Assembly: GCF_018882055.1 (NCBI RefSeq) | Contig: NZ_JACVPF010000002.1 | Coordinates: 124,001 to 188,000 of the forward strand | DNA: 64,000 nucleotides | Reading direction: 5' to 3' | Source of the DNA: Polynucleobacter sp. es-MAR-4 | GTDB lineage: Bacteria; Pseudomonadota; Gammaproteobacteria; Burkholderiales; Burkholderiaceae | Shown here: positions 1-64,000 of the stretch, piece by piece | Layout: every line of letters starts with the position of its first letter | Numbering within the stretch: the stretch's first letter is position 1 | The notes under the pieces: generated by a model | Database searches by the model: none | What the model was told of the DNA's origin: nothing | What the model saw: only the letters and a program-made list of their open reading frames with translations | Program-made: the position numbers and the translations under genes

Positions 1-419
1 TCCATTGCAGCTTTAGCCCGGTCCCTGGAAATAAGAATATCCATATCACCCACTACGCGAACTCCAGGATCGCAGTAGTAACTTGAAATCATCGCTGCGC
101 CCTTAAGCAAGGTCACATTGATGCCTTCATGGTCAAAGGCTAGCAAGACCTTTCGCAGGGCATGTAAGCTTAAGTTATTAGCACTCCATGTATGCCGATA
201 TACGCTTTTGGCAACCTGAATTTCCTCGCCCTGAAGATCGCGAAACCGCTTGTAAATCATAGGGGTAATGGATGTTGCACTGTAGTCGATCGATTGAATA
301 TCGACTGAATTGCAAAATTGATCCCAATAAGATCTTGCCCTATCTTTGTCGGATATCAATACCGCTTTGAGCAACAAAGATTGCACTGCATCTGGCCAGC
401 AATTAGCAAGATTATTCAT
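1..419 (-). CDS. Nucleotidyltransferase family protein (NTP_transf_5-like), partial
   Basis: An open minus-strand frame starts with ATG at 419 and leaves the window at base 1, so only the first 139 or so residues are visible. Around residues 103-130 it carries LLKGAAM, then a tyrosine-rich stretch and GDMDILI. This is the nucleotide-binding arrangement of the NTP_transf_5 family, with the acidic pair of the polymerase-beta-like fold. It starts 2 bp after the stop of the glycosyltransferase upstream, so it is the visible tail of the operon. Members of this family occur in polysaccharide loci and in some lasso-peptide loci; the substrate is unknown. Confidence 0.75.
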   Translation of the reverse strand, partial: MNNLANCWPDAVQSLLLKAVLISDKDRARSYWDQFCNSVDIQSIDYSATSITPMIYKRFRDLQGEEIQVAKSVYRHTWSANNLSLHALRKVLLAFDHEGINVTLLKGAAMISSYYCDPGVRVVGDMDILISRDRAKAAM

Positions 420-421
420 AG

Positions 422-1123
422 TTAAAATCCTCCCGAGGAGGCCCTCCTTCGAACCAAGCTGGCCTTGAGAATCCTGAGGTATGCCTGTCGGTCATAAGCT
501 TCCGCCTGTCGCCCCATGTTTGTTTTATGAATTCTTCGATGAAGCAATACATCATCCATCATTTGGATAGGAAGCTTTTTTTCCTGCGCACGAAGGTACC
601 AGTCAACAAATTCTCCTACCTGATTGATCTCAAAAAACCCACCAACCTCATTGAAACGTGATCGACTTAGAAGCAAGGTTCCAGCTATAAAACCGGGCAT
701 CGATTCATCCGGAACGCGAAGCCTTAAACTCTCTTCTTCAGTCAAGGTGGGGCAAATAAATTGTCTAACATTAGTAAACACGAGCGGATCCTCGCTTGAT
801 GATGCGATCAACTCCATTTGTCTAGTAAGCTTGCAGGGCTCCCAACAATCGTCATGATCAATAAAGCTGAGGTAATCACCATTTGATGCCTGCACACCAG
901 CATTCCGCCCCGCACCCAACCCCTTATTCACTTGAGTTATTAATAGCAACCTATCGGCATAAGCCTCAATTATTTGCGCAGTATGATCTGTAGAGCCATC
1001 ATTGACCACCACCAATTCAACATTGGGATAGTCCTGAGCAAGAACAGTATCGATAGCTTCTCGTACGTAATTTTGCCCATTGTATACAGACAGAATGACG
1101 CTAATTTTTGGAAAACTGCTCAT
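422..1123 (-). CDS. Family 2 glycosyltransferase
   Basis: This 233-residue protein begins with the GT-A nucleotide-sugar fold: SVILSVYNG near the N-terminus, VVNDGSTDHT at about residues 38-47, and the metal-binding DHDD at about residues 89-92. It would transfer an activated sugar at the cytoplasmic face during glycan assembly. Its length is short but complete for the catalytic domain, and no membrane anchor is visible. It overlaps the upstream glycosyltransferase by 23 bp and ends 2 bp before the next start, so it is translationally packed into the operon. Donor and acceptor cannot be told from sequence. Confidence 0.88.
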   Translation of the reverse strand: MSSFPKISVILSVYNGQNYVREAIDTVLAQDYPNVELVVVNDGSTDHTAQIIEAYADRLLLITQVNKGLGAGRNAGVQASNGDYLSFIDHDDCWEPCKLTRQMELIASSSEDPLVFTNVRQFICPTLTEEESLRLRVPDESMPGFIAGTLLLSRSRFNEVGGFFEINQVGEFVDWYLRAQEKKLPIQMMDDVLLHRRIHKTNMGRQAEAYDRQAYLRILKASLVRRRASSGGF

Positions 1124-1802
1124 TCTTCTCTCTCCGCAAAATTAGCGACCGCTTAATCACTCTTAATATTTCATTCTGAGATTTTGAAACGTTGTAGGAA
1201 TCATTATGGCCGTGTATCCTTTTCTCTACAACTACACAATCCACCATCCCAACAGATACACCATTTTGATGTGCATTAAAAAACCAATCAACGTCGCTTG
1301 CCATTAAAAAATTGGTGTCGAAGCCTCCCGAAGCATTAAACATATCTCGACGCACCATCAGTGCACTGGGTAGATAGCCCGGCAAAGCTCTGCGAATAAA
1401 TGACTCCTTTAGCCAATGGGGCTTATCGACTCCTGGCTCTAAAAATATGCTCTGCAAACCTATAACTGCACCCTTATCTGGGTTTTTATTCAGGTAATCA
1501 AGCTGCATCTCAGTTTTATGCGCCAACCAAACATCATCCTGATCCAGGAAAGCGACAAAATTTCCAAGCGACTGATTAACGCCTAACTGGCGAGCAGCCC
1601 CCACATTCGCAGTCTCAGTGCGAATGTATCTAACCCCATGAAATTTAGAAACGAAAGATTCCGTTCTATCAGATGAACCGTTATCTACCACCAATATTTC
1701 AAGTGGTTTTATAGTCTGCCTCAATGCACTCTCAATAGCCTCGCATATATAAAGTTCACCGTTATACGCAGGGATAATTACGCTAACACTTAATTCGTTC
1801 AT
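1101..1802 (-). CDS. Family 2 glycosyltransferase
   Basis: The ATG at 1802 is preferred over a longer frame reaching 1868, because the GT2 fold (SVSVIIPAYNG) begins a few residues later and the longer frame would overlap the upstream gene by about 60 bp. VVDNGSSDRT and the DQDD metal-binding motif are present. A ligand-binding segment like that of its downstream neighbour suggests the two are diverged paralogues. It lies 4 bp downstream of the GT4 gene. It probably adds one sugar in the glycan made by this operon. Confidence 0.87.
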   Translation of the reverse strand: MNELSVSVIIPAYNGELYICEAIESALRQTIKPLEILVVDNGSSDRTESFVSKFHGVRYIRTETANVGAARQLGVNQSLGNFVAFLDQDDVWLAHKTEMQLDYLNKNPDKGAVIGLQSIFLEPGVDKPHWLKESFIRRALPGYLPSALMVRRDMFNASGGFDTNFLMASDVDWFFNAHQNGVSVGMVDCVVVEKRIHGHNDSYNVSKSQNEILRVIKRSLILRREKNEQFSKN

Positions 1803-1806
1803 AACC

Positions 1807-2901
1807 TTATTCTCCCTTGTACATTGCAATGTAGCCTTTAGCCATGACCTCAAGAGTGAAGAAGTCAATTGCGCGTCGGTAACCCTTTAGACCCATTTCA
1901 GAAATGAGGTGGGGCTCATCAGAAAATTGGGCTATCGCCTTGGCTAGATCTGAAGGGTGATTGGGCATTACCAGCATTCCAGTTTCACCATGCACAACAA
2001 CCTCTTTTAGCCCTCCCACATCACTCGCAATCACAGGCCTACACCGTAGCGCTGCCTCAACTGCAACTAAACCAAAAGACTCATAGGTTGATGGCATAAG
2101 CACAATGCTACTTTGATCAATTATTTCGTCAATCTTATGTGGCGGCAGATAATCCAGAAGCTTCACTCGATGCTGCAATCCAAGCGCCTCGGTCAATTCA
2201 AGAAGTTTAGTGTAAAGCGGCCCGCCGCCAACAATAGTCAAGCTTAAGCTTGGGTATCGATGCTGCAACAAAGCCAAGGCATGCAATGCCGTATCAAATC
2301 CTTTTTCTACACTCAATCGGCCTATACAAAGCAAATTATTAAAAGATTCAACAGGCATCTTCGGCTGAATCGAAGAAATCTGCGATCCGTTGTAGATTAG
2401 CCTGATATCCGCATGCGAAAGACTTCCGAACCGTAACGCGTCCACAAGGGAATGCGATACAACGCTGACGGCGGAACACATCGACCACAATCGGCGGCAC
2501 GCTAAAGTCTTATAGTGTGGCTGCTCCAAGAGGCCATGAACAGTCAAAAAAAAAGGAATTGACAAATTTTCTGCTACACGAAACTGATAAAACGCCATCG
2601 ACTCGTGCCAACCATGAACATTTACCAAATCCGCCTTAAATCTTATGAGGGCATCTGTCGCCGATTGAATTGCCTTCTTAATTAGGGGCAATTGCTTAGC
2701 AAATAAAGCATGTGAAAATGGGAGTCGAATAATCTCCACTCCATCAACTTGATCCTTGGATTCAAGGCCTTTTTGCGATGCATCGGTTATCACTAATACG
2801 CTATGCCCCTGACGCATCAACTCACAAGCTAGATTGTGAACCAGGCGCTCAATTCCTCCGATATAAGGGTAATAATTGGTCGACCAGAGCACGACTCTCA
2901 T
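1807..2901 (-). CDS. Family 4 glycosyltransferase (GT-B fold)
   Basis: This 364-residue protein has the GT4 pattern. The N-terminal domain contains TNYYPYIGGIERLVHNLA (acceptor side). The C-terminal donor domain has GRLSVEKGFD at about 195, a GGGP loop, PSTYESFGLVAVEA with the EX7E catalytic acids, and SDVGGLKEVV. It is a retaining transferase of the kind used for lipopolysaccharide, capsule or exopolysaccharide repeat units. Its start overlaps the stop of the HPr-kinase-like gene by 4 bp (ATGA), implying translational coupling. Confidence 0.9.
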   Translation of the reverse strand: MRVVLWSTNYYPYIGGIERLVHNLACELMRQGHSVLVITDASQKGLESKDQVDGVEIIRLPFSHALFAKQLPLIKKAIQSATDALIRFKADLVNVHGWHESMAFYQFRVAENLSIPFFLTVHGLLEQPHYKTLACRRLWSMCSAVSVVSHSLVDALRFGSLSHADIRLIYNGSQISSIQPKMPVESFNNLLCIGRLSVEKGFDTALHALALLQHRYPSLSLTIVGGGPLYTKLLELTEALGLQHRVKLLDYLPPHKIDEIIDQSSIVLMPSTYESFGLVAVEAALRCRPVIASDVGGLKEVVVHGETGMLVMPNHPSDLAKAIAQFSDEPHLISEMGLKGYRRAIDFFTLEVMAKGYIAMYKGE

Positions 2902-3917
2902 GGCCGTGTCCCAGACAATAAAGCCTTGATAGCCTCCACATTAGACATTCGATCACGTCCCAGCTGCATTTGGTAGTGCGGCAATAACTTAGAAAACTGC
3001 CGAAGAAGGAAAACAGTTTTTTGATCAAAGAATGGCAGCTGTTGAATGGTGCTAAAAGATAGATTCTTCAAGCTAGTCCCTATATCGGACTCAAAAATTT
3101 TCGGCTTTAATTCGTCGCCTACTGAAAGCGATATGATTGCACTTGCTTGCGACTTCGCTTTGATGCGTTCCGGAAAAATATCTTTATAAAAAAGTAGTGA
3201 TTTTTCCGAGGGATCTGATGATTCATTAACTACAAAACGTTCGTACTCAGGGTAAAACCGTCTGGTCTGCGGTGTCCATTTGGCAGACTGATAGACACTA
3301 TGCACCATTGAGTCTTTGCCTGGAGTTAAGAGGCAGTAGTCTTCGCCCAAATAATTCAACCCCTCGAGTACGCAAGATAGTGTTGTAGTGGTTTTTCCAC
3401 TCCCACCTTTTCCAGCAAGAAGCACGCACTTAGTCTCATCACCCACCGCTCCGACATGGGTGAGCTGAGAGCCGCGACTGCGTAACCAAGCCCCAAGAAT
3501 TACCTGCAAAGGCGAACCCCTAACCCACCATGGCAAAGTCTGCGCATCCCTAACTATGTAATAGGCTAAATTTTCTTCAAGGTTAAGGAAACTCAGGGCC
3601 CCAATGCTATCAAAATAATGGAAATGGTAAGCACCTTCAGAGTACCCTCTGTAACCGTTGGAATGCAATTTTCTCCAATCCAAGGGGGGCAACGGGAGCT
3701 GCTGCTCCTTGCTATCCCATACTCGAATCGTAAGCTCAGGGGCCACATCTGGAATGGACAGATGCGCAAAGGCCTCGGTCAGCATCAACCTTAAGCTCTG
3801 GCCAGCAAAATGCAGACAAAGCCTGCTATCCCCCAATTGGTAGGTGCAAATTGATTTGTCAGACAATAGCTCCCAACTACTATTAAATGCCGAGAATGAT
3901 CTTGCTATTTGATTCAA
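2898..3917 (-). CDS. HPr-kinase-like P-loop protein
   Basis: The frame opens with TTG at 3917, with AGGA six bases upstream, 14 bp after the PqqD-like gene. The C-terminal half carries a Walker A motif, GKGGSGKTTTT, at about residues 169-179, followed about 15 residues later by LGEDYCLL. This matches HPr kinase/PEP-carboxykinase-type enzymes. The N-terminal 150 residues resemble no domain I can name. Such HPrK homologues are not sugar-PTS regulators: they sit in lasso-peptide or polysaccharide clusters beside PqqD-like proteins and nucleotidyltransferases, where a few phosphorylate a peptide. The target here is unknown. Confidence 0.72.
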   Translation of the reverse strand: MNQIARSFSAFNSSWELLSDKSICTYQLGDSRLCLHFAGQSLRLMLTEAFAHLSIPDVAPELTIRVWDSKEQQLPLPPLDWRKLHSNGYRGYSEGAYHFHYFDSIGALSFLNLEENLAYYIVRDAQTLPWWVRGSPLQVILGAWLRSRGSQLTHVGAVGDETKCVLLAGKGGSGKTTTTLSCVLEGLNYLGEDYCLLTPGKDSMVHSVYQSAKWTPQTRRFYPEYERFVVNESSDPSEKSLLFYKDIFPERIKAKSQASAIISLSVGDELKPKIFESDIGTSLKNLSFSTIQQLPFFDQKTVFLLRQFSKLLPHYQMQLGRDRMSNVEAIKALLSGTRP

Positions 3918-3931
3918 ATACGATCCTAAAA

Positions 3932-4360
3932 TTAGTCCGTAGATCGGCTAGGCCAACCCTGATCATCTACCTCATGTACAGGATCAAGCATGAGTAGATC
4001 TTTCATTTCGTCATATTTTTCGAGAACAGGTGGTTCATATTCTTCTGGATAGTGAATTTGCTCCAGAGCTAATGCCGGTAAACCATCAGGAGACTCAACC
4101 AATAGATTCTCCTTACATACATCCTCTACAAATTGCATCAAAGAGAGTTTTAATTCTTTGTTGGCCGATGGATAACGCTCCATCAAAAATGATTCAGTTG
4201 AATCCTGCGTATTCCCAGCAACCAAAAGCTCCCAAATAGGAATCCCCAACCCGCGGGCACTATAGTAAATACCAGAATCTAAGTTTGCTATGATGATCTC
4301 ATCATCTAAGTATTCATGCACTACAGCCGTGCCAGGTATCTTGAAACTACGACTAGACAT
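3932..4360 (-). CDS. PqqD-like (RiPP recognition element) protein
   Basis: ATG at 4360 is chosen because AGGA lies seven bases upstream; a TTG two codons earlier is the alternative. Residues 1-90 fit the PqqD winged-helix fold: a short beta strand (VVHEYLDDEIIIANLDSG), a YYSARGLGIPIWELL turn and a C-terminal helix. PqqD domains bind leader peptides of ribosomally made, modified peptides, but also occur in polysaccharide loci with HPrK-like partners. The acidic tail ends in LDPVHEVDDQGWP, a motif I associate with PqqD proteins of such clusters. The gap to the upstream ATP-grasp gene is 76 bp. Confidence 0.75.
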   Translation of the reverse strand: MSSRSFKIPGTAVVHEYLDDEIIIANLDSGIYYSARGLGIPIWELLVAGNTQDSTESFLMERYPSANKELKLSLMQFVEDVCKENLLVESPDGLPALALEQIHYPEEYEPPVLEKYDEMKDLLMLDPVHEVDDQGWPSRSTD

Positions 4361-4436
4361 GAGCAAATCCTATGTTTGATTATTAAAGGGAGAAACTACT
4401 TTTAACTCCAAATTGTCCACTTAATTGATGATGAAT

Positions 4437-5606
4437 TCAACCAACCCCTACAAAACTGCAAGCCCTTTTTATATATTGCCAATTTCGTTCACTAAATTTT
4501 GGCTTAACATGCTGGCTAATAAGTAGCTTTATTACCCTACCCACTATCTCGGTAGCGCTAAATTCTCTACAGAACCGCCACACGTTATGTCGGTTAGTTA
4601 ATATTTCTAGAGCAGTTAAACGATAGATATATGGAATTTTAAGTTGCTTCGGATAACTAGCTTGAAAAAATTGCTTGTCGCCCAGAATCGATCCTGAGTC
4701 GAAAAATGTTCGGATAGCTTGCGCAGGATCGTAACCCAGATAGCGCGCATAATCTACCCAAACATTGGGACGCATATCAGCCTCTACCAAGTAGTGCTTA
4801 CCACTCCTATAGTCACGCAAGGATGTGATATTTGCAAAACCATGTGCCCCAAGAGCCCGCCCTAATTTCCGCAACTGCTCAAAGACCTCACTAGGAACAG
4901 TTGATAATTGAGAATAAGTGCGAATAATCGATGGTCCAAATTGATTGTTCGCAAACGTATTCATAACGGCATAACTGAAGTGAATGAGCTCTCCATCTTG
5001 ATAAAATGCTGACAAATCAATTGCATCACCGTCAATACGCTGCTGAATTAATAGCGGAAAAGAAAGGGGTTGCCTTAGAAGCTCAGCAATATCATCCCCC
5101 TGAAAATATGCAAAGACACCTGCACCTCCAGCGGATATATCATTCTTTAGCAGGACGGGATAAGGAATATTATGTAAAGTAGATGTCAATTCATCAGCAT
5201 TATTTGCCACAGTAAATTTCGGCGTAAGAATGCCAGAAGACTTAAGCAAATTTGAAAAGGCAATCTTAGTGCCAAGATGACTAAGATTATCTACAGCACA
5301 AATCGGCAATAATTTTATTTTAAGTTCATCACTGAGATTAGATTTGGTCAACTCCAGCAATATCTCATCATCGCAAACTATAAATAGATCAAAGGGCAAG
5401 TAAGAAAAATTGGCCGCGATAGAGATCAGACTTGCTGAATCAGTAGCATATTGGATTCGACGAACCGATCTAAGTTCATCGCATCTTACATCTGTAGTGA
5501 TGACATCAACTTCAAATCCCGCTCTATTCAACAGCTTCGGCAAAGCCCTCATCAAAGAAAAGTGATGCCCAATCAGTAAAGCCTGATTTTTCAAGCCTTT
5601 ACTCAC
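4437..5606 (-). CDS. ATP-grasp family protein
   Basis: The frame starts with GTG at 5606 and encodes 389 residues. The N-terminal 120 residues look like a Rossmann-type pre-ATP-grasp domain. The centre has LLKNDISAGGAGVFAY (ATP-binding lysine and glycine-rich loop, about residues 155-170) and a late EADMRPNVW that supplies the metal-binding Glu and Asn. ATP-grasp enzymes join a carboxylate to an amine, thiol or hydroxyl through an acyl phosphate. As first gene of this operon it could add an amino acid or carboxylate to the glycan or peptide product. Nothing visible identifies the substrate. Confidence 0.8.
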   Translation of the reverse strand: MSKGLKNQALLIGHHFSLMRALPKLLNRAGFEVDVITTDVRCDELRSVRRIQYATDSASLISIAANFSYLPFDLFIVCDDEILLELTKSNLSDELKIKLLPICAVDNLSHLGTKIAFSNLLKSSGILTPKFTVANNADELTSTLHNIPYPVLLKNDISAGGAGVFAYFQGDDIAELLRQPLSFPLLIQQRIDGDAIDLSAFYQDGELIHFSYAVMNTFANNQFGPSIIRTYSQLSTVPSEVFEQLRKLGRALGAHGFANITSLRDYRSGKHYLVEADMRPNVWVDYARYLGYDPAQAIRTFFDSGSILGDKQFFQASYPKQLKIPYIYRLTALEILTNRHNVWRFCREFSATEIVGRVIKLLISQHVKPKFSERNWQYIKRACSFVGVG

Positions 5607-5608
5607 GG

Positions 5609-5645
5609 TCTCGGTGCCGAGAAATCATCATGCAATTCATGATGA
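5609..5645. promoter_or_regulatory. Two adjacent inverted repeats before the ATP-grasp start
   Basis: Immediately upstream of the GTG start lies TCTCGG-TG-CCGAGA (5609-5622). Three bases further is a perfect 8-bp inverted repeat, TCATCATG-CAATT-CATGATGA (5625-5645). In the leader RNA of the operon both could form hairpins; as DNA they could be operators. No ribosome binding site of normal strength is seen before the GTG, so structure may control initiation. Confidence 0.4.
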
Positions 5646-5741
5646 CATCGTAGTCCAAATGCCAATGATAGACAACATGAGTACCACATCTTATTTCCTC
5701 AGCAAAGCTTTGCCAACTAGAGCTAGCTCAAGTGTTTTATT

Positions 5742-5761
5742 CATTAACGATAACGTTAATG
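5742..5761. promoter_or_regulatory. Palindromic operator-like site
   Basis: CATTAACG, a 4-bp spacer (ATAA) and CGTTAATG form a perfect 8-bp inverted repeat about 136 bp upstream of the ATP-grasp gene and 50 bp outside the left boundary of the integrated element. The symmetry and AT-rich centre suit a dimeric regulator. No gene was accepted in the 200 bp around it. Confidence 0.4.
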
Positions 5762-5810
5762 GACTCTTCAACCTTAAAGCAGTGCGAGATATATGCGTTA
5801 ATAAATAGCA

Positions 5811-5835
5811 TGGCGGAGAGGGTGGGAGTCTAACC
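5811..5835. repeat. Left attachment site: copy of the tRNA-Ser 3' end
   Basis: This 25-bp stretch matches the 3' end of the tRNA-Ser gene at 23889-23913 in the same orientation. The first 12 bases are identical and 22 of 25 agree overall. It lies at the start of the unusual gene block, just outside the polysaccharide operon, so it is the displaced tRNA end left by integrase-mediated insertion. The three mismatches suggest an incoming tRNA end that already differed from the host's, or later drift. Confidence 0.75.
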
Positions 5836-6020
5836 TAACCTGCATAGCCCTGTTCATATGGTTTGACTAACGCATACTACCGTTTATGCTACCGAACCAT
5901 CAATCCCCACTGAGCTGGTAAATTGCTCCACTCTGCTACTTTACATTGTTCTTAGGCGAGTGTGGCAGCTAGCTTGCGTTCGCCTGTATTCCTGTAAGTA
6001 CTAGGTGTTGCGGGTGGGTG

Positions 6021-6938
6021 TTATCTTCCGTTTTTCTTACGCTCAAGGTCATCGAAGTAACCGAATACAAGACCACCAGCGCCCAAAATTCCACCGATAA
6101 GTGTGGCATACGCGACCCATTCGCGCCCCTTCACATACTCAAGTGTCATCACCCAAGCGAAGGCAAAGTCCCACACATAACCCATCACCCCGAAGAACAT
6201 AAATACGGCAGACCACACAAATGCATAAAGCATCCAGTCGTATTTCTGCTTTACACCCTGAAACTTCTGCTGCTCTAATGCGCGCTCTTTATCTATTGCC
6301 TCTAACTTATCGTAGTGCTCATCCACTAGCCGAGAGTATTCGTCCATATCGCAATCGGCTTGACTACGCATAGACTGGCTTTGCTCGTCCCATCGTTTTC
6401 TCTCCGCGTCGGAAAGCTCTTCATACTTCAGATATACCTCTTCCCATGGTGGACGCGGGAATGTAAATGCCTTCCTCCACCCCTTCTCAAGAGTACGGTT
6501 AAGCATGAAGCAACCACTAATGATGAAAATAAAGAGTAATAGAGTCTTACCGAAGTCTGGGTTCTCCTTTGAATACTCCTGATAGAAGTAAGAGACAGTA
6601 ACCCAAGCTATTGAACCTAATAGTAGGTAGAGCAAGTTCTTGAGGATTGTCTTGTTGTCCTTGGTGAGCAGCTCCTTAATCCAATCCCTGTTAGCCCATG
6701 CAACAAATGCAGGCAGCAGGACAGAGAGACCGATTCCTATTAGATGATGCCAAGCCTGCGTAGTATATGAAAAGTAATAGAAGACGCTATAGCCAATTAG
6801 GATTAGCCAAGATACTCCAGCAATCAGTAGGAACAAGGCAACGCGGATAACCTTACCCACTCCGGTAGCAGCGTCCTTGTTGGTAGATACCATCGCTACC
6901 AGTATTAGCGCGAGGAGTATTGCAATTACGATTTCCAT
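6021..6938 (-). CDS. Multi-pass membrane protein of unknown function
   Basis: ATG at 6938 is preferred because the first transmembrane helix starts directly there (MEIVIAILLALILVAMV); a longer frame to 6995 would overlap the next gene. The 305-residue protein shows about four hydrophobic segments in the first 160 residues. A soluble charged region of about 90 residues follows, predicted helical and rich in D, E, K and Q, and two more hydrophobic segments lie near the C-terminus. I recognise no family. It lies 19 bp downstream of a periplasmic BamE-like gene and forms the left-end module of the element. Confidence 0.7.
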   Translation of the reverse strand: MEIVIAILLALILVAMVSTNKDAATGVGKVIRVALFLLIAGVSWLILIGYSVFYYFSYTTQAWHHLIGIGLSVLLPAFVAWANRDWIKELLTKDNKTILKNLLYLLLGSIAWVTVSYFYQEYSKENPDFGKTLLLFIFIISGCFMLNRTLEKGWRKAFTFPRPPWEEVYLKYEELSDAERKRWDEQSQSMRSQADCDMDEYSRLVDEHYDKLEAIDKERALEQQKFQGVKQKYDWMLYAFVWSAVFMFFGVMGYVWDFAFAWVMTLEYVKGREWVAYATLIGGILGAGGLVFGYFDDLERKKNGR

Positions 6939-6957
6939 GGGAATCCGTTCTGATAGA

Positions 6958-7317
6958 TTAGCGAGGCTCTTGCCACATGTAGACCTTATCCTCATAGAAG
7001 GTTACGACACCTCTATTAGAGTAGTACCAATTGGCAAAGCTACCCCCGTCTAGCCTAACAGGTTCACCCAGTAAACTACGCACATCAGCAGGTGTCATGT
7101 CCTTACGCAATGCTCTCCAGTTAGTTAGAGACTTCCAGCCATCTGCTGAGACGGGTTGCTTGGAGGTGGGTTGCGTAGGCGCTGCGGGAGACTCTAATCG
7201 AGCTACCCTCTCCTTGAGGTCTTGTACATCCTTCTCAAGCTGGGCAATACGAGCATCCTGAGCATACGCGCCCATCGCTAGAGTAGATAGAAATAGTGAG
7301 ATTAGAAGCTTATGCAT
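6958..7317 (-). CDS. Exported coiled-coil protein with BamE/SmpA-like domain
   Basis: A signal peptide (MHKLLISLFLSTLAMGAYA) is followed by a short coiled coil of about 25 residues, IAQLEKDVQDLKERVARLES. A 50-residue C-terminal domain with WRALRKDMTPADVRSLLGEP then fits the SmpA/OmlA (BamE-like) pattern, in which a helix precedes LLGxP and two beta strands. It lacks a lipobox, so it should be periplasmic. The pairing with a membrane protein and a divergent lipoprotein suggests an envelope function carried by the element, perhaps exclusion of other phages; this is inference. Confidence 0.68.
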   Translation of the reverse strand: MHKLLISLFLSTLAMGAYAQDARIAQLEKDVQDLKERVARLESPAAPTQPTSKQPVSADGWKSLTNWRALRKDMTPADVRSLLGEPVRLDGGSFANWYYSNRGVVTFYEDKVYMWQEPR

Positions 7318-7404
7318 TCGGATTCTGTATTGAGTATAGATTCCATAATGATACCGCTACCGATGGGCTAGAATTACCGTATCTACCCTACTACGGAGAC
7401 TCCC

Positions 7405-7773
7405 GTGAGGAAGCTACTACTCCTACTCGCCACCCTATTGACCGCCTGCGCCACCACTGAGAACTACGAGAAGATACTCAGTACGAACATTGGCAAGCCC
7501 GAAACAGCACTCGTAGCAGCATGGGGCATACCGACTTCAATGTACGAGAACGAAGGGATACGCTACCTAACTTATACGCAGACAGAGAGTGGGTATATCC
7601 CTGGAGTACCCCCCACTGTCTCAACCACCTACATTGGTGGCAAGGCTTACACTCGTAGCGTCGGGGGGTCTCAGGGAGTTGGGTATACCAACACCTGCTC
7701 TACTACATTCACAGTGGTGAATAAGATTGTCACAAGCTACAGTTACAAGGGTAACTCTTGTAAGTCGTATTAG
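7405..7773 (+). CDS. Small lipoprotein, cargo of the element
   Basis: It begins with GTG at 7405, with GGAG upstream. The 122-residue product has a type II signal sequence ending in the lipobox LTAC (Cys at about residue 15), so it should be anchored in the outer membrane. The body contains GKPETALVAAWGIPT, again like the helix and GxP turn of SmpA/OmlA domains, then a Thr/Tyr/Gly-rich segment and two late cysteines (NTC, NSC) that could form a disulfide. It is the only plus-strand gene of the element and is transcribed divergently from the BamE-like gene across an 87-bp region that must hold both promoters. Confidence 0.72.
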   Translation: MRKLLLLLATLLTACATTENYEKILSTNIGKPETALVAAWGIPTSMYENEGIRYLTYTQTESGYIPGVPPTVSTTYIGGKAYTRSVGGSQGVGYTNTCSTTFTVVNKIVTSYSYKGNSCKSY

Positions 7774-7825
7774 TCCCTGACCCTTGTGGTTGGATTGATT
7801 CTCTTCGAATAGACGCGTATGGGCT

Positions 7826-8224
7826 TCATCCGATTAATACCGAGAGAGGTATTTTGAGACGCTTTGAGAGCTTCCTAGCCGATGCCTTAGATAACTCGCG
7901 CTCACCACGGAGAAAGGCTGAAAGGTTAGGCTGGGCAATGCAATCTGCAAGGTCTACCTGTTTCAACCCTCTGTCCCGCATCAGATACTTAAGCGCGTCT
8001 GACTTTTTGTAACTGGGTAGAGGCTGGTGTGCCTCGTATTCCTCAATGCGGTTAGCCACGCAGTCTCTCCACCTCTTATTTTCTGGAGTACTCGGCAGGT
8101 CGTATATCTCCGCGAGTAGGTCTGAATACTCATATAGCTGACGCTTTGAGGTAATAGGAGCGAAGCCAAGATCCCTAGCGAGAGCTAGTGCTTTTTCACC
8201 TGACTTAATATTTAATGTACCCAT
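7826..8224 (-). CDS. HigA-like HTH regulator (COG5499 type)
   Basis: This 132-residue protein has an N-terminal helical part typical of COG5499 regulators (YEYSDLLAEIYDL) and a C-terminal Cro/C1-type helix-turn-helix: LKYLMRDRGLKQVDLADCIAQPNLSAFLRGERELS. This is the architecture of HigA-like antitoxins, but the preceding gene is not a recognisable HigB (RelE-fold) toxin. It sits 3 bp downstream of that gene, so the two are probably co-translated and may work as a pair. It could also act as an element repressor. Confidence 0.75.
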   Translation of the reverse strand: MGTLNIKSGEKALALARDLGFAPITSKRQLYEYSDLLAEIYDLPSTPENKRWRDCVANRIEEYEAHQPLPSYKKSDALKYLMRDRGLKQVDLADCIAQPNLSAFLRGERELSKASARKLSKRLKIPLSVLIG

Positions 8225-8227
8225 CTG

Positions 8228-8632
8228 TCATACTCCTTGTGTAAGCCGATTCTCACAATCGTATCCAAATACCTTGTCATTGACCGAACACATTGCCCTG
8301 AATACCTCTTCCTCATACTCAGGGTCAATGTGCTCATTCTCAGGCTCAATGAGCTGCCGTTCAATGATTACCCAATCACGGATTATGTAGAGACCGTTGT
8401 CGCCGTTGTCGCAATCTAGTGTGTCTATACTCCCGACACCTATAGACAAAGTTCCACCTAGAAAATTAGCGTAGCACTGTACTAGGCGAGCTAACCCGTA
8501 GTCATCTGCCCGAACCTTGTATCGCTTCATGCACCTTAGGGCTGCTAGAACGGAGGGTAAGCTGCCATTGTGATGAAGGTAGATTCCAGTGGCTCTGTCG
8601 TGGTCTTGAAGAATCACCCCCCTGTTACCCAT
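8228..8632 (-). CDS. Small acidic protein paired with the HigA-like regulator
   Basis: This 134-residue protein begins MGNRGVILQDHDRATGIYLHHNG. I have seen the pattern GNR(A/G)V...G(I/V)YLHxNG in small proteins of phages and plasmids of unknown function. The C-terminal half is rich in D and E with a conserved-looking IIRDWVIIERQ strand. It overlaps the helicase gene by 8 bp and is followed at once by the HigA-like regulator. A toxin role is possible from the order alone; nothing in the sequence shows catalytic residues. Confidence 0.65.
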   Translation of the reverse strand: MGNRGVILQDHDRATGIYLHHNGSLPSVLAALRCMKRYKVRADDYGLARLVQCYANFLGGTLSIGVGSIDTLDCDNGDNGLYIIRDWVIIERQLIEPENEHIDPEYEEEVFRAMCSVNDKVFGYDCENRLTQGV

Positions 8633-11024
8633 GACAATTCTCCTCTTTCCACTGACTGTAGAAACCCTTCTTCACAGCGATACTCTCGTAGTAGTCGAGC
8701 AGGTCTGGCTGTTGGTTCATTGGTAGCTTAGAGGCTACGGCTGGGATGCCCTCCTTCCGCTGGTTGGTAGTGTGACCAAGATAAGACTGAAGATTCATCA
8801 CTTGACTACAGCATGAGCAGGTGACCTTGGTGGATGACATAACCTTATTAGGGTCTGCTGCCCAGTACCAACCTGACACAGATTCGCATAGAGCAATCTG
8901 TTCTTGAGATAGTGTGCCTGCTTTGTACCCCTTGCGCTGTTCGTCAACCCACCGACCAGCATTCCAGCTATCGATTGATTCTTCTCTATCCAGCTGCCTA
9001 CCATTCTCTATAGCGAACTGGTTGATGAGGTTGCATCTGTCTGAGTAGCTGATGTGAGCATGGTTGTTAACCTTCGGCTTATTCAGATACTCAAGCATGT
9101 CGGGGATGGACTCTAGCGTATCCTTGATGTAACGAGGAAGCTTTCTATCTCCGCGGTAGTAAGCCTCACGGATACGATACTTCGCGTCGTCGAGTTGCGC
9201 TGCTAGTGTTCCGTTACCCCCATCACTAGTCAAAGGCAACCTACCATTCACCTCACGATACTTCGCTATCTCTAGCACCTGCGCCCACACATTGTGTAAC
9301 TCGGTAGCCTCGCTAGCGCGTTGAGCCACCTCTAATCCTGTGAGAGTCTCGGTGTGTACTACGGGGCGCGACTTGCTCTTCCATACTCGCTTACCTAAGC
9401 CCAACTTAGCGTAGGTGTCTTCCTTGCTCCGTGCTGAAGCCTCAACCGCGCCCCGTAGGTCGAATACCTTACCCGCTGCCATATTACCTACTAGGTCTAC
9501 TATCAACGGAGGGTGTGTAGCCTTACCTGAATCTAGGGCGCGACCCATCTGCTGTAGCGCAATAATATGGCTACTAGTCGGGCGGTACATAACCACGGTC
9601 GGTGCAGGGGTGTCGGTATGTAATCCCTCGTTGAACATACCTACGGAGATACACACTGTTACTCTGTTACGGTAGTTCTTAGCCTTGTTGATACGCTCTA
9701 CAGCTTCAGCAGGCGTCACCAAGCCAATATTAGTAGCGTCGTCAGCATAGCTATGCGTCCTCACCATGTTCAGGTTCTTGCCGATAGTACTGTTGGCTAG
9801 GTAATTGTGAATCTCATGCGCCTGAGCAATACTCTCTGTGAACAGGTGGCAGGTTGTACCCTTACGACCCTCCACTATTTTCTCCATAGCAGATAGCAAG
9901 TCTCCGTATGGGTTCTCTGAGTAGAACTCACGAGCCTCACGAATACGCTGCTGCTGCGCCTCAGGGAACGCAGTCTCATCTACCTCCGCTAGGTTCTCTG
10001 CTAGTGCAGGAGCAAGTTCCGATGCGCCGAGTATGTAAGTAGGCTCGGGTAGGATTCCAGAGGTAATAGCATCGGCTAGGTTCAAGCCACGGATGTGAAC
10101 ATCGTAGTTGTTCACCGCGCTACGGGAGTCCATGCGTACCTCCGTCGCGGTTGTACCGATTACTACAGCCTTGGGGTTAGTCTTACGCAGGGCTGCCACA
10201 CCCTCAGACCACCCAGTGGCGAGACTACGATGCGTCTCGTCTTCCACAATTACGGATAGGTTGGCGGGTAGTTCGCCCCTCTTATTCTTAGACGCTACAC
10301 CTGCGTAAGATATGTAGTTCAATCCAGTCGCAGTGGTATTGATAAGAGATTCATGCTGATCTAACACTACCTGCGTAGGCGCGAGTACAGCACCCACGAT
10401 TGTGTAATCCGAACCCTTGAGGTGCTCCACTAGAGCTGCTGTTACATACCGCTTACCCACACCTGTAGCCTGAGTGATTAACACGCTCTTGCCGTCCCTC
10501 AGATATGGGAGAGCCTGCATAACCACCGCCCTGTTATGTGGCTTGAGGTCGATTACTGAACGCTGTACGGCATCGTGTAGATTCAACATGGTCTGCAGTT
10601 GATCCCCATCTAGTAGGGTTATCTCCTGTCCTAGCGAAGTCCATACACCACGCTGACTTTCTACAGTCTTGTTGTAGCCGTTTAACGCTACTACGATTAG
10701 GCGGTCTGTATTGTGCTGCTTATGACCCTGCGCGTCTACCTTAGCTACGATGAGGTGTAGGTCGTCAGGGGTCAGGGGCGCGGAGTATGCCTTCACCTGT
10801 ATCGCAGTACGAGTGTTGGACGATACATGCTCAACCACAACATCCACACCCCCATCACCCGCTCCGTCTACATACATCGCAGACTCGTGCTGATTGCTGA
10901 ACAGTGCAGCCACTAGGTGTGCAAGTACAGCACCCTTCTCAGTAGCTGTAGGTTGCTCGGCAATAGTAGTACGGATATCACCTTTGGTATCTAGCAGGTG
11001 TTTAACAACAGGTAATGTGTTCAT
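8625..11024 (-). CDS. Restriction-nuclease-like / SF2 helicase fusion protein
   Basis: This is the largest protein of the element (799 residues). Residues about 25-110 form a PD-(D/E)XK (Mrr-like) domain with GDGGVDVVVE and IQVKAY supplying Asp, Glu and Lys. An SF2 helicase core follows: Walker A-like QATGVGKRYV at about 180, VIVEDETH (DExH) at about 260, GTTATE (motif III), and NEGLHTD ... QQMGRALD (motifs V and VI). After it come two helicase-associated repeats, the second with WNAGRWVDEQRKGYKAGTLS, and a C-terminal CxCC segment. It fits a DNA-targeting defence or restriction-type enzyme. Start and upstream stop overlap (TAATG). Confidence 0.85.
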   Translation of the reverse strand: MNTLPVVKHLLDTKGDIRTTIAEQPTATEKGAVLAHLVAALFSNQHESAMYVDGAGDGGVDVVVEHVSSNTRTAIQVKAYSAPLTPDDLHLIVAKVDAQGHKQHNTDRLIVVALNGYNKTVESQRGVWTSLGQEITLLDGDQLQTMLNLHDAVQRSVIDLKPHNRAVVMQALPYLRDGKSVLITQATGVGKRYVTAALVEHLKGSDYTIVGAVLAPTQVVLDQHESLINTTATGLNYISYAGVASKNKRGELPANLSVIVEDETHRSLATGWSEGVAALRKTNPKAVVIGTTATEVRMDSRSAVNNYDVHIRGLNLADAITSGILPEPTYILGASELAPALAENLAEVDETAFPEAQQQRIREAREFYSENPYGDLLSAMEKIVEGRKGTTCHLFTESIAQAHEIHNYLANSTIGKNLNMVRTHSYADDATNIGLVTPAEAVERINKAKNYRNRVTVCISVGMFNEGLHTDTPAPTVVMYRPTSSHIIALQQMGRALDSGKATHPPLIVDLVGNMAAGKVFDLRGAVEASARSKEDTYAKLGLGKRVWKSKSRPVVHTETLTGLEVAQRASEATELHNVWAQVLEIAKYREVNGRLPLTSDGGNGTLAAQLDDAKYRIREAYYRGDRKLPRYIKDTLESIPDMLEYLNKPKVNNHAHISYSDRCNLINQFAIENGRQLDREESIDSWNAGRWVDEQRKGYKAGTLSQEQIALCESVSGWYWAADPNKVMSSTKVTCSCCSQVMNLQSYLGHTTNQRKEGIPAVASKLPMNQQPDLLDYYESIAVKKGFYSQWKEENCHG

Positions 11025-11398
11025 TACACAGTCTCCAATGGTAAGGTTTCCTCAATGTTGAACAGGTAGTAGAGACTGTTGTCGTTGTACGCGTCAGCTA
11101 GGCGGTACATGATGTCTTCTACCCAACCATCAGCATCTGCAAAGAAGCTAAAGAGTTCATCGCATACGGTACCAACAAAATCATCCGTATCTGTAGGGGA
11201 CATATGCTGGATTGCGCGTGGGTTTTTGACGGATAAGTACGCAATACATATGCAACCTGATTTATCTTGTGCTTCAAGACGGAGTACGGGGTTGCTTGGA
11301 TGTATGGCTGCTGGGTTGACCCAGCTATATTGGTAATCATTACCATCCTCATGGTAGAGGTATAGTGGTTCTCCGATTAACTTCGGTGTTGTATTCAT
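11024..11398 (-). CDS. Hypothetical protein upstream of the helicase
   Basis: This 124-residue acidic protein is rich in aromatic residues (YLYHEDGNDYQYSW, LFSFFADADGW). It is one base-overlap upstream of the helicase gene (TAATG), so it is very likely co-translated with it. I recognise no family. Its codon use is continuous with the helicase. Position suggests an accessory subunit or regulator of the helicase, but this is only inference. Confidence 0.6.
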   Translation of the reverse strand: MNTTPKLIGEPLYLYHEDGNDYQYSWVNPAAIHPSNPVLRLEAQDKSGCICIAYLSVKNPRAIQHMSPTDTDDFVGTVCDELFSFFADADGWVEDIMYRLADAYNDNSLYYLFNIEETLPLETV

Positions 11399-11441
11399 CT
11401 TTTATTCCTTGAATTAGTAGCCCCCGTAGGGGCGCAGGGTA

Positions 11442-11705
11442 TTAAGCGCGGAGGCGAACAGGAGCGTTGGCGTTCAGTTCTGCCTGAGCTTCAGGGGTAG
11501 CAAGTTCAGCGGATTCAGCTATGAAGTCGTACCCCTCATGAACCCACCCTAGGTAGCAGTTCATTTCGGTGAGGTAGTGAGCGATGTCCTCGGGTTCAGC
11601 CGACCCAGTGCAGGAATCGATGAACGCGATTTCAGATTCGTAGAATTGTGCAGTGAACACACGACGAGCGTTGTGAGTAGACATATGGTTGAATAAGTTA
11701 TTCAT
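11442..11705 (-). CDS. Hypothetical small protein
   Basis: ATG at 11705 is chosen because AAGGA lies seven bases upstream, while the frame open to 11768 has no site. The 87-residue product is acidic and contains YESEIAFIDSCTGSAEPEDIAHYLTEMN and an alanine-rich end. No family is recognised. A 192-bp non-coding gap with a long hairpin precedes it, so it may begin a separate transcript leading into the helicase module. Confidence 0.55.
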   Translation of the reverse strand: MNNLFNHMSTHNARRVFTAQFYESEIAFIDSCTGSAEPEDIAHYLTEMNCYLGWVHEGYDFIAESAELATPEAQAELNANAPVRLRA

Positions 11706-11878
11706 GTAAGTTCCTTCGTTTTTCGTAACAACCCATTCAAGATGGGAATGAGAAAAATTAAGCCTCATCTCTTCCGTGTGGGGGTGAATATTTCCCTACT
11801 GTCCGCGTGTTCTACGAGAGACCTAAGCTCGTATCAGCATTCCCACCCACTTGTGAATGGTTATTGAATGGGGGCACT

Positions 11879-11906
11879 GAAAATTGATGTGGGGGCATCA
11901 ATTTTC
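11879..11906. terminator. Hairpin at the end of a small-gene run
   Basis: GAAAATTGATG and CATCAATTTTC form a perfect 11-bp inverted repeat around a 6-base G-rich loop. It overlaps the stop codon of the minus-strand gene ending at 11898. It may be a terminator or a processing stem separating the two parts of the operon; no long U-run follows, so factor-independent termination is uncertain. Confidence 0.45.
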
Positions 11907-12086
11907 TGGTGTGGTCTGAACGGGAATCGGGTTGGTGGGTACGCCACACTTATTCAGCGCGGTGGTAAGTTGATTGATATCTCGCGTAGAGCCTATAACA
12001 ACCTCACCCGCAACCTCTATCGCGGTAATATCATTGACTTTGCTGTAGAGACGGACGGGGTACACTGAATTTATCTGTTTCGCCAA
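11898..12086 (-). CDS. Hypothetical 62-residue protein
   Basis: A compact, beta-rich-looking sequence (SVYPVRLYSKVNDITAIEV) overlaps the upstream sigma-like gene by 16 bp. The overlap and the continuing gene order support it as real rather than the opposite-strand frame of similar length. Its first half reads like a small beta barrel or SH3-like strand set, but I cannot name a family. Confidence 0.45.
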   Translation of the reverse strand: MAKQINSVYPVRLYSKVNDITAIEVAGEVVIGSTRDINQLTTALNKCGVPTNPIPVQTTPEN

Positions 12087-12337
12087 TATGAAACATCCAT
12101 TCGACCATCCGAGAACAGATCATCTATGTTTACGGAAGTAAATCCCCTACGAGCTAAAGTTCTCATAGCCTTACCCTGTGCATCATTGAGAATTTGCTGA
12201 ATTCTTCCTGAGGAGAGTCCTACAAAACGAGCGATCGCTATAGGTTCCATAGGTCCAACTTGAGAAATCATCGCGTCTATGGAAACATCATCTATATCGT
12301 CTAGGGGGCTGGGTCGGTTATAGGTTCCTCGTGACAT
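12071..12337 (-). CDS. Small sigma-region-4-like HTH protein
   Basis: In 88 residues it holds MEPIAIARFVGLSSGRIQQILNDAQGKAMRTLARRGF. This matches sigma-70 region 4, where a helix-turn-helix (IARFVGLSSGRIQQI) is followed by a helix with the xAxxxLRxxG ending. There is no region 2, so it cannot be a full sigma factor. Small region-4 proteins act as DNA-binding activators or as anti-sigma-like regulators in phages and mobile elements. It lies near the middle of the operon. Its target promoters are unknown. Confidence 0.65.
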   Translation of the reverse strand: MSRGTYNRPSPLDDIDDVSIDAMISQVGPMEPIAIARFVGLSSGRIQQILNDAQGKAMRTLARRGFTSVNIDDLFSDGRMDVSYWRNR

Positions 12338-12350
12338 AAATAGACTCTCT

Positions 12351-12500
12351 TTAGATAGACGGATTAAATGTCTTACGCTGCTTCTGGGTGCCTGTTGTTA
12401 GCTTGGCGCGGAGATAAAGATGGTTCATCCGCTGCGTGATGCCTGCATTGAATTCGGCGCGCTTCTGTAGCACTTCAGGCGATGGGGTATTCGGCTTCAT
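12351..12500 (-). CDS. Hypothetical 49-residue basic protein
   Basis: ATG at 12500 has AGGAG five bases upstream, which decides the start over the longer frame at 12533. The product is small, basic and probably helical (EVLQKRAEFNAGITQRMNHLYLRAKL). It lies between two overlapping genes of the same strand. No family is recognised. Confidence 0.45.
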   Translation of the reverse strand: MKPNTPSPEVLQKRAEFNAGITQRMNHLYLRAKLTTGTQKQRKTFNPSI

Positions 12501-12508
12501 ACGCTCTC

Positions 12509-12688
12509 CTATTGAATGGTGGCTGCATCCCAATCACTACGGGAACATAGGAACTGTTCACCCGCTGCATGTAATTTCACTGTCTGCTCGCCGATTTCAA
12601 CCGCGTTGATATACGGGAGCGGTATCAATACACTCTCGTGTAATGCGTTCACGGGATGACATTCAAGTACTTGAATTCGTTGTTGCAT
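12509..12688 (-). CDS. Hypothetical 59-residue protein
   Basis: ATG at 12688 overlaps the stop codon of the upstream HExxH gene (TAATG), which supports this start over a frame open to 12763. The short product alternates hydrophobic and polar residues (VLIPLPYINAVEIGEQTVKL) as a small beta-rich domain would. It probably functions with its coupled neighbour; nothing more can be said. Confidence 0.5.
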   Translation of the reverse strand: MQQRIQVLECHPVNALHESVLIPLPYINAVEIGEQTVKLHAAGEQFLCSRSDWDAATIQ

Positions 12689-13287
12689 TAGATTGCTTTC
12701 TCTATTAGGTCGGACAGTTGACGGGCTTGGCTGGTCGGTAGTACTTGCCCTGTAGATTGCCAAATCTCTGCATTGCCAACACGGATAGGGGGGACGATGC
12801 CCTGAAGTAGGTTCTGCGCGTCCTGCCTATTGAGTAGTAGATGGTTATCACCAGCAATGGACGCGGATGCCTTTAGTAGGAACTCCTCGTTCTCACAGAG
12901 AATCATGCCGATGAGATAGCCCATGTTTGCCGACTCCTGCAATTCCTCAAGGTCGTATCGCTTGAGAGCATTTAGGTCTTCAGCACTCGCGTGTCTGGAG
13001 CAGAGACCGTAGCGCACATCCTTCGGGATATCTTTACGCTCTACGAACGAGTTGAACACCTCTACGGGAGTCTGCTTCAGACGCATGATTTCAAAAACCT
13101 CACGGAAGAAGCCTGCACATAAAGCTGTTATTGCACTATGCGCACGCTGGTCGTCAGTCCACTCCGCGTAGGACTCGCAGGTGTAGAGACCACCTGTTTC
13201 TGTCTTACGGATAGAGCCATACTCATCTGTATTGAGTAGAGACCACACAGAGTGTCCGAGTTCGTGGCAAAGTAAAGACGGAATCAT
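12688..13287 (-). CDS. Small HExxH protein, possible M41-like metallopeptidase
   Basis: The first 15 residues contain CHELGHSVW, an HExxH zinc site with the Glu as general base. About 40 residues later comes ALCAGFFREVFEIM. Near residue 95 is SAEDLNAL, which could give the third acidic ligand as in FtsH (M41) peptidases (GAxxDL). There is no AAA domain and no membrane segment. It overlaps the coiled-coil gene upstream by 4 bp. A second HExxH protein is encoded at 19517-20155. Proteolysis of a repressor or phage protein is conceivable, but activity is inferred from motifs alone. Confidence 0.65.
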   Translation of the reverse strand: MIPSLLCHELGHSVWSLLNTDEYGSIRKTETGGLYTCESYAEWTDDQRAHSAITALCAGFFREVFEIMRLKQTPVEVFNSFVERKDIPKDVRYGLCSRHASAEDLNALKRYDLEELQESANMGYLIGMILCENEEFLLKASASIAGDNHLLLNRQDAQNLLQGIVPPIRVGNAEIWQSTGQVLPTSQARQLSDLIEKAI

Positions 13288-13754
13288 CCCTCCACCACGC
13301 TCTCTAATACTGTACGACCACCCACTCCTACGGATACATAGCTCTTACCTGTGAGCATCTGAGAAAGTTGGCTATCGATGATCTCCATGCTGAAACGGGT
13401 GCGCTCCCTGTCACTCTCTTCCGACTTCGCCACTAAGGATGAAAGCTTGTTGTAGCTCTCAGTAGGCATAGTCTCTTTTAGGGACTCAAGCTCTTTACGC
13501 AGGAGGTTTGTATCACCCGCTAGGTTCTTAGCGACGCTTTCTATCGTAGCAATATCGCTCTTTAGACTGCGGTCACTGGCATCTGCTTTTTGCAGTACAC
13601 CAACGGCTACATTGGCGATGAGAGCCTTAATCTTGCCTACTGTTATTGCATCAGCTTCGCGTAAGACGCGGTCTAGCTCCCTAGCTGAGACAGATGGCGT
13701 GCTGTAATTCTTCAGCGACTCTAATGTGTCGGATAAATGTTGTTCTTGGTTCAT
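13284..13754 (-). CDS. Coiled-coil protein of the element
   Basis: This 156-residue protein is almost wholly helical, with heptad-like leucine spacing at about residues 55-105 (SVAKNLAGDTNLLRKELESL and on). It ends in a glycine-rich stretch, KSYVSVGVGGRTVLESVVEG, which reads like a phage-type tail segment. Start and stop overlap both neighbours closely. No family is recognised. It might be a scaffold, a capsid-morphogenesis modifier or a DNA-binding accessory; I cannot choose. Confidence 0.55.
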   Translation of the reverse strand: MNQEQHLSDTLESLKNYSTPSVSARELDRVLREADAITVGKIKALIANVAVGVLQKADASDRSLKSDIATIESVAKNLAGDTNLLRKELESLKETMPTESYNKLSSLVAKSEESDRERTRFSMEIIDSQLSQMLTGKSYVSVGVGGRTVLESVVEG

Positions 13755-13756
13755 GT

Positions 13757-14587
13757 TTAAACCTTCTGCTTATATGTTTGGATATGGGTCGCCTTGACCT
13801 CGCGCAGGAGGTCAGCTTCGATAGTGCTAGCTGCTTGGAACGCTCTGTAGTCGAGCAGATTCTTTAGCTTGGCGGTACCCAGCTTGCTCTGTACTTCGGC
13901 TTCCAAAATCGGCTGGGTATGTATCTCGAATTTACGCAGCTCGGCATCTCTATCGAAGTTACCCTTAGTGATTGCATCGTTCATCCGCAGAACAGAATCG
14001 CGGTGGAAGTCGATGTGTAATTCGCGAAGGTTGCGCTCTGTAGATTTGAGGCTGTTGTCTAACTGCTTCTTGTAGACATCAACAGCAATCCGCTCTCTTT
14101 CAGCCCTTGCCTTCTGCTTGCATACACCGAGAGCACTCTTGCTCTTTATGTTGCGCTTCTCGGCTGTGGCAGCCTCGATCAATACGGTAGAGGCGGTACG
14201 CTGTAGGAGGTCTACGAGTGCGGACACCTGCCCTGCACTACCACTGGTCTTGATAGTTAGGAGGTGCGCTTCGAATGCTAAACCTACGGGCGGTACGCTC
14301 TTTTGACCCTGTAGGAATGCTGCTGCATCTGTGAGTTTGCCTGAGTAGGATTTGAACTCCTCAATCATCGCCTTCTCAAGGTTCAATAGATTCTCAAGAC
14401 GCTCCGTTAGTGGGAGTACTGGAGTTCCTAGGACTGCGCCCTTGAAGGTTCTACCCTTCATTGACTCCACTAGGTTGGCAAGTCTTTTATCGAAAAGACG
14501 AAAGCCTGTGCGTGTCTTGTCTCGTGTACTTCGTAATACTGAGAGTGACAGGGATGCTGTTACTCCGCTATGTTGCAATGTAATCAT
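13757..14587 (-). CDS. Helical protein of unknown function
   Basis: This 276-residue, basic, helix-rich protein begins with a short beta start (MITLQHSGVTASLSLSVLR). It continues with long amphipathic segments such as EKAMIEEFKSYSGKLTDAAA and QKARAERERIAVDVYKKQLD. No membrane segment, zinc site or P-loop is present. It is separated by 2 bp from the coiled-coil gene that follows, so the two probably form one complex. I recognise no domain. A 184-bp non-coding gap with a palindrome lies upstream. Confidence 0.55.
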   Translation of the reverse strand: MITLQHSGVTASLSLSVLRSTRDKTRTGFRLFDKRLANLVESMKGRTFKGAVLGTPVLPLTERLENLLNLEKAMIEEFKSYSGKLTDAAAFLQGQKSVPPVGLAFEAHLLTIKTSGSAGQVSALVDLLQRTASTVLIEAATAEKRNIKSKSALGVCKQKARAERERIAVDVYKKQLDNSLKSTERNLRELHIDFHRDSVLRMNDAITKGNFDRDAELRKFEIHTQPILEAEVQSKLGTAKLKNLLDYRAFQAASTIEADLLREVKATHIQTYKQKV

Positions 14588-14641
14588 TCTGTTTCCTTAT
14601 CTACACCGATACTGGTGCGCCCATACTGAGCTTGTTTTTCG

Positions 14642-14662
14642 TATTCATGCACAGCATGAATA
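14642..14662. promoter_or_regulatory. Palindrome upstream of the helical-protein gene
   Basis: TATTCATGC and GCATGAATA form a perfect 9-bp inverted repeat with a 3-base centre, 55 bp upstream of the start at 14587. It is a good candidate operator for an element-encoded regulator, or a stem in the leader. Confidence 0.4.
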
Positions 14663-14771
14663 AGTAAATTGTTTTTGATAAATAGCATTACCGAAAGTCT
14701 TTTCTACCCCCACCTAACGGGGTTAGCGCGTTGTAGCTGTGTCTTCGACAGTACTTCGCGTGCGCGGGTGT

Positions 14772-14954
14772 TTAGTGCGCCTTCGGTATACGGGATAGCA
14801 GCTCCGCTACGGTGTCTACTTCTAACTCTTGCATACCCATACGAATCTGCATTAGCGCTACGAGTTCGATGGACTGCTGCGGATGTACGCTGGTCTTCAG
14901 ATACGCGATGTAGTTGTCTACTTGTTCCGCATCCATATCTTCAATGCGAATCAT
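14772..14954 (-). CDS. Hypothetical 60-residue protein coupled to the terminase-like gene
   Basis: The start codon overlaps the stop of the upstream gene by 4 bp (ATGA). The product is acidic and helical, with DMDAEQVDNYIAYLKTS at the N-terminus. Its tight coupling to the small-terminase-like gene suggests a packaging or regulatory partner; no family is recognised. Confidence 0.55.
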   Translation of the reverse strand: MIRIEDMDAEQVDNYIAYLKTSVHPQQSIELVALMQIRMGMQELEVDTVAELLSRIPKAH

Positions 14955-15445
14955 GCTAGTAGTCCTTCATCGTCCGCGTTGTTCTTTAGCTCGCGTACAG
15001 AGTTCGCCTCTACATTCCGCATCTTCGCGTCTATTGAGGAAGCTTGGTGCTGTGTAGTGGATAACCCAAGAGTACGGGATAAAGCTTGAATCGAGCTATT
15101 GAGTTGTACGGTTGCATTCAGTAGTGCGGAGACGACTGTTGTACCGCGTTGGTTTATGGTGGTTAAGCCATCCTTAGCTAGGGCTGCAGTGGCTATATCG
15201 TTTTGAACCATTAACTTCGCGAGGTTCTCCATTAGTGAGATATCGAACCTGCGTATGGATATCGCTTCCCGTGCCTGAGCAATATTGCGGAAGTGGATTA
15301 GCTCCGCTGGGGATAGCTTTGTGTTCGGTTGCACCTCTAGACTCGCGTTAGCGTGGAGTGCTACCTGCCCTGCTGTTGTGTCACGCTTTGCAGGTCTTGT
15401 CGCTGTGGTTGCGGACTTTGTTGCTTTGGTCTTGCTAGTTGTCAT
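14951..15445 (-). CDS. Probable small terminase subunit (P27-like)
   Basis: AAGGAG lies upstream of the ATG at 15445. After a basic, Ala/Thr-rich N-terminus, residues about 45-140 follow the P27 small-terminase pattern. There is a helix with the acidic/aromatic SLMENLAKLMVQNDIATAAL, then KDGLTTINQRGTTVVSALLN. A long helix SSIQALSRTLGLSTTQHQAS follows, matching the family's hallmark in which a GL-turn, a short loop and a late L-(G/N)-L-(S/T) segment occur in order. Small terminases recognise phage DNA pac/cos sites; satellites use their own to divert helper packaging. Family assignment is by eye. Confidence 0.5.
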   Translation of the reverse strand: MTTSKTKATKSATTATRPAKRDTTAGQVALHANASLEVQPNTKLSPAELIHFRNIAQAREAISIRRFDISLMENLAKLMVQNDIATAALAKDGLTTINQRGTTVVSALLNATVQLNSSIQALSRTLGLSTTQHQASSIDAKMRNVEANSVRELKNNADDEGLLA

Positions 15446-15695
15446 GCTGATTGCTCCTTAATTGATGGTGTTGCGAATCGTTGGTACGGATTGCTATTAC
15501 TGGTGGTGTCGGTTAGAGAATCTGTGGGGAGCACTTGCTCGGACTAACCCACTGTCGGCAAACCTTGCTCCCAATACCTTCTAGCCTGCCCCCCCGCCTA
15601 CCTAACTGGCATAGGGTGTGGGGGTGGGTGGTGGTGTGGTGGTCATGCATCGTTAGACTCCTTTGAAATTGATAGGGGCATGTGGGGGCAATGGC
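15446..15695. other. Non-coding gap with G-rich tract
   Basis: This 250-bp gap separates the terminase-like gene from the upstream group. It holds the terminase ribosome binding site and a C-run (15587-15599). A G-rich stretch at 15614-15642 could fold into a two-layer quadruplex. A sequence at 15664-15690 resembles the one around 11879-11900. It probably contains the promoter for the downstream gene set; no clear -10/-35 was found. Confidence 0.35.
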
Positions 15696-16154
15696 TTACG
15701 CATCGTCGCCTCCTGTATGCCATGTGCTGGCCTTGGTTATCCATGCGCCATCAACACGCAGCACCATGCCCTTACCTTGCATCTCACTGGCGGTAAGACA
15801 CCTACGCGGATTAGTAGTGGCTCCATACTCACCAGTACGATGCTTGTCGTACCCCGTCTCACTAATGAATACTCGCTTGCAGGTGGGGCACTGGTTGCGT
15901 GGACTGCTACCCTTTCTGGTTCCAGGAGTCAGCCAGATGTTTGTTGGTGTGAGTAACCCTGCATCCCTGACCTCACCACCAACCACGCGAAGGGTCTTAC
16001 CCGCGTGTAGTAGGTAGAAGTCGTTGGGATTTATATCCCTGCGTGAGAGTCCCCACTTATCCACGATGTACTCAGGGAACTCAGCTGGTGGGTCACCCTC
16101 AACCTCGAACGACCTCATACCTGTGTCCGCGTGAATACTGCTTACGGTAAACAT
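15696..16154 (-). CDS. Zinc-finger-containing hypothetical protein
   Basis: This 152-residue protein has a C-terminal CPTCKRVFISETGYDKHRTG, followed by PRRCLTASEM. The order C-x2-C, H, C would bind one zinc, and is familiar in small phage proteins with a CxxC...H...RRC(L) signature. The N-terminal 80 residues are a beta/alpha mix with no family I recognise. It overlaps the upstream gene by 13 bp. Confidence 0.6.
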   Translation of the reverse strand: MFTVSSIHADTGMRSFEVEGDPPAEFPEYIVDKWGLSRRDINPNDFYLLHAGKTLRVVGGEVRDAGLLTPTNIWLTPGTRKGSSPRNQCPTCKRVFISETGYDKHRTGEYGATTNPRRCLTASEMQGKGMVLRVDGAWITKASTWHTGGDDA

Positions 16155-16444
16155 GAACCCCCCTGAGCACTTAATACATCCCCTGCGAGTGGTGTTTGAG
16201 CCAGCCCGTTAACCCTGTTGATGTGGTTATCTTGGTTTGTGCACCCGAACGGGTAAGCTGAACCATCTTCGGTAGTCTTCAGGTGGTTTAAGGAATCTTG
16301 CGCAATGTCCACCCAGTGAACACAGGACTCAGTTGGGCGCGGGTTCACGGTAGGGCTTGCCACGCAGTGACAGTCTGTCCAGCCTACAGGGTCGTCTGAG
16401 GGCGCGTAGTAGGTGCAGGTGGCGCAGGTGTGGGCGGTGGTCAT
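16142..16444 (-). CDS. Cysteine-rich small protein
   Basis: ATG at 16444 overlaps the upstream stop by 4 bp (ATGA), which decides the start over a longer frame from 16540. The first 50 residues contain HTCATCTYY, DCHC and ESCVHW: five cysteines and two histidines arranged like a small zinc-binding module. The rest is low in structure. Such CxxCxY-start proteins occur in phages and plasmids, without known function. Confidence 0.55.
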   Translation of the reverse strand: MTTAHTCATCTYYAPSDDPVGWTDCHCVASPTVNPRPTESCVHWVDIAQDSLNHLKTTEDGSAYPFGCTNQDNHINRVNGLAQTPLAGDVLSAQGGSCLP

Positions 16445-16809
16445 GAGACTTTCTCCTTTGGATAGAACCCTTGACGCTTTGTGTCGGGGAACATCTCGTA
16501 TAGAGCATTGATAAAGACGAGCATCTCTGGGGTAATCCAAGTCCTAGCCGTTAGGTGAGTAATCCAGTTGTGCTCGCTTCTGTAGTGTGTGTACAGGTCT
16601 TTTAGGTCAAACCAGTAGCGCGACTTATTGAGACAAACCACTGCCCTACCATGCTCGAATGTGAGCTTTGCTACGGATGGGTCTGCACCTACACCCCAAA
16701 CCGCAAAGCACTTACCACCTTGATCATCGGCTACAGAACCACAATCTAGGATGTGTTGGTTGCTGAGGTAAAGACCAAACAATTCCTCCGCGGAATTAAT
16801 GTTCTTCAT
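16441..16809 (-). CDS. Hypothetical protein
   Basis: This 122-residue protein contains KCFAVWGVGADPSVAKLTFEH and RYWFDLKDLYTHY and is otherwise unrecognised. It overlaps both neighbours by 4 bp, so translation is coupled through three genes. Nothing suggests a membrane or exported protein. Confidence 0.55.
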   Translation of the reverse strand: MKNINSAEELFGLYLSNQHILDCGSVADDQGGKCFAVWGVGADPSVAKLTFEHGRAVVCLNKSRYWFDLKDLYTHYRSEHNWITHLTARTWITPEMLVFINALYEMFPDTKRQGFYPKEKVS

Positions 16810-17189
16810 TTAGGACTCCTAAATAGAATCGTTCCCGCTGGCGTACCAATCAATGCTTGTGTACGGGAGAGGTGCATATTCCACTCTCGCGTTACTACCG
16901 CATAGAACTGCTCAAGCGAGTGGATATAGTGCTGATTAACCCAGCCCTCTCCGTCGTGGAACACCTCATGTACAACTCTGTCCTTTAGCATCTCCGCGAA
17001 CTCACTCGGTGAGAGCGATGGGTCATACGGGTTATCGAGGTTATACCTACAGGTGAACCCGTATCGTGTATCCGCGTCTCTGTGTGCTTCAATCGCCTGA
17101 GCGAACTTACCAAGGTGGTAATCCCCATCTGCCCACACGGCATTGGTCAGTGGCTTCAACGCTGACAGTGGTATTGGTTGCTTCTTCAT
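16806..17189 (-). CDS. Hypothetical protein next to the iterons
   Basis: This is the first gene after the iteron region, 127 residues, with AGGAG upstream of the ATG. It contains a histidine/aspartate-rich centre (RVVHEVFHDGEGWVNQHY) that could bind metal, but no known motif is matched. Promoter signals for this operon should lie in the iteron gap upstream, so replication control may also affect it. Confidence 0.55.
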   Translation of the reverse strand: MKKQPIPLSALKPLTNAVWADGDYHLGKFAQAIEAHRDADTRYGFTCRYNLDNPYDPSLSPSEFAEMLKDRVVHEVFHDGEGWVNQHYIHSLEQFYAVVTREWNMHLSRTQALIGTPAGTILFRSPK

Positions 17190-17275
17190 TTCTACTTCTC
17201 CTGTTTACCGATATTTGGATTGCACTGACCCACACATCGGTGGATGTGGGAGTGCTTGAATTCGTTTTTGTTTGC

Positions 17276-17465
17276 CCAACCACTGGCAAACCACTGAGGT
17301 GTTTCCTTATGCTTCTTCAGTCACAAGTTGAGTGGTTTGATGGTCAGTGGTTTGCCTTAAGGAAAAACAACCACCAAACCACTGAAGTTGGTTGGTTGGT
17401 GTTTCCAGTTTTCAGCTCAGACCAAACCACTTCCCAACCACTTCCCAACCAGTGCAAACCACTGA
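17276..17465. repeat. Iteron array, candidate replication origin of the element
   Basis: The 11-bp unit CAAACCACTGA occurs exactly at 17287-17297, 17375-17385 and 17455-17465, and in reverse at 17344-17354. Degenerate copies lie at 17276-17286, 17329-17339 (reverse), 17423-17433, 17434-17444 and 17445-17454. Several copies are tandem with an 11-bp period, close to one helical turn. The array sits immediately downstream of the PrimPol-ATPase gene in a gap with no gene. Iterons beside a rep gene are typical of plasmid and satellite origins; function here is inferred. Confidence 0.7.
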
Positions 17466-17477
17466 ACCAGTTATTGC

Positions 17478-19520
17478 TCATAAACGGCTCTCTGGAGGGG
17501 TAAACCGAACGGAATTAGCCTCTTTTTGGTCATTTACTGCTAATTGATTACCCGCTTCATACGGGGCTAGTAGTAGCAACCCTGCTGCGCTGAGACCTGT
17601 AGCGGCATAAGACTTGTTGTTCTTAACCACCACCCCCTCTTCAGTGAGCAGCTCTTCCCTAATGCAATAAGAAAGACAGGTCGTTACGCGATTCTTAGCC
17701 ATACCTATCAGCCCGTGGTGATCCTTTAACTCGTTCTTGGTCATAGGTTGCTTACTGTTGTGTAGGTAACTCAGTACCGCCTTGACATCCCTGATTAGCA
17801 GTTCATCAGACGCATTCTTGACGGCTTGTGTTTTGGATTCATGCGTCGGTGCGGCAAGCTCTTCAAAAACCCAACCTTTACGCACTAGGTGTAGATCAGG
17901 AATATCTTCCCCATATGTATTCTTTGGGAAGCTGACATGAATACCCACCTCGTCAGGGAGTAGACCTCTTGAGGTCTTGTTAAGCCAGTCCTTATCTTCA
18001 ATGCCGTATCGATACCTCGCCATAACAGCAACCATACGAGCACCGTCTGCAAGAGACGCGCCCCCACGCAGTGAAAATTGGCTTACATTTTTCTCGCTAC
18101 CTGATGCTTTATTGACGTGGTGTATGTAGCGAACGCAGCAATCCACAGTTCGGAAAATCAGTCGCGCTGCCTCTACTAACCCTTGCTCAGCATCGTTCAC
18201 CCTGCTTTCACCAATACCGAAGGAAACCATTGGGTCAAAGATGATTAGGTCTACACCTTGACCCTTACACTCCCTAGCGATTACCTTGGCAAACTCTGTA
18301 GGTGCAACAAGTTCGCCTGTGACTTGGGTTAATCGTAGATTCTCAAGTGTGACATCGGAGACAAAGACCTTACTGGTTACCTTGAGGATTTCTTCATCAC
18401 TCAGTTGCATTGCTTCACATAACTTAAGAAGTCGCGCATAAATCTGCTCACGCGTATCTTCTTTGGTTACGAATAAGACCTTACCATCGGACATTACCTC
18501 GCGCCCCCAAATTGGACGACCCAATGCATAGTTAATCGCCTCAAGCATCGCGATTGTTGTCTTACCTGTACCACCTGTACCACCTAAAACTGAAAAGTCA
18601 GCCCATAGATACCCCGCAACCAATTCACGGGGTGTGGACTTCATGTTCCGTAATTCAGTGATGCTGGTTACAGGCTCAGGGAAAGTCCAATTAACACTCT
18701 CAACGACAGTCTTGCTACCCAACCACCCCGCCATTCGGTGCATCTTGATAGAGCACTCCTCAAGGCTCGGCAGACCCTTAACATTTTTACCCTCAGCATG
18801 ATTCTTGTAGGTGTCGTGAAGACTCTTAATACGGTCTGCGATGTCGTTCTGCCCCGATGCCTTGCAGATACCCGTGAATAATGCTTCCGCAATATTCAGT
18901 TCTACATTTGTATGGGCTAAGCCACCTGCTAGTGCAAGCATTCCGACATGGAACGCACCCTTTTGAACCTGCTGAGCAAAGTCCACACCTACTGCAATCA
19001 ACTTGCATCGGGCTAGTAGTTCTTCATGCTTGATAAAGGTCGGCTCGCCTTCCTTAAGCCATTGAACCTGACCAATATCGTCATCCTTACGCACTACAGA
19101 AGGCGGTAGGATTGTGTAGCTACCATCCCCGCGTAGTTCTAGCATCATTCCAGCATCGCCCACAAACTTTACTGTGCCCGCTTCCTCCTCGGTTCGGTAA
19201 TAGAAATGTGACGGCAACAGTTCACCACCGTATTCGCGCCCAGAGATTAGATTGGTTGGGGGTAGCACATACCCAGCGATAATCCGAGCCTCATTACAGT
19301 CGAGGTCGATGTCTTTTAGACCATCGCTTTCCTTACCCAACAACACACCAATATTCATGTTGTCTTTGAAGTCACTGGGGTCAGTAGTCTTCCACCAACC
19401 ACCATTGCGCGAGATAGGCTTCTTACCTGTCTCTTTTTTACCATCATCAGGCTTGCATGGCATCAGCGTCCATTTATTCTTGGTTATGTAGCGTTCGGCT
19501 ACTGCTTGTGTTTTACTCAT
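17478..19520 (-). CDS. PrimPol-RepA-like ATPase, element replication protein
   Basis: ATG at 19520 overlaps the upstream stop by 4 bp and precedes MSKTQAVAERYI; a frame to 19592 is less likely. The 680-residue protein has an N-terminal primase-polymerase domain. KDIDLDCNEA (DxD, about 66-75) is followed by SHFYY at about 105. A RecA-like RepA ATPase comes next, with GGTGGTGKTTIAM (Walker A, about 312-324), LIIFDPM (Walker B, about 423), YIHHVNK and SLRGGASLADGAR. It should prime and unwind DNA at the neighbouring iterons. This primase/helicase fusion is typical of satellites and small integrative elements. Confidence 0.85.
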   Translation of the reverse strand: MSKTQAVAERYITKNKWTLMPCKPDDGKKETGKKPISRNGGWWKTTDPSDFKDNMNIGVLLGKESDGLKDIDLDCNEARIIAGYVLPPTNLISGREYGGELLPSHFYYRTEEEAGTVKFVGDAGMMLELRGDGSYTILPPSVVRKDDDIGQVQWLKEGEPTFIKHEELLARCKLIAVGVDFAQQVQKGAFHVGMLALAGGLAHTNVELNIAEALFTGICKASGQNDIADRIKSLHDTYKNHAEGKNVKGLPSLEECSIKMHRMAGWLGSKTVVESVNWTFPEPVTSITELRNMKSTPRELVAGYLWADFSVLGGTGGTGKTTIAMLEAINYALGRPIWGREVMSDGKVLFVTKEDTREQIYARLLKLCEAMQLSDEEILKVTSKVFVSDVTLENLRLTQVTGELVAPTEFAKVIARECKGQGVDLIIFDPMVSFGIGESRVNDAEQGLVEAARLIFRTVDCCVRYIHHVNKASGSEKNVSQFSLRGGASLADGARMVAVMARYRYGIEDKDWLNKTSRGLLPDEVGIHVSFPKNTYGEDIPDLHLVRKGWVFEELAAPTHESKTQAVKNASDELLIRDVKAVLSYLHNSKQPMTKNELKDHHGLIGMAKNRVTTCLSYCIREELLTEEGVVVKNNKSYAATGLSAAGLLLLAPYEAGNQLAVNDQKEANSVRFTPPESRL

Positions 19521-20155
19521 ACCGCCTCCTCCTTGTGCAACCACTCCGGCAGAAGACTCACCATCGAAACCTGCTTCAAGTTCCGTGAGCAATAGCGTTC
19601 AAACTCACTACGCATCAGTCGCTTATTGAGCTTCAAAGTGCACGCGGTGGTATCGAACAAAACGGCATTCGTAGCGATTAGGTAGGTAGCAGCCCCGAGC
19701 ATCGCGCCCATTACTACTTCAGCGTCTACTCCTTGAGCCTTTGCAATTCCCGCACAAATTCGATTCACTACGATGCGTTCATCTAGCGATGAAGCAGGGT
19801 GTGCACTGTGCTTGAACATTTCCCCAGCCCAACCAGAGATTGTGTGAATCCCGATGAAGAATGCGCGGATAGGCTCTTCAAGCGAATTAATCTCGTCGCC
19901 AAATATTCCACTGGGCATAACCTCAGAGTACCCACCCCACATACCATGCTTATCACGCGCTAGGTAGCCTGCCTTAAAGTGGAAGCCCATTGCTGCAGCA
20001 CAAACAATATGCCCCGCCTCGTGCTCACTTGAATTGGTCAGTGAGGATGGCTCTACTCCGTGCTGAGCCACAATCGCTTCAGCCCATTGCATCTCATGCT
20101 GGGTTGGTCGGTTCAAGGCTTGAACTATTGACGGATTAGAAGGTGTCATTCTCAT
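19517..20155 (-). CDS. HExxH protein, possible M41-like metallopeptidase
   Basis: In 212 residues it carries SEHEAGHIVCAAAMGF (zinc-binding HExxH at about residue 42). About 75 residues on comes SGWAGEMFKHSAHPASSLDERI, where the AGE helix and the later SxxDE resemble the third-ligand region of FtsH-family M41 peptidases. No AAA domain or membrane segment is present. It overlaps both the upstream gene and the rep gene by 4 bp. Coupling to rep suggests a role in control of replication or induction; activity is inferred. Confidence 0.7.
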   Translation of the reverse strand: MRMTPSNPSIVQALNRPTQHEMQWAEAIVAQHGVEPSSLTNSSEHEAGHIVCAAAMGFHFKAGYLARDKHGMWGGYSEVMPSGIFGDEINSLEEPIRAFFIGIHTISGWAGEMFKHSAHPASSLDERIVVNRICAGIAKAQGVDAEVVMGAMLGAATYLIATNAVLFDTTACTLKLNKRLMRSEFERYCSRNLKQVSMVSLLPEWLHKEEAV

Positions 20156-20358
20156 TTCTTTCTCCCTTGAAGAACCGCAGGTGGTTGCTCATCTGCCATA
20201 ACCAGCTCACCAGTTAGCACGGCTGCCATATACGCACATACGCGCTGAGGGTCAAATACCGTCTTCTTGCGCAAGATAGGCATTACCATTGGCAAACCTT
20301 GATCGCCAGAGAGAGGCATGCTCTGCTGGCTGGGATGTGGCTTCTTAGGCGCGTTCAT
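20152..20358 (-). CDS. Hypothetical 68-residue protein
   Basis: A small basic, proline-rich product (PKKPHPSQQSMPLSG at the start) overlaps both neighbours by 4 bp in the coupled run leading into rep. No domain is visible beyond a possible helix at RVCAYMAAVLTGELV. It is a small accessory of the replication operon at most. Confidence 0.5.
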   Translation of the reverse strand: MNAPKKPHPSQQSMPLSGDQGLPMVMPILRKKTVFDPQRVCAYMAAVLTGELVMADEQPPAVLQGRKK

Positions 20359-20717
20359 TCAGCCACCACTTCGGTTACAAGGTGGAAGTGCGCAAACTCC
20401 GCTGTACCACGCTGAAAGAACACATACGCGTCGCCGACAAAGTGCGTCTCACGAGTCCCGTGAATCGTGCAATCTGAGAATCGGATGAAGCCGTTGACAT
20501 TACACAAATCCTCAAGGATTCCAATGTACATTGCCCCAGTCTTGCGTTGAGCTACTACACGCTTACCGATTAGGTTCGCTATAGGTGCAAAGAATCCCAT
20601 CTTGGCTGTGCTGGTTGGTGTAGCTGACTTTGCTTCCGTAGCAGATGGGGGTAAAATTCGCTTAGCAATCTTGATTACGGGCTTTGCCTTAGTCATCTTG
20701 CTGTGTTCGTTATTCAT
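20355..20717 (-). CDS. Possible Sm-like small protein of the element
   Basis: ATG at 20717 has AAAGGAG well placed upstream. After about 45 basic residues, the C-terminal half reads LIGKRVVAQRKTGAMYIGILEDL, then VGDAYVFFQRGTA. This resembles the Sm fold, in which a G-xx-Y-x-G-x-L strand 2 region and a later RG are conserved (Sm1/Sm2-like). If right, it could bind RNA. The match is weak, so another small beta-barrel is equally possible. It begins the coupled run into rep. Confidence 0.5.
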   Translation of the reverse strand: MNNEHSKMTKAKPVIKIAKRILPPSATEAKSATPTSTAKMGFFAPIANLIGKRVVAQRKTGAMYIGILEDLCNVNGFIRFSDCTIHGTRETHFVGDAYVFFQRGTAEFAHFHLVTEVVAE

Positions 20718-20756
20718 AACGACTCCTTTGTTAATGTTGTTCGTAAGCAAGACCCC

Positions 20757-20786
20757 AAAAGCCACTGTCCGTAACCAGTGGCTTTT
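20757..20786. terminator. Hairpin upstream of the replication operon
   Basis: AAAAGCCACTG and CAGTGGCTTTT form a perfect 11-bp stem with an 8-base loop, followed by T on the plus side. It lies 40 bp upstream of the Sm-like gene start, so it may terminate or attenuate transcription coming from the AlpA/integrase side before the replication operon. The stem contains CCACTG, also found in the iterons. Confidence 0.45.
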
Positions 20787-20916
20787 TCATTGCCAACACT
20801 GTTACGGTTCGTAGGGCTGAGTTCTGCCATCCACTGAATGTGGTTCTTAAATTTCATAATGGGGACTTGGCTATTAGCTAATAGAGAGCGACCGCGCTGG
20901 GCGAGTCTGCGTGTGG

Positions 20917-21123
20917 TTAATCATGTAATACCTTTCTAATATCGTTCGTAAAAATCCGCAACCAGTAACTCGGTTGAAGCGAATTTTGCCTGCCATTTTT
21001 CTCTACGGCAGATTCGCTATATTCTTTAGGCGCATATACCCATTGGCTTCCAGCCGAATTTCTCGTTTGTAAATTGCCAGCTACAGAGCCATAAAACGGC
21101 TTAGCTTTATAGCTGGCATTCAC
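20917..21123 (-). CDS. Doubtful 68-residue reading frame
   Basis: A short minus-strand frame with reasonable codon use (NASYKAKPFYGSVAGN at the start) but no ribosome binding site before the ATG and no match I know. It fills most of the 436-bp space between the Sm-like gene and the gene at 21154-21585, which otherwise holds only hairpins. It may be real or may be leader sequence. Confidence 0.35.
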   Translation of the reverse strand: MNASYKAKPFYGSVAGNLQTRNSAGSQWVYAPKEYSESAVEKNGRQNSLQPSYWLRIFTNDIRKVLHD

Positions 21124-21153
21124 AGCTAAGATGCGACTACTTCCTTTGGATTG

Positions 21154-21585
21154 CTAGGCTTCGCAAGCCTCCAATGCATCAATACGATTGAAGAAGTTAT
21201 CCATCAACGCAAGGTACTCGTCCCCGAAGTCATTTAGGATTTGCATTAGGTCAGCGCTGGGTAATCTACTTCCGTATTCTGTTTCTCCCCATAGGTGCTC
21301 CGGTGTCGCGCCCGACTCTATTAGCTTGTCTTCCCACTTTTTAGGGGGTGGTGTTGTACGCGCTAGCCACATGCTTCGCGCTACAGATTCCGCATATGTG
21401 GAATTCAGTATTGGTGGGTAGTAGTCCTCAAGCATTTCTGTAACCCAACCTGCTACCGCTCTGCTAGCCTGATACCTATTATTGGCTGCCTCAATCTTTT
21501 CTACTACTCTACACGCGGTTTTAAACCCCTCCTGCGTTAGTTCTGTGTCTTCATGCTTAACTACTTTCTTTGACTTCTTACTCAT
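21154..21585 (-). CDS. Hypothetical acidic protein
   Basis: This 143-residue protein has a charged start (MSKKSKKVVKHEDTELTQEGF), a helical middle (AGWVTEMLEDYYPPI) and an acidic end (DFGDEYLALMDNFFNRIDALEACEA). It lies between AlpA and the replication operon. No family is recognised. AAAGGAG precedes the ATG, so it should be well translated. Confidence 0.6.
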   Translation of the reverse strand: MSKKSKKVVKHEDTELTQEGFKTACRVVEKIEAANNRYQASRAVAGWVTEMLEDYYPPILNSTYAESVARSMWLARTTPPPKKWEDKLIESGATPEHLWGETEYGSRLPSADLMQILNDFGDEYLALMDNFFNRIDALEACEA

Positions 21586-21662
21586 TTACTTCTCCTTTGT
21601 TATCGCGCCCCGTAACAGCGCGGTTTATTCCTACGATCGGGATGCTCGTATAAGAATTCTGT

Positions 21663-21902
21663 TTATTGATTACGCCATCCAGCGACGGCTCTACGGATAT
21701 CACCTGCGTAAAAGATGGCAAGGGATGTACCAGTACACTTGATCGGTCTAGGTAGTAGCGACTTGTTGATGTAGCGGTGCACGCTCCGTGTACTCTTACC
21801 GATGTAGAGCGCGACCTCGTCTATAGAGATAGGCGCGTCATCTGAGAGTTCATTCAGAACCTTAGGGTCGCGTACTGTGCTACTTTGTCGTTGATGTGTC
21901 AT
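21663..21902 (-). CDS. AlpA-family regulator / excisionase-like protein
   Basis: This 79-residue protein has the short winged HTH of AlpA/MerR-like excisionases: ISIDEVALYIGKSTRSVHRYINKSLLPRPIKCTG, followed by FYAGDIRRAVAGW. AlpA proteins activate or assist the integrase of P4-like elements and are standard in phage-inducible islands, where they drive the operon and help excision. It sits between the unknown gene 21154-21585 and the integrase operon. Confidence 0.8.
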   Translation of the reverse strand: MTHQRQSSTVRDPKVLNELSDDAPISIDEVALYIGKSTRSVHRYINKSLLPRPIKCTGTSLAIFYAGDIRRAVAGWRNQ

Positions 21903-22005
21903 TGCTAGTCATTGGTAGTTGTTTCAATGACTGCAGTTTGGGACCCCTAAGCGATATTAGAAATCCATATAGATACGCTAGTGACTAATGTATCTAGTTC
22001 TCCTC

Positions 22006-22584
22006 TCAGAGGTAGTACTTTTCAAGGTTAGATTCTGTTCCAGCATCTATCCCGTGTTCCTTTTTGAGCCTGCTGATTGCGCGCTTACGGTAGCCGTGAA
22101 CCTGCCTATCCTTCTCGAAAGCAGCAATCGAACGGGCAAGGTCTATATGCTCTTGAGGAATCTTGGACTTACGGCTACCACCACGCGCCAGTTTGTCCTT
22201 GGCATCTGATAAATCGAGTACTGCATCGAGCAGCTTAGGGTCTTGAGTAGTTGCGGTAACGACCTTCACAGTTCCGAACGGGGTGGCATCAACAGAGACC
22301 TCAACTCCGTGCAAAGTTTCCTTCTTGGGCTCTGGATGCAGCGACTGTGCCAGCTTGAATTTCTCTGACTCCGTTAGCCTCGCGCCCTTCTCCTTCTCAG
22401 CCTGTTCTAGTGCAATCTTCAGTCTTGCGGAACTGGCTCTCATTAGCTCGATGTCTGCCTTCAAGACTTTGCGCTGCTTAGCCTTATTCTTACCTGAGGA
22501 CAGAACCCTATCTCCTGAATCCGACTTCGATACTAGGTGTTCCAGTAGCCTCTCATCGAATGGCTTTGATTTATCTATAGCCAT
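22006..22584 (-). CDS. Hypothetical protein coupled to the integrase
   Basis: Its ATG overlaps the integrase stop (TAATG). The 192-residue protein is basic and mostly helical (SSARLKIALEQAEKEKGARL, KLAQSLHPEPK), with a beta segment GVEVSVDATPFGTVKVV. I recognise no domain. Co-translation with the integrase suggests a recombination or regulatory accessory. Confidence 0.6.
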   Translation of the reverse strand: MAIDKSKPFDERLLEHLVSKSDSGDRVLSSGKNKAKQRKVLKADIELMRASSARLKIALEQAEKEKGARLTESEKFKLAQSLHPEPKKETLHGVEVSVDATPFGTVKVVTATTQDPKLLDAVLDLSDAKDKLARGGSRKSKIPQEHIDLARSIAAFEKDRQVHGYRKRAISRLKKEHGIDAGTESNLEKYYL

Positions 22585-23726
22585 TACTTAGCTCCCCTCA
22601 GGTATTCAGCCCACGCAGTCATCATCGGCTTACGCTCAGCTAGGAAGTCTGAACGGAGATACGCGGTTACAGTCTTTGTACCTAGAGAGTGCGCTAGTTG
22701 TGACTCTGCCACCTCAAAGCTATAACCCGCACTTGCACTCCAATCCCTGAAGCAACTACGCATACCGTGAACAGTTACATCCTCACCACCCTTTACTCTG
22801 TGCAGAGACTTACTGATGGCGACATCAGATAACGCGCCACCCTCGGAGTTCGGGAATACGATGTCGGTCTCTAGGTGCTTGTTTAGAACCTTTTGATCTT
22901 TCAATAGCTCGAGTGTTTCACCGCTCAACGGGCAGCGCCATTCGTTGCGAGCCTTCATTAGGTCGGCTGGCACTGTCCATAGCTTCTTCTTCATATCGAG
23001 CTGCGACCATGTAAGCTGTCGCGCATTGTTACTACGGCAGGCGGTGAGAATAATGAATCGCAGTGCGTTGTAGCTAGTGATGAGACGCTTGCTAGTTATG
23101 CCTTTGTATAGGGCTGGCGCAGCCTTCACCGCCAATGCGGCATGATGCTCCTTGCTACGCTTAATCCCGAGGTTCGGGGACAGGTGGTTCACCACTTTGA
23201 CAGATGCTGGATTTGCTATCACCTGATTTTGGTAATACACAGCGAAGCCTGCATCGAGGATGTTTTCTATCCGAGACCTCACCCTACGCGCTGTCTCTAG
23301 CTTACTGCCGATATTCTTCAAGATGCTCAGCACATCACTCGGGGTTACCTCATGTGGCTGCTTGTGCCCGATTGTTGGGTACGCGTACTCGGTGAGAGTG
23401 TTGCGCCACTGTTGAGCATGCTTGGGGTTAGACCAATACTTTGATTCCTCACGAGCGGATATGTAGTCTTCCGCTATCTTCTTGAATGTGGGCGCACTGC
23501 TGGACTCCGTCTTCACCTTACCGACCAGTGCACGGGCTTCAGCTAGGCGCATACCGTTAGGACTGGCATCGCCAATAACCTTCCATACCCGCTTACTGTC
23601 CACAGTAATGCGGGACACCCAGCTACGAGTGCCTGTTGAGCTAACCCACAGGTACAAGCCCTGCCCGCAGGCGGTGTGACCACACTTGGTTATGGTGTTA
23701 CATTGTTGGACATTCAGGACTTTCAT
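22584..23726 (-). CDS. int: Tyrosine-recombinase integrase
   Basis: This 380-residue integrase has an N-terminal arm-binding-type domain with a SAM-like core (about 75-165) and a C-terminal catalytic domain. The catalytic residues are visible: Arg in TACRSNNARQLTWSQL, His-x-x-Arg in VHGMRSCFRDW, and the nucleophile Tyr in TKTVTAYLRSD. It lies 163 bp from the tRNA-Ser 3' end, as expected for an enzyme that recombines there. It would integrate and excise the 18 kb element. Confidence 0.93.
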   Translation of the reverse strand: MKVLNVQQCNTITKCGHTACGQGLYLWVSSTGTRSWVSRITVDSKRVWKVIGDASPNGMRLAEARALVGKVKTESSSAPTFKKIAEDYISAREESKYWSNPKHAQQWRNTLTEYAYPTIGHKQPHEVTPSDVLSILKNIGSKLETARRVRSRIENILDAGFAVYYQNQVIANPASVKVVNHLSPNLGIKRSKEHHAALAVKAAPALYKGITSKRLITSYNALRFIILTACRSNNARQLTWSQLDMKKKLWTVPADLMKARNEWRCPLSGETLELLKDQKVLNKHLETDIVFPNSEGGALSDVAISKSLHRVKGGEDVTVHGMRSCFRDWSASAGYSFEVAESQLAHSLGTKTVTAYLRSDFLAERKPMMTAWAEYLRGAK

Positions 23727-23727
23727 A

Positions 23728-23818
23728 AGTGGTAGTATGCCTGACTTTTGAGGGGGTCATGCTACCACTCGTACTACCATTCCTTATGTCAGTGGTAGGG
23801 TGTGGATGTCAGTGGTTG
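23728..23818. repeat. Repeats between int and tRNA-Ser, candidate integrase/AlpA arm sites
   Basis: AGTGGTAG occurs at 23728-23735 and 23791-23798 and in reverse (CTACCACT) at 23762-23769. ATGTCAGTGGT is repeated directly at 23786-23796 and 23806-23816, 20 bp apart, about two helical turns. Such repeats near an attachment site are typical arm-type binding sites for a tyrosine integrase or its excisionase. The gap also holds the int promoter region. Confidence 0.55.
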
Positions 23819-23888
23819 TCTCCCTGTGACCCTGCGAGCCTTACTGCGTATAGAGTCTAAATTTACAAACCCTAGCGGGTATAGGTTC

Positions 23889-23978
<90 letters not shown>

Positions 23979-24028
23979 GTTAACTACAGGATAAAACTTA
24001 ACAGCTATCCCCACTTGAGTCCTGCAAT

Positions 24029-24436
24029 CTATTGCTCGCAGACACCTGTCATCAGAAGTCCACCAGAAAAGAACCCAAAGGGCTTCTTACTACCCTTTAC
24101 AAACTCTTCGATGCTGAGATATTCCACAAAAAAGCCATTCTTACCTTCAGCTTTTTGGGTCCAAATGACTTTATAAGAATTGCTTGCACTTCCGGAAGCC
24201 AGCACCTTGGGATTCTTTAGAGTATCCATCACATCTCCAACAACTTCCCCGGTTTTCTTGATCACCACAAATTCCAGACCAACTCTAGGGCTGTCTTGAA
24301 CTACCGCTAACTCCCCATTAGTTTTAATGTAAGCATCACTTAATACCTCGCAGCGATAGAATTTTTCAGCAGCGAAAACACCTTGAGACATCAATGCTGC
24401 GCCAATCAAGAACAAAAATACTGAGCGCTTATTCAT
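24029..24436 (-). CDS. Secreted hypothetical protein
   Basis: A signal peptide (MNKRSVFLFLIGAALMSQG, cleaved after VFAA) leads a 110-residue mature protein with two cysteines (YRCEV near the start and GVCEQ at the end) that may form a disulfide. No known domain is seen. ATG at 24436 is preferred over a GTG seven codons earlier. It lies between the tRNA and serS, so it may be part of the serS transcript. Confidence 0.65.
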   Translation of the reverse strand: MNKRSVFLFLIGAALMSQGVFAAEKFYRCEVLSDAYIKTNGELAVVQDSPRVGLEFVVIKKTGEVVGDVMDTLKNPKVLASGSASNSYKVIWTQKAEGKNGFFVEYLSIEEFVKGSKKPFGFFSGGLLMTGVCEQ

Positions 24437-24468
24437 TTGATTGAGCCCACTTTTCACTTGCTCTAAGA

Positions 24469-25794
<1,326 letters not shown>

Positions 25795-25833
25795 TTAGGG
25801 TGCGGTGAGTACGAATTTATTACTATTTTGGCT

Positions 25834-26517
25834 CTAGTTTAAGCGTAAGACTTCTGCGCCGGCAGGCGGGATAAAAGTAAAGCGATTAGCTGGTAGGTTC
25901 ACGTTGAGCTGGATCTTATCCAGGGTAACCAATACAACGCTACCTAATCCATCTATCAGCTCTAGCGCTTTAGGCAGGCCGTTAGCCATACCTACTGAGA
26001 TCTTGGTATAGGGCAAGTCGTTGCTGTTTTTTGCATTGGGATTTTTCTTGGGAGCGAGAGCGACCCACTTCATGCCCAGACGATCTTCGCCCTCTACTAA
26101 ATCAAAATGCTGATCTAGTGAAGTCTCACCAAATAGGATTGCGGCTGGTGTAGCTGCTAAAGCCTGACCAGCAGGCCTGAAAGTGGCTTGATTTAAATCC
26201 TTGTCCCACAAAATGAGTTGCTTGCCATCGGCAATGAGTTTTTGCTCATATGGCTTTTGGGTATCCCAAATGAATCGGCCCGGACGCTGAAACACGAAAC
26301 GTCCTTGTGTTTGACGAACTACTTTTAAGCCTTTGTCTTGCGGTTCATTTGCTTTAGGTGCGCGCAACTGCTGCTGCACAAAATCACCTTCAGCGGTTTT
26401 GGAATTACGTACAAACTGACGTAACTGCTCCGCACCACTTTCACTTTCGGCTAATGTCAAACCTGAAGATAAAAGAACTGTGAGCCCTAAAGCCGCTACT
26501 GAGAAAAATCTACGCAA
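25834..26517 (-). CDS. lolA: Outer-membrane lipoprotein carrier LolA
   Basis: A TTG at 26517 gives a normal signal peptide (RRFFSVAALGLTVLLSSG, cleaved near LTLA) and avoids the 41-bp overlap with ftsK that the ATG at 26568 would make. The mature protein has GDFVQQQLRAPK and GRFVFQRPGRFIWDTQKPYEQ, typical of LolA. It carries lipoproteins across the periplasm from LolCDE to LolB. It follows ftsK, as is common in these bacteria. Confidence 0.92.
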   Translation of the reverse strand: MRRFFSVAALGLTVLLSSGLTLAESESGAEQLRQFVRNSKTAEGDFVQQQLRAPKANEPQDKGLKVVRQTQGRFVFQRPGRFIWDTQKPYEQKLIADGKQLILWDKDLNQATFRPAGQALAATPAAILFGETSLDQHFDLVEGEDRLGMKWVALAPKKNPNAKNSNDLPYTKISVGMANGLPKALELIDGLGSVVLVTLDKIQLNVNLPANRFTFIPPAGAEVLRLN

Positions 26518-26527
26518 GGGGATCGCC

Positions 26528-29836
<3,309 letters not shown>

Positions 29837-29856
29837 AACAAGTTAAACAATCAAAT

Positions 29857-29886
29857 AAAAATGCCTAGCGCTGCTAGGCATTTTTA
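29857..29886 (+). terminator. Rho-independent terminator after trxB
   Basis: ATGCCTAGC and GCTAGGCAT form a 9-bp stem with a 3-base loop, flanked by A-run and T-run, so it can terminate in both directions. It lies 20 bp after the trxB stop and ahead of the convergent HTH gene's end. Confidence 0.85.
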
Positions 29887-29901
29887 TTTCTAAGGAATCA
29901 A

Positions 29902-30243
29902 TCAAACACTGAGAGCAAGCATTGCAATCTCAGGCGCCCTATCCAAAATCTTCAATAAAGCTTTAGCTGCACCTGTGGGGCTACGTTTACCCTGCTCCCA
30001 GTTTCGAATAGTCTCTAAGGAAACTTCGATGCGCTTAGAAAATTCTTGCTGAGATAGACCAATCCTCTCACGAACACCTTTTGCATACTGAGCAGCATCT
30101 AACATTGCATCAGCATCATCTTGCTGTTGATGCAGTTTAATCAAACGCTCTGATGTCGCATCCAGCAATTTTTTATCGACGAACCCCTTAGGGAAGCTAC
30201 TAGGATCATTTAGATCCACGCTAACTCGAATGATTTTCTTCAT
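29902..30243 (-). CDS. HTH regulator, antitoxin-like
   Basis: This 113-residue protein has a Cro/C1 helix-turn-helix: VRERIGLSQQEFSKRIEVSLETIRNWEQGKRSP. Its N-terminal 55 residues have no obvious fold. It resembles the HTH halves of HigA- or RelB-associated antitoxin families. No toxin gene adjoins it on either side, so it appears orphan. AAGGA lies upstream of ATG. A long palindrome covers its promoter (see the next entry), strongly implying autoregulation. Confidence 0.75.
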   Translation of the reverse strand: MKKIIRVSVDLNDPSSFPKGFVDKKLLDATSERLIKLHQQQDDADAMLDAAQYAKGVRERIGLSQQEFSKRIEVSLETIRNWEQGKRSPTGAAKALLKILDRAPEIAMLALSV

Positions 30244-30254
30244 AACTATTCCTT

Positions 30255-30291
30255 TTGACTAATAGTAGGTCAATGGCCTACTATTAGTCAA
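30255..30291 (-). promoter_or_regulatory. Promoter embedded in a 15-bp palindrome (operator)
   Basis: TTGACTAATAGTAGG (30255-30269) and CCTACTATTAGTCAA (30277-30291) are a perfect 15-bp inverted repeat with a 7-bp centre. Read on the minus strand they supply TTGACT (-35, 30286-30291), an 18-bp spacer and TACTAT (-10, 30262-30267), then AAGGA and ATG. Binding of a dimeric regulator would cover the whole promoter. The HTH gene it drives is the obvious candidate. Confidence 0.75.
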
Positions 30292-30455
30292 TCAACCTAG
30301 GGCACTTATCTATAGGCATCACTCTAGAAAGCCTTAAAATAGAGCCCATAAAGCATTCATGGCTTTAATAGCAGGAAATAGATTCGATCTTCAACAGCAA
30401 GGGTCCGCCTCTTTGCTAAGATCGAAGCGCACATTAATCACTAACCGGAGTATTT

Positions 30456-30992
30456 ATGAGTTTCGACAAGGTCAGCCCAGGTAAGAAAATCCCAGAATCA
30501 TTCAACGTCATTATTGAGATCCCAATGAATGCGGATCCAGTGAAGTATGAAGTAGATAAAGAAACTGGCTGCCTCTTCGTTGATCGCTTCATGGGCACAG
30601 CAATGCACTACCCATGCAACTACGGCTACATCCCTAAAACGATCGCTGGTGACGGCGATCCTGTTGACGTCCTCGTGATTACTCCATTTGCATTGGTTCC
30701 AGGCTCAGTAGTAAGCTGCCGCGCTATCGGTATGTTGGAAATGGAAGATGAAGGCGGACAAGACGCGAAGTTATTGGCCGTTCCAGAAGACAAGATTCTG
30801 CCAATCTACAAACATTTACAAAAACCTGAAGATGTAAACGAGTTACTCCTCGCCCAAATTCAGCACTTCTTTGAGCACTACAAAGATCTCGAAAAAGGTA
30901 AATGGGTCAAAGTTAAAGGTTGGACTGGTGTTGCTGGTGCCCATAAAGAAATTTTGGACGGCATCGAAGGCTACTCAAAGTCACAGAAGTAA
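30456..30992 (+). CDS. ppa: Inorganic pyrophosphatase
   Basis: This 178-residue class I enzyme hydrolyses pyrophosphate to phosphate with Mg2+. It has YEVDKETG with the catalytic basic residues, YPCNYGYIPKT, and the signature DGDPVDVLV holding the three aspartates. Length is normal. It precedes nadE closely (6 bp), so they may share a transcript; nadE produces pyrophosphate. A moderate RBS (CGGAG) lies upstream of the ATG. Confidence 0.96.
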   Translation: MSFDKVSPGKKIPESFNVIIEIPMNADPVKYEVDKETGCLFVDRFMGTAMHYPCNYGYIPKTIAGDGDPVDVLVITPFALVPGSVVSCRAIGMLEMEDEGGQDAKLLAVPEDKILPIYKHLQKPEDVNELLLAQIQHFFEHYKDLEKGKWVKVKGWTGVAGAHKEILDGIEGYSKSQK

Positions 30993-30997
30993 TTTAT

Positions 30998-32629
30998 TTG
31001 CAATTGGGAGTGAGCTCGCAAACAATCGCCTTAGCGCAAATCAACCCTCTGTTGGGTGATTTGCCTGGCAATGCGCAGCTCATCTCTCAAGCTGCCTCAG
31101 ATGCATACGCACAAGGCGCCACACTAGTTCTTACGCCAGAGCTTTCGCTCACTGGCTACCCTCCAGAAGATTTACTCTTGCGCCCGGCCTTCATCGAGGC
31201 TGCAGATCGTGAGCTCAGTTGCTTGATGCTAGAGCTCCAGAAATTTCCGGGGCTGACTGTCATTGTTGGTCATCCCAAAAAGACTGCTATTGGTTTACAA
31301 AACTACGCCTCCGTTATTCGTGATGGCAAAGTGATTGCGGGCTATGCCAAACAAGAATTACCCAACCATGAAGTATTTGATGAGGTGCGCTATTTCACGC
31401 CAGGTAAAGAAGCCTGCGTCTTTGAAAATGCTGGTATCCGTTACGGCGTGATTCTTTGTGAAGATGCCTGGCACGCAGGCCCTGCCAAACAAGCTCATGC
31501 TGCTGGCGCCCAAGTGTTACTAGTTCTCAATGCTTCGCCTTATCACCTCCAAAAAGAATCGTTACGGATTGAGGTGCTACGCAAACAGATTGCCCTAAAC
31601 AAGATGCCATTGGTCTATGTGAACGCAGTAGGCGGACAAGATGAATTGGTTTTTGATGGTGGATCATTTGCCTTAAATAGCGCAGGCCAAGTAGTCATGA
31701 CGATGCCGCAATTTGAAACTGCACTTGGCTATGTCAATGTCAATGCAGCGGCCGATTTGGAGCAAGGAACGCTAGTAACTCCATCTACCGTAGAAGCTCA
31801 GGCCTATCAAGCACTTGTTTTAGGTGTGCGTGACTATGTTCAGAAGAATCGTTTTCCGGGGGTCATCATTGGCCTCTCTGGAGGTGTTGACTCTGCATTG
31901 GTATTGGCGATTGCAGTGGACGCCTTAGGCGCAGACAAAGTGCGCGCCGTCATGATGGCTTCACGCTATACGGCGGACATCTCCTGGATCGATGCCAGGG
32001 AGATGGCGAAGAACCTCAATGTTCAATACGATGAGATTCCTATTAGCGAACCTGTAGATGCTTTAGAGCTTGCCTTGGCTGAGCAATTCAAAGGATTGAA
32101 GCTCGACGCTACCGAAGAGAATATTCAGGCACGAGTGCGCGGCACTCTCTTGATGGCCCTATCCAATAAAACAGGCCGCCTAGTTTTAACCACCGGCAAT
32201 AAGAGTGAAATGGCTGTGGGCTATTGCACCTTATATGGCGACATGGCTGGTGGCTTTGCTGTGATTAAAGATATCGCCAAGACTTTGGTCTATCGCTTAT
32301 GCGCTTATCGCAATAGTATTTCTCCAATCATTCCAGAGCGGATTTTGACGCGCGCACCTTCCGCAGAATTACGCCCTGATCAAACCGATCAAGACAGCCT
32401 GCCATCGTATGAGGTATTGGATGGCATCGTAGAGCGCTATATGGAGCAAAACCAATCCATTGCCGAAATGATTGCCGCCGGCTTTGATCCTGAAAGCGTA
32501 GAAAAAGTAACCCGCCTGATTAAGCTCAATGAGTACAAGCGTCGCCAAGCACCTCCCGGCGTACGCGTGACCACCCGAGCCTTTGGGCGTGACTGGCGCT
32601 ACCCTATTACGTCTCAATTTAGGGCGTAA
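30998..32629 (+). CDS. nadE: Glutamine-dependent NAD+ synthetase
   Basis: This 543-residue fusion has an N-terminal nitrilase-type glutaminase, with ELSLTGYPPEDLL, a middle Lys and ILCEDAW with the active Cys. The NAD synthetase domain follows, with GLSGGVDSALVLAIA (PPi loop) and TTGNKSEMAVGY. It amidates deamido-NAD using glutamine-derived ammonia. The start is uncertain: a TTG at 30998, or a GTG four codons on, begins before the conserved AQINPLLGDL. Neither has a strong RBS. Confidence 0.93.
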   Translation: MQLGVSSQTIALAQINPLLGDLPGNAQLISQAASDAYAQGATLVLTPELSLTGYPPEDLLLRPAFIEAADRELSCLMLELQKFPGLTVIVGHPKKTAIGLQNYASVIRDGKVIAGYAKQELPNHEVFDEVRYFTPGKEACVFENAGIRYGVILCEDAWHAGPAKQAHAAGAQVLLVLNASPYHLQKESLRIEVLRKQIALNKMPLVYVNAVGGQDELVFDGGSFALNSAGQVVMTMPQFETALGYVNVNAAADLEQGTLVTPSTVEAQAYQALVLGVRDYVQKNRFPGVIIGLSGGVDSALVLAIAVDALGADKVRAVMMASRYTADISWIDAREMAKNLNVQYDEIPISEPVDALELALAEQFKGLKLDATEENIQARVRGTLLMALSNKTGRLVLTTGNKSEMAVGYCTLYGDMAGGFAVIKDIAKTLVYRLCAYRNSISPIIPERILTRAPSAELRPDQTDQDSLPSYEVLDGIVERYMEQNQSIAEMIAAGFDPESVEKVTRLIKLNEYKRRQAPPGVRVTTRAFGRDWRYPITSQFRA

Positions 32630-32671
32630 CTAGGCATTGGTTTTCAGTTCTAGGTATGATTACTGTATTAA

Positions 32672-33019
<348 letters not shown>

Positions 33020-33034
33020 ACAGCAGCATTCAAT

Positions 33035-33060
33035 GCGCTAACTCTCACGAGGGTTAGCGC
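33035..33060. terminator. Hairpin between convergent glnB and HTH-membrane gene
   Basis: GCGCTAAC and GTTAGCGC form an 8-bp stem across a 10-base centre that can pair further. It lies between the ends of convergent genes and just overlaps the 3' end of the minus-strand one. No long T-run follows, so it may act as an mRNA 3'-end stem. Confidence 0.45.
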
Positions 33061-34103
33061 TGCTGAGAATCTGTCCGGTCTACGGATGGAGCCACCACTT
33101 CAGCAGCATCCAATACCAAGGTTTTGTAATTTGAATTTGTCAGGCGAACTTTTGCGCCTTGGAAGAATACGTCTGCCTGAGCAAGACCGCCAGTCAGCAC
33201 TTTAAATGGTGGCTTGCCATAAAAGGATGCGCCCACACCCGGCTCAACCATCTTATTTTGCATCTTTCCAGAAGCATCGCTCACGCAAATAACCTGCTTC
33301 GATTTAACTTGTACATAGACCATATCTGCCGCCTTACGTGGCGCATCTGGCTTGTAATTAATAATGCCCTCCTCGGCAGGGCAGGCTGTTGACGCTTCAG
33401 CACTAGCCGCAGGAACTGCTGCTGGCGTAATTGCGGTCGGGGCAACCGGTGCAGGTTCTGCAGGAGTTGCTGCAGGAGCGGGCTCAATAATTTCCTCTTT
33501 GACAACAACGATTTCTTCTGGCTTGTCCGCAAACAATATCGGGCGTAAGTTGATAGCGGCAAAAACTGCCGCTGCAATCACGCTAAGCCAAAGAAACAGC
33601 TTCTTTGAGGAAGCGGGCTTTGAGCTTGATGCATTAGCAGACAAAGGAATTTCTTTTGAGATACCTTTTGGAGACTCCACTTGTTTAGTCTCCATTTTTT
33701 TGACTGGCTCTTTTTTTTCTTCTTTAATGACCAATGCTGGAGTTTGAGTCTCCTCCACTACTTCTTTAACTGCTACAGCTTCTTTTTTTGGCTGCACTTT
33801 TTTTGCTGGAGCTTCAATAGACGCTTCAATCTTTGGCGCTTCAATATTTTTTGCTGGGGCTTGAATGCCGAAGTCAAATGCTTCCTCATCACTTAAGTTG
33901 AGTAGCTTGGCTACTTTTTTTGCGGCGGTAAATTTAATTTGAGCGCCGTAGAAAGAGCTCATCTCACCGCTTTCAATTTGCTCAATCTGACGTGTAGACA
34001 AACAAGCCATTCCACCAAGATCTTTAGTAGAGAGGCCCAGCTTTTCCCTGGCCTTTATGAAGGCTTCCTTGGAAATCTCGGGTAGCTTGGAGTTTGAATT
34101 CAC
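33054..34103 (-). CDS. RodZ-like HTH membrane protein
   Basis: This 349-residue protein has an N-terminal HTH (SKEAFIKAREKLGLSTKDLGG, then STRQIEQIESGE), a long Lys/Glu/Ala-rich linker, and one transmembrane helix at about 165-185 (KKLFLWLSVIAAAVFAAI). A Pro/Ala-rich stretch and a periplasmic domain with KSKQVICVSDASGK follow. The layout is that of RodZ, which links MreB to the wall machinery, but the HTH is more distant and the periplasmic domain is short. Function is inferred from layout only. Confidence 0.65.
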   Translation of the reverse strand: MNSNSKLPEISKEAFIKAREKLGLSTKDLGGMACLSTRQIEQIESGEMSSFYGAQIKFTAAKKVAKLLNLSDEEAFDFGIQAPAKNIEAPKIEASIEAPAKKVQPKKEAVAVKEVVEETQTPALVIKEEKKEPVKKMETKQVESPKGISKEIPLSANASSSKPASSKKLFLWLSVIAAAVFAAINLRPILFADKPEEIVVVKEEIIEPAPAATPAEPAPVAPTAITPAAVPAASAEASTACPAEEGIINYKPDAPRKAADMVYVQVKSKQVICVSDASGKMQNKMVEPGVGASFYGKPPFKVLTGGLAQADVFFQGAKVRLTNSNYKTLVLDAAEVVAPSVDRTDSQQR

Positions 34104-34189
34104 AAAAGTACTTTAAGTGTTTGAAATAACAAAATAAATTAATGAATAATCATAGCCAGGAAACACCCTCAGGGAAATTAGCTCAAGAG

Positions 34190-34816
34190 CTAGTTTTTCT
34201 GGAAATTCTCAAGATCAGATTCAAGGTACTTTGCGACTAAAGTCTGAACTGATTCCACATTCATCTTATCCATCACTCTAGCCTTATGGACCTTAATCGT
34301 GGCATCAGTTGTCCCCAGTTTGACGGCAATATCCTTATTAAGCAATCCCTTAACTAGCCAAAAGCAGACTTCCTTTTCTCTAGGGGTGAGGGTTGCATAG
34401 TCTTTCTTGGTTTCAACCTCTTTAGAAACACGTTTAAGCTGGCGTCTATCAAACTCCAGGGCATCCGCAACTGCCTTCAGCAAATCCTCCAAATTGAAGG
34501 GTTTGAAGAGAAAATCCAGGGCGCCACGCTTCAGGCTTTTAACAATCTGATGGGGGTGGCTCTGGCCACTGACGAACACAATCGGGGTTTTACGCCCCAG
34601 CTGGATCAATTTCTCCTGTAAATCTAGCCCAGTCATGTCTGGCATTTGCATGTCGAGCAGGATGACGGCCGGAGCAACCGGCAGTGAATCCTCTAAAAAT
34701 GTCACCGCAGAGGAAAAATCTTCCACGATATAGCCCACGTCCTTCAGCATCCTACTCAAAGAGGTACGCATGGATTCATCGTCATCGATTAGGTAGATGT
34801 GGCCGACTTTAGTCAT
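34190..34816 (-). CDS. FixJ/NarL-type response regulator
   Basis: ATG at 34816 starts the receiver domain at once (TKVGHIYLIDDDESMRTSL); a longer frame to 34849 exists. The receiver has the acidic pocket (DDD), the phospho-acceptor Asp in LLDMQMPD (about 47), and the Lys in FKPF. The C-terminal LuxR-type HTH reads TLTPREKEVCFWLVKGLLNKDIAVKLG. It should regulate transcription in response to an unlinked sensor kinase; none is encoded next to it. Confidence 0.88.
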   Translation of the reverse strand: MTKVGHIYLIDDDESMRTSLSRMLKDVGYIVEDFSSAVTFLEDSLPVAPAVILLDMQMPDMTGLDLQEKLIQLGRKTPIVFVSGQSHPHQIVKSLKRGALDFLFKPFNLEDLLKAVADALEFDRRQLKRVSKEVETKKDYATLTPREKEVCFWLVKGLLNKDIAVKLGTTDATIKVHKARVMDKMNVESVQTLVAKYLESDLENFQKN

Positions 34817-35046
34817 TGAATTTGAAGGAAAAAGTGATAGATATGGCAATGTACTGCAGCTAGATTTAGAAGGATATTAGCTTTGGAGCTAATAATGAGC
34901 CTCAATCAGCAAATACAATAGGAGAAATCTACTTGTTGCAGTGCATAACAAGAACATAGGCAAGTCTTCACAAACCCCTGCGTTCACTGTTGTCTCACGG
35001 CACAATAGAGCTTTTCGACAAATTCTTTTCTGGAGTCCATATCAGC

Positions 35047-36735
35047 ATGAAACGCCTCAATGAACGCTCGCGTAATGTCACCGAAGGGGTTGCTCGCGCA
35101 CCCAATCGCTCAATGTATTACGCGATGGGCTATGAAGAGAAGGATTTTGTTAAGCCGATGGTTGGTGTAGCAAATGGTCATTCCACTATCACCCCTTGCA
35201 ATAGCGGTTTACAAAAACTGGCAGACGCAGCGGTAGCTGCCCTTGAAGAAGCTGGTGCAAAAGCGCAAATGTTTGGAACACCCACTGTCTCCGATGGTAT
35301 CGGCATGGGTACTGAAGGCATGAAGTACTCCCTCATCTCACGTGAAGTGATTGCGGATAGTATTGAAACTTGCGTCAACGGCTTATGGCAAGACGGTGTT
35401 CTAGTCATCGGTGGTTGCGATAAGAACATGCCGGGCGGCATGATGGCGATGGCACGCACTAACGTACCAAGTATTTATGTTTATGGCGGAACAATCAAAC
35501 CGGGTCACTTTAAAGGCAAGGATCTGAACATTGTTTCCGCATTTGAAGCCGTTGGTGAATTCACCTCAGGCCGCATGAGTGAGGAAGACCTCAAGGGCGT
35601 AGAGCAACATGCTTGTCCAGGTAGTGGATCTTGCGGCGGTATGTACACCGCAAACACCATGAGCTCCTCCTTTGAAGCTTTAGGTATGAGCCTGCCCTAC
35701 TCTTCCACTATGTCCAATGTAGATGCGGAGAAGGTTGCCAGTGCGCATGACTCAGCTTTAGTGCTAGTTGAGGCAATTAAGAATAATTTACGTCCACGCG
35801 ACATCATCACCAAAAAATCGATTGAGAATGCAGTGAGCGTGATCATGGCTGTTGGTGGATCTACCAATGCTGTTCTCCATTACTTAGCAATCACTAGCGC
35901 TGCTGAGATCGACTGGACTATTGATGACTTTGAGCGCATTCGTAAGCGTGTTCCTGTCATCGTTGATATGAAGCCTTCTGGACAATATTTGGCAACCGAC
36001 CTTCATGAGGCTGGCGGTATTCCGCAAGTCATGAAGATCTTGCTAGATGGCGGACTTTTGCATGGTGATTGCATGACCATCACTGGCAAGACTATTGCTG
36101 AAACATTGAAAGATGTTCCATCAGTGCCGCGCGCCGATCAAAAAGTGATTCGTACTTTAGACAACCCTCTGTATAAGCAAGGTCACTTAGCTATTCTGAA
36201 GGGCAATATCTCTCCTGAAGGTTGCGTTGCCAAGATTACTGGTCTCAAGAACCCATCTATTACCGGCCCTGCACGTGTATTTGATTCTGAAGATGATGCA
36301 ATGGCAGCCATCATGGCGCAAAAGATCAAGGACGGCGACGTCATGGTGATTCGTTATGAAGGCCCTAAAGGCGGTCCAGGCATGCGTGAGATGCTTGCCC
36401 CTACCTCCGCACTGGTTGGCCAAGGCTTAGGTGAGACAGTAGGCCTGATCACTGATGGACGCTTCTCTGGCGGCACCTGGGGCATGGTAGTTGGTCACGT
36501 TGCTCCTGAGGCATTTGTAGGCGGTGTAATTGCCCTTATTCACGAAGGTGACTCGGTGACGATCGATGCCCATAAGCTCCTTATTCAACTCAATGTGAGC
36601 GATGAAGAGATTGCGAAACGTCGCGCCGCTTGGGTACAACCTAAACCACGCTATACCCGTGGCTTGCTTGCCAAGTATGCTCACCTTGCAAGCACTGCAA
36701 GTAAAGGTGCAGTAACAGATCTGAACCTAGACTAA
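35047..36735 (+). CDS. ilvD: Dihydroxy-acid dehydratase
   Basis: ATG at 35047 fits the conserved start ([21 protein letters not shown]) with GGAG upstream; an in-frame TTG at 34990 is rejected. The 562-residue Fe-S enzyme makes 2-keto acids for valine, isoleucine and pantothenate. It has [26 protein letters not shown] with cluster cysteines, and [11 protein letters not shown] near the C-terminus. It is monocistronic with a terminator after it. Confidence 0.96.
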
Positions 36736-36752
36736 GCAACAAGCAATAAAAG

Positions 36753-36785
36753 AAAAAGCCCCTAAGTAAAACTAGGGGCTTTTTT
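36753..36785 (+). terminator. Rho-independent terminator after ilvD
   Basis: AGCCCCTA and TAGGGGCT form a stem with an 8-base loop, followed by six T. It ends the ilvD transcript, 18 bp after the stop; the A-run on the other side also serves the convergent gene. Confidence 0.85.
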
Positions 36786-36807
36786 AATACCTCAGAACAA
36801 TAAAAAC

Positions 36808-37296
36808 TTAGTGTTTCATTGCTCCACCATGACCAGCACCAGGATTACCCATCGCATTAACAGGCATCTTCACTTCTACTTCGCCTGCTTTAGCAAACTT
36901 GAGTTTGACTGGAACAGTTTCACCAGCAGTTAATGGAGCTTTAATGTTCATGAACATTAAATGTAAGCCGCCTGGCTTCAATTCCACTGCGCCACCTGCC
37001 GGCACTGGAATATCTTTCACTTGACGCATTTTCATGACATTGCCTTCCATCGCCATCTCATGCAATTGGACCTCGCCAGCTACTGGAGAGCTAGCTGATA
37101 CCAATAAATCTACGCCACCTTTGTTTTCGATCTTCATAAAACCACCAGCAGCCATTTGGCCTGGAACAGTAGCGCGTGTGTAAGCATTTTCAATTTGTAC
37201 GCTACCAACTTTAGCGTTCTGTGCCTGAGCCATGCTAGCCAAACCAAAGCCCACTACAGCAACTAATAATGCATTTAATAAAATATTGCGTTTCAT
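36808..37296 (-). CDS. Periplasmic copper chaperone PCu(A)C
   Basis: A signal peptide (LLNALLVAVVGFGLASMAQA) leads a 140-residue cupredoxin-like domain. The copper site follows the family pattern: LHEMAMEGNVMKMR and later GGLHLMFM, giving the HM...M...HxM ligands. A short Gly/His/Met tail (GAGHGGAMKH) may add copper ligands. PCu(A)C proteins deliver Cu(I) to the CuA site of cytochrome oxidase. The surrounding TonB receptor and copper-associated genes support a copper role. Confidence 0.92.
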   Translation of the reverse strand: MKRNILLNALLVAVVGFGLASMAQAQNAKVGSVQIENAYTRATVPGQMAAGGFMKIENKGGVDLLVSASSPVAGEVQLHEMAMEGNVMKMRQVKDIPVPAGGAVELKPGGLHLMFMNIKAPLTAGETVPVKLKFAKAGEVEVKMPVNAMGNPGAGHGGAMKH

Positions 37297-37318
37297 TCGT
37301 ACATCCTCCTAGTTAACC

Positions 37319-37750
37319 TTAAATCCCGAGATATCTCTCGAGCTCTTTTCCAAACTGCTCTCGCTTATTAGCGCCAACAAAAAAACCAATTGGAACTTCT
37401 TTAGTAGAAGTCTTTAACACTAAATCTTTGCCTGTTGATTCGTCATGGACCAGCTTAGTCCAAATAGTATTGAACTCATGCTGCTGAATCTTGCCACCCC
37501 AACTTCTTTCAAACAATAACTGCTTACCAGAGATCGTAATCTTTTCGTAATCCAAAGCATGTCGTGTATAGACATACAAAGCAATGGTGACAGCCAAGAT
37601 CTCAATTGAGGTAAAAATGAGGATCATCCAAGCACCGATTAAATAAAAATATCCGGCCACTAGTAAAGAAAATACCACAATGGATATGTAGAAACCTCCC
37701 ACCTGCTTAGGGGAAAAGGAGCAATTTCTTTTCATCAACCAAGTTTGCAT
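37319..37750 (-). CDS. DUF2244 family membrane protein
   Basis: This 143-residue protein has the family layout: a short cytoplasmic start (MQTWLMKRNCSFSPKQVG), two hydrophobic helices at about 20-75, and a C-terminal soluble domain with LLFERSWGG. DUF2244 proteins are small inner-membrane proteins often found near cytochrome oxidase genes and of unknown function. It lies next to the PCu(A)C gene, which fits that association. Confidence 0.75.
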   Translation of the reverse strand: MQTWLMKRNCSFSPKQVGGFYISIVVFSLLVAGYFYLIGAWMILIFTSIEILAVTIALYVYTRHALDYEKITISGKQLLFERSWGGKIQQHEFNTIWTKLVHDESTGKDLVLKTSTKEVPIGFFVGANKREQFGKELERYLGI

Positions 37751-37786
37751 TCTGCTACTTTAACTCCTACTCATAAAAACCAGCAT

Positions 37787-38101
37787 TCATTTAACTGGCC
37801 TATCCGATTCCGTGAGGGGATATGCATCTGCAACATAAGCAGGCCCCTTTGCAAGCATCACAATCAAGGCGGCAATGGCTAAAGTCAGAACCATACCCAA
37901 AAAGAAGATCTCCGTACCAACAACCAAGATATCAATGATTCGTTCCGCCTTAGGTGACAACAATAATCTCGCCAACAAGCTAGGCAGTGCAATTGCTAGA
38001 CTACCCATTACCGTAAATTGGGGTAACTGATGCAAAACCTTGCGCTCCAAACCTGGCTCATAGACTTGATATCCAGGCAGCTTTCTTAGCCACTCACTCA
38101 T
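37787..38101 (-). CDS. Small membrane protein, hypothetical
   Basis: This 104-residue protein has two transmembrane helices, one at about 28-48 (FTVMGSLAIALPSLLARLL) and one at about 62-85 (FFLGMVLTLAIAALIVML). A conserved-looking start (RKLPGYQVYEPGLERK) precedes them. It overlaps the upstream gene by 4 bp, so the two are coupled. No function is known to me. Confidence 0.65.
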   Translation of the reverse strand: MSEWLRKLPGYQVYEPGLERKVLHQLPQFTVMGSLAIALPSLLARLLLSPKAERIIDILVVGTEIFFLGMVLTLAIAALIVMLAKGPAYVADAYPLTESDRPVK

Positions 38102-38685
38102 GCTGCCAGCCTATCGTAATAACTATTGGCACTGCCACGAACAAAGATATCTCTTTTACCGGCCAACTCTGACTTCAGCGTATCGAGCCTCTCATCAATC
38201 ATGGCATATACAGGTCGCAGCGATTTAGCCTGCTCAGAAAGCAAGCTGCTGAGTTCACGCTTGGAGAAAACACTCATACCAGCAGTACCCATTAAGGCAA
38301 AAATACCAGTGCCTAGCTGACGCTTGTATTTTTCGATGTCATTAATCTTTTTATACAGAATTGCCAAATCTTTTAAGTAGCCCCTACCGATCTTTTTGGG
38401 AACATATCCTAAGTAATGCTCATCGAACCCCTGAATCAATGCATCATCTGAAGACAAGTCCTTAGGCAGCTTAACCAGAAATGCCCTTCTAGAAGAATGA
38501 TTAATCCAAATGTATCGGATCAGCTCTACACAGGAGTAGCGATCGATCGGCTTACGGGATGGAAAGTGATTGTCACAATAATGCCCTTCGAGCAAATTGC
38601 TCGGCAGCAAGATCTCTTGCGACACTTTAGAAATAATCTGTTTTGCTGTAGCCCCGTTTTCAGGGCGCTCAATAATGGCGTACAT
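38098..38685 (-). CDS. Hypothetical protein
   Basis: ATG at 38685 has GGAGG at ideal distance and is preferred over longer frames from 38751. The 195-residue product begins with YAIIERPENGATAKQIISK, has an aromatic/His-containing middle, and ends in a helical region that may hold one weak hydrophobic segment (GTGIFALMGTAGMSVF). No domain is recognised. It is co-translated with the small membrane protein that follows. Confidence 0.6.
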   Translation of the reverse strand: MYAIIERPENGATAKQIISKVSQEILLPSNLLEGHYCDNHFPSRKPIDRYSCVELIRYIWINHSSRRAFLVKLPKDLSSDDALIQGFDEHYLGYVPKKIGRGYLKDLAILYKKINDIEKYKRQLGTGIFALMGTAGMSVFSKRELSSLLSEQAKSLRPVYAMIDERLDTLKSELAGKRDIFVRGSANSYYDRLAA

Positions 38686-38765
38686 TAAAACCTCCACATT
38701 CATTCTCAAATCAAAGGCAATCCTTCTTGCCAAACGACATGGCAAAACCATGTCAACAAAGTGAT

Positions 38766-39143
38766 TTAAGACTGGGTGGGTGGCGCCCTAGAGGGGAGCT
38801 GAAGCCAAGCAGACGAAGTGCGATGGGCCTGATAGACAGGCTGAGCTTTAGCCACATAACTTACAGGAGCTTCAAACTCAAACGCGCTAATGCTCGGCAA
38901 TAAATAGATTGGCTGGACTACGCAGTATGGGCAGTGACTACCCATAGCGGGTGATGAAGAAGTCTCATCATCTCCGATGACCTGAGTCATCTTGCTGCCA
39001 TTGCTAGAGCATATCTCAACTACAAATCCTTGGCCATTATTAGCCAAAGATAAAGCCTGTGAAACAGCAGGCGCAAGCGCACCCAGCAAGATAGCCAGAG
39101 CGGCTATCCAGTGAACGAGCTTGCGGTGCTTAATAAAACGCAT
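38766..39143 (-). CDS. DUF2946-like secreted protein, first copy
   Basis: ATG at 39143 gives MRFIKHRKLVHWIAALAILL, matching the start of the paralogue at 42227-42598; a TTG at 39167 is less likely. The protein has one signal-like helix (ending LAPAVSQAL), an EICSSNG segment, and SHCPYCVVQPIYLLPS, the CPYC motif of DUF2946 proteins. These small proteins often adjoin copper genes. It lies directly after the DsrE-like gene, next to the TonB receptor. Confidence 0.75.
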   Translation of the reverse strand: MRFIKHRKLVHWIAALAILLGALAPAVSQALSLANNGQGFVVEICSSNGSKMTQVIGDDETSSSPAMGSHCPYCVVQPIYLLPSISAFEFEAPVSYVAKAQPVYQAHRTSSAWLQLPSRAPPTQS

Positions 39144-39167
39144 CACTAATAGTGCTAAATGAATCAA

Positions 39168-39584
39168 TTACCAAGTCATTGTCTTGGTATTGTCTTTAAA
39201 TAAAGCCTCGCCAGTCACTTTAGCGCCGCCCATTTTGATGCCAGGCAATAAATCCGCCTCAGTAAAGCCGTAGTGCTTTAAGCACATTGGGCACATGATG
39301 ACTGTACCGCCTTTGGCGATGATGTTAGCTAACATCTTTTGCTGATCTGGATACTTATCTGCACCAGATTTCACACCCAAGAACACACCCTTGTCGCTCA
39401 AGAAAACGCTTAATGGATGACCAGCTTCATTCATATGTGTGCCAAAGCCAAATGCCATCGTTGCACGATGTGGCTCATCGCTAGTTAAGCTAACAAACAA
39501 GGGATCATTTGCACCAGCAAAAGCTGATAACGACAAAGTTGCCAATAATGCAACTACCACTGATTTCAAAGTCTTCATAAACAT
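39168..39584 (-). CDS. Secreted DsrE-family protein
   Basis: A signal peptide (MFMKTLKSVVVALLATLSLS, ending near AFAG) is followed by a DsrE/F-like domain. PLFVSLTSDEPHRATMAFGFG at the start fits the DsrE nucleotide-like fold, and KGGTVIMCPMCLKHYGF carries a CPMC motif. The periplasmic location and CxxC suggest thiol/sulfur or metal handling. GGAG lies six bases upstream of the ATG at 39584. It sits in the copper cluster. Confidence 0.82.
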   Translation of the reverse strand: MFMKTLKSVVVALLATLSLSAFAGANDPLFVSLTSDEPHRATMAFGFGTHMNEAGHPLSVFLSDKGVFLGVKSGADKYPDQQKMLANIIAKGGTVIMCPMCLKHYGFTEADLLPGIKMGGAKVTGEALFKDNTKTMTW

Positions 39585-39682
39585 GTCTTACTCCTTTTTA
39601 AATGCAACTGATATTTTCTTAATAAATTCAATAAGCGTTTTGATCTAAATCAACCACCCTAATATTCACAAGCAATGGAGGA

Positions 39683-41662
39683 TCAATTAAAGCTTGCGGA
39701 TAAACCAATCGACCCCCAGGTACCAGGCATTGGATAACCTTGACGGTAGCTGTACTGTTGGTTAAATAGGTTTTCAATCATCACAAATACTTCGCCTTTT
39801 TTACCTAATTCTGGGATTGGGTAGGACACGCGAGCATTGGCAACAGCAAAGCCATCAACCTGAGTTGTATTGGTGTAAGCGCTATTTCTAGCCAAGTTCT
39901 GCGTATAAATTGATGTCTGATATTGCGCGTCTACGGACACCCTAAACTTATAAACATATCCCGTAAGCGCGGCGTTAAAAGCATTCTGCGGCATGTAAGG
40001 AAGGTTCGAAGTGCTATCGTTATTTAAATAAGTCCATCCCAAGAACCCGGTGATTTCAGGAATAATTTCACGCTGGCCAGAAAGCTCGACACCTTTTGTG
40101 GTGTATTGGCCCAAGGTTACCCAATTTACAAGCGGAGGGTTCTCAGTAAATGTTGCTCGGTTTGAAATGGCATCTTGGAACAGGCTAAGATCAATTCTAG
40201 ATTTTTTATCTGGGTAAAACTTTCCACCGACCTCAAGATGATTCATTTCCTCTGGTGATAAATTAGCCCAGGAATTATTGGCAGTAGCCCCAAATCTTTT
40301 TGCCCATACCGCATTAGCGGCATTCATGGCCGGCCCTTCTAAGCCGGGATAATTAATTCCTTTAGAAGCATTGGCAAATAATGTTACGGAATCCGAAATT
40401 AAAGAGATACCGCCATATGGTGCCGTCTTAGAAGCGTAGTAATTATTTTGATAAGTTCTAACGCCAGCAGAAGGCTGTAATGACCAAGCGTCACCGAACC
40501 TGAAGTTATGACTCAGACCAATATATGGGGAAGTTAGTTTAAATGTAGGAAGATTGGTTTTTACGGTAGGAGGGTTTACTGGCGTAGGATCGCCAGGAAA
40601 AAACGGAACTCCAGCAGCTGGACTAGTTTGAGTCACGCTTCCATACGAGGTATCGTAGTCCAAACCAAGCAGCAAGCTACCGCCAGTCCATGGGGTGATA
40701 TTTTCTTTCCAACGAAAGCCTTGCATAGTGAATGGGTTATTTTCAGTTCCCCATCCGCCTTGGTCATTGTCATTATTGATATTCCCCTTACCAGTATTAC
40801 TGTAAAAACGGAATTCACCCTCAACAGCATCGTAACGATGCTTAACGAACGCCGTAACCATTTGAGCTCCTGAGTCATAGGTTGGGGCAATCGCTGGTGC
40901 TGGCAAGGTGTTGTTTCCAGGGTCTGAAGCTGTATTGTTAATAGCCATGCCACTAACACCCACAGACCAATTCTGATCAAGCTTCAGCCCTAGGCCACCC
41001 ATGATGTTGCTTAATTGACCACTTGCATTTGCTCTTTGACCATTTGATTTAGAAAAACCTTGAGCCAATGAAAAATCAACGTCGTTATACCTACCGGCCA
41101 TATCAACTTGTTCAATTACCGTGTTGTATGAGCCATAAGAAACACGAGCATTGCCCGATACGCCGTTACCTGGTCCGGCTGATTTCGTATTCATATTGAT
41201 AGAGGCAAAGTTATTACCATTTACCTGAGGTTGCGCGCTCTTGTAGATAGTGATGTCCTTCATTCCATTGACCGGCAGCAGATCTAACAGCGCATGATTC
41301 CAAATAGGCATGTACATCGGTACGTTATCAATGTAAGTTTTAATCTCGCTACCAGGCCTACTTAGACCCATACCGCGAATAAAGATTGATCCACCTTCCG
41401 CCCCTCCATATGAGCCCACTGGGTTATATCGAGATATCTGGGTTCCCGGCGTATTGCGTAAGGCGGATGCTAAATCGGCTGCGTGCAAATCACGAATTGT
41501 TTCATCAGTAATCACGGCAGAGGTGCTGGAGAACTTGTCAATTTCAACTTCGGCAATATCTGGCTTCGCTGTAACGATTACATTTGGCAGGCTTTGCGCA
41601 TACACATTGCCAGCCACAATGAGTGAAGCGGCAACTGCTAGTTTAGTTTTATGTAGATTCAT
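39683..41662 (-). CDS. TonB-dependent outer-membrane receptor (probable copper)
   Basis: ATG at 41662 begins a signal peptide ending in YAQ; a longer frame to 41698 overlaps its neighbour. The 659-residue receptor has a TonB box-like NVIVTAKP, a plug domain (DLASALRNTPGTQISRYN, then GGSIFIRGMGLSRPG) and a beta barrel ending in aromatic SASFN. Its neighbours (PCu(A)C, DUF2946, copper-uptake-associated protein) point to copper, as for OprC/NosA-like receptors, but the substrate is inferred from context. Confidence 0.88.
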   Translation of the reverse strand: MNLHKTKLAVAASLIVAGNVYAQSLPNVIVTAKPDIAEVEIDKFSSTSAVITDETIRDLHAADLASALRNTPGTQISRYNPVGSYGGAEGGSIFIRGMGLSRPGSEIKTYIDNVPMYMPIWNHALLDLLPVNGMKDITIYKSAQPQVNGNNFASINMNTKSAGPGNGVSGNARVSYGSYNTVIEQVDMAGRYNDVDFSLAQGFSKSNGQRANASGQLSNIMGGLGLKLDQNWSVGVSGMAINNTASDPGNNTLPAPAIAPTYDSGAQMVTAFVKHRYDAVEGEFRFYSNTGKGNINNDNDQGGWGTENNPFTMQGFRWKENITPWTGGSLLLGLDYDTSYGSVTQTSPAAGVPFFPGDPTPVNPPTVKTNLPTFKLTSPYIGLSHNFRFGDAWSLQPSAGVRTYQNNYYASKTAPYGGISLISDSVTLFANASKGINYPGLEGPAMNAANAVWAKRFGATANNSWANLSPEEMNHLEVGGKFYPDKKSRIDLSLFQDAISNRATFTENPPLVNWVTLGQYTTKGVELSGQREIIPEITGFLGWTYLNNDSTSNLPYMPQNAFNAALTGYVYKFRVSVDAQYQTSIYTQNLARNSAYTNTTQVDGFAVANARVSYPIPELGKKGEVFVMIENLFNQQYSYRQGYPMPGTWGSIGLSASFN

Positions 41663-41675
41663 TTTGAATATCGAA

Positions 41676-42158
41676 TTAGTGTTTTGAATCAGATCCATGC
41701 TGCATGCCGTGACCCATAGTCACAACACCATCAAATGAATCCAGTTGTTTAATTTTTTGTGGGGATAGCGATGATTCTGCGGTCTTGAGTTTTGCTGCAA
41801 TATTGCTGGCAATCTCTTTCGAAATACCTGCTGCTGCAATAGCGCTTGGATCTTTAAAGCCGGCACCACCACAAGCAATGATTTCCCAATCGGAATGCTT
41901 TCTTCTCAAAAGAGCACGACCACCCTTTTGACCTTGAGTCCAGTCGGCAATTGCTACTTTTCCCTCAATCACGATCGGGGTGGTTTGCACCTTCAGACTA
42001 GGTTGGTCAAACGTCTTTGGAATCAACGCTTTGATCTTCTCCTGAGACTCCACCTCAGTCTGGGAATGTGCAACAGCATGGGGGGCTAAGCAAATAGCTG
42101 TAAATATAAATAATGAGACCCCCTTTAAAGAAGGCCAATGCATTTGAATTGAAAACAT
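41676..42158 (-). CDS. Copper-uptake-associated secreted protein
   Basis: GGAG lies five bases before the ATG at 42158. The protein has a signal peptide (MFSIQMHWPSLKGVSLFIFT, ending AHSQ) and a domain of about 100 residues with IVIEGKVAIADWTQGQKGGRALLRR and a late CGGAGF. It ends in a Gly/His/Met-rich tail (MGHGMQHGSDSKH) suited to metal binding. I place it with copper-uptake-associated proteins found beside such receptors. It is 13 bp upstream of the receptor gene. Confidence 0.72.
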   Translation of the reverse strand: MFSIQMHWPSLKGVSLFIFTAICLAPHAVAHSQTEVESQEKIKALIPKTFDQPSLKVQTTPIVIEGKVAIADWTQGQKGGRALLRRKHSDWEIIACGGAGFKDPSAIAAAGISKEIASNIAAKLKTAESSLSPQKIKQLDSFDGVVTMGHGMQHGSDSKH

Positions 42159-42226
42159 GACTACTCCACACAACATCACGGCAACATGATTGCCAATTAC
42201 ATAGCTAGGCTATGCCCTAAAAAGAT

Positions 42227-42598
42227 TTAGGCTTGTGTAGGGGGTGCTGCTGAGGGAGGTGTTACCCAAACAGCGAGAGGCTTGGGTGATTGATAGAAAA
42301 GCTGCGGCAGCAAAGCCAGTGTTTGCGGCGCTTGGAATGTGAGGTTTGTATTGAATGCTGGCGTGATAGCTGCATGAGCGATGCAATATGGGCAAGGCTG
42401 CACCTCTACAAGATCTGCTTGATCTTCACCCTGAACATTAATCTGCGACTTAGTGCCGTCAGCAGAGCAAATCTCCATTGCAAAACCTTGGCCATGCTTC
42501 GCTAGCGATACCGCTTGAGAAACTGCTGGCGCAAGTGCACTCATTGCGATTGCTAGAGCAGCAATCCAGTGAATGAGGCGGTTTTTGCGGAAATTCAT
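42227..42598 (-). CDS. DUF2946-like secreted protein, second copy
   Basis: This 123-residue paralogue of the protein at 38766-39143 shares HWIAALAI...ALAPAVSQA, the GQGF...EIC segment and a QPCPYC motif. The two flank the TonB receptor and the copper-associated protein, so the module has an approximately mirrored pair. The protein is probably periplasmic. Confidence 0.78.
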   Translation of the reverse strand: MNFRKNRLIHWIAALAIAMSALAPAVSQAVSLAKHGQGFAMEICSADGTKSQINVQGEDQADLVEVQPCPYCIAHAAITPAFNTNLTFQAPQTLALLPQLFYQSPKPLAVWVTPPSAAPPTQA

Positions 42599-42636
42599 GA
42601 TGGTGGAATTTTATCGGAATTTTGCTTTAGGCGTGA

Positions 42637-42662
42637 AAAAAGGGGCTTGCGCCCCTTTTCTC
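42637..42662. terminator. Terminator between the tct operon and the copper genes
   Basis: AAAAGGGGC and GCCCCTTTT make a 9-bp stem with a 4-base loop. The T-run and A-run on both sides allow termination in either direction. It lies after tctA and ahead of the DUF2946-like gene's start. Confidence 0.8.
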
Positions 42663-42691
42663 TTTTGAAATCGCTATTTCTAGCTTTTCTA

Positions 42692-44191
42692 TTACGCTGC
42701 AGCTGCCTTTTTCTTGCCGATGAACTTGCCAATTAATGGCCAGAACAGCAATACCAAAGCCAATGTAGTGATCGCACCTACCAAGTAGTTAGAGAAGAAA
42801 ATATCTAAGCTACCTTGTGAGAACAACATGGATTGACGGAATGAGTCTTCTGCTCGGTCACCCAACACCAAGGCCAAGACCATAGGCGCCATTGGGTAAT
42901 CGAGCTTCTTGAAGACATAACCCAGCACACCGAAGCCCAACATCAACCAAACGTCAAACATCGCGTTGTGGACGGTGTATGCACCAACCGCACAAATCAC
43001 AATAATGACTGGAGCAATGATGGAGAACGGAATTCTCAAGATTGAGGCAAACAATGGAACGCAAGTTAATACAACAAACAAGCCCGCCAAGTTACCCAAG
43101 TACATACTAGCAATCAAGCCCCAAACAAAGTCTGGTTTCTCAACGAAGAGCAATGGGCCTGGTTGCAAGCCCCAGATCAACAAACCGCCAAGCAACACAG
43201 CAGCTGTTGGTGATCCTGGGATACCTAAGGACAACATTGGGAGAAGCGCTGCTGTACCTGCAGCGTGAGCTGCAGTTTCTGGAGCAACGATACCTTCCAT
43301 TTTGCCGGTACCAAACTTGTCGCCTTCTTTAGATACGCGTTTTGCAACACCGTAAGCCATGAAGGATGCTGGTGTAGCGCCGCCTGGGGTGATACCCATC
43401 CAGCAACCAATTAAGCAGCTACGTAATGAAGTAGCCCAATATTTTGGTAACTGCTTCCAAGTTTCCCAAACAACCTTACCGCGAATTTTTGCTGCAGCAC
43501 CTTGGAAAGCCAAGCCCTCTTCCATTGAAAGAAGAATCTCGCCAATACCAAACAAGCCGATCACAGCGATCAAGAAGTCAAAACCACGCATCAACTCTGG
43601 GTTACCGAAAGTTAAACGTAACTGACCTGTCACGGTATCCATACCAACAGTAGCCAATGCAAAGCCCAACATCATTGCTGAAATTGTCTTGAATGGCGAG
43701 CCTTTGTTCATACCCACAAAACTACAGAAGGTCAGGAGGTAAACCGAGAAGAACTCCGGCGGACCGAATTGGAGAGCAAACTTCGCAACCAATGGTGCCA
43801 AGAAGGTAATCATCACAATCGCAAAGAACGCACCCACAAATGATGATGTGAACGCTGCTGTCAATGCTTCGCCAGCTTTACCATTACGAGCCATTGGATA
43901 ACCATCAAAGGTTGTCGCAACAGACCACGGTTCACCAGGGATGTTAAAGAGCACGGATGTAATCGCGCCACCAAACAATGCACCCCAATAAATACAGGAC
44001 AGCATGATGATTGCTGATGTTGGTGGCATTGTGAAGGTCAATGGCAACAGAATCGCAATACCGTTTGCGCCACCTAAACCTGGCAACACACCAATAATCA
44101 CACCAAGAGTTACACCGACAAGCATTAATAGCAAGTTAAAGGGTGTCATTGCAACGGCAAAGCCGCTGAATAGAGCATTAATTTCTTCCAA
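42692..44191 (-). CDS. tctA: Tripartite tricarboxylate transporter large membrane subunit TctA
   Basis: This 499-residue protein has about ten to twelve hydrophobic segments. It carries the family motifs GLGGANGIAILLPLTFTMPPTSAI near the N-terminus, GALFGGAITSVLFNIPGEPWSVATTFDG, and PGGATPASFMAYGVAKR in the centre. It forms the transport channel for citrate-like acids with TctB and the periplasmic TctC. It is the last gene of tctCBA; a terminator follows. Confidence 0.95.
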   Translation of the reverse strand: MEEINALFSGFAVAMTPFNLLLMLVGVTLGVIIGVLPGLGGANGIAILLPLTFTMPPTSAIIMLSCIYWGALFGGAITSVLFNIPGEPWSVATTFDGYPMARNGKAGEALTAAFTSSFVGAFFAIVMITFLAPLVAKFALQFGPPEFFSVYLLTFCSFVGMNKGSPFKTISAMMLGFALATVGMDTVTGQLRLTFGNPELMRGFDFLIAVIGLFGIGEILLSMEEGLAFQGAAAKIRGKVVWETWKQLPKYWATSLRSCLIGCWMGITPGGATPASFMAYGVAKRVSKEGDKFGTGKMEGIVAPETAAHAAGTAALLPMLSLGIPGSPTAAVLLGGLLIWGLQPGPLLFVEKPDFVWGLIASMYLGNLAGLFVVLTCVPLFASILRIPFSIIAPVIIVICAVGAYTVHNAMFDVWLMLGFGVLGYVFKKLDYPMAPMVLALVLGDRAEDSFRQSMLFSQGSLDIFFSNYLVGAITTLALVLLFWPLIGKFIGKKKAAAA

Positions 44192-44232
44192 CTTGGACTC
44201 CTTTTTTAATCTTTTTTAATAGTTATTGTTTT

Positions 44233-44760
44233 TTAATTTACGCCCACAAACTCGAGTGGATTGAACCATGCGCCATGTGGCAATGGAACCTGGAACCAGT
44301 ATTCGAACATGAGGTAAAGAGCCGCGCTCACTCCAACAGAGACGGCAACCGCCTTCCAAATTGGATATTTACCTAACCACACCATGAAGACCGCGATGTA
44401 GAGGGCTGCAGAAACATAAATGCCAATCAATTGCACGCCAAGCACAAAAACAATCGCCGGCAACAATACCGCCATCACCTGCTTAGCGGGCTCGCTATCA
44501 ACAAAGGATTCGGTTTTCTTTTTCTTATTCACGATTGCAGATTGATACAAAGTAACCGTGCTAGATAACATGATGATCAAGCTGATATAGAAAGGGAAAT
44601 AACCAGCCTCTGGGCCATCAACGCCCCAGCTAGCACCCAACTTCAGACTACCAATCATCACTGTCAGGCCTATAGCCAAGAACACGATCGATGTAATGAT
44701 GTCCATCGCTCTAACGCTAATGACTGAGTCTTGATTTGTATTGTTTGTATGTTCAGACAT
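44233..44760 (-). CDS. tctB: Tripartite tricarboxylate transporter small membrane subunit TctB
   Basis: ATG at 44760 begins just downstream of the hairpin after tctC; a frame to 44844 would run through the hairpin. The 175-residue protein has four hydrophobic segments. It ends with EYWFQVPLPHGAWF, typical of TctB. It pairs with TctA in the inner membrane. No strong ribosome binding site is seen, so lower translation than tctC is likely. Confidence 0.9.
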   Translation of the reverse strand: MSEHTNNTNQDSVISVRAMDIITSIVFLAIGLTVMIGSLKLGASWGVDGPEAGYFPFYISLIIMLSSTVTLYQSAIVNKKKKTESFVDSEPAKQVMAVLLPAIVFVLGVQLIGIYVSAALYIAVFMVWLGKYPIWKAVAVSVGVSAALYLMFEYWFQVPLPHGAWFNPLEFVGVN

Positions 44761-44802
44761 TTTTATATTTTTTAATAAAGTTAGTAGATACGCTTGCTCA
44801 AA

Positions 44803-44834
44803 AAATAGGACCCCAGTTCTTAGGGGTCCTATTT
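44803..44834 (-). terminator. Intra-operon hairpin between tctC and tctB
   Basis: AAATAGGACCCC and GGGGTCCTATTT form a perfect 12-bp stem with an 8-base loop directly after the tctC stop. It could stop part of the transcripts or protect the tctC message, giving excess of the periplasmic binding protein over the membrane subunits. This is common in binding-protein operons. Confidence 0.75.
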
Positions 44835-44847
44835 CATTTCTCAAAGA

Positions 44848-45852
44848 TTACTTAGCTATGAAACCAGCTTCAGCCATTAATTGCTTATGCAATGCTTCAT
44901 TTAATGTCAGCCAATTTCTGAACTCTTTACCAGTCATGAATGTCTGATTGAATGCACCATCAGCCATAAACTTCTTCCACTCTGCTGTCTCGCGTACTTT
45001 TTTGAACACGTTGATGTAGTAATCAACTTGCTCTTGAGTTACGCCAGGAGCCATGAAAATGCCGCGCAACATCACGTAGTCAGTTGACACGCCAGCCTCT
45101 TTACATGTTGGAACGTCATTCCAGGACTGAGTTGTAGTGATCTTTTCTTTGTAAGGCATACGTGTGTCATCAAATACGCACAATGCGCGTAATTTATTTG
45201 CACGCCATTGGGCAACTGCTTCAATTGGATTGTTCACAGAAGAATCAATGTGATTACCAACGAGTTGCACAGCTACGTCGCCTCCCCCTTTAAATGGGAT
45301 GTACGTGAACTTAGCGCCAGTTGCTTTTTCAATTGCTACAGTGATGATTTGGTCTTCAGACTTAGATCCAGTACCACCCATTTTGAACTTACCAGGGCCA
45401 GCCGCTTTAGCTGCGTCGATATATTCCTTGGCAGTTTTGTAAGGCTTGTCAGCGTTATCCCATAAAACGAATTGGTCAAGAGCCAACATCGCAACTGGAG
45501 TGATGTCTTGCCAGTTAAATGGAACACCTGTAGCTAATGGAGTTGTAAACAAGTTTGAGAGCGTAATCACGATCTTATTAGGATCGCCCTTAGCTTCCTT
45601 CATTGCCAAGAAACCTTCAGCTCCAGCGCCTGCTCCCTTGTTCACAGGAATCACTGCTTGTTTCATCAAGTTATTTTTTGTGATGATGCCTTGGATCATA
45701 CGAGCCATTTGGTCAGCACCACCGCCAGGACCGGCAGGAATAATGAACTCAACTGGCTTGGTTGGCTCCCAAGCAGCAAAAGCAGGTGAAACAGCAGCAG
45801 CACCGAGGGCTAATGCGGTGGAAATCAATGCCCCTTTTAACTTCATCTTCAT
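44848..45852 (-). CDS. tctC: Tripartite tricarboxylate transporter substrate-binding protein TctC
   Basis: GGAGGAG precedes the ATG at 45852, the strongest site in this operon. A signal peptide (STALALGAAAVSPAFA) leads a 308-residue Bug-family binding protein with KPVEFIIPAGPGGGADQMAR and a later GGGDVAVQLVG. It captures a carboxylate and delivers it to TctAB. Bug proteins bind many acids, so citrate is not certain. Confidence 0.93.
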   Translation of the reverse strand: MKMKLKGALISTALALGAAAVSPAFAAWEPTKPVEFIIPAGPGGGADQMARMIQGIITKNNLMKQAVIPVNKGAGAGAEGFLAMKEAKGDPNKIVITLSNLFTTPLATGVPFNWQDITPVAMLALDQFVLWDNADKPYKTAKEYIDAAKAAGPGKFKMGGTGSKSEDQIITVAIEKATGAKFTYIPFKGGGDVAVQLVGNHIDSSVNNPIEAVAQWRANKLRALCVFDDTRMPYKEKITTTQSWNDVPTCKEAGVSTDYVMLRGIFMAPGVTQEQVDYYINVFKKVRETAEWKKFMADGAFNQTFMTGKEFRNWLTLNEALHKQLMAEAGFIAK

Positions 45853-46033
45853 GAACGCTCCTCCAAAAAATTTTGAATACCAATATTACTTTGGCTTTTC
45901 TTTGTTGTGTAACGATTTTTGATCTATCTGGGTGCAGATCTCTTGATTGGCATCAACATTTTTTAAATGGACACCTAGGGCTTACACTAACTAAATCAGT
46001 AGTAACCCTAGTAAGCATTTTGTGAAAAAACGC

Positions 46034-46510
46034 TTACCGGAAACGATCTAAAAGTTTCTTACTAACTTTATCCAGCTGAGTGGAGTCTTTGATTAAAAAT
46101 TGCAGGCCATTAGAGTCGGCGATCAGAAGCGTATTGCCAGCAATTCGACGAATATCTTCTTCACCTTTAAGGCGAATCCTGGTGGGGCCACGGTCAGTTT
46201 CGATATCCCAAATGCTCGGGGTGGCAAAAGTCGATACTTTGGTGATTTTTTCAATTACGGGCATGAACTCTCGGGCAGCTAATTCTTCCTCAATCAGAGT
46301 TAACTCACCCTCAGGGATGATGGTGAGCCCATCAAACCAGCACAACTCTTTACCCGACTGATCCATGATGGAAATCCCGGCACCTGGTGCGGTGATAGGA
46401 AAGGCTCTTACCGGATAAACGCCAATATGGCGAGTTCCAGCTGTATCAATCAATACTAGGCGGCCAAGGGCATCGCGCTCAAGCGTGTGCGGCTTCTGAT
46501 AATGACTCAT
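46034..46510 (-). CDS. DUF1854 protein, cyanophycin-associated
   Basis: This 158-residue protein contains LERDALGRLVLIDTAGTRHIG and WDIETDRGPTRIRLKGEEDI, as in DUF1854 proteins that regularly accompany cyanophycin genes. It has no membrane segment or catalytic motif. It overlaps the ABC transporter gene by 4 bp (ATGA), so it is probably a cytoplasmic accessory of that transporter. The divergent cphA genes lie 2.5 kb away. Confidence 0.85.
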   Translation of the reverse strand: MSHYQKPHTLERDALGRLVLIDTAGTRHIGVYPVRAFPITAPGAGISIMDQSGKELCWFDGLTIIPEGELTLIEEELAAREFMPVIEKITKVSTFATPSIWDIETDRGPTRIRLKGEEDIRRIAGNTLLIADSNGLQFLIKDSTQLDKVSKKLLDRFR

Positions 46511-48849
46511 ACCCCGCCCCCAGTTTCTTTGGCAATGACTTGCAGAACTTCTTCTTCATGCTCATTTTCATCAATGCTTTCACCAATGGCACCACCCTCA
46601 ACCAACTCTGCGGCATGGCGTAGTTGGGCTTGATACAAAGCGTAGTAAGCGCCCTTCGCATCCATCAGTGCGTCATGCGAACCAATTTCAACAATCTCGC
46701 CTTTATCCAGAACCACCAAACGATCTGCTTTTCTTAAAGTAGAAAGTCGATGGGCAATTGCGATCGTTGTACGACCTTTAACCAGATTGTCCAAAGCACG
46801 CTGAATTTCTTTTTCAGTGGTGGTATCAACCGACGAGGTGGCTTCATCCAAAATCAAAATACTTGGATTAATTAATAACGCACGTGCAATCGAAATGCGT
46901 TGACGTTCACCACCGGAAAGGGACTGACCTCGCTCACCCACCAACGAGTCGTAACCGAGTGGTAAGCGCAGAATAAATTCATGAGCATGTGCGGCACGCG
47001 CTGCTTCAATAATTTCTTCACGAGTGGCATCCGGTTTACCGTAAGCAATATTTTCTGCAATCGTGCCAAAGAATAAAAATGGCTCTTGCAAAACCAAACC
47101 TATACGTTTGCGATAGTCGGCGATTCCGATACTACGAATATCGCGCCCATCCAATGTAATAGAACCCGCGCTCACATCATAGAAGCGGCAAATCAAGTTC
47201 ACTAGAGTACTCTTACCAGAGCCGCTATGACCAACTAAACCGATCATTTCTCCAGGAGCAATATCCAAATCAATGCCTTTAGAAACCGCACGGTTACCGT
47301 ACCGGAAGCCCAAGCCACGTAAAGAGATGCCACCCTTGACTTCACCTAAAGGCGCTGGATTGATTGGCTCAGGCACGCTGGAAACGTGATCCAAAATATC
47401 AAAAATACGCTTAGCTCCAGCAGCTGCTTTTTGCGTATGAGAAACGATGCGACTCATGGAATCTAGTCGAATATAGAAACGTCCAATGTAGGCCAAAAAG
47501 GCAATCAATACACCGACGGTAACTTTTTGATGCGCCACCTGCCAAATACCAAAACCCCACACAACTAAGAGGCCAGTTTCGGTTAAGAGTGTGACGGTTG
47601 GCGAAAACAATCCCCAGACGCGATTGACGCGATCATTGATTTGTAAATTGTGTTTATTGGAGTCGACAAAACGCTTGAGCTCACGATCTTCTTGGGCAAA
47701 GGCTTTCACTACTCGAATGCCTGGAATCGTATCGGCCAGAATATTGGTTACCTCAGACCACACACGATCAATCTTTTCGAAACCAAAGCGCAGTTTGTCG
47801 CGCACCACATGAATCATCCAAACGATAAATGGCAATGGCGCCAAAGTGACTAATGCAAGCAAAGGATCAATTGACACCAAAATTGCTGCCGTCATGGTGA
47901 TCATGATGACGTCGGTCGCAAAGTCCAAAGCGTAGAGCGATAGGAATACGCATATGCGGTCTGTCTCAGCGCCAATACGCGCAATCAAGTCACCCGTTCT
48001 TTTGCCGCCGAAATATTCCAAAGAGAGTTTGAGTAAATGCTCAAACGTCGTATTGCGCAAATCAGCGCCAATGCGCTCACTTACCAATGCAAGAAGATAG
48101 GTTTTCCACCAACCGAGTCCCCAAGCCACGATTGCCGCAGCAAATAAAGCCAAGAGGTACTTGCTAGCCAAATGGAAATCAATCGGATTACCTTTTTCAT
48201 ATGGAATCAGCACATGATCCATTAGGGGCATCGTTAAATAGGGCGGAATTAAGGTGGCACCGGTTGAGAGCAGGGTTAGGACAAAACCGAGCAAAAGCTC
48301 TTTTTTGTAGGGGCGGGCAAAGCGCCACAGCTTAAATAAGGTCCAAGTGGATGGAGGTACATCCACCTCGGGATCACACGTCGGACAAGCGTCTGAATTA
48401 GCTGGTTTAGGGCTCAAGCAGACTGGGCAAACCTGCTTATCGTATTCAGAAGCTTCAGACTCATTACTGACCTGATCGCCTCTCATTAGCTGCCTAAAGC
48501 TACTTTGCAGGCGCAAGACTTGGGGGTTGACGGCTAAGGTGAAGTACCAAAGCCTCAAAAGACTAGTCTCGGACTCCAGCTTGAGATGGCCTACACCAGC
48601 ATGATCGCCATGCAAGAGATGAGCCCCAGGGCTAATAGGCCAGAATTCTGAACGGGTACCGTCCGTCCAAAATAGACCGGTAGGAATTAAGCAAAGCAGG
48701 CTTTTTTCAAAGCGCATTTCACCATCTAAATCGAGCTCAACCCATGCCAGTATTGAGTTAAGGCCTTTTACCGGGGATTGGGGAGCCTCTAAAACGCTAG
48801 CCCAATGACTTGGCGAAGGGGGCGCGGATAGGGAAATTTCTGGCTTCAT
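46507..48849 (-). CDS. ABC transporter (membrane + ATPase) with zinc ribbon, cyanophycin-associated
   Basis: This 780-residue fusion has an unusual N-terminal domain of about 135 residues, then a zinc-ribbon segment CPVCLSPKPANSDACPTC at about 137-154. A six-helix ABC exporter domain follows (about 170-460). The ATPase has GLVGHSGSGKSTLVNLI (Walker A, near 538), LSGGERQRISIARALL (signature) and ILILDEATSS (Walker B). The layout is that of the type I exporters linked to cyanophycin genes. The substrate, perhaps a product of cyanophycin turnover, is unknown. Confidence 0.88.
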   Translation of the reverse strand: MKPEISLSAPPSPSHWASVLEAPQSPVKGLNSILAWVELDLDGEMRFEKSLLCLIPTGLFWTDGTRSEFWPISPGAHLLHGDHAGVGHLKLESETSLLRLWYFTLAVNPQVLRLQSSFRQLMRGDQVSNESEASEYDKQVCPVCLSPKPANSDACPTCDPEVDVPPSTWTLFKLWRFARPYKKELLLGFVLTLLSTGATLIPPYLTMPLMDHVLIPYEKGNPIDFHLASKYLLALFAAAIVAWGLGWWKTYLLALVSERIGADLRNTTFEHLLKLSLEYFGGKRTGDLIARIGAETDRICVFLSLYALDFATDVIMITMTAAILVSIDPLLALVTLAPLPFIVWMIHVVRDKLRFGFEKIDRVWSEVTNILADTIPGIRVVKAFAQEDRELKRFVDSNKHNLQINDRVNRVWGLFSPTVTLLTETGLLVVWGFGIWQVAHQKVTVGVLIAFLAYIGRFYIRLDSMSRIVSHTQKAAAGAKRIFDILDHVSSVPEPINPAPLGEVKGGISLRGLGFRYGNRAVSKGIDLDIAPGEMIGLVGHSGSGKSTLVNLICRFYDVSAGSITLDGRDIRSIGIADYRKRIGLVLQEPFLFFGTIAENIAYGKPDATREEIIEAARAAHAHEFILRLPLGYDSLVGERGQSLSGGERQRISIARALLINPSILILDEATSSVDTTTEKEIQRALDNLVKGRTTIAIAHRLSTLRKADRLVVLDKGEIVEIGSHDALMDAKGAYYALYQAQLRHAAELVEGGAIGESIDENEHEEEVLQVIAKETGGGV

Positions 48850-49059
48850 TAGTCCTAAAAGTATAGTGGAGCTAGATTTTTTAGATTTAGTAACTGTGTC
48901 AACTTTACGGGGCAGAAAGCCGTTAAATTAATGAAGTAGGCTTTTTTATGTATTTTTGCTAATTTTGTGGATTTTGAATAATTACTAGAACCAGAGAGAT
49001 AGTCTGAGTCATCCCCGCCCTCACCTTCTGAGGCGGCGCTGAGATTCCCCATTCCACAT

Positions 49060-51252
49060 ATGCCCCAATTACTAGATAAAACCATTGAGATCTTGAGTGT
49101 CAAGCATCTCCGCGGCCCCAATATGTGGACTTACCATCCCGTTATTGAGGTTTGGCTCGATATTGGCGAATTGGAGGATTTCCCCTCCAACCTCATTCCT
49201 GGTTTTTATGACCGCCTGGTCAAAGCGCTACCAAGTCTTCAAGAACATCGCTGCAGCTATGGCGAAGCTGGTGGATTTCTCAAAAGAGTAGAAGAAGGCA
49301 CATGGCCAGCTCATATTCTCGAGCACCTGACCTTGGAATTACAAAATTTAGCCGGCATCCCCGGTGGCTTTGGTAAAGCGCGTGATGGTGATCGTCGCGG
49401 AGTTTACAAAGTCATGGTGAGTGCAATTAACGAAGAAGTTACCCTCACTGCACTCAAATACGCTCGTGACCTCTATCTTGCTTTAGCCCAGGATACAAAG
49501 GATCCTGTTGCTCTAGTGAGCACCATTATTGAAGAACTGCGTGAGCTTGGTGACGATCTATTGCTTGGGCCAAGCACTGCTTGCATTGTGAATGCAGCTG
49601 AAGAGCGCGGCATTCCTTCTATTCGTTTATCTGAAGGTAACCTGGTTCAACTTGGTTACGGTGCTAAACAACGTCGCATCTGGACTGCTGAAACCGATCA
49701 AACTAGCGCCATCGCTGAAACGATTTCTCGAGATAAAGATCTCACCAAAAGTCTTCTGTCTAGCGCAGGAGTCCCTACTCCTGAAGGTCGCACAGTGACT
49801 AGCGCAGATGATGCATGGGAAGCGGCACAAGATATTGGGCTACCAGTCGTAGTGAAGCCAATTGATGGAAATCATGGTCGCGGCGTGTTTATTAATCTGT
49901 ATACCCAGCAAGAAATTGAAGCGGCCTATGCCGTCGCAATTGATGAGGGTAGCGAAGTTCTAGTAGAGCGTCACATCATTGGTGATGAGCATCGCCTACT
50001 CGTAGTTGGCAACAAAGTAGTTGCAGCCGCCAAGGGTGAAACCGTTTGGGTTACTGGCGATGGCAAACATACCGTACTTGAGCTGATTCAGATTCAGATC
50101 AATTCTGACCCGCGTCGCGGCACCACTGAAGAGTGCCCTCTCAATCCAGTGCGCATTGACTCTGCAGTAGAGCTAGAGTTAGCGCGTCAAAAATTGACTG
50201 GCGCTAGTATTCCAAGCGTAGATCAAAAAGTGCTCATTCAAAGCAATGGCAACGTAGCGTTTGATGTCACCGACTTAGTTCATCCGGAAGTAGCTAGTCA
50301 AGTTGCGCTAGCCGCCCGCGTTGTGGGTCTGGAGATTGCCGGCGTTGACCTTGTTGCACAAGACATTAGCAGGCCATTAGACGAACAAAATGCAGCTATT
50401 GTGGAAGTGAATGCTGGTCCTGGTTTATTGATGCATTTAAAGCCAGCCAGCGGCAAACCACAACCGGTTGGCAAAGAAATTGCAAGCCACCTCTTTCCGC
50501 CGGGAGCTGATTTCCGCATTCCAGTAGTCGGCGTCTGCGGTGCTCGCGGCAAAACTCCTGTTGCCGAAATGATTGCTCACTTCTTGCGACTCACCAATCT
50601 GTATGTTGGCTTATCTTGCAGTAAAGGTTTATTTTTCGGCCATCGCTCAATTCAAAAAAGTAATGCTGCCAACTGGGAAAATGCCCGTCGCACTTTATTA
50701 AATCGTGCAGTTGAAGCAGCCGTAATCGAAAATAACAATCTGTCTATGTTGATAGAAGGTCTTGCTTATGACCGCTGCCAAGTAGGCGTTGTTTTGAACG
50801 TTGATCCAAAGGCTAACTTTCCTCAATACGCTATTTACGATGAAGATCAAGTATTTAGCATTGTGAGAACTCAAGTGGATGTGGTGTTGCCAACGGGAGT
50901 GGCTGTTCTCAACGCAGATGACCCGATGGTTGCCAGCATGGCTGAGCTATCTGATGGCGAAGTCATCTTCTTTACCCAAGATTCTGCATCTCCGATTGCG
51001 CAAGAGCATCTCAAGAATGGTGGTCGCGTCGTAATGATCGGCAATCAACAAATCATCCTAAAGTCTGCCAAGCATGATCAAAAGAGTATTCCAGTGCCAC
51101 GCAACTCTGAGCCTACCGCCAGCGAGCCATGGAAACCCATGAATCTTGGTGCTGCGATTGCTGCAGCGTGGGCTTTAGATATTCCGTTCAACGTTATCGA
51201 AGCTGGTGCCGAAACCTTTGTTTCTGATGCCAGCGTTCCAGTAGGGGTTTAA
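49060..51252 (+). CDS. Cyanophycin synthetase-like protein CphA' (short form)
   Basis: This 730-residue protein has the N-terminal CphA domain (about 1-160), an ATP-grasp domain with PVVVKPIDGNHGRGV, and a Mur-ligase-like domain. Its P-loop reads GARGKTP (about 493) where active CphA has GTNGKTTT. The C-terminal Mur subdomain present in the next gene is mostly absent. Betaproteobacteria often have this truncated paralogue beside cphA, and both may act together. It lies directly upstream of cphA, so they form one transcript. Confidence 0.9.
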   Translation: MPQLLDKTIEILSVKHLRGPNMWTYHPVIEVWLDIGELEDFPSNLIPGFYDRLVKALPSLQEHRCSYGEAGGFLKRVEEGTWPAHILEHLTLELQNLAGIPGGFGKARDGDRRGVYKVMVSAINEEVTLTALKYARDLYLALAQDTKDPVALVSTIIEELRELGDDLLLGPSTACIVNAAEERGIPSIRLSEGNLVQLGYGAKQRRIWTAETDQTSAIAETISRDKDLTKSLLSSAGVPTPEGRTVTSADDAWEAAQDIGLPVVVKPIDGNHGRGVFINLYTQQEIEAAYAVAIDEGSEVLVERHIIGDEHRLLVVGNKVVAAAKGETVWVTGDGKHTVLELIQIQINSDPRRGTTEECPLNPVRIDSAVELELARQKLTGASIPSVDQKVLIQSNGNVAFDVTDLVHPEVASQVALAARVVGLEIAGVDLVAQDISRPLDEQNAAIVEVNAGPGLLMHLKPASGKPQPVGKEIASHLFPPGADFRIPVVGVCGARGKTPVAEMIAHFLRLTNLYVGLSCSKGLFFGHRSIQKSNAANWENARRTLLNRAVEAAVIENNNLSMLIEGLAYDRCQVGVVLNVDPKANFPQYAIYDEDQVFSIVRTQVDVVLPTGVAVLNADDPMVASMAELSDGEVIFFTQDSASPIAQEHLKNGGRVVMIGNQQIILKSAKHDQKSIPVPRNSEPTASEPWKPMNLGAAIAAAWALDIPFNVIEAGAETFVSDASVPVGV

Positions 51253-53823
51253 TTGGAAATCACCCGTATTCGCATGTTGCGCGGCCCGAATTTATGGAGC
51301 CGCCATACCGCCTTAGAGGCAATTGTTTCTTGCGATGAAACAGAACGCTCAATCGATTCCATTCCTCAGTTTGAGATCAAAATACGTGAACGCTTTCCCC
51401 AATTAGGCAGCATGCGTCGTGGCGGACACAATGAGATTTTGTCTTTAGCACATGCACTTGAACATGCTGCTTTAGGCCTTCAGTCCCAAGCAGGCTGCCC
51501 AGTAACCTTCAGTCGCACAGTGCAAACTGTTGATGCTGGTGTCTATCAAGTCGTGGTGGAGTACACCGAAGAAGTTGTTGGTCGCATGGCCTTTGACTTT
51601 GCTTTTGGGTTAATCCAAGCAACCCTCAGTGACGTGCCATTTGATTTAGCGGCCGCTCTCTCCGAATTGGAAGCTTTGTATGAAGATGTCCGCCTTGGAC
51701 CAAGCACTGGATCTATCGTTGATGCTGCCGTACAAAGAAATATCCCTTATCGCCGCATGACTGAAGGCAGCATGGTGCAGTTTGGTTGGGGTAGCAAACA
51801 AAAGCGTATTCAAGCTGCTGAGACTAGCGACACCAGTGCAATCGCAGAAGCTATTGCACAAGATAAAGAGCTCACCAAGAACCTATTAGCAGCAGCAGGC
51901 GTATCCGTTCCAATCGGTGAAGTAGTAACTACTGCGGATGATGCGTGGCGTGCAGCCCAAAAGATTGGCGGCCCCATTGTTCTGAAACCTAAGGACGGTA
52001 ATCAAGGCAAAGGTGTTGTTGCCAACATTCAAACAGAAGCTGAGGTACGTGCTGGCTTTGTAGTTACTCAAGCCTTCGGACGCGAAACCATTGTTGAGCG
52101 CTACTTACCCGGCGCTGACTATCGCTTGCTGGTGGTAGGTAATCGCCTATCCGCCGCAGCACGTCGCGAACCCGCCCAAGTTGTTGGTGATGGCAAGCAT
52201 ACCGTCACCGAACTGGTTGAACTAGAAAACAAAAATCCATTGCGCGGCGATGGTCATGCCACTGCATTAACCAAGATTCGTTTTGATGACATCGCTCTTG
52301 CGCATTTAGCCAGCAATGGCTCAAGCCCTCAGTATGTTCCCAAGACCGGTGAGCGTGTTTTACTTCGCAATAACGCCAATCTCAGCACTGGTGGCACCGC
52401 CACCGATGTGACTGATGACGTTCACCCTGATGTTGCTGCCAGCGCAATTGCTGCCGCACAAATGATTGGCTTAGATATTGCTGGTGTCGACATACTGTGT
52501 GAGGCGATTTACAAGCCTTTAGAGACTCAAGGTGGTGGCATTGTCGAAGTGAATGCTGCACCAGGCCTACGCATGCATCTCAAACCTTCCTATGGCAAGA
52601 GCCGCCCTGTTGGCGAAGATATCGTCAACATGATGTATCCACTAGGTGAAGATGGCCGTATTCCAGTCGTAGCCGTGACTGGTACTAACGGTAAAACTAC
52701 AACCGTTCGACTTATCTCTCATTTACTGAATGAGACTGGCCTGCGCGTCGGTATGACGACTACTGATGGTGTGTACATTAACCATCGCTTAATTGATTCT
52801 GGTGACTGCAGTGGCCCCAAGAGCGCTCGTAATGTCCTCATGCACCCGGATGTTGATGCTGCCGTACTAGAAACAGCCCGTGGCGGAATGTTACGTGAGG
52901 GCCTTGGCTTCGATCGTTGCGAAGTTGCTGTAGTGACAAACATTGGAGAAGGAGACCACCTAGGTCTTAATTACATCACTAGCGTAGAAGACTTAGCGAT
53001 TCTGAAACGCGTTATTGTGATGAACGTTGCACCAACCGGCGCTGCAGTTCTTAACGCTGCCGATCCAATAGTTGTAAAGATGGGTGATGTTTGCACTGGT
53101 CGCGTGATTTTCTTTGCACAGAATCAACACCACCCTGTCATTGCAGCCCACCGCGCCAAGAATAAAAAAGTCATCTTCTTTGATGGTACTTATATCGTCT
53201 GCTCAAAAGGAGCGCGCGTACTTTTCCGCTTCCCTGTGAGCGAGATTCCACTGACTCAAAATGGTGTTTTAGGTTTCCAAATTGAAAATGCAATGGCCTC
53301 TATTGGTGCCGCCTGGGCTTTAGGGCTAGATGCTGAAAAAATTGCGCGCGGACTGCATTCTTTTGAAAGCTCTGCCAATGCCGTACCAGGACGTTTTAAT
53401 CAATTCCAGCACAATGGCGCCACTGTGATTGCTGACTATGGTCACAACCCAGATGCCATGCGTGCTTTAGCAAGCGCTATCGAAGCCATGAAGCCCAAGA
53501 AGAGTCACGTTGTGATTAGTGGCGCAGGTGATCGCCGCGATGAAGATATTCGTGATTTAACGCGCATTCTTGGCAATAGTTTTGACAATGTCATTCTCTA
53601 TCAAGACCAGTGTCAACGTGGTCGAGAAGATGGAGAAGTTCTTAAACTTTTACAAGAAGGTTTGGTGGGTACCAAGAAAGCCAAACAGGTTAAAGAAATC
53701 ACTGGTGAATTCCTTGCAATCGATACCGCCCTCAATGATTTATCTGCTGGCGACATCTGTCTAATTCTCATTGACCAAGTAGAGGAATCTCTGGCCTACC
53801 TTAAAGAGAAGGTTCGGCCCTAG
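51253..53823 (+). CDS. cphA: Cyanophycin synthetase
   Basis: A TTG directly after the CphA' stop starts an 856-residue enzyme of normal length, beginning EITRIRMLRGPNLWSRHTA. An ATP-grasp domain (PIVLKPKDGNQGKGV, about 240) adds the aspartate backbone. The Mur-like ligase has VTGTNGKTTT (about 474) and HNPDAMRAL for the second addition, of arginine. A second CphA' product may alter the primer or branch specificity. A terminator follows. Confidence 0.95.
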   Translation: MEITRIRMLRGPNLWSRHTALEAIVSCDETERSIDSIPQFEIKIRERFPQLGSMRRGGHNEILSLAHALEHAALGLQSQAGCPVTFSRTVQTVDAGVYQVVVEYTEEVVGRMAFDFAFGLIQATLSDVPFDLAAALSELEALYEDVRLGPSTGSIVDAAVQRNIPYRRMTEGSMVQFGWGSKQKRIQAAETSDTSAIAEAIAQDKELTKNLLAAAGVSVPIGEVVTTADDAWRAAQKIGGPIVLKPKDGNQGKGVVANIQTEAEVRAGFVVTQAFGRETIVERYLPGADYRLLVVGNRLSAAARREPAQVVGDGKHTVTELVELENKNPLRGDGHATALTKIRFDDIALAHLASNGSSPQYVPKTGERVLLRNNANLSTGGTATDVTDDVHPDVAASAIAAAQMIGLDIAGVDILCEAIYKPLETQGGGIVEVNAAPGLRMHLKPSYGKSRPVGEDIVNMMYPLGEDGRIPVVAVTGTNGKTTTVRLISHLLNETGLRVGMTTTDGVYINHRLIDSGDCSGPKSARNVLMHPDVDAAVLETARGGMLREGLGFDRCEVAVVTNIGEGDHLGLNYITSVEDLAILKRVIVMNVAPTGAAVLNAADPIVVKMGDVCTGRVIFFAQNQHHPVIAAHRAKNKKVIFFDGTYIVCSKGARVLFRFPVSEIPLTQNGVLGFQIENAMASIGAAWALGLDAEKIARGLHSFESSANAVPGRFNQFQHNGATVIADYGHNPDAMRALASAIEAMKPKKSHVVISGAGDRRDEDIRDLTRILGNSFDNVILYQDQCQRGREDGEVLKLLQEGLVGTKKAKQVKEITGEFLAIDTALNDLSAGDICLILIDQVEESLAYLKEKVRP

Positions 53824-53858
53824 TCATTTGATTCATTTTCAGATGATCGCCTTAAATA

Positions 53859-53887
53859 AAAAAGCCCAATCACTGATTGGGCTTTTT
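53859..53887. terminator. Bidirectional terminator between cphA and fbp
   Basis: AAAAAGCCCAATC and GATTGGGCTTTTT form a 13-bp stem with a 3-base loop between convergent genes, so it can end both transcripts. It lies 35 bp after the cphA stop. Confidence 0.88.
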
Positions 53888-53922
53888 GTTGGGTGCTATT
53901 GGCTTTGATTACGGCAGATGCA

Positions 53923-54933
53923 TTAAGCCTGAGAATGGTAATGTTGCAAACGCTCAATCTCCTCTTTGGATCCCAGCATGACAGAAACGCGCTCATGCAA
54001 CTCAGTAGGAACCATATCCATAATCAACTGATCACCATTGGTCGATGCACCACCAGCCTGCTCAACCAAGAAACTCATCGGATTTGCCTCATACATCAAA
54101 CGAAGCTTACCCGGCTTGTGTGGCTCACGTTGATCCCATGGATACATAAAGATGCCGCCACGCGATAAGACGCGATGTACGTCGGCAACCATGGATGCAA
54201 TCCAACGCATATTGAAATCCTTATCGCGTTCGCCACTGACGCCAGCCAAGCACTCATCAACGTAGCGACGCACAGGCTCAGCCCAATGACGCATATTCGA
54301 CATATTGATAGCAAACTCTTTGGTTGAGTGAGCAATCTCTACTGCATGCTTAATTAAAACAAATTCACCAGTTACTTTATTGAGGGTGAACATCACTACG
54401 CCATCACCCAGAGTTAATGCCATGGTGGTTTGTGGACCATACACAACGTAACCAGCTGCCACCTGGTGACGGCCTGACAATAAGAAATCCTCTGTCTGCA
54501 AAGGTGCCACAGGATCTTGTTTCTTGAGTACAGAAAAAATAGTGCCGATGGATACATTCACATCGATATTAGAAGAGCCATCTAATGGATCAAATAGCAA
54601 TAAGTAGTCGCCAGTTCCTTGAACCGGAAGTGGTAACTCCATCTCTTCAGAAGCAAGACCAGCCAATGATTTACATCCCTGTACACCATCGATTAATAGG
54701 TCGTTAGCAATCACATCCAATTTTTGCTGAACTTCGCCCTGGACATTGCCCGTTCCCGCAGAGCCCAATAAGCCAATTAAGGCGCCTTGAGCAACTTCAT
54801 GACTTAATGTGGAACAAGTGTTTGCAACAGCAAGCAACAACTCTTGCAATCCAGCGGGGATGGCTGCACCCTGAACCTTGGTGGATTCTAGGTATTGCTT
54901 GAAATTGGTATTAAAAGTACTTGAAGCGCTCAA
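53923..54933 (-). CDS. fbp: Fructose-1,6-bisphosphatase, class I
   Basis: This 336-residue enzyme hydrolyses fructose-1,6-bisphosphate in gluconeogenesis. It has the metal motif [13 protein letters not shown] and the loop [10 protein letters not shown]; the C-terminal [18 protein letters not shown] is characteristic of class I. Length is normal. It is convergent with cphA and lies 54 bp after pepN in the same direction. Confidence 0.95.
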
Positions 54934-54987
54934 AAGGAGTTTCTCCGTGATGGGTTTAGTTCTGTATGGACTCTATTTTGCCTTGTT

Positions 54988-57606
54988 CTAGCCGACTGAA
55001 TTGCCTAAAGCCTTAGAAACCACCTCTTTTACATCAGGAGAGAGGGTTTCGCAGGCCGCAACCCGCCTTAGGGCTGACAGCATCTGCTCCTGATAACTCG
55101 GGGCAAATTGACGCCAGCGATCCAATCCTCTGGCTAAACGAGCAGCAACCTGAGGATTGATTGGATCTAAGGCAAGAACGGATTCAGCCCAAAATGCATA
55201 ACCACTGCCATCCACTTGATGAAAGCTGGCAGGGTTGTTCATACAAAAAGCATGGATAACACTACGAACCCGGTTTGGATTATTCATCTTGAACGCATCA
55301 TGCTCACGCAAGCGCTTGACTTCATCCAAGGTGGATTCAGCATGAGCGACTGGCGGCCTACTCGATTGCAATGCAAACCACTTATCAATCACCAAAGCAT
55401 CATCAGCAAATCGAGTATAAAAATCTTCCAGACAAGCTGCAGCTGCTTTGCATCCATGAATCACCAAGCCAGCCAGTGCCGCATAACGATCGGTCATGTT
55501 GTCAGCATTCTGATATTGATTCACTGCCATTGGAGCCCAAATCAGCGGATCCGCTTCAAGCAGCATACTTAATGCAAGATTCTTCAGCGCACGCTTACCA
55601 GCACTTACTGCATCCGGATTAAATGGTCCCGGCGTTTGCATCTGCTGGTAGAGGGCTGCCCACTCAATTCGCAACTCGGTTGCAATAGCGTGACGGAAAG
55701 CACGACGGGCAGCATAAATCCTTTGGGGATCAACGCTTGCGCACTGTTCATATAGATAAGTCTCGGCAGGCAAAGTCAGTACCAGCTCTTTGAATGCAGG
55801 ATCTAACTCCGGATCGGTCAAAAGGGTGCGATAAGCCTCAATCAACTCCTTATCAGGCAAGCGATTAGCCAAAATCATTTGCATTGCAAGTTTTTGACCA
55901 GCTTCCCAGCGATTAAAAGCATCGTCATCGCTCGAGAACATAGTTAACAGGTCGGCCTCACTTTGATCAAAATCCAAATTAATCGGGGCTGAAAAATTAC
56001 GATTGATCGACAGCACTGGGCGACTCGTCACTTGATCAAAAGTCCAAGTTTGCTGATCTTGAGTCAATTCCAATAATGTCTCGACCTGGTCATCTGCAGG
56101 AGTTAACAAGCGCATCTTCAATGGAATGTGAAACGGCTTACTCTCTTTATGCTCTGTATTTGCTGCCGGGTTTTGAGTCAAAGTAATTTGATATTGCTTT
56201 GTATTCGCATCGTAGGACTCTTCCACCTTAACCTTCGGAGTGCCCGCTTGGCTATACCAATTCTTAAACTGAGAAAGATCACGGCCATTAGCATCTGCCA
56301 TAGCAGCTAAGAAATCATCACAGGTCACCGCTTGACCATCGTGACGCTTGAAGTAGAGATCCATGCCCTTACGGAAGCCATCCATGCCCAGCAGGGTTTG
56401 ATACATGCGCACGACTTCAGCACCCTTCTCATACACGGTCACGGTATAGAAGTTATTGATCTCTTGATATTCGTCTGGACGAATTGGGTGCGCCATCGGA
56501 CCCGCGTCCTCAGGGAACTGTAGTTGACGCAATAAACGCACATCCTCAATACGCTTTACCGCCCTCCCAGACTCACTACCCATTTGATCAGCAGAAAACT
56601 CTTGATCACGGAATACCGTCAAACCCTCTTTAAGGGAAAGCTGAAACCAATCACGGCAAGTCACTCGGTTACCAGTCCAGTTATGGAAGTATTCATGGGC
56701 AACTACGCTTTCGATATTGGCAAAGTCAGCATCTGTTGCCGTCTCTGGCTGTGCGAGTACAAATTTGGTATTGAAAACATTGAGACCTTTGTTTTCCATC
56801 GCACCCATATTGAAATCACCTACCGCCACAATCATGAAGCGTTCGAGATCGAGCTCGAGACCATAGCGTTTTTCATCCCAATGTATCGAGGCAATCAAAG
56901 AATCCATCGCATGACGGGTCTTCTTTAAGTCATGTGGCTCAACCCAGATTTGCAATAACTTCTTAGCGCCACTACTAGTGGTGATGGTTTCTTCAATGCA
57001 TTCGAGCTTACCGGCTACCAAAGCAAACAAATAAGACGGCTTTGGAAATGGGTCTTCCCAAACTGCGCTATGCCAGCCATTCGGTAATTTTTCAGTACTA
57101 ATGAGATTGCCGTTGGATAGCAACACAGGGTAATCTGCCTCACGAGCTCGGAGCGTTACACGATAGCGCGCCATCACATCCGGTCTATCTAGGAAGTAAG
57201 TGATTTTTCTAAATCCCTCAGCTTCGCACTGAGTAAAGAAATTTCCATTCGAGACATACAAGCCCATCAGTGAGGTATTTTTCTCGGGCACACAAACGCA
57301 GATGATCTCAACAACGAAAGCTTGCTTGCCTTCATTGGGCAGCGCATGAATCGTTAATGTTTCTGGCGTCAGTTCAAATTGACGATGGGCTTCGCCATTA
57401 ATACGCAAACTCACAAACTCGAGTTCATGACCCTGCAAGACCAAAGGTGCGCCAGACTCATGACCAGCACCAGGCAGCACCTCTAGGCGACTCTTCACAA
57501 TCGTCCTGGCGGGATCTAAAGCAATATCTAACTCAACCTGAGAAAAGGTGTAATTGGGAGCGCGGTATTCGAGCCTGCGAAAGCTTTGTGGCAGATCAGT
57601 TTTCAT
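54988..57606 (-). CDS. pepN: Aminopeptidase N
   Basis: This 872-residue M1 metallopeptidase has GAMENKGLN (substrate N-terminus recognition, about 255) and HEYFHNWTGNRVTCRDWF with zinc ligands His, His and the downstream Glu in LKEGLTVF. The C-terminal alpha-helical domain is complete. It removes N-terminal residues from peptides in the cytoplasm. Length is normal for the bacterial family. Confidence 0.96.
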   Translation of the reverse strand: MKTDLPQSFRRLEYRAPNYTFSQVELDIALDPARTIVKSRLEVLPGAGHESGAPLVLQGHELEFVSLRINGEAHRQFELTPETLTIHALPNEGKQAFVVEIICVCVPEKNTSLMGLYVSNGNFFTQCEAEGFRKITYFLDRPDVMARYRVTLRAREADYPVLLSNGNLISTEKLPNGWHSAVWEDPFPKPSYLFALVAGKLECIEETITTSSGAKKLLQIWVEPHDLKKTRHAMDSLIASIHWDEKRYGLELDLERFMIVAVGDFNMGAMENKGLNVFNTKFVLAQPETATDADFANIESVVAHEYFHNWTGNRVTCRDWFQLSLKEGLTVFRDQEFSADQMGSESGRAVKRIEDVRLLRQLQFPEDAGPMAHPIRPDEYQEINNFYTVTVYEKGAEVVRMYQTLLGMDGFRKGMDLYFKRHDGQAVTCDDFLAAMADANGRDLSQFKNWYSQAGTPKVKVEESYDANTKQYQITLTQNPAANTEHKESKPFHIPLKMRLLTPADDQVETLLELTQDQQTWTFDQVTSRPVLSINRNFSAPINLDFDQSEADLLTMFSSDDDAFNRWEAGQKLAMQMILANRLPDKELIEAYRTLLTDPELDPAFKELVLTLPAETYLYEQCASVDPQRIYAARRAFRHAIATELRIEWAALYQQMQTPGPFNPDAVSAGKRALKNLALSMLLEADPLIWAPMAVNQYQNADNMTDRYAALAGLVIHGCKAAAACLEDFYTRFADDALVIDKWFALQSSRPPVAHAESTLDEVKRLREHDAFKMNNPNRVRSVIHAFCMNNPASFHQVDGSGYAFWAESVLALDPINPQVAARLARGLDRWRQFAPSYQEQMLSALRRVAACETLSPDVKEVVSKALGNSVG

Positions 57607-57639
57607 AGGGCAATTTTAAGCCCCATGCAAAAATTTGAC

Positions 57640-58215
57640 CTAACCCCAGATGAGGGTAGCAATACCAATAGCGATGAAGGTTACTGCAGCCACGGCGTGC
57701 ACCCACTTAATAGGCATGCGTTTGGTGAATTTCTGACCAATCCAAACCGCCGGGGCATTAGCAAGCATCATCCCCAAAGTGGTGCCGACTGTTACAGAGA
57801 AGACATCGGAATATTTGGCGCTCAGTGCAATCGTAGCGATTTGGGTCTTATCCCCCATCTCTGCCAAGAAAAAGAGTCCAACCGTCAACATAAACACCTG
57901 AAACGCCTTGTCGGCGACCTTTGATCCTGCGGCATCGTCAATGTGATCAGGAACCAAGAGCCAGAGACCGATTCCTAAAAAGCTCAAACCTAAAATCCAC
58001 TTGAGTAAATCCGGACTCATAAACGTGGTGAGCCAATGTCCCAGAAGGGCTGCGCAAGCATGGTTAGCAATTGTCGCAATCAATATCCCACCAATAATGG
58101 CAAGAGCCTGTTTTGGATAGCGGGCAGCCAACATCAAGGAAAGCAGTTGGGTTTTGTCGCCCATCTCAGCGAGAGCGACTACGCCAGTAGAAAGTGCTAA
58201 AGCAGATAAGTCCAT
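57640..58215 (-). CDS. GDT1/TMEM165-family manganese/calcium transporter
   Basis: ATG at 58215 is preferred over an upstream frame that overlaps ald. The 191-residue protein has six hydrophobic segments and two copies of the signature EMGDKTQ, one per half, as in UPF0016 proteins. Bacterial members export Mn2+. It lies just before ald in the same direction, with no obvious promoter between. Confidence 0.9.
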   Translation of the reverse strand: MDLSALALSTGVVALAEMGDKTQLLSLMLAARYPKQALAIIGGILIATIANHACAALLGHWLTTFMSPDLLKWILGLSFLGIGLWLLVPDHIDDAAGSKVADKAFQVFMLTVGLFFLAEMGDKTQIATIALSAKYSDVFSVTVGTTLGMMLANAPAVWIGQKFTKRMPIKWVHAVAAVTFIAIGIATLIWG

Positions 58216-58288
58216 TCCTGGAATGATAGAGGAAAGCTTGGGAGCCTGAGCCCCCAAGACATTCAATCTTGATACTGCATGGAAATTA

Positions 58289-59407
58289 CTAGGCGACCAA
58301 CAGCTCTTCCGCAGAGACAAAATCAACTTTCTGAGCTTTGGCCACTGGCTCAGAGGTGAGATTACCCCGGTGCACACTCAAGCCATTACGCAGATGATGA
58401 TCCTGTGAGAGCGCCTTTACCATTCCACGGTTTGCTAAGGCTTCAATAAATGGATAGGTTGCATTGGTTAAGGCAAAGGTGGAGGTTCTCGCAACCGCAC
58501 CTGGCATATTTGCAACACAGTAATGCAGCACACCGTCTACGATAAAGGTGGGATCAGTATGCGTAGTAGGTTTCGATGTCTCAAAACAGCCGCCTTGATC
58601 AATCGCCACATCTACCACTACTGCCCCCGACTTCATTTTGCGCACCATCTCGCGAGTTACTAGCTTCGGGGCTGCCGCACCAGGCAATAAGACAGCGCCA
58701 ATCACGACATCTGCCTCACACACCTCCAGCTCCACCAAAAGCGGGTCAGCGTAAAAGGTTCTCACACGATTACCGTACAGCATGTCAATCTGCCTTAAGC
58801 AATCAATATTACGATCAAAGATGCATACATCTGCACCCATACCAACTGCCATTTGCAAAGCATTGCGCCCCACTACACCAGCGCCTAATATGACGACCTT
58901 TGCTGGCGCCACCCCAGGTACACCTGCCATCAAGATGCCCAAGCCTCCGTTTGTTTTTTCCAGATGCGTAGCTGCCGCCTGAATAGACATCCTGCCCGCA
59001 ACTTCACTCATAGGGGCCAACAAAGGTAGAGCCCCATTGCATGAAGTCACTGTCTCATAGGCAATACAACTTGCCCCTGAAGCGAGTAAAGCCTTGGTCT
59101 GCTGTGGATCTGGCGCGAGATGCAAATAAGTGAAAAGGATTTGGTCTTCACGCAACATCGCACACTCTTGTGGCTGAGGTTCTTTCACCTTTACTACCAT
59201 CTCTGCTTTTGCAAAAACTTCAGCAGCACTGTTAATTAAAGTGGCACCAGCTAAGCGATAGGATTCATCGCTCAAACCTATTTGCTCACCCGCTCCACGC
59301 TGCACCAAGACAGAATGGCCCTGCTTGCACAAGCCTCTGACATTGCCTGGGGTTAAGCCAACACGAAATTCATTATTTTTTACTTCTTGAGGTACGCCAA
59401 CAATCAT
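58289..59407 (-). CDS. ald: Alanine dehydrogenase
   Basis: This 372-residue enzyme oxidises L-alanine to pyruvate and ammonia with NAD+. It has the start MIVGVPQEVKNNEFRVGLTP, GAGVVGRNALQMAVGMGADV (Rossmann dinucleotide loop) and IDQGGCFETSKPTTH. Length is normal. It is 10 bp after the amino-acid permease gene, so uptake and degradation of alanine are probably one transcript. Confidence 0.95.
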   Translation of the reverse strand: MIVGVPQEVKNNEFRVGLTPGNVRGLCKQGHSVLVQRGAGEQIGLSDESYRLAGATLINSAAEVFAKAEMVVKVKEPQPQECAMLREDQILFTYLHLAPDPQQTKALLASGASCIAYETVTSCNGALPLLAPMSEVAGRMSIQAAATHLEKTNGGLGILMAGVPGVAPAKVVILGAGVVGRNALQMAVGMGADVCIFDRNIDCLRQIDMLYGNRVRTFYADPLLVELEVCEADVVIGAVLLPGAAAPKLVTREMVRKMKSGAVVVDVAIDQGGCFETSKPTTHTDPTFIVDGVLHYCVANMPGAVARTSTFALTNATYPFIEALANRGMVKALSQDHHLRNGLSVHRGNLTSEPVAKAQKVDFVSAEELLVA

Positions 59408-59417
59408 TTATGTCTCC

Positions 59418-60800
59418 TTATTTGAATTCACGACTCAGTTTTGTTTTGCGATGCAAGCCAACGATGTAGAACATGGCGAGATACACACCCAATAAACACG
59501 GACCTAAGATCAATGCAATCCGTGCATCCTCATGAAAGCCCATCAACACCACTACCAAGGCAATAAATGCCAATGCGAACCACGAGGAATAAGGCCACCA
59601 AGGCGTGCGATATGCCAACTCGGCAACCTGGGCTTTAGTAAGTGAGCGACGAAATTGAATTTGGGTGAGCAAGATTGCAATCCACACCATCAATCCAACA
59701 AAGGTAACCGCAGCCATAACGTACTGAAACGCTTTATCTGGAACAAAGTAGTTAAGCACTACTCCGGTCATGCAAACCACTACCGTCGCCATTACTGCGC
59801 GATGTGGAACGCCATACTTGGAAAGCTTGGCAAATGGCGAGGGTGCGTAACCATTCACAGAGAGCGCATACAAAAGTCGTCCACCGCTAAAGATGCCGGC
59901 ATTACAGGATGACAAAGCGGCTGTAATGACAACAAAGTTAATAATTCCAGCAGCTTCACGCAGACCAATGCGCTCAAACATCACAACAAATGGGCTACCT
60001 TGTTGACCAACTTCATTCCAAGGGAAGATCGCCAAGATAACAAGGATCGCGCCCATGTAAAAAATCAAGATACGCCATGCCAACGAGTCAATTGCCATCG
60101 GAATAGTTTTGCGTGGGTTCTCTGCTTCACCAGCAGACAAACCAATCATCTCAATACCAACGTAGGCAAATAAAACCATTTGCAAGGAAAGCAGCATGCC
60201 GCTAATGCCGTTTGGGAAGAATCCGCCGTGCTGCCATAAGTTACCAAAACCAATAGGATTCCAGTCATTGGTAAAGCCAAAGAAAATGACTGAGCCGCCC
60301 AAGGCAATCATGGCAACAATGGCAACCACTTTGATGAGGGCAAACCAAAACTCAAACTCACCAAATACTTTTACGGCAATCAGATTGATTAGACCCATCA
60401 TCAGGATGGAAGATAAAGCCCAGATCCACTGAGGTGTTTCTGGAAACCAGATACCCATGTAGATACCAACTGCAGTGACTTCAGCTATACCGACAACGAT
60501 CCAATAAGTCCAATAGCCCCACCCCACCATGTATCCCGCAAGCGGTCCTACGTAGGTATTGGCATAGGCCGCAAATGAGCCAGCAACCGGCTCATGCACT
60601 GCCATCTCACCTAAGGTACGAAGTACGATGAAGGCGACGATGCCAGCTAAGAGATATCCCAACAAGATGGAAGGTCCCGCGATTTGAATTGCGCTAGCTG
60701 AGCCCAGAAATAATCCAACACCGATAGTGGACCCCAAAGCCATAAGACGAATGTGTCGTACTTTGAGGTGGCGCTGTAAACCAGTTTGTTCAGTCTGCAA
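59418..60800 (-). CDS. APC-family amino-acid permease, probably alanine/glycine/serine type
   Basis: A TTG at 60800 has AGGAGG six bases upstream, which decides it over the ATG at 60839. The 460-residue permease has twelve predicted helices. It has IRLMALGSTIGVGLFLGSASAI at helix 1 and GWGYWTYWIVVG near helix 3, as in the CycA/AroP subfamily. It lies directly upstream of ald, which supports alanine or a similar substrate. The substrate is inferred from context. Confidence 0.88.
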   Translation of the reverse strand: MQTEQTGLQRHLKVRHIRLMALGSTIGVGLFLGSASAIQIAGPSILLGYLLAGIVAFIVLRTLGEMAVHEPVAGSFAAYANTYVGPLAGYMVGWGYWTYWIVVGIAEVTAVGIYMGIWFPETPQWIWALSSILMMGLINLIAVKVFGEFEFWFALIKVVAIVAMIALGGSVIFFGFTNDWNPIGFGNLWQHGGFFPNGISGMLLSLQMVLFAYVGIEMIGLSAGEAENPRKTIPMAIDSLAWRILIFYMGAILVILAIFPWNEVGQQGSPFVVMFERIGLREAAGIINFVVITAALSSCNAGIFSGGRLLYALSVNGYAPSPFAKLSKYGVPHRAVMATVVVCMTGVVLNYFVPDKAFQYVMAAVTFVGLMVWIAILLTQIQFRRSLTKAQVAELAYRTPWWPYSSWFALAFIALVVVLMGFHEDARIALILGPCLLGVYLAMFYIVGLHRKTKLSREFK

Positions 60801-61045
60801 AAGAGACCTCCTTTCGATTTGTCGTTGGTAAATCACCAACGTGGCAAAGTCTAGGGAGGACTGCGCTTCTACACTAGGGGAGAAATATGTGCAAAGTACT
60901 TAAACAAATAAATGTGATTCGATAGAAATGACTGCTCTACGAATGTACGAGCTCTATAGGGAATTAATTAATTTGGGATGACAACAGAATCCGTAATTTC
61001 CTACAGGGATTCCCCTTAAAGATTTATGGATAGATTTGAAAAAAC

Positions 61046-61795
61046 CTACTGAGCAGCAATGAGATTAAGAACTTCAGCAGCAGCAGCTAAACCACAGGCT
61101 GCAGTCACCATCACAGTTGATCCATAACCAGAACAAGCAAGGCCACCATTGGCAACACCTGCGCGAGGCTCATGAGAGTAGATCGCACGAATACCAATTT
61201 TTCTCTTCAGATTTCTGGAGAAGCCATGATCCTGTCGGAGACCTTGGCGGACCTTTGCAAGCAAAGCATCTTGCTCGGTTCGAGAAAGATCATCACAACG
61301 TACAGAAGTAGGATCTGACTTTCCACCAGCTGCACCACACATCACTAGAGCGCGCTGATTTTTGTTTGCCCAAACTGCTAAAGCAATTTTGGTTTGCACT
61401 GAGTCAGTTGCATCCAACACAATTGCATCTTCTGGAATCAATGCATCCAGATTTTCTGGCTCCAAAAATGCGTCATGAGTAGTGAGTTTGATCTCAGGAT
61501 TAATGAGTCTGATTCGATCAGTCATCGCTTGTACCTTAGCCTTGCCATACTCACCCTCAAGAGCGTGCAACTGACGATTCGTATTACTTTCAGCTATATG
61601 ATCAAAATCAATTAAGACAAGATGTCCGATGGCAGTGCGGGCTAGAGCTTCAGCAGCCCAAGAGCCTACTCCACCCAATCCAGCAACAACGACCGTGGCA
61701 TTACGAAAACGCTCACGTAGATCGGGTCCGTATAGCCGAGCTACACCCCCAAAACGACGATCCCCTGCGCTGTCTTCTAACTTGTCTTCTGCCAT
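61046..61795 (-). CDS. tcdA: tRNA threonylcarbamoyladenosine dehydratase
   Basis: This 249-residue ThiF/E1-like enzyme cyclises t6A in tRNA to ct6A with ATP. It has [22 protein letters not shown] (nucleotide loop), [13 protein letters not shown], and DATDSVQTK with the metal/adenylate residues. It diverges from pdxH with a 22-bp gap, so the two share overlapping promoters. Confidence 0.92.
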
Positions 61796-61817
61796 AGCTT
61801 CTCTTTATACTGAAAAA

Positions 61818-62453
61818 ATGGACTCCATCGCTCAACTCCGCAAAAACTATACCTTCGGCCAACTATCAGAGACCGAAGTTTCATCGAATCCACTAAGCTT
61901 ATTTCAGCTTTGGTTTGATCAGGCCGTCAAAGCGGAGTGTCCAGAACCCAACTCGATGACTTTGGCAACTGCAGATGCGGCAGGCAATCCATCAGCCCGT
62001 ATTGTCTTACTAAAAGGCGCCGATGAAGCCGGCTTCACCTTCTTTACCAATTACGAAAGCCAAAAAGGCAAAGACTTGGCCGTTCGCCCGCAAGCCGCTT
62101 TATTATTTCATTGGCATGAGCTAGAACGTCAGGTTCGCATTAAAGGGGTGGTTGAGCGTGTTAGCCCCACCGAGAGCGATGAATACTTCCAATCCCGCCC
62201 AGCCGCTTCCAGAATTGGGGCCTGGGCTTCGCCACAAAGCGCAGAGATCCCCAACCGAGAATATCTTGAAGAGGCTGAAAAACGCTTCGCAGCCGACTTT
62301 GGAGATAAGGCACCAAGACCAGAGCATTGGGGCGGCTATCGTCTACACCCTACTGAAATTGAATTCTGGCAAGGACGTCCTTCACGCCTACACGATCGCA
62401 TTCACTATCAACTAGACGGATCTAGCTGGCGAATTGCTCGTCTAGCGCCCTAG
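61818..62453 (+). CDS. pdxH: Pyridoxamine 5'-phosphate oxidase
   Basis: ATG at 61818 starts the 211-residue FMN enzyme that makes pyridoxal 5'-phosphate. It has [20 protein letters not shown], the FMN-binding [12 protein letters not shown], and the C-terminal [16 protein letters not shown]; a longer upstream frame is rejected because it opens inside tcdA. Length is normal. It ends 2 bp before the convergent msrA stop. Confidence 0.96.
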
Positions 62454-62455
62454 AG

Positions 62456-63028
62456 TTATTTAAATTCTGGCGCGATCAGAGATTGAAACTTTGATCTGAA
62501 TTTTGCTAATTTAGGGGCAACGACTGCCATACAGTAGCCCTGCCCTGGGTGCTGACGAAAATAATTCTGGTGATAGTCCTCAGCTGGATAAATAACTGGC
62601 GCAATATCAATTTGAGTCACGACTGGCTTAGAGTAGATCTTCGCATCCTCCAGCTCTTTGACTACCTCATGTGCTACCGTATTTTGACTCTCGCTATGAG
62701 TAAAGATTACTGAGCGATATTGGGTACCATGATCATTGCCCTGGTAGTTCAAGGTAGTTGGATCATGAATAACAAAAAAGATTTCCAATAAATCACGATA
62801 AGACACTACTGACGGATCAAAATAGACGTCAACGATTTCAGCATGTCCTGTTTGGCCTGAGCAAACAGACTCATAGTCAGGATTTGGCATCGCTCCTCCT
62901 GCGTACCCTGAAACTACTGCACTGACGCCGGAGATTTGCTGGTAAACCGCCTCCAGACACCAGAAACAGCCGCCTCCTAAAGTGGCGCGTTCAAGGCTGG
63001 GGTGGTTTTTGAGGATGGATTCGTTCAT
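62456..63028 (-). CDS. msrA: Peptide-methionine (S)-S-oxide reductase MsrA
   Basis: This 190-residue enzyme reduces methionine-S-sulfoxide. It has GGGCFWCLEAVYQ with the catalytic Cys, EIVDVYFDPSVVSY, and GNDHGTQYRSVIF; the late cysteine in GYCMAVVAPK completes the reduction path with thioredoxin. Length is typical. It converges on pdxH and is divergent from the aldehyde dehydrogenase. Confidence 0.95.
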   Translation of the reverse strand: MNESILKNHPSLERATLGGGCFWCLEAVYQQISGVSAVVSGYAGGAMPNPDYESVCSGQTGHAEIVDVYFDPSVVSYRDLLEIFFVIHDPTTLNYQGNDHGTQYRSVIFTHSESQNTVAHEVVKELEDAKIYSKPVVTQIDIAPVIYPAEDYHQNYFRQHPGQGYCMAVVAPKLAKFRSKFQSLIAPEFK

Positions 63029-63079
63029 GCCTTTATCCTAATACCTTATTCAATCGTTTGCTTGCCCCACATAAAACCC

Positions 63080-64000
63080 ATGTCGATAAATCGCTTCACA
63101 CTCCAATTAGATGAAATCAAGGCAGCCTATGCCGCAGAACCCAACCCTAGCTTAGAGGTTCGTCTTGAACGAATTGGCCGCATTGAGCAAATGATTTCCG
63201 CCAATGAAGAAAAGATCTGCAAAGTCTTGATGGCGGATTTCGGCATTCGCAACCCAATTGAGAGTCGACTGCTCGAGTTTCAGATGATTTATCAAGCTTG
63301 TAAGCATGTTCGCAAGAATCTGAAAGAGTGGATGAAACCACAGCTAGTGCCAACACCTGGATTCCTGGGTTCATCTCATGCTTGGACGCAAATGCAATCT
63401 ATGGGTGTCGTGGGCATCATGAGCCCTTGGAATTACCCAGTCCAGCTCGCACTAGTTCCAGCCATCGCTGCTTTTGCAGCAGGCAACCGCGTTTGGCTAA
63501 AGCCCTCAGAAAGAAGTTCTCGTACCTCTGGATTTTTAGCAGCACTGATTCAGGAATATTTTCACCCGAGCGAGTTTTGCGTCACCGTTGGTGGCACTGA
63601 CGTTGCAGAATCTTTTGCAGCCCTACCTTTTGATCATCTCTTCTTTACTGGATCAGGCGACATTGGCAAAAAGGTGATGCGTGCAGCTGCAGATCACTTA
63701 ACACCAATTACCCTTGAGTTAGGCGGTAAATCACCAGCGATTATCGACCCCTCAGCCAAACTGAAAGATGCTGCCGCAAGCATCATTTACGGCAAACTAG
63801 CGAATGGTGGTCAAACCTGTATTGCCCCAGACTACGCAATAGTTCACGCAAATGATTGCGATACATTTATTCAAGCTATACAAAATGCAGCCCAAGAGCA
63901 GTTTTCAAATCCAGAAGATTTCACTGGTGCAATTGATGAACAACAACTGACACGCTGGGATCAGCTAGTTCAAGATGCAGTAGATCGTGGAGCGCAAGCA
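63080..64000 (+). CDS. Aldehyde dehydrogenase (coniferyl-aldehyde type), partial
   Basis: An open frame from ATG 63080 runs exactly 307 codons to the window end. It has VVGIMSPWNYPVQLAL near residue 112, the NAD-site FFTGSGDIGKKVM, the catalytic LELGGKSPAI glutamate (about 215) and the active cysteine in NGGQTCIAPDY (about 250). The short N-terminal part and these motifs fit the CalB-like coniferyl aldehyde dehydrogenase group, though specificity is uncertain. The 3' end is missing. Confidence 0.88.
   Translation, partial: MSINRFTLQLDEIKAAYAAEPNPSLEVRLERIGRIEQMISANEEKICKVLMADFGIRNPIESRLLEFQMIYQACKHVRKNLKEWMKPQLVPTPGFLGSSHAWTQMQSMGVVGIMSPWNYPVQLALVPAIAAFAAGNRVWLKPSERSSRTSGFLAALIQEYFHPSEFCVTVGGTDVAESFAALPFDHLFFTGSGDIGKKVMRAAADHLTPITLELGGKSPAIIDPSAKLKDAAASIIYGKLANGGQTCIAPDYAIVHANDCDTFIQAIQNAAQEQFSNPEDFTGAIDEQQLTRWDQLVQDAVDRGAQA

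Follow-up and report, generated by a model that had tools for sequence, protein, structure and literature searches.

A probable iteron origin of replication 3′ of rep in a PICI-like integrated element of Polynucleobacter

A cluster of 11-bp repeats lies directly 3′ of a primase-helicase gene, here termed rep, in Polynucleobacter sp. es-MAR-4, within the 64,000-nucleotide stretch of DNA that we analysed (the window). Our conclusion, reached from sequence and held with considerable confidence, is that this array is the replication origin of an integrated, PICI-like element of about 18 kb. We favour this reading because the array is non-random, because its position directly 3′ of rep and its iteron blocks match published PICI origins, and because unlike arrays recur at the same place in many distant relatives. 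The last two results also support the initial annotation, which had proposed the gap beside rep as an origin. Iteron origins 3′ of rep are already known in other phage satellites, and the present array would be a further case.

The repeat array and the rep gene

Searching the window for CAAACCACTGA returned four exact copies, at 17287 (+), 17344 (−), 17375 (+) and 17455 (+), and five degenerate ones, at 17276 (two mismatches), 17329 (−; one), 17423 (two), 17434 (three) and 17445 (three), in agreement with the four exact (one inverted) and five degenerate copies first annotated at 17276-17465. Two weaker half-copies, at 17367 and 17463 with four mismatches each, lie in or adjoin the array. The features of this region are:

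17276..17465, no strand assigned: iteron array, nine 11-bp copies, 190 bp, consensus TCAGTGGTTTG on the rep strand
17423..17465, minus: iteron block A, four head-to-tail copies (17455, 17445, 17434, 17423), spacing 10, 11, 11
17329..17385, no strand assigned: iteron block B, copy 17375 facing two inverted copies (17344, 17329)
17355..17374, no strand assigned: spacer between facing iterons, TTTTTCCTTAAGG on the rep strand, a candidate melting site
17276..17297, minus: iteron block C, two tandem copies (17287, 17276), spacing 11
16806..17189, minus: 127-aa ORF on the far side of the gap from rep, without family match (Pfam, PHROGs)
17478..19592, minus: Rep, with Prim-Pol, AAA_25 (RSF1010 RepA-type helicase) and a C-terminal winged-helix-like region
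19517..20155, minus: 212-aa ORF with a HEAGH motif, overlapping the start of rep, without Pfam family

Along the direction of rep the blocks follow in the order A, B, C, block A being closest to the rep stop, and the tandem 11-bp spacing described earlier is found in blocks A and C. The array lies just 3′ of rep in a gap of 288 bp (17190-17477) between the rep stop and the start codon that follows; for the minus-strand ORF 16806-17189 this gap is the 5′ region. As had been claimed, this is the only non-coding gap adjoining rep, given that at its 5′ end the rep ORF overlaps ORF 19517-20155. Nor does coding appear to explain the repeats: a plus-strand ORF of 145 aa (17066-17503) had no family match in a PHROGs scan, the one scan applied to it. 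The spacer at 17355-17374 has the highest A+T content of the array (up to 0.64 per 25 bp), a value also attained outside the array at 17197-17221. The gap folds better than its shuffles (z −2.66, with 1 of 200 shuffles as good), as the inverted iterons would cause it to do. A simple consensus scan of 17100-17560 found no sigma-70-like promoter and no terminator. Between the array and the 127-aa ORF lies an imperfect palindrome, CCCACATC/GATGTGTGGG (17229-17250), a possible operator.

Chance does not account for the array. AACCACT occurs eight times in the gap, while 2000 dinucleotide shuffles of the gap gave a mean of 0.155 copies and a maximum of 2. When every 7-mer was counted on both strands, with no motif preset, and compared with dinucleotide shuffles of the 64 kb, the densest 7-mer cluster of the whole window was the array itself (8 copies in 200 bp, against at most 4 in 20 window shuffles). 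The same cluster stood out with 9-mers (6 copies, shuffle maximum 3) and 11-mers (4 copies, shuffle maximum 2). The structure noted at the outset is therefore non-random, shuffled sequence having no comparable local density. Over the whole window, 30 motif matches with up to two mismatches were found against 19.4 expected, and 30 was reached in 2 of 100 shuffles; given that this enrichment is only mild, the signal is one of local concentration. The motif enrichment that had been suggested as a check is strong for the local cluster, but only mild for the window-wide count. In the 1.93-Mb genome, four of the eight exact copies fall within the array.

The rep ORF is intact, with an in-frame ATG at 19520 as an alternative start, and its product matches Prim-Pol (E=2.7e-10) and AAA_25 (E=1.3e-24) in Pfam. 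A profile built from Rep and eleven viral-contig relatives matched RSF1010 RepA (1g8y, E=4.3e-35) in the PDB, as well as the AEP primases 7rr3 and 6a9w (E about 3e-7), the second of which we take to be the structure of NrS-1 PrimPol. The AlphaFold model of Rep (mean pLDDT 59 overall) is good for the helicase only, and its best structural matches by Foldseek were DnaB and RepA (1olo, 1nlf, 1g8y). The last 125 residues are modelled as helices followed by two strands (mean pLDDT 65); Foldseek returned many MarR-type and other winged-helix regulators for them, all weaker than E≤0.001, and the model suggests that the C-terminus may be a winged helix.

HExxH motifs occur in two ORFs of the element, 19517-20155 (HEAGH, directly upstream of rep) and 12688-13287 (HELGH), and an ORF with HEMSH adjoins a Rep relative (L029:3015-3584); the HExxH ORF is possibly a metallopeptidase partner of Rep. 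The same genome encodes a second, distant RepA-type helicase (G000:C2:962829-963425; L004, L032) of 28% identity; the 400 bp to either side of its ORF contain no array.

The integrated element

The array sits in an integrated element of about 18.1 kb, with likely ends and a PICI-like layout, at the 3′ end of tRNA-Ser(CGA). Its further features are:

22584..23726, minus: tyrosine integrase (Pfam and PHROGs)
21663..21902, minus: AlpA/excisionase-like HTH protein, 79 aa (PHROG 66, E=2.2e-4; HTH_24, E=5.9e-5; HTH_17, E=0.0044)
14951..15445, minus: terminase small subunit-like (TerS-like) gene (PHROG 5601, E=1.8e-9; Terminase_4, E=3.3e-4, below cut-off)
8625..11024, minus: Mrr_cat and ResIII/helicase restriction-like cargo
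5811..5835, plus: distal att repeat, 25 bp, 22/25 identical to the tRNA-Ser 3′ end
23889..23913, plus: proximal att repeat, the 3′ end of tRNA-Ser(CGA) (tRNA gene 23889-23978, minus)

Homology to three loci of the same genus (G008, G035, G002) ends at 23889, which fixes the tRNA-side end of the element; these loci match on the tRNA side, with no match to window positions 1-23888, and no empty site was found among them. The far end is placed by the att repeat and a change in G+C from 0.43 to 0.49. On the minus strand the order is integrase, AlpA/excisionase-like HTH gene, rep, array and TerS-like gene, the last 1.8 kb from the array. PHROG 66 is annotated as 'excisionase and transcriptional regulator', and the 79-aa HTH protein has no Pfam AlpA match. 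An HTH_3 gene (7826-8224) accompanies the Mrr_cat and ResIII/helicase gene, and the two are likely defence cargo. Near both ends of the element lie TACTACC/GCTACC motifs, at 5875 and 5888 and at 23731, 23761 and 23772. TACTACC has one copy within 150 bp of the far end, two close to the tRNA end and seven elsewhere in the element, and GCTACC one at each end and 21 elsewhere; as integrase arm sites these motifs are candidates and only a lead. Beside the tRNA end there are also two copies of ACCACTGA, at 23789 and 23809, with the same core as the iterons.

We found no close relative of this element. With Rep alone as query, none appeared in the collections of genome contigs or viral contigs, and a search of 101 relatives and 398 family genomes returned, besides its own copy, distant RepA-type matches. 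Among 186 genomes of the genus, and apart from its own copy, the best-scoring relatives of the integrase had at most 39% identity, with a few short fragments up to 45%. The gap, too, had no close relative at the DNA level.

According to excerpts of PMC6092414, the iterons of PICI origins lie immediately 3′ of the initiator gene, in two sets on either side of an AT-rich region, and a plasmid could be maintained by one such rep-ori segment; the gene order is int, regulator, rep, ori and sometimes terS, and the Gram-negative members have AlpA and genes in one orientation. The present element resembles PICIs such as SaPI and EcCICFT073, as those excerpts describe them, in its putative iteron origin 3′ of the initiator and in its gene order, here judged from anatomy. 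It also has an integrase at one end with an att site, and no convincing capsid, tail or lysis genes: across the 26 element ORFs scanned with PHROGs, structural or lysis matches other than the TerS-like gene had E≥0.002 (for a few short ORFs the scan was with Pfam alone, which covered 30 element ORFs in total). Of the 26 ORFs taken as genes, 25 are on the minus strand and one (7405-7773) is on the plus strand. It differs from PICIs in that Rep is an AEP Prim-Pol joined to an RSF1010 RepA-type helicase, in that it has no known helper phage, and in that it has three iteron blocks, with a spacer that is modestly A+T-rich.

Arrays at the 3′ end of rep in relatives

Were Rep to read the array as an origin, its relatives would be expected to have arrays too, likewise positioned but different in sequence. 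At least three of the first four relatives (L028-L031) had an apparent 3′ array, which prompted a systematic test. Repeated 7-mer pairs were scored automatically against dinucleotide shuffles in the 400 bp on each side of the rep ORF, at 61 viral-contig loci, L028-L031 and the window; 57 loci had both flanks. Arrays with z>5 lay 3′ of rep at 30 of these 57 loci and on the 5′ side at none. After dereplication into Rep groups at 50% identity, with G585 added, an array within 400 bp was present 3′ of rep in 15/30 groups and 5′ in 1/29, against 3/166 (3′) and 9/164 (5′) for control genes on the same contigs (Fisher p=9e-12 for rep 3′, dereplicated groups, against control 3′). With the window and the four prompting loci removed, 12 of 25 groups had a 3′ array.

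A second collection, of bacterial genome contigs, gave arrays at 16/43 loci 3′ and 0/43 loci 5′, with 27/43 below the z>5 threshold. It is important to note that this collection partly overlaps the first: L030 and L031 recur as two of its loci, and four of its ten groups (38 of 44 loci) are linked at ≥50% to the first set. Among the six groups unlinked to the first set, three had a 3′ array and none a 5′ array.

Arrays inside the end of the rep ORF are missed by such a comparison of flanks. L171, the closest full-length relative (31%), has a 3′ score of zero; its array consists of GGCGCAAT copies within the final 206 bp of the rep ORF (L171:4757-4934), and a terminase large-subunit gene lies further on past it. 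To catch such arrays, we scored 250-bp bins in a profile from −1000 to +750. The profile, which was not dereplicated, took in 71 loci, namely the 30 group representatives and 41 of the 44 second-collection loci (L193 and L197, which are L030 and L031 again, and the fragment L203 were left out); L180 then fell out, its ORF running off the contig, leaving 70. From −1000 to −1, z>4 was reached in 1/69, 1/70, 3/70 and, in the last bin at the end of rep, 17/70 loci, several of these last hits being weak (z 4-6) and from one distant group (L200-L213). From the stop outward to +750, the counts were 35/70 (the first 250 bp after rep), 9/68, 2/67 and 5/67. The arrays therefore cluster around the 3′ end of rep, on both sides of its stop, and in 51 of the 70 loci at least one of the two 250-bp bins that adjoin the stop had z>4.

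The association has its limits. In 15 of the 30 dereplicated groups the 400 bp that follow rep lack an array, and some of these groups have repeats within the terminal part of the rep ORF (L069, L070, L073), as L171 of the second set does. No bin reached z>4 in G585 (a 33% relative from the same order), L029, L099, L115, L118, L120 or L124, or in L195, L196, L199, L207 and L214 of the second set. In a wider set made up mostly of weak matches from the same genus, family and order, 3′ arrays at z>5 were found at 5/45 usable loci (L006, L010, L131, L149, L152) and 5′ arrays at 1/56 (L026). That set comprised 58 loci, 11 of them without a usable 3′ flank. Its ORFs were picked automatically; the rows for L001 and L126, the window's own Rep in a wrong 51-aa frame, were discarded, and other ORFs may be wrong. 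Some of its loci are repeats (L002, L005 and L006 are L029-L031; L127 is L156; L015 and L136 are one place).

Pfam scans of ten relatives found the helicase domain constant and the primase part variable. Prim-Pol was present in L072, L074 and L082, Toprim in L068 (and below cut-off in L076 and L028) and PriCT_2 alone in L065 and L031, while neither primase type was found in L071 and L119; all ten have a 3′ array. Iteron sequences vary among relatives, the tandem copies often being 9-12 bp apart (20 loci). That the sequence varies and the position stays is as expected of a co-evolving Rep and its iterons. Given that the primase is swapped while the helicase stays and a 3′ array is present throughout, we infer from these comparisons that the helicase and its C-terminal region, rather than the primase, would be the iteron reader. 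A TGCGCC core or a one-base variant of it (CGCGCC in L097) occurs in the arrays 3′ of rep in L065, L071, L072, L076, L083 and L097, and is perhaps an ancestral iteron.

We also considered whether iterons in general are primase-start sites. Excerpts of PMC8718748 report that NrS-1 PrimPol starts primers at GTGG and TTTGGTTA, and the iteron core here, AGTGGTT, contains GTGG. We rejected this as a general meaning, since the consensus iterons of L028, L066, L068, L072, L074, L076 and L082 contain no GTG, and three of these (L072, L074, L082) are Prim-Pol relatives.

Mechanism, alternatives and known systems

As an origin, the array suggests the following course of events. The element would be excised by its integrase, and Rep would bind the 11-bp iterons, its C-terminal winged-helix-like domain probably making the contact. 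The RepA-type helicase domain would form rings, and Rep would open the A+T-richer stretch between the facing iterons, a stretch whose modest A+T richness counts against this reading. The PrimPol domain of Rep would lay the first primers, and the remaining synthesis would be carried out by a host or helper-phage polymerase. The role given to each Rep domain in this scheme is one that we infer. GC skew, which we had considered as further support for an origin, shows a composition shift at about 17 kb that is not in the sense of a bidirectional origin; it was set aside because gene strand and recent acquisition also confound it.

Repeats of this kind might instead form an operator, at which Rep or another protein of the element controls the downstream genes, from the 127-aa ORF to terS, and does not initiate replication. 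Iterons often autoregulate, and the gap doubles as the 5′ region of ORF 16806-17189. We nevertheless think an operator unlikely, given that the consensus scan found no promoter or terminator and that the arrays of relatives hold their place relative to the rep stop, the array of L171 even lying inside the end of the rep ORF. The same gathering of arrays at the rep stop speaks against a packaging site for the element's own TerS-like protein, a highly improbable role that the nearby TerS-like gene would nonetheless favour; the arrangement is moreover found in the plasmid pRS11DPr4, with no terminase among 32 of its 35 features in a gene table that is incomplete.

The two ACCACTGA copies beside the tRNA end could be taken to mean that the repeats are integrase or excisionase arm sites. 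We give this very little credence, since the array is 6.4 kb from that end and a different motif, TACTACC/GCTACC, lies near both ends, though also elsewhere in the element. That the array is a relic, or an unrelated repeat with no present function, would sit well with the failure to find a close relative of Rep or of the integrase, yet seems scarcely credible to us given an intact Rep ORF and an association seen repeatedly among many distant relatives. We retain the reading of the array as an origin.

Among known systems, the helicase of phage P4 alpha is of the SF3 type. P4 alpha is, according to excerpts of PMC4234260, likewise a primase-helicase initiator whose winged helix binds ori repeats, but its primase is of the Toprim type. 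The same excerpts describe pRN1, a PrimPol replicon, as having an essential origin region, a stem-loop, just 3′ of rep. Its ORF904 resembles Rep as a multidomain AEP primase-helicase-winged helix initiator with the origin 3′ of its gene, and differs, as far as that source describes it, in its SF3 helicase and a stem-loop origin without iterons, where the present protein is of the AAA_25/RepA type. The RepA-RepB′-RepC system of RSF1010/IncQ shares the helicase family (1g8y) and an iteron origin (PMC4234260, excerpts), but has three polypeptides where there is one here, whose primase matches the Pfam Prim-Pol family; no match named RepC appeared among the 30 element ORFs scanned with Pfam. The PLE of Vibrio cholerae is also a phage satellite with its own initiator and a repeat origin in a non-coding region, but its initiator, according to excerpts of PMC7145576, is a RepA_N protein in which neither a primase nor a helicase is predicted.

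Plasmid pRS11DPr4 of Methylomagnum ishizawai (NZ_AP019787.1) carries a Rep relative (35%, residues 313-623) with an iteron-like array behind it. It differs from our element in being extrachromosomal, in having recombinases and a transposase among those 32 features, and in having a weak Toprim match alone in front of the helicase. Behind its rep (L028:16110-17254), AACCTCGCGG/CCGCGAGGTT copies are at first scattered and further on closely tandem, the repeats extending into a gene annotated as hypothetical.

A broader proposal, which we put forward tentatively and as rather less than probable, is that RSF1010-RepA-type helicases with a C-terminal DNA-binding domain may make up one replicon class across satellites, phages and plasmids, in which the primase (Prim-Pol, Toprim or PriCT-type) is swapped and the iteron origin keeps its place where the initiator gene ends, in some cases extending into the coding sequence. 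Here, each iteron could then be both a binding and a priming site. In the literature that we searched, with subscription journals largely outside it, we recognised no paper stating that RepA-type (AAA_25) initiators have iteron arrays 3′ of their genes as a rule, and we make no claim of priority.

The present results provide a mapped, testable candidate origin for a phage-satellite-like element. They also offer a simple rule for the origins of uncharacterised elements, namely to check the 3′ end of the RepA-type helicase gene, and we consider this rule for RepA-type initiators to be of more interest than the single array described here. If Rep and its iterons co-vary, the family would be well suited to the study of origin binding, unwinding and priming in one protein.
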